DNA of 14,759 bases from positions 1 through 14,759 of the forward strand of contig MNUO01000015.1 of NCBI GenBank assembly GCA_001871015.1. Direction: 5' to 3'. The number at the start of each line of letters is the position of its first letter. The stretch's first letter is position 1. Positions 1 to 14,759 of the stretch are shown here, piece after piece. The translations under genes and the position numbers were made by a program. The notes below the pieces were generated by a model, which was given only the letters and a program-made list of their open reading frames with translations, was not told the DNA's origin and did no database searches. The DNA comes from Candidatus Desantisbacteria bacterium CG1_02_38_46. Its GTDB lineage: Bacteria; Desantisbacteria; UBA1551; UBA1559.

Positions 1-3
1 TAT

Positions 4-117
4 ATCATAAAAAAAGCTTTTTGTCCAGCCCTTCGGGCTGACCAAAGCGCTTTCATCCCCACCGCAAGCGGTGGGGCACTCAGCGCTAATTTTCGTAGTA
101 AAATCATAAAAAAAAGC
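4..117. repeat. Hairpin cluster bracketed by a direct repeat
   Basis: The non-coding left end holds three nested or adjacent palindromes. They are CAGCCC-TTC-GGGCTG at 26-40; CCCCACCGC-AA-GCGGTGGGG at 57-76, a perfect 9-bp stem; and AGCGCT at both 46-51 and 82-87, which can close an outer stem around the second hairpin. A direct repeat, ATCAT followed by 7 or 8 A and GC, lies at 4-17 and 103-117. It resembles a target duplication around an inserted palindromic element of about 85 bp. The position, just past the aldolase stop, also fits a transcription-ending structure. A T-run on the minus strand follows the 26-40 hairpin after a few bases (10-20). Whether this is a dispersed repeat or only a terminator region is not decidable here. 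Confidence 0.6.
10..44 (-). terminator. Possible terminator after the aldolase gene
   Basis: Read on the minus strand, a stem of TTTG, two mismatched positions and CAGCCC, a GAA loop and the matching arm ends at about base 20. AAGC and a run of seven T follow. The T-run does not directly abut the stem, so this is only a reasonable candidate. It is the last structure downstream of the toxin-antitoxin-aldolase unit inside the window. Confidence 0.4.
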
Positions 118-126
118 GTAAAAAAA

Positions 127-1050
127 TTATAAAAGACTATCAGCAGAATGAACAATACGATAATATTCAGTTATGAGAAATATAGTCTTTTCTTGGACGG
201 CATCCTGGGCAAATTTAATATCGCCAGGCTTCTCTTTGAGTGCATTCTCGTATGCCTGCCTTATTTCAGTGCCGACATTAATTTTACATATACCATTTTG
301 AATCCCTGCAAGCACAGATTGCTGATTTACTCCTGAACCGCCATGCAGAACCAGAGGAATATCTGTGAGCTCTGCAAGCTTATGAAGATGTTCAATATTT
401 AGCCGTGCTTCAAGTTTTTTCTGGTCTTTTGCAGCACCGCTGATTGCACCATGAATATTACCAACTGCCACTGACAGCCAATCAACACCTGTTTCCTTTA
501 CAAACCGCCTGGCTTCATCAGGGTCAGTGAACCCCTTGCCTGATTTGAAAAGTTCTTCATAGGGAGGTATTGGTCCTTTTTCGTGACCAAGCACTGCACC
601 TAACTCTGCTTCAACCGGGACTCCATTTATATGCGCCATTTTAACAACTTCTTTTGTTACTTCAATATTTTCTTCCAGGGAAAGTCTTGAACCATCAATC
701 ATCACCGAATCAAAATTTAGCTTTAGGGCTTTTCGAATAAGTGATTTCCAGTCAACTTTCCTGCCTTCCTCATCAATAACCGGAGTATGGTCCTCGTGCA
801 GACGCATAAAATCCCTGTCTTCATATTTTCTATACTCAGCTGCAACTGCTTCAAGGCTTTTTGCTCCAAATTTTTCATAGTCAGGCCGTGCCACTTCCAC
901 AATACCGAATGCCCTGGTCCTTATAAGCGCCATTGCAACCGGCTCAGCCATTGGAAGATAGGCTATATTAAAAGCCGGAACTACAATTTTATTCTCTTTT
1001 GCCCGCAACATTATCTGCACAATTGACAAATCTTTAAGTGAATTAATCAT
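127..1050 (-). CDS. Class II fructose/tagatose-bisphosphate aldolase family protein
   Basis: A 307-residue zinc-dependent aldolase of the FbaA/GatY/KbaY type, which cleaves a ketose bisphosphate (or related ketose phosphate) to glycerone phosphate and an aldehyde in the cytoplasm. Visible family marks are LHEDH near residues 84-88 (catalytic Asp87, zinc ligand His88), VEAELG near 146-151, GNIHG with His200, LVLHGGSG with His236, and KINVGTE near 256-262. The longer frame begins at 1104, but the ATG at 1050 is chosen. It has GGAAGGAG about 10 bases upstream, and homologues begin close to this point. It overlaps the AbiEii toxin stop by 8 bases, so the two are probably translationally coupled, an unusual partner for a toxin-antitoxin pair. 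HEDH replaces the more common HLDH, with the key residues kept. Exact substrate unknown. Confidence 0.88.
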   Translation of the reverse strand: MINSLKDLSIVQIMLRAKENKIVVPAFNIAYLPMAEPVAMALIRTRAFGIVEVARPDYEKFGAKSLEAVAAEYRKYEDRDFMRLHEDHTPVIDEEGRKVDWKSLIRKALKLNFDSVMIDGSRLSLEENIEVTKEVVKMAHINGVPVEAELGAVLGHEKGPIPPYEELFKSGKGFTDPDEARRFVKETGVDWLSVAVGNIHGAISGAAKDQKKLEARLNIEHLHKLAELTDIPLVLHGGSGVNQQSVLAGIQNGICKINVGTEIRQAYENALKEKPGDIKFAQDAVQEKTIFLITEYYRIVHSADSLL

Positions 1051-1822
1051 TTTTTCTATTCTCCTTCCTAATCTGCTCAATAACTGTTCTACGAACATCA
1101 GCAAATTCTATTATTGCAGGTAGCAGCGCGCTCAAATCCCTTTTCCAGATTGCTTCCATTCTATTGATAACATTAAATAATTTTTCTTCACTGAAAGGCA
1201 GGGCGTAAAGAGCGAGCTTCCTGTTGACAAGTTCTATATCGAAATGGACATTCTTTCTTAAAAGAAACCAGACATCATATAAATCCCTTGGTTTTCCCCT
1301 GACAAGAAGTGCTCTGATTTTCTCAGCAAGAATATGTGAAAGAGCCAGGCAGGAAATACTGAAAACAGGAATATCAGGATAAGTATGAGTTAAGTCAATC
1401 AGGGGTTTCTCAATTTCCACTTCTTCCTCTCTCATACTCACATCCACTTTTATCTTGTTTTTTGTTGTTGATGCGCCGTCAAACAAAGGTCCTTGAAAAC
1501 TCAGGTCAAAACTGAACCAACTCTGGAAGAACCGCTTATCTCTTGCCTTTGCTTCAATCCCAAAAGTTCTCAGGTTATCCACGCTGCCCAGGAATAATGA
1601 GCGGACTTTGTCCTTATCGTTCACAAAATTAAAATCGAGGTCCTCGGAAAACCGATTTAAATTATGAACCATACGCAAACAGGTTCCTCCCTTGAAACAT
1701 AAACCCTGCGTCTCCCTGGAAAGGAGATAGAGAAATACGCTTTGAATATAATCCCGCTCCTGAACTGCAAAACCAATATTATATTTCTTTGCAATAATAG
1801 ATACCTGTTCTCTTGTTAACAT
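1043..1822 (-). CDS. abiEii: AbiEii/AbiGii-family nucleotidyltransferase toxin
   Basis: A 259-residue toxin of the type IV toxin-antitoxin/abortive infection family. These proteins have a DNA polymerase beta-like nucleotidyltransferase fold; studied members transfer nucleotides to tRNA ends and halt growth. The diagnostic motif is present: FKGGT-CLR at about 43-50 followed by RFSEDLDF at 57-64 (GG plus DxD active site). The second family block AEKIRALLVRGKPRDLYDVWFL lies at about 166-187 and includes Glu167, Lys168, Arg179 and Asp180. All key residues appear intact, so activity is expected. It follows the antitoxin gene with a 7-base overlap, the classical AbiEi-AbiEii order, and in turn overlaps the aldolase gene. 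Confidence 0.92.
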   Translation of the reverse strand: MLTREQVSIIAKKYNIGFAVQERDYIQSVFLYLLSRETQGLCFKGGTCLRMVHNLNRFSEDLDFNFVNDKDKVRSLFLGSVDNLRTFGIEAKARDKRFFQSWFSFDLSFQGPLFDGASTTKNKIKVDVSMREEEVEIEKPLIDLTHTYPDIPVFSISCLALSHILAEKIRALLVRGKPRDLYDVWFLLRKNVHFDIELVNRKLALYALPFSEEKLFNVINRMEAIWKRDLSALLPAIIEFADVRRTVIEQIRKENRKND

Positions 1823-2589
1823 TGCATCCTTTCAGAAATATTTTCATTTACCTTCCATTTAGTATTCCAGGTTTTTGACCAGGGCCGCATTGAATCAATC
1901 TTCACATAACTTTTTGAACAGTAAGATTTCAACTGTGAGGCATCAATGTTGAGATTCTCAAGGAAATAGCCGAGGCGGGAATTAAGGCTCTTATTTCTAA
2001 ACCTCTTTGCATAGTCAAACAACCGCTCAAAATTAATTTTATCTTTTGCCTGAGCAATACATTTGAAAATTTCCTCTATTCCTCCTGCATAGGAAGGTTC
2101 ATCTAAAGAATCAATAAATGCTTTCTCCTCATCAGCGAGCAGGCAAGAAAGACCATTGAGACGGATTTCTTTATAACCCCAGAATTTCCTTGAGGCAATT
2201 TTAACATATTTGTAACGAATGCCCCGGAATACCAATTCACCTTTCCTTTTAGTATTGGCAATAAATATAACCTGAGGCACCTGTTCCGTAAAACCATAAA
2301 AGTTCAGTGCACTCCAATATGAAACATAAGAAGGAACTGCAATCTTTGTGCCAATAAAAAAGGGCTGGCTTAAAACACGGTGTGATTCAAAACCGAGGAG
2401 GAGATATTTGCCTTTTTCGACCTCAGTTACAAAATTCTTTTTCTCAAGGTTTTTGAATACCTGCGAGGATTTTAAATGGGAAATTCCAAATATATGAGAA
2501 AAAAGAATAATGTCGAAATAATGTAATCCTCGTTCGTATAAAGTTTGAATTATATAATTTGTGTTCATATTCTGTTTATTGTTTACCAT
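1816..2589 (-). CDS. abiEi: AbiEi-type antitoxin / transcriptional autorepressor
   Basis: A 257-residue protein with a predicted winged helix-turn-helix at about residues 12-65 (from YERGLHYFDIILFSHIFGIS to the KGKYLLL wing), followed by the longer AbiEi C-terminal antitoxin domain. The family neutralises AbiEii without stable binding and represses its own promoter by binding inverted repeats. Identification rests on the winged-helix start, the size and the position directly upstream of the AbiEii gene with a 7-base overlap. GAGGTGAG lies just upstream of the ATG at 2589 and supports that start; the ATG at residue 8 is less likely. It has its own good promoter. Residues 160-257 are poorly recognisable by eye. 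Confidence 0.85.
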   Translation of the reverse strand: MVNNKQNMNTNYIIQTLYERGLHYFDIILFSHIFGISHLKSSQVFKNLEKKNFVTEVEKGKYLLLGFESHRVLSQPFFIGTKIAVPSYVSYWSALNFYGFTEQVPQVIFIANTKRKGELVFRGIRYKYVKIASRKFWGYKEIRLNGLSCLLADEEKAFIDSLDEPSYAGGIEEIFKCIAQAKDKINFERLFDYAKRFRNKSLNSRLGYFLENLNIDASQLKSYCSKSYVKIDSMRPWSKTWNTKWKVNENISERMQC

Positions 2590-2607
2590 AATCTCACCTC
2601 AAATTAT

Positions 2608-2635
2608 ATTATAACACAAAAAATATAAAAGTCAA
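2608..2635 (-). promoter_or_regulatory. Sigma-70 type promoter of the abiE-aldolase unit
   Basis: On the minus strand TTGACT (2630-2635) and a perfect TATAAT (2608-2613) are separated by 16 bases, with the antitoxin ATG 18 bases beyond the -10. The spacer is almost all A/T. This is the clearest promoter in the window. It starts 2 bases past the palindrome that ends the preceding gene, which suggests the toxin-antitoxin-aldolase genes are transcribed separately from the catabolic cluster. Confidence 0.8.
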
Positions 2636-2637
2636 GC

Positions 2638-2671
2638 ATAAAAGGGGTCAGGTCGACCTAGCCCCTTTTAT
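2638..2671. repeat. 34-bp near-perfect palindrome at the end of the glycosidase-like gene
   Basis: Arms ATAAAAGGGG and CCCCTTTTAT surround an internal perfect palindrome AGGTCGACCT, with only a 2-base mismatched step (TC opposite AG). The transcript would fold into a stem of about 15 pairs and could end transcription in either direction. The TGA stop of the large gene (2648-2650) lies inside it, so the last few codons are made of this element. The GGGGTCAGGTC start resembles palindromic repeats I associate with IS200-like REP transposases in candidate-phylum genomes; that link is from memory and only suggestive. Confidence 0.75.
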
Positions 2672-5407
2672 TATCAGCGTTATTTTCGCACGGGCATTGT
2701 AGCCATCCTGCCCTTTACAATCAAATCTGACAGTATTTTTTCCTTCTTTTAAAACCGGCACTTTGCCCTCTGGCTTTACCTGCTGTAAAATTTTGCCTTT
2801 TTCATTGTATAGTCTGCAATCAGACATTGATTCAAACTCTATGTACTGTCCGCTTTCAAGCTGGACAGGAAATATGATTTTCCTGTCCCGGATTGTTATG
2901 CACGGGCTCTCGAGCTTGACCTTCGCAACAGGGAGTGCCTTTATCGGACTTATACAGCACTTTACCTGGTTCTTGGGTGGGAGGTTGTTATAGTAAATGT
3001 TTATGCTCTGCAAATGGTCCCTTTTTAACTGCGCACCGCAGATTGACATCACGTCCTGAATGTTCAGGATAAAAGTGTAGTCGTCTGGGATTCTGTCGCG
3101 GTATGACTCCCCTATCTCCTTGTAGGGCCAGGTATAATTAAAAAATCTGTCCGCATCTCTTTCGCAAAGCAAAAGCTCAAAATATTTCCAGCCTTTGAAA
3201 TTTATGTCAATATAATGTTCGTCAAAACAAAACCAGTACTGAATCGGGTGTCCCGGCTGGATGTTCAGCAATTCTCCGTTACCGTCACCGTATACCCAGA
3301 CGCCGAGCGCTGCGTATTTTGCGATGTTAATCTCCGGCTTAAAGACTTTTGAAATTCTGGTCCATGCACCGCTCTTAGAAATTTTATTGCTCTTTGCCGT
3401 ATACCAGCCGCTCTTTTTCCCTTTTAACGAGGGAACTAAACTACAGGAACCTGTTCCTTTAAGCGTAACTTTGAATTCATTTTTCCTGCTAAAATCAGCA
3501 AGGACTATACTGTCTTTCGAATCATAGGGTTCAACACCGCAAAGAGCGCGCAGTCTCAATTTAAACGGCTGGCCGGAATGCTTGTTTTGAATTGTCCAGC
3601 AAGAACTTCCGTCATTCAATCCGGTGACTTTGTGGGTTATATAATCAACGGGATACAAATTCCATTTGCCTCCAGCCTTGGCAAGCCTAAATTCTTCTTT
3701 CGGTTTCACGATTTTTCTCAGGATTGATTCAGGAAAGTATCTGGATAATCTCAGTTTCTCGTATTTTCCCAGGATGTCAAGAAATTCATCAAGGCGTGCA
3801 TTGTCTGGCTCTCCCACCTTGATATGGTGGAAGGACATCGGAAAATCATTTGCAAGCGATTTGCAGGCAAGATACTCGATATCATCCGCAAGTATCGCAT
3901 CGTTAAATTCACCGGGTCCCGGTATACCCCACCAGCCCAGCTGCGCATTCATCATGCTCCCGTCACGCCAGATACGGTTTAACCGGCAGTGCTCGTCCGC
4001 AAAACCCTTGAATCCCCTTATGGCAGAATCCCAGGCACCAATGACTGAATGATATGTCCAGGAATGATATCCCCACTGGCTTGCCTCAACCCTTATTGGT
4101 TTTTTAATTCTGCCGAATATCGCATGTCTCATTCTTCCGACAGCATACCAGTCACCGATTCCTTCAGAACCGTCCATATAAATCATGTCAAAATCGCACT
4201 CATTGAATACTTTTGCAATGCAATCCGCAACCTCGTCGACAAGGGTGGAGTTTTCGTCGGGATAAAAAGACCCATAGCGTGTCCAAAGATGGTGTAATGG
4301 TGAACTTTTGTTATGGGAGGAAACTTTTGTATTGAATGCGCCGCGTGTGCAGTTAATAAGTTTGTATGGAGGTTTTTCCGTATAGTCAAAATACTGTATT
4401 AATTCGTCATCAATCTGAATTACATTACCCTGGCTTGCATAGGCAAGTATTTTATCAAGCCCCCGGGGACTTTCAAGTATCGGGATTTCGACCTGCTTTT
4501 CATCGAGAGCAGCAGTAAGAGTAAAAATTCTGTCTTTCTTCAATCTTTTATCAGGGACAGGTGTGGTAAAAGGATCGCCTGGCGTTATGAAACCTGTAAG
4601 GCAGTGCATTCCTGCTTTCAGGCCTGCTGCGTGGATTTTACCAATGGCATCCTTCAGACCCTCCAGACCATTCGGGAAAAAGTCTTTTCTTATCCTGTAA
4701 CTACCAAGTGATTCATACCAGCCGTTAAAATGTATTATCTCTATACCGCCTTTCTTTGCTATTTCTATCCACTTTTCAACGTTTGATTCGGATAAGTCAT
4801 AGCTAAATGCATAGGAGCTTCTGTTTTCCTCAGCGTCCAGTGCAAACGGACCGCCGCATCTTGAATGGAGGAGTTTTTCATCTACAACTAATTCTTTTAA
4901 TATATCTCTCAGTTTTTCTTTCGGGCAGCCGATAAGCGAAGTTTTGGCTGCCTTTATGCCATATTTTTTGCAGGATGTAGCCTGCATCATGGGAGGAAAT
5001 GGCGGAGACACCTGCAAGTTAAGGTGTCTCATACAAAACGAAAAAGAATCATCCGAAGCAGTGCCAGACATATTGTTCGTATATTTCCTGGGTTTTACTT
5101 CAAGATTAAGGAAGGTAAATTCGTCTACGTCCCCTGAAATGGAAAGGACTTCAAAAACAAAATAATTCTTCTTGCACTCCACTCCTACCGTTGCATTGAC
5201 CTCTATCCCCTCGAACTCTACGCTGAACCTGTCGTTATCGAAGGTGCAGGATAAGGGCTTATAAATTTTTTCTTTTTCCTTTATTAAAAATAAAGGTGTT
5301 TTCTTTTTTGCTGCGTAGTCTTTTTTTGTTTCTTTACCGACAAGATTTACAGTCCTTCCCTTTCCGTCAACAACCAACTTCAGGTAATTATTTTCAAGCG
5401 TAATCAC
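2648..5407 (-). CDS. Large cytoplasmic glycoside hydrolase-like TIM-barrel protein
   Basis: A 919-residue putative glycosidase of no family I can name. Residues 1-160 look like an N-terminal beta-sandwich. A TIM barrel starts near 200: IIHFNGWY (225-231), then FFPNGLEGLKDAIGKIHAAG (243-262) and LKAGMHC, as in GH36-like enzymes, then IYMDGSEG (409-416), whose Asp412 is a candidate catalytic residue. A beta-rich insertion at about 290-370 contains QIDDELIQYF and CTRGAF. Residues after about 680 resemble a carbohydrate-binding jelly roll plus a final Ig-like domain. An in-frame ATG exists at 5452, but GTG at 5407 has GAAGGAG six bases upstream and avoids a 32-base overlap, so I choose it. No signal peptide, so an intracellular enzyme acting on imported oligosaccharides or glycosides is inferred. 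It ends the dehydrogenase operon, 13 bases after its neighbour. Confidence 0.6.
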   Translation of the reverse strand: MITLENNYLKLVVDGKGRTVNLVGKETKKDYAAKKKTPLFLIKEKEKIYKPLSCTFDNDRFSVEFEGIEVNATVGVECKKNYFVFEVLSISGDVDEFTFLNLEVKPRKYTNNMSGTASDDSFSFCMRHLNLQVSPPFPPMMQATSCKKYGIKAAKTSLIGCPKEKLRDILKELVVDEKLLHSRCGGPFALDAEENRSSYAFSYDLSESNVEKWIEIAKKGGIEIIHFNGWYESLGSYRIRKDFFPNGLEGLKDAIGKIHAAGLKAGMHCLTGFITPGDPFTTPVPDKRLKKDRIFTLTAALDEKQVEIPILESPRGLDKILAYASQGNVIQIDDELIQYFDYTEKPPYKLINCTRGAFNTKVSSHNKSSPLHHLWTRYGSFYPDENSTLVDEVADCIAKVFNECDFDMIYMDGSEGIGDWYAVGRMRHAIFGRIKKPIRVEASQWGYHSWTYHSVIGAWDSAIRGFKGFADEHCRLNRIWRDGSMMNAQLGWWGIPGPGEFNDAILADDIEYLACKSLANDFPMSFHHIKVGEPDNARLDEFLDILGKYEKLRLSRYFPESILRKIVKPKEEFRLAKAGGKWNLYPVDYITHKVTGLNDGSSCWTIQNKHSGQPFKLRLRALCGVEPYDSKDSIVLADFSRKNEFKVTLKGTGSCSLVPSLKGKKSGWYTAKSNKISKSGAWTRISKVFKPEINIAKYAALGVWVYGDGNGELLNIQPGHPIQYWFCFDEHYIDINFKGWKYFELLLCERDADRFFNYTWPYKEIGESYRDRIPDDYTFILNIQDVMSICGAQLKRDHLQSINIYYNNLPPKNQVKCCISPIKALPVAKVKLESPCITIRDRKIIFPVQLESGQYIEFESMSDCRLYNEKGKILQQVKPEGKVPVLKEGKNTVRFDCKGQDGYNARAKITLIIKGARST

Positions 5408-5420
5408 TTTTTTCTCCTTC

Positions 5421-6419
5421 TCAGCGAACCCTTTCATCCCAGCGAAAAACAATTCCTAAGTTGAACGGCTTACCGGTGTTAAGCAACTCATATCCTTTAA
5501 GAGCATCTTTTGCTTCAAAACGGTGGGTAATCAATGGACCGATTTTCAGGAATCGTGTACGAATATTAGTCATTGTTTCAAACCAGTCCTGTTCATCAAT
5601 ACCGCAGGTAGTTTTTACGGTGATTTCACGGATTTTAATCTGGTCAATATCGAGGGCGCAGCGCTCACGGTCAAAGTACTGCGCCTGTAATAAAAGAGTG
5701 CCCTGGTGGTGCATATGCCTGACCATCCTGTCAGTAGTTGCTGCATGCCCAACCGTGTCATAAAGAACATCGAAACCGGCAGGTGCAATTTCTTTGAGTT
5801 TTTGTTCCAGATTTTCATCATCAACACAAAGTGCAGCGGGTATCAATTTTTTTGCAAATTCAACCCGTTCATTATCTTTTTCCAGTAAAACTGGATAAGC
5901 GCCGCGCAAACCTGCCAGCTGCGCTGCGCAAATTCCAATAAAGCCTGCTCCGATTATAAGAACATGCTGTCCTGTATAAACATTACAAAAACGAATTCCG
6001 CGATTTGCTACGCCTGCGACAATTGTAAATGCTAATGTCTCCAGCTCTAACCGGTTGGGCAACGAGGAAGAAACAAAGTGATATCCACTGCTATCCCCCA
6101 CAGATAAGCCTGCATGTGCTCCCCACATAGAAATAATGCCACCCTGCCATCGTCCTGCAGACCCATATACAACATCCCCTGGTTGAAAATTAGAAACTTC
6201 TTTTCCGCACTCTTCGATGATTCCAATTCTCTGATAACCCGGGACACAGGGGAATTTCGTTCCGATGTGTTTGCCGCGAAGAATCCATCTCTCAGTGCCC
6301 GGCGAAATAGCTGATATCAGCGTTCGCACAACAATATCCCGCGGACCTGGCTTATCCAGTTCCAGCTGCGTCATTTCAAACCTGTCTGCCTGTGGAAAAA
6401 ATACAGCCATGGTCTTCAT
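5421..6419 (-). CDS. Medium-chain dehydrogenase lacking the catalytic zinc cysteine
   Basis: A 332-residue member of the alcohol dehydrogenase (MDR) superfamily, NAD(P)-dependent by its Rossmann motif GAGFIG in the middle of the chain, followed by an acidic residue at the end of strand 2 (LLEKDN), which favours NAD. The N-terminal GroES-like domain has ISPGTER (38-44) where classical zinc enzymes have a cysteine, and PGYQRIG (60-66) in place of GHExxG. This variant is seen in the BchC-like branch. It probably oxidises or reduces a sugar hydroxyl, possibly without classical zinc chemistry. Start: ATG at 6419 with GGAGG 9 bases upstream, rather than the longer frame at 6446. It lies 4 bases after the preceding dehydrogenase gene, so the two are co-translated and may act in succession on one sugar, for example oxidation followed by reduction. 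Confidence 0.82.
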   Translation of the reverse strand: MKTMAVFFPQADRFEMTQLELDKPGPRDIVVRTLISAISPGTERWILRGKHIGTKFPCVPGYQRIGIIEECGKEVSNFQPGDVVYGSAGRWQGGIISMWGAHAGLSVGDSSGYHFVSSSLPNRLELETLAFTIVAGVANRGIRFCNVYTGQHVLIIGAGFIGICAAQLAGLRGAYPVLLEKDNERVEFAKKLIPAALCVDDENLEQKLKEIAPAGFDVLYDTVGHAATTDRMVRHMHHQGTLLLQAQYFDRERCALDIDQIKIREITVKTTCGIDEQDWFETMTNIRTRFLKIGPLITHRFEAKDALKGYELLNTGKPFNLGIVFRWDERVR

Positions 6420-6423
6420 GTTT

Positions 6424-7461
6424 CTAATCCTCCATTTCAAAAACAATTTTTAATGCTTCTTTTTTTCTTAAAAGTTCAAAACCTTCCTCAATTTTTTCAA
6501 GAGGCATACGATGCGAATAAAAAAGTTTTGGATTCACAAAATTCAGTCTGATTGCGTCCAGGATATACTGGTGCGCCGTATTTTCTCTGGGGTCAGTGAA
6601 AATAAATTCGCTCAGACGCGGTGCTTTATTTCTGTCAAAAATATACTGTGAAGAACCGGCTACTGCATAGGGAGCAATTTTGCCATTCAAGGAAAGAAAT
6701 TGTTCAGACTCGGTTATAAGGTCTATGTCCCCTGCTGCATCAATAATATAATTTACGCCTTTATCTGCAGTTATTTCCTTTACTTTTGAAACCATGTTTT
6801 CCTTCTGATTGTTAATAGTGAAATCCGCACCTGCTTTTTTTGCGTTTTCAAGAGGTTTGTCCCGTCTGCCAATTACAATAACAGGATAAGCACCAAAAAT
6901 TTTAGCAAAATAACACATACTTATTCCAACAGCACCGCATCCCAGTATTGCTACAGAAGAATTAAGGGTAACCTTCAGGTTAGCGATAAAACTGGATACT
7001 TCCTTTAGAGTAATAAGCATTGTTGCGTCTGCAGGCGAAATGCTAATCTCCTGAGGTATTCTCTGCTGATAGATAGTGTAATGATTGGGTATTTCCTGAG
7101 GATGGTCTTCCAGAAGGGCCTTAGTATCAGTAATTAGACCGAACTCAGCAAATCCACCCCACCCTGAGTAATAATTACCTATTTTCCCCCCGGGATAACA
7201 GGCAGTTGGCCTTAAAAACATCTCTCCTTCCTTGATATTTCTAACCTTCGCTCCAATTTTAATTACTCTCCCAACACTTTCGTGCCCCAGAATAGCCGGA
7301 TAATCCAGGCGGATATGGGAGTCAATAATTTTCCTATCAGTGCCGGTGCATGTAGCACACGCAAGCATTTTACACAGGCACTGATAAGGGCCTGGCTCTG
7401 GCACCGGGATATCCCCGCCAAGTTTCACCTTTCCATTCCCTTCAACGATTGCTGCTTTCAT
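6424..7461 (-). CDS. Zinc-dependent alcohol/polyol dehydrogenase family (MDR)
   Basis: A 345-residue NAD(P)-dependent dehydrogenase. The GroES-like domain keeps the catalytic zinc set: Cys38 in CTGTD (38-42) and the GHES motif at 59-62. The structural-zinc four-cysteine loop is missing. The Rossmann motif GCGAVG occurs at about 174-179, followed by VIVIGRRDKP, where arginines after strand 2 hint at NADP use. Substrate likely a sugar or polyol, judged by its LacI-type regulator and glycosidase-like neighbour. A weak AAGGG precedes the ATG. It is 21 bases after the LacI gene and 4 bases before the zinc-deficient dehydrogenase gene, in one operon. The two dehydrogenases are too different to be a recent duplication. 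Confidence 0.87.
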   Translation of the reverse strand: MKAAIVEGNGKVKLGGDIPVPEPGPYQCLCKMLACATCTGTDRKIIDSHIRLDYPAILGHESVGRVIKIGAKVRNIKEGEMFLRPTACYPGGKIGNYYSGWGGFAEFGLITDTKALLEDHPQEIPNHYTIYQQRIPQEISISPADATMLITLKEVSSFIANLKVTLNSSVAILGCGAVGISMCYFAKIFGAYPVIVIGRRDKPLENAKKAGADFTINNQKENMVSKVKEITADKGVNYIIDAAGDIDLITESEQFLSLNGKIAPYAVAGSSQYIFDRNKAPRLSEFIFTDPRENTAHQYILDAIRLNFVNPKLFYSHRMPLEKIEEGFELLRKKEALKIVFEMED

Positions 7462-7482
7462 TTTATCCCTTGTATAATATAG

Positions 7483-8535
7483 TTAGGCAATTATTGTAGT
7501 GGCCAAAAGTAGGCACTCTGGAAGTGCAGAGTTTACTCTGCTGTCTCCAATATGACGACACGAATCTCTTATAACCAGAACAGGTTTTAATTCGACTTTT
7601 CTGGGTTCGCGTAATTTACCGTTCATTTCCTGCAGAAGTATTCTTGCTGCCTCCTCTCCGAGTTCATATTTTGATTGGTGCACAGTTGTAAGCGGCGGCT
7701 GCAGAAATTCAGCAAAGTCAGCGTTATCAAAACCTGCCAGTGAAATGTCTTCAGGTATTCGAAACCCGTGTTCTCTTATAGCTTTCATTGCTCCAAGGGC
7801 AACGGGGTCATTGACACAGAATATTGCTGTTGGAGGATGTTCCATCCGAACCAGTTTTTTAGCTGCTTTCTTTCCACCTTCAATTGTAAAATCACAAACA
7901 GGTGTTAGAGAATTATCAACAGGAATTCCATATTCTTTAAGTGCGTGTTCGTATCCATAGAACCTTCCCATTTCAACTTCTCCGCGGACATAAGCAATTC
8001 GGCGGTGCCCAAGACTTAACAAATATTTAGTCATTTGATAGCCGCCACTGAAGTGGTCGGTAATTACATAACTTGCTCTGAGACTGGGCAGGCAACGGTC
8101 AATGAATACAATTGGAACACCAGCGCCCAACAACTTCTGTAGGTATCTGGGTTTCAAATTAGCTGGTGAAATTATAATACCATCAACGCCGCGGGAAATA
8201 AGGGCATCCCAGTGAAATTTCTCATCCTCTATTTTATCGTCGGTGTTGCATATGAATACATTATAACCTGCTCTGCGCATTGTGTCCTCAACTCCGCGTG
8301 CAACCTGCGAGAAAAAGGTGGTTGAGATATCAGCAACAATCAATCCCACATTGAAAGTTTTTCTGGTGCTCAGGCCTGAAGCTACTAAATTTGGTCTATA
8401 GCCTAATTTGATAGCAAGAGATTTTATCCTTTGCCTCATATTCTCGCTGATGCGTGGACTATTGCGCAATGCCCTGGATACTGTTGTATGGTGAACCCCA
8501 AGTTGTTTTGCAATCTGTCTAATTGTAACTTTCAT
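7483..8535 (-). CDS. LacI-family transcriptional regulator
   Basis: A 350-residue repressor. The DNA-binding head is at residues 1-50: VTIRQIAKQLGVHHTTVSRALRN forms the helix-turn-helix, followed by the hinge region (RPNLVASGLSTR). The periplasmic-binding-protein-like effector domain begins at about 60 (NVGLIVADISTTFFSQVARGVED) and includes DGIIISP, PTAIFCVND and SLAGFDNADFAEFLQPPLTTV, all typical. The ATG at 8535 is chosen because the helix-turn-helix starts three residues later; the 13 extra residues upstream overlap the previous gene. It lies one base after the deacetylase stop and 21 bases before the dehydrogenases, so it sits inside the operon it probably controls. Ligand likely a sugar. 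A candidate operator is the 20-bp palindrome at 10619-10638. Confidence 0.95.
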   Translation of the reverse strand: MKVTIRQIAKQLGVHHTTVSRALRNSPRISENMRQRIKSLAIKLGYRPNLVASGLSTRKTFNVGLIVADISTTFFSQVARGVEDTMRRAGYNVFICNTDDKIEDEKFHWDALISRGVDGIIISPANLKPRYLQKLLGAGVPIVFIDRCLPSLRASYVITDHFSGGYQMTKYLLSLGHRRIAYVRGEVEMGRFYGYEHALKEYGIPVDNSLTPVCDFTIEGGKKAAKKLVRMEHPPTAIFCVNDPVALGAMKAIREHGFRIPEDISLAGFDNADFAEFLQPPLTTVHQSKYELGEEAARILLQEMNGKLREPRKVELKPVLVIRDSCRHIGDSRVNSALPECLLLATTIIA

Positions 8536-8536
8536 T

Positions 8537-9445
8537 TTATTCTCTTGCACCCTTTGATATCCATACCCGTGCAAGGTGTCCTGCAGAATAAAAGCGGGCT
8601 TTTATTTTTAGTAAATTACCAATTAGTTTTTCTATTTGTTTCCTGGCATAGGCACCACAGTTCCTGGACAAAAACTCAAAAGGCATCACGGTTCCCTCAC
8701 CATAAGTAAAACTCCCGGGTTGTTTAACAAACTCCCAGGGATGAAAATAGAAACAGAGAACAACAGGTAGGTTCCTTGCCGATACATATTGGACAAAGCC
8801 CTTTATGTGTTTCATTAAAGCATCCGCACTCTTAACCCGATAAAGAGGCCATTGGTCTCTATCTCTACCGTACTTATCCCTGCTCTTAATAGAAAGGTCG
8901 GCAAAGTTTGGAATTTCAAGGATTTTTAAATTACCTTCTTTTGTCCAATCTTTACTTGAAGGATGGTAAGGAATGACTCTCTGCGTGTAGTAATAAAGAG
9001 GATAAGATACATCTGCAATATATCCGAGTTTTTCCAGCGCATTAACAACTGCGGTGCTGCCCCACAACCTTGGACACCTGAAAGAAACAGGCTTAACTCC
9101 TGAAGCCTTTTTCACCCATTCTGTAGCTAATTTAAGCCTGTTTTTAACCTCGCTTGGAAGCAGGGGTTTTACACCAGGGATATCAAATATCTGGTCTCCT
9201 ACTGTCTCATGAAAAAGGGAATGGCATCCAACTTCCTGCCCTGAATTTAACACCATCTTCACAATTTCTGGATAAAGTTTTGCTGCTTCACCGGTAAAGA
9301 AAAAAGTTCCCTCTATGCCTTTTCGTTTCAACAAGTCTAATATGAAGGGGGTACCTTTTTTAAGACCTTCCCAGTATGGAGACCAGGAACCCATATCTGT
9401 CTCCATATCAAAACCGAGCACCACAAAGATATTCTCCTGTCTCAT
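8537..9445 (-). CDS. Polysaccharide deacetylase-like (NodB/CE4) hydrolase
   Basis: A 302-residue protein with the NodB-homology fold: metal-dependent hydrolases that remove acetyl groups from sugars or, in the PuuE/HpPgdA branch, open cyclic amides and imides. Motif 1 is FDMETD (12-17), closer to the FDvE of PuuE-like and XrtA-associated proteins than to TFDDG. Then GTFFFTG (46-52), HSLFH with metal-binding His75 and His79, FRCPRLW (122-128) with Arg123, and a late FHPWEF motif. No signal peptide, so a cytoplasmic enzyme acting on a small imported compound is more likely than a cell-wall enzyme. The start overlaps the M24 gene stop by 4 bases (ATGA), and the stop is 1 base from the LacI start. 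Confidence 0.85.
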   Translation of the reverse strand: MRQENIFVVLGFDMETDMGSWSPYWEGLKKGTPFILDLLKRKGIEGTFFFTGEAAKLYPEIVKMVLNSGQEVGCHSLFHETVGDQIFDIPGVKPLLPSEVKNRLKLATEWVKKASGVKPVSFRCPRLWGSTAVVNALEKLGYIADVSYPLYYYTQRVIPYHPSSKDWTKEGNLKILEIPNFADLSIKSRDKYGRDRDQWPLYRVKSADALMKHIKGFVQYVSARNLPVVLCFYFHPWEFVKQPGSFTYGEGTVMPFEFLSRNCGAYARKQIEKLIGNLLKIKARFYSAGHLARVWISKGARE

Positions 9446-10602
9446 AATTCCATTATTTCCTTATATTTCTTTGACAATTCCTCAACGCCATCTTTTGTTA
9501 CTCGGGCACCTCTTTCCCATCTCAGTCCATAATTTTGGGTGTAAAGAAATGTGTCAACAGCAAATGTCATATTTTCCTGAAGCAGGTACTCCGATGTCTC
9601 TTCTACCCAGGGAATCTCAACTTCCATCATCCCTGTTCCATGACAGGGACCATAAAGAAGATTTTCCGAGCATCCTTTACTTTCAACAAACCTATTAAAA
9701 TTTATTACTACTTCTTTTGCCGCTACACCTGCCCTCATAAACTCCATAGTCTTTTTATGCGCCTCCAATCCCACTTCTGTAAGTCTGCGCATCTCAGGGG
9801 GCATCTTACCAATGCAAACAGGAATAGAGATTGTTGAGCAATACCCGCATACCTTTGCACCAACTCCTATTTGAATCATTTCTCCCTTATTTATTTTTCT
9901 GCGGGTAGGCCTTGAGATTGCATTATTTGTGCTCTTTCCTGCAAAAAGATACACAGGATACCCTTCATACTCAGCACCTTTTGAGTAAATAGCCTCCTGT
10001 GCAATTCCAACCACCTGAAGCTCTGTCATGCCGGGTTTTATCTTGGCAAGCACCTGCTGGACACCATGTTCTGCAATTTTATATGCCTGCCTCATAATTG
10101 CTATTTCATTTTCGCTCTTTATCATCCGCAGGTTTGCCAGGATATTGTCAGCTTTCACAATTTCAGTATCTGGCAATGCTTTTTTTATCGCCTCGTAAAC
10201 GGCAACAGGCATAACCTGCCATCCTCCAATCCCTAATCTTTTTACGGGCTTTCCATTATTAATCTGACTGAATATAGCCTCAAATGTATCTAATTTTATA
10301 TTTGGATAATCCGGCTCTGCGCTCTCTCTGTATTGAAGAATTTTTCTTATTTCCTTAATTTTTGAACGATCGCGTGCATATGTCTCGCTCTCCGGACCTA
10401 TAAGAAGAATTAAATCTCCTTCCTTAGGAATTAGTGCACCCGCGCATTCAAATATTGGCCAGTAATCAGAAAGATACCTGACATTTGCAAAATCTGCCTC
10501 GTCTGAATGCACAATTAACACATCCAGTCCACTCTTATTCACTTCCCCCTGTACCCTCGCATGCCTCTGTTTAAATTCAGAATCTGGTATTGATTCAATC
10601 AC
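9442..10602 (-). CDS. M24-family protein without the dinuclear metal site (creatinase-like)
   Basis: A 386-residue protein with the creatinase/Xaa-Pro peptidase layout: an N-terminal creatinase domain (about 1-155) and a C-terminal pita-bread domain (about 160-386). Peptidases need Asp, Asp, His, Glu, Glu. Here the first Asp is Gly246 (IQIGVG), the second is Thr257 (GYCSTIS), His321 remains (CHGTG), the first Glu is Asp350 (FAVDTF) and the last is Glu363 (LRWERG). The second active-site His aligns with Val328. It therefore should not be a normal metallopeptidase; creatinase is the precedent for a metal-free member. The start is GTG at 10602, with GGAGG 5 bases upstream, not the ATG at 10647, which would place a palindrome in the coding sequence. 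It overlaps the deacetylase gene by 4 bases. Confidence 0.85.
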   Translation of the reverse strand: MIESIPDSEFKQRHARVQGEVNKSGLDVLIVHSDEADFANVRYLSDYWPIFECAGALIPKEGDLILLIGPESETYARDRSKIKEIRKILQYRESAEPDYPNIKLDTFEAIFSQINNGKPVKRLGIGGWQVMPVAVYEAIKKALPDTEIVKADNILANLRMIKSENEIAIMRQAYKIAEHGVQQVLAKIKPGMTELQVVGIAQEAIYSKGAEYEGYPVYLFAGKSTNNAISRPTRRKINKGEMIQIGVGAKVCGYCSTISIPVCIGKMPPEMRRLTEVGLEAHKKTMEFMRAGVAAKEVVINFNRFVESKGCSENLLYGPCHGTGMMEVEIPWVEETSEYLLQENMTFAVDTFLYTQNYGLRWERGARVTKDGVEELSKKYKEIMEL

Positions 10603-10618
10603 CTTTTCCTCCTCTCTA

Positions 10619-10638
10619 TTGTGCACCCGTGTGCACAA
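10619..10638. promoter_or_regulatory. Perfect palindrome, candidate LacI-family operator
   Basis: TTGTGCAC-CCGT-GTGCACAA has 8-bp perfect arms and a 4-base spacer whose centre is CG, the usual layout of LacI-family operators (a central CpG read by the hinge helix). It sits in the 60-base gap ahead of the M24 gene, 17 bases upstream of its GTG. This is the only sizeable gap inside the catabolic block, so it is a good place for control by the LacI protein encoded three genes on. No convincing sigma-70 promoter is visible beside it. Confidence 0.6.
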
Positions 10639-10662
10639 CATAAGCAAAAAATAAAGGGCGAT

Positions 10663-11670
10663 TCACTGCCAAAATGATACCACTGGAATGTCAGCCATTG
10701 TTTTTAATCCCCCAGATAGGCCAGTAATTGAACTTATGGCATTGATAGTAATAGCACAGGTAGCAATGTCCCCGTTGATTCCTCCCGGGATTCTACAGGT
10801 TATATCAGGGATTCCTTTTATTTCAATTGTATCAGCAGGATTTTTTTCTCCAGCAGATGCCCTGAAAATAAGAGTAATGACTTCTTCCCCATTAAAATAT
10901 CCTTTGCCTGTTTGCTGCACTCCAAGAGCCATCCCTGGTTTAATTCTCATATCTCCTATGGACACTTCGGATTCTGCAACAACCGGTGTGAGAATATCTT
11001 CTGTCTTTTCAAGCCGCCAACCTATTTTCCTGGCAATCATATGCATAGATTCAGTAAGACCAACATGGCGCAATGTTCCAGTTCTTCTTTTTTCTTCAAA
11101 TTCTTCAAGAGTTAACCCCACACCAATCTTTTTTTGAAAAGGAATTCTTCTGGTTATAGCATCCTGAATCCGAGAGACTCTCATCTGTTTGACCTGCTGG
11201 CATACACCGCTCAGGACAATGGGAAGAAAATCCATAAGGAACCCGGGGTTAACTCCTGTTCCTAATAAAGAAATATTATTTGCTTTTGCAATCTCGTCCA
11301 GTTTTTTTGCAAGTTCTGGCTGGGTATCCCAGGGAAATGAAAGTTCTTCACAGGTTGAAACAATATTAACCCCATATTTTGCTATTTCCTCTACCTGTGG
11401 AATTATTTTTTCAAGACTGGAAAAAGTTGTAAGCAGCGCAACATCTGGTTTATTATCTTGCATTGCCAGGCCAATGTCTGGCAGGACCTTTATCCCTAAA
11501 TCTTTGTCCAGAGAGCATAATTCGCTTAAATTCTTACCCGCCTTATCCACAGCAGGGTCAACCACAGCAACAATCTCAATACCTTTTCTTTCTACAATAT
11601 ATTTAGTAATTTTCTGCCCGATTGGTCCTAATCCAATTTGAATTATCTTTATTTGTCGTTGACTAGACAT
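10663..11670 (-). CDS. DapB-fold dehydrogenase, 2,4-diaminopentanoate dehydrogenase-like
   Basis: A 335-residue NAD(P)-dependent oxidoreductase. The N-terminus is a Rossmann fold with GLGPIG at 13-18 and VAVVDPA ending strand 2. Middle motifs CEELSFPW (about 107-114) and GTGVNPGFLMD match the family related to dihydrodipicolinate reductase that includes the ornithine-pathway 2,4-diaminopentanoate dehydrogenase (Ord), which removes an amino group oxidatively. The C-terminal part has IPGGINGDIATCAI, also typical. It starts 2 bases after the stop of the amino-acid-type solute-binding protein, which supports an amine or amino-acid-like substrate. No clear Shine-Dalgarno, so translation is probably coupled. 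The precise reaction is not known; an unrelated member of the same fold is possible. Confidence 0.72.
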   Translation of the reverse strand: MSSQRQIKIIQIGLGPIGQKITKYIVERKGIEIVAVVDPAVDKAGKNLSELCSLDKDLGIKVLPDIGLAMQDNKPDVALLTTFSSLEKIIPQVEEIAKYGVNIVSTCEELSFPWDTQPELAKKLDEIAKANNISLLGTGVNPGFLMDFLPIVLSGVCQQVKQMRVSRIQDAITRRIPFQKKIGVGLTLEEFEEKRRTGTLRHVGLTESMHMIARKIGWRLEKTEDILTPVVAESEVSIGDMRIKPGMALGVQQTGKGYFNGEEVITLIFRASAGEKNPADTIEIKGIPDITCRIPGGINGDIATCAITINAISSITGLSGGLKTMADIPVVSFWQ

Positions 11671-11672
11671 TT

Positions 11673-12497
11673 TTAATACTTAAACCATTTATTATAAATT
11701 TCCTTATATTTTCCAGAAATTTTTAATTCCTCAATAAAATAATTAAGCCATAAAAGGAAATCCAGGTCTCCTTTAGGAATTGCAAAACAATAAGCTTCCT
11801 GGGTTAATTGAGTGGGGAGAACTTTCCATTTAGAATAGGAATAACCAAGATATTCTATAAATGGCTTATCAAATAAGAATGCATCACCCTTATCAGAATT
11901 AAGTTTATCTGCTGCTTCCTGTTCATTTAAAACAGAAATAATTTTTGCGTTTTTAAATTTCTTATTTGCTAAATCCTCGCCTGTTGTTCCTCCCACAACA
12001 ATAATTCTCCTTCCTTTAACGTTAAGTTCGTAAGGGTCTTTCAGATGAATATTTTTTTCATTTACAATCATCAGCTGACCACTTTGAAAATATGGGTTGG
12101 TAAAATTAACATAAAATGCTCTGTCTAAGGTTCTGCTCATTCCAGAAATGATAAGATTAATCTCTCCGCCTAAATTTTTTGTCAAATCCTCCCATTTATA
12201 TTCTTTGATAATTAGCTCTGCACCCAATGCCTTTGCAAGTTCTTTCGCAATATCAACATCAAACCCAATAATTTCTCCTTTTTCGTTTTTAAATTCAAAT
12301 GGTTTATAACCAACCTGCATTCCTACGCAAACTTCCCCGGAATTACGAATTTTTGTCAGCTGGGCTACTCCATAGTAAGAAAGAGAAGCTTCTGCTCCTG
12401 CTGGTGGTGCTGCTCCTTCTATTTCTTGAGAAAAAGAATACTTGCTTGGAAACAAAATGCCAATAAGAATTAATATCCCCACGATTTTTCTTCCCAT
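11673..12497 (-). CDS. Family 3 extracellular solute-binding protein (amino-acid type)
   Basis: A 274-residue periplasmic binding protein. Residues 1-23 form a signal peptide (charged MGRK, hydrophobic core, SFS before Q24). The SBP_bac_3 domain begins at about 50: LTKIRNSGEVCVGMQVGYKPFEF, then GEIIGFDVDIAKELAKALGA, the subdomain stretch IISGMSRTLDRAFYVNFTNPYF, and VGGTTGEDLANK. It would deliver polar amino acids or similar amino compounds to an ABC permease, or act as a sensor, as no permease or ATPase gene is nearby. GGAGG six bases before the ATG supports the start. It is followed after 2 bases by the amine dehydrogenase-like gene, which suggests linked uptake and catabolism. Confidence 0.9.
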   Translation of the reverse strand: MGRKIVGILILIGILFPSKYSFSQEIEGAAPPAGAEASLSYYGVAQLTKIRNSGEVCVGMQVGYKPFEFKNEKGEIIGFDVDIAKELAKALGAELIIKEYKWEDLTKNLGGEINLIISGMSRTLDRAFYVNFTNPYFQSGQLMIVNEKNIHLKDPYELNVKGRRIIVVGGTTGEDLANKKFKNAKIISVLNEQEAADKLNSDKGDAFLFDKPFIEYLGYSYSKWKVLPTQLTQEAYCFAIPKGDLDFLLWLNYFIEELKISGKYKEIYNKWFKY

Positions 12498-12517
12498 TTT
12501 AATCCTCCTTGGTAGTG

Positions 12518-12557
12518 GTCGGATTTATCCGACAGGTGTAGGTCTTGCGACCGCTAC
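12518..12557 (-). repeat. Double-hairpin element between two genes
   Basis: On the minus strand the gap begins with GTAG-C-GGTC-GCAA-GACC-TAC (12538-12557), a stem with one bulged C and a GNRA-type GCAA loop. GTCGGAT-AA-ATCCGAC (12518-12533), a perfect 7-bp stem, follows. The outer sequences CGACCGCTAC and GTAGTGGTCG can also pair with each other, so alternative foldings exist. The TAG stop of the upstream gene (12554-12556) is part of the first hairpin. The structures lie just before the GGAGG of the binding-protein gene. It could be a dispersed palindromic repeat, a processing site or a weak attenuator; no T-run follows. Confidence 0.6.
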
Positions 12558-13081
12558 ATTTTTTGTAGTAATTTAGAAATAATTTCTTCTGTTATTTCCT
12601 TCAAGAATTTTTCTTTTATAGAATTGTCGAATTTTTCTTCTTCTCTTTTTTCTATTTCTTCTTCACTAAATAAAATAAAATTTGTTTTGTCTTCTTGCTC
12701 TTTTACCTCAACAGGCTCTTCAAGAAGTTTTCCGTTTTTTATAATCTGAAGATTGATTTCTGTCTTTGCATTGCCAGTCCGATAACGAAAAGGACCAAAA
12801 GAAAATAAAGTAGTTCCCAAATAAAACTCTTTAATTTCTGCACTAATCCATATACCTTTATCTTCTAATCCCTTTTTAAATCCTTCCCTGTCGCACAAGG
12901 CGACAATCCGATACCCTCTATTTTCTAACTCTTGCTTAATTCTTAAAGTTATCTTTTTCTCAATATTTTCTTCTTTATAATCACTATTGTTAAGAAAAGT
13001 GGCTAAGGTAATTGTCTGAGAATGTGCACTAAAATTGGATAAAATAACAGGGATGATTAGAAAAATTAAGTTTTTCACCAC
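12554..13081 (-). CDS. Small exported protein of unknown function
   Basis: A 175-residue protein I do not recognise. Residues 1-21 are a signal peptide (MVKN, long hydrophobic stretch, SAHS before Gln22), so it is probably periplasmic or attached to the envelope. After cleavage come alternating beta and helix (TITLATFLNN, then KKITLRIKQELENRGYRIVAL), an arrangement also seen in envelope assembly proteins that lack a common name. The last 45 residues are rich in Glu and Lys and probably helical. No lipobox cysteine. The start is GTG at 13081, overlapping the stop of the barrel-OmpA gene by 7 bases; a second GTG follows at once. The overlap suggests it works with the outer-membrane protein. Confidence 0.75.
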   Translation of the reverse strand: MVKNLIFLIIPVILSNFSAHSQTITLATFLNNSDYKEENIEKKITLRIKQELENRGYRIVALCDREGFKKGLEDKGIWISAEIKEFYLGTTLFSFGPFRYRTGNAKTEINLQIIKNGKLLEEPVEVKEQEDKTNFILFSEEEIEKREEEKFDNSIKEKFLKEITEEIISKLLQKM

Positions 13082-14526
13082 TTCAAGATAATAATTTCTA
13101 TACGACGATTTTGTTTTCTTCCTGTTTCTGTATCATTGGAATCAACTGGTTTATCCGCACCATAACCACGGCTTGAAATTCTAGATTTATCTATCCCCTT
13201 ACTTACGAGATAATTTGCTACTGCCTGGGCTCTTTCTAAAGAAAGTTTCATATTCGCTGCCCAGCTTCCAGTAGAATCAGTATGACCTTCAACTCTTATT
13301 TTATTTTCTGGATAAAGATTGGCCATTTCAAGAGCTCTGTCGAGAATAGAAAATCCTTCTGAAGAAAGAACAGAGGTCTGCTCGCTAAAAATAATATCGG
13401 CATCAATGATTATTCCCAAGCCGTCAGTCCTTTCCTCTAATTTTATTGCTTCGCCTGCTTTCTCTTTAATTTCTTTCTTTTTCTCTTCCAATTTTTTCTT
13501 TTCTTCTTCTAATCTCTTTAATTCTTCTTCTCTTTTTCTCATCTCTTCTTTTAATGCTTCCTGGACAGGTGCAAAACTGGTGGTAAATGAAAAACGATGA
13601 GTAAAAAGATTTGCCTGGAACAAAGAAATTATCATTGCATAATCAATCTGGAAAGGAAAATCGTTTTCTAAGTTTTTATAGCTCCCCCCAAAGGATAAAT
13701 TTGTTCCATTTAAAAAGGGGAAATTTACTCCGCCACGGACACTGAGAGGAACTTTAAATAATGGAGCTAAATCCTGTTCTGCTCCTACGCATACTGTTGA
13801 TTCAGTTCTTTCCTGATAAGTATAATACTTGTTAATAAAATCAAAAGAAATCAGTAATTTTTCCAGAGAAAAACTTCCTCCTGTTCTTATTTCCAGAGGT
13901 AAATGGTCTTCTATTTTTGAACTGGAGGAAACAATATTTGGTTGATTTAAATTGCCCAGAGTCAAACCAAAAGAAATTGCTTCATCCGGTTTATAAATTA
14001 ATCCTGCATCCAGAGATATGCTTGTGTTGCTCAAAGGACCTTCTTCCTCAGAATTAAAAGAAAGTGTTCGTGCACTATTCCAGAATAGAATTTTTAATGT
14101 TCCGCCAACGGATAAAGATTCAAAAATTTGATGGGCATAGGAAAAAGCAAAAATATTTTCTGAATATTTATTTGAACCCAATAATGACCATAAAGCTCCG
14201 ATAGCGTTTTTTGTCTTTTCATTTTCTATTTGAATTGGGGTAGAAAAACTGATAAGAGAATTATAAACAAGATCATTTACAAGACCAAAGAAAAGATTAG
14301 AATAACTGGACCCTAAAGACATTCTTTTTAATTTTGTAATGCCAGCGGGATTAATAAGAATACTTGCCGGTTCATCGCTAATTGAGCAAAAGGCATCTCC
14401 CATTCCCTGAGCCCGAACAGTAGTTGTCATTACATTTTCAAAAGCAGCATAAGCTACAGCAAAAAATGAAAAGCTAAAAACCAAAAGAAAAAACATAAAA
14501 ACTAAAATTTTTTGTCGAGTAGACAT
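13075..14526 (-). CDS. PorV/UPF0164-type barrel fused to OmpA peptidoglycan-binding domain
   Basis: A 483-residue outer-membrane protein. Residues 1-27 form a signal peptide. The barrel part starts TTTVRAQGMGDAFCSISDEP (35-54) with NPAGI (59-63), as in PorV/UPF0164 proteins, and runs to about 318 with many amphipathic strands. Residues 322-366 are a highly charged coiled coil of Glu and Lys. The OmpA C-terminal domain follows (about 370-483): GHTDSTG (414-420), LSLERA, GYGADKPV, GRKQNRRIEI. Asp417 and Arg432, 15 residues apart, match the pair that binds diaminopimelate in peptidoglycan. It would tie the outer membrane to the wall. The ATG at 14526 has GGAGG 8 bases upstream, but both lie in domain VI of a group II intron. 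The first 13 bases of the frame are intron sequence, and the native start was probably elsewhere. Confidence 0.9.
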   Translation of the reverse strand: MSTRQKILVFMFFLLVFSFSFFAVAYAAFENVMTTTVRAQGMGDAFCSISDEPASILINPAGITKLKRMSLGSSYSNLFFGLVNDLVYNSLISFSTPIQIENEKTKNAIGALWSLLGSNKYSENIFAFSYAHQIFESLSVGGTLKILFWNSARTLSFNSEEEGPLSNTSISLDAGLIYKPDEAISFGLTLGNLNQPNIVSSSSKIEDHLPLEIRTGGSFSLEKLLISFDFINKYYTYQERTESTVCVGAEQDLAPLFKVPLSVRGGVNFPFLNGTNLSFGGSYKNLENDFPFQIDYAMIISLFQANLFTHRFSFTTSFAPVQEALKEEMRKREEELKRLEEEKKKLEEKKKEIKEKAGEAIKLEERTDGLGIIIDADIIFSEQTSVLSSEGFSILDRALEMANLYPENKIRVEGHTDSTGSWAANMKLSLERAQAVANYLVSKGIDKSRISSRGYGADKPVDSNDTETGRKQNRRIEIIILKW

Positions 14527-14560
14527 CTTTTATACCTCCATTTGGTATTTAATGCCCCTC
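14517..14560 (-). ncRNA. Group II intron domain VI with branch-point A
   Basis: GAGGGGCATT (14560 to 14551) pairs with GATGTCT-A-CTC (14527 to 14517), leaving A14520 as the single bulged base. It is seven bases from the inferred intron end, counting itself, the correct place for the lariat branch point. An inner stem ATACC/GGTAT (14544-14548 with 14532-14536) caps it. The ATG of the next gene (14524-14526) is fully paired in the outer stem, and part of its GGAGG is in the inner stem, so the fold would hide the ribosome site. Confidence 0.82.
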
Positions 14561-14563
14561 ACA

Positions 14564-14596
14564 GAACCGAACGTCCAGATTTCCCAGATTCGGCTC
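14564..14596 (-). ncRNA. Group II intron domain V (catalytic hairpin)
   Basis: A 33-base hairpin starting GAGCCGAA and ending TTCGGTTC. These arms pair completely, with the characteristic G.U in the AGC catalytic triad. A CG bulge sits in GACGTTCGG, and the hairpin is closed by a GAAA-type loop. Domain V is the most conserved part of group II introns (usual length about 34), and this is a close match with an apparently intact active site. Confidence 0.93.
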
Positions 14597-14614
14597 TTCA
14601 ATTATGCTTCCTCA

Positions 14615-14758
14615 CTACGAGGATAGAGCATAAAATTGATGATATATCTTCGGTTCTGGCAAGGGATTATGTTTTAAATAGCGACAAAATCTTTCAAAGG
14701 TATAACTTTTCTTCTGACTTCTTCTGTTTACCCACTTATAGGCAAGTTTAGAAGTTTT
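14615..14758 (-). CDS. Group II intron reverse transcriptase/maturase, C-terminal fragment
   Basis: The last 47 codons of a protein that enters from beyond the window edge, ending at TAG 14615-14617. The residues YKWVNRRSQKKSYTFERF followed by PLPEPKIYH match the end of the maturase (X) domain of bacterial group II intron proteins (usual pattern YxWLNRRSQRRSxxWxxF and PLPxPxI). It stops about nine residues after the Pro-Leu-Pro motif, so no HNH endonuclease domain is present, as in class C-like introns. The stop lies 18 bases before domain V, the normal arrangement for a protein encoded in domain IV. The frame is open at the window edge with no sign of decay. Confidence 0.9.
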   Translation of the reverse strand, partial: KTSKLAYKWVNRRSQKKSYTFERFCRYLKHNPLPEPKIYHQFYALSS

Positions 14759-14759
14759 A

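Follow-up and report, generated by a model that had tools for sequence, protein, structure and literature searches.

A group II intron lineage that probably targets start codons and carries a replacement initiation signal in its domain VI

Which start codon opens the OmpA-family gene at the end of this contig, one of its own or one brought by a group II intron? The window, that is the whole stretch of DNA analysed (14,759 nt), is an entire contig of Candidatus Desantisbacteria bacterium CG1_02_38_46, and its minus-strand end falls inside a group II intron, which is where repeats typically break assemblies. The middle of the intron is absent from this assembly, so its reverse transcriptase (RT) is visible only partly (Table 1); its C-terminal motifs recur in the complete intron-encoded proteins (IEPs) of G116, G137 and L088. 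Domains V-VI were matched by Rfam RF00029 at 14598-14514 (-) with 47.4 bits (E 7.8e-07, full model), above the cut-off of 40 bits, and domain V had its catalytic core. In the predicted fold of domain VI (14563-14514), a basal helix of GAGGGGCAUU and GAUGUCUACUC with a single bulged A carried an upper hairpin, AUACC/GGUAU. The bulged A lay 7 nt ahead of the intron 3' end, the usual branch-point position in group II introns, and a distance of 7-8 nt was found in the window copy and most of 20 distinct domain VI sequences (exceptions L046 and L074). The first-pass annotation had placed a Shine-Dalgarno (SD) sequence and an ATG inside domain VI, and the intron end after the 13th base of the reading frame. 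The fold bore out the former, placing GGAGG across the loop and upper stem and ATG within the basal helix, and the latter agreed both with the end of the RF00029 match and with the point where five own-genome copies diverge. The frame ATG TCT ACT CGA C/AA AAA ATT TTA (a slash marks the intron-exon junction throughout) ran for 483 codons of an OmpA-family protein. The further idea that the new N-terminus supplies a needed positive charge was not supported, because the spliced product, MKKILVF, would have two lysines already.

Table 1. Features at the minus-strand end of the window
Feature	Position	Strand	Basis or remark
Reverse transcriptase/maturase (intron-encoded), C-terminal end KTSKLAYKWVNRRSQKKSYTFERFCRYLKHNPLPEPKIYHQFYALSS-stop	14615..14758	-	Sequence; remainder beyond contig edge
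Domain V	14564..14596	-	Rfam RF00029
Domain VI hairpin, closing with last intron base	14514..14563	-	Rfam, fold, covariation (19 copies), divergence point of copies
Shine-Dalgarno GGAGG, loop and upper stem of domain VI	14535..14539	-	Sequence; retained in relatives while stem covaries
Bulged A, predicted branch point	14520	-	Fold; position -7
Intron-borne ATG start codon, basal stem of domain VI (paired)	14524..14526	-	Sequence, fold
OmpA-family gene from intron ATG (MSTRQKILVF...)	13075..14526	-	Native exon from 14513; native start would be ATG A/AA AAA

A search of the same genome revealed four further intron ends, every one at a contig start. The five copies were identical (99% over the available part at contigs C33 and C98) up to ...ATGTCTACTCGAC and diverged after it; they shared ...GATGTCTACTCGAC and parted ways directly after GAC. 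The intron 3' boundary at 14514 is thus fixed by copy divergence, independently of Rfam, and no copy with another end base was found in this lineage. The intron ATG was in frame with the adjoining gene in all five (ORFs of 483, 305, 209, 506 and 375 aa), and the genes encode an OmpA-like protein, a sugar-isomerase-like protein (Pfam match MbnB/TglH/ChrH), an M50 protease, a peptidase-like secreted protein and a DUF6807 protein, the names "isomerase-like" and "peptidase-like" being our own reading. A sixth copy (C71) consisted of a bare SD-ATG tail ahead of a dehydrogenase. In the seventh, decayed copy (C76:13308), the tail ATGTTTACTGGAC (L007 about 1500-1543, G000:C76:13308-13350) was in frame with a protein of 158 residues that looks secreted. 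The same genome also holds a second, unrelated group II intron of RF02003 type with a complete RT (L001, G000:C76:35277-36497), whose domain VI has no SD-ATG.

The own-genome intron starts were located by searching with the 5' end taken from a complete relative. All three 5' junctions consisted of a Shine-Dalgarno sequence followed by ATGA, namely AGGAGGAAAGAGATGA/GTGTG, GAGAGGTGGGAAAATGA/GTGTG and AAAGGAGGGAAATAAAATGA/GTGTG, and the 5' GUGYG with domain I (GTGTGCCGAG) was present on contigs C122, C105 and C2 and not on the window contig. The upstream flank, in which the first-pass annotation expected a 5' splice site GTGYG and a 5' exon, was therefore recovered for three own-genome copies, while the 5' exon of the window copy was not assembled beside it. 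RF02005 was matched in L027 and L028. ATGA also preceded the intron in G116, G137, L088, L057, L066, L033 and L034, and ATGG in L040; in some more distant relatives, e.g. L035, the intron did not follow ATGA. In the nearest genome compared (G001), the gene after nadE is that of the M50 protease. In our genome nadE-SD-ATGA/intron stands on C105 and intron/M50 on C76, and given the adjacency in G001 the two halves very probably belong to one interrupted nadE/M50 locus.

How the intron might find such sites is suggested by its domain I. When domain I was compared with the 5' exon in 11 introns, the best complementarity of all registers was that of a UCAU loop facing exon positions -6 to -1, with 5.55 of 6 pairs. 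This EBS1, UUCAUU at about nucleotide 195, is an anti-start-codon that pairs with AATGA, and it covaries with IBS1: in L033, UCAUGUU faces AACAUGA. The first base of the 3' exon was A in 60 of 68 copies. No EBS2 pairing with the Shine-Dalgarno sequence was found, and an EBS2 acting as anti-Shine-Dalgarno was rejected, as no register gave consistent pairing; the Shine-Dalgarno sequences in the 5' exons may reflect selection instead of targeting. A shifted version occurs in G433, where CAUUUUU faces AAAAAUG/ and the tail has 15 nt; the frame would also be kept, though its single copy has no long gene behind it. The start that the tail itself provides (window 14526-14514) reads ATGT, not ATGA, and mismatches EBS1, so it should be a poor target for the intron itself.

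Insertion at this point has a simple consequence for the frame. The native start plus one base makes 4 nt, and intron ATG to intron end makes 13 nt; the difference is 9 nt, hence the host frame is equal in spliced and unspliced RNA. The spliced reading ATG A/NN and the unspliced reading ATG TCT ACT CGA C/NN (MSTRQ...) have identical frames. For example, adk with an intron copy in a Deltaproteobacterium MAG reads MSTRHLILVGPPGSGKG, whereas adk of nine relatives without the intron reads MNLIL or MKLIL, with the ATG placed one base before the junction. These empty sites start with ATGAAY (8/9) or ATGAAG (1/9), matching the joining point of the intron. For the window's own ompA no empty site could be compared, since the nearest homologue (39% identity) was too divergent at its start.

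To see how far the tail extends, the SD-ATG tail pattern was scanned in one genome per species (84,980 genomes), and 54 genome stretches matched. The record titles named Omnitrophota, Nitrospirae, Deltaproteobacteria and Thermodesulfobacteriota, Elusimicrobia, Chloroflexi, Planctomycetales, Gemmatimonadota, Latescibacterota and others; the carriers are MAGs named by record title, and single assignments may be wrong. Together with further copies, 68 were classified. An ORF that reached 60 aa or more, or was still open where the contig stopped, followed in frame in 54 of the 68 copies and in 7 of 136 cases for the other two frames (Fisher p about 3e-28), with a median ORF of 211 aa in frame vs 9 aa in the other frames. 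The shared frame is not due to chance. Because the tail was fixed by the search pattern, the invariance of the tail and of the domain VI 3' strand cannot be counted as evidence; the pattern did not select for frame, and the frame test is unaffected. The first-pass claim that the exon continues in frame from the intron ATG was thus confirmed beyond the 483 codons of the window, in 5/5 own-genome copies and 54/68 overall. The remaining 14, including five of the seven copies of a type with long domain VI and the full copies in G116 and G137, had no ORF of 60 aa, indicating that insertion is not confined to working genes. In the long type, domain VI contains a conserved insertion of about 70 nt (L043, L047, L060, L068, L069, L077 and L087), which has an open frame in at least some of the carriers (IVTLSIPKGERNREYKAYLKEVFE-like); tails of this type were in frame less often (2/7). 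In a Nitrospirae MAG, L069 1227-3103 is a twintron, an RF01999-type group II intron within the IEP gene of an intron of the ATG lineage. Spread by phages or viruses was considered and rejected, as there were no matches in viral contig or phage sequence sets.

The copies that have lost most of the intron were the most telling. Domain V was absent upstream in 23 copies, which kept only the SD-ATG tail, joined to unrelated sequence at varying points, and 21 of these 23 were in frame. Among the in-frame copies with only the tail or part of domain V, 18/24 lacked any further in-frame start codon upstream, and in those checked the following methionine often lay far inside the protein. In the phosphoglycerate mutase of L039, the Pfam Metalloenzyme profile starts at residue 6, directly after MSTRQ. 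To the extent that sequence can tell, the tail works as a start by itself, with the intron gone. Tails truncated at the 5' side would be produced by an early stop of reverse transcription at insertion, and would be produced equally by later deletion. We lean towards the view that the last ~30 intron bases are a mobile translation start, and that retrotransposition stopping early leaves SD-ATGTCTACTCGAC before genes, rewriting gene starts across phyla to carry a uniform ribosome site and the N-terminal residues MSTRQ. The first-pass idea that the protein, with a new N-terminus, can be translated from unspliced RNA gains its strongest support from these in-frame tails; unspliced RNA of full-length copies would likewise make the host protein from the intron ATG, and is likely used for translation.

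Taken together, it is highly likely that the window copy belongs to a lineage of mobile group II introns that target start codons and carry a replacement initiation signal. The EBS1 guide UUCAUU would pair with AATGA and direct insertion one base after the native ATG, usually with a Shine-Dalgarno sequence just upstream. The 3' strand of domain VI would have been shaped into a replacement start (GGAGG, about 8 nt, ATG TCT ACT CGA C) that keeps the host frame native. Splicing would restore the native start, while unspliced RNA or tail-only copies would start at the intron ATG, with MSTRQ (or H, R, P, L) replacing the first two residues. Insertion would thereby do almost no harm, also in essential genes and also once the ribozyme is gone. 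The boundaries, frame, EBS1 pairing, domain VI covariation, multi-copy spread and truncated copies can be read from the sequences themselves; from them we infer that the intron is spliced and that ribosomes use its ATG, and harmlessness would be the reason why the trait spread.

The SD and ATG could instead matter only once splicing is lost, live copies depending wholly on splicing and the tail being an accidental start that a few dead copies use later. In fact, several introns without the ATG share the 3' end TCTACTCGAC (L158, L159, L172 and L175), so the STR codons derive from the ribozyme end and only the ATG and SD are novel; the ATG also sits in a paired stem. However, across wide relatives (IEP identity down to about 47%; G088, G190) the SD, its spacing and the native-start frame are retained while the stem covaries. 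Among 19 distinct domain VI sequences, standard pairs filled 97.2% of pair cells vs 86.7% in shuffles, and all 5 upper-stem pairs changed on both sides, indicating that the hairpin is maintained as a structure around the retained Shine-Dalgarno. GGAGG would not be kept by accident, and we regard an accidental tail as quite improbable.

Alternatively, the branch-point fold may hide the start, so that splicing and translation are alternative fates yielding two controlled N-terminal forms. The position of SD and AUG inside the domain VI hairpin invites such a regulatory switch, and the first-pass annotation had held that the splicing fold conceals the ribosome site. Folding gave no clear sign of this: the predicted mean openness of the initiation region was 0.31 unspliced vs 0.24-0.27 in spliced-like leaders, and competition between splicing and translation, judged by folding, was not adopted. 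The host genes are functionally unrelated, and 21 of 23 copies without domain V are nevertheless in frame, which makes a switch unlikely. As GGAGG-N-ATG is common at gene starts, one might also suppose that the intron is not the cause, with native starts resembling the motif and tail-only copies arising by chance. This reading was refuted by 54 genome stretches that match over at least 20 bases and share one particular 13-nt coding tail, by the reversed pattern, which gave 1 match vs 67 for the true pattern in 41 genomes, and by orthologous adk genes lacking the motif; we give it practically no weight.

Group II introns of bacteria are generally believed to stay out of genes, since splicing there has to contend with coupled translation. 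A lineage that targets the start codon and brings its own replacement would show another way out: in many bacterial phyla, the gene in which it landed would be translatable whether or not the intron is spliced. That would explain introns ahead of essential genes such as adk, the harmlessness of dead or shortened copies and the overprinting of a ribozyme helix with a start signal. It would also account for a set of MSTRQ protein N-termini, and it offers a ready test of intron-host accommodation.

Several known introns touch on gene starts in other ways. A surface-layer gene of Clostridium tetani reportedly contains a group II intron with alternative 3' splice sites; this intron likewise alters the N-terminal part of the host protein, but by alternative splicing and with no intron-borne start codon. 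The TeI3 family F3 introns of Thermosynechococcus elongatus lie between two start codons, but they occupy one conserved site within the RT gene of another intron, their initiation signals are those of the host ORF, and no SD and ATG supplied by domain VI was found described there (PMC2882425). In Clostridioides difficile, processing of a c-di-GMP riboswitch-group I intron decides whether the ribosome site is joined to the start codon (reviewed in PMC3984707). It is also a self-splicing intron tied to translation start; however, it is a group I ribozyme at one domesticated site, ligand-controlled, with a ribosome-binding site positioned by splicing, whereas the present mobile family carries a complete ribosome-binding site and ATG without need for splicing. 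In the open-access literature searched we found no description of group II introns with a start signal in domain VI, and we provisionally regard it as new.

Complete RT/maturase IEPs, encoded in domain IV, were found in L027, L028 and L088, and that of L088 matched solved group II intron RTs (E 7.9e-50). RmInt1-like introns (bacterial class D, endonuclease-less IEPs) resemble the present family in domains I, V and VI, the GUGYG 5' end, the bulged branch A, EBS1-IBS1 targeting and an RT/maturase IEP with little sequence beyond the maturase region, and the IEPs are about 41% identical to those of Sinorhizobium plasmid copies. The usual target of RmInt1 is an insertion sequence. Copies in G177 and G030 share the 3' end TCTACTCGAC but have a domain VI without SD or ATG, and the SD-ATG tail was also missing from Peribacillus and a second G088 intron. 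In the IEP tree, from which RmInt1 itself is absent, the ATG introns formed a group (95/98) apart from G177 and G030. A single origin of the SD-ATG trait was rejected, as the trait must have changed at least twice among the labelled rows of the tree. SD-ATG tails were also found in G088 (about 47% IEP identity), in G190 and in the Caedibacter plasmid pKAP298. In the last of these (Caedibacter taeniospiralis, L177), the tail reads MSTRQKGAIA and stops at GCATGA, which overlaps the ATGA start of the next gene, a possible case of translational coupling.
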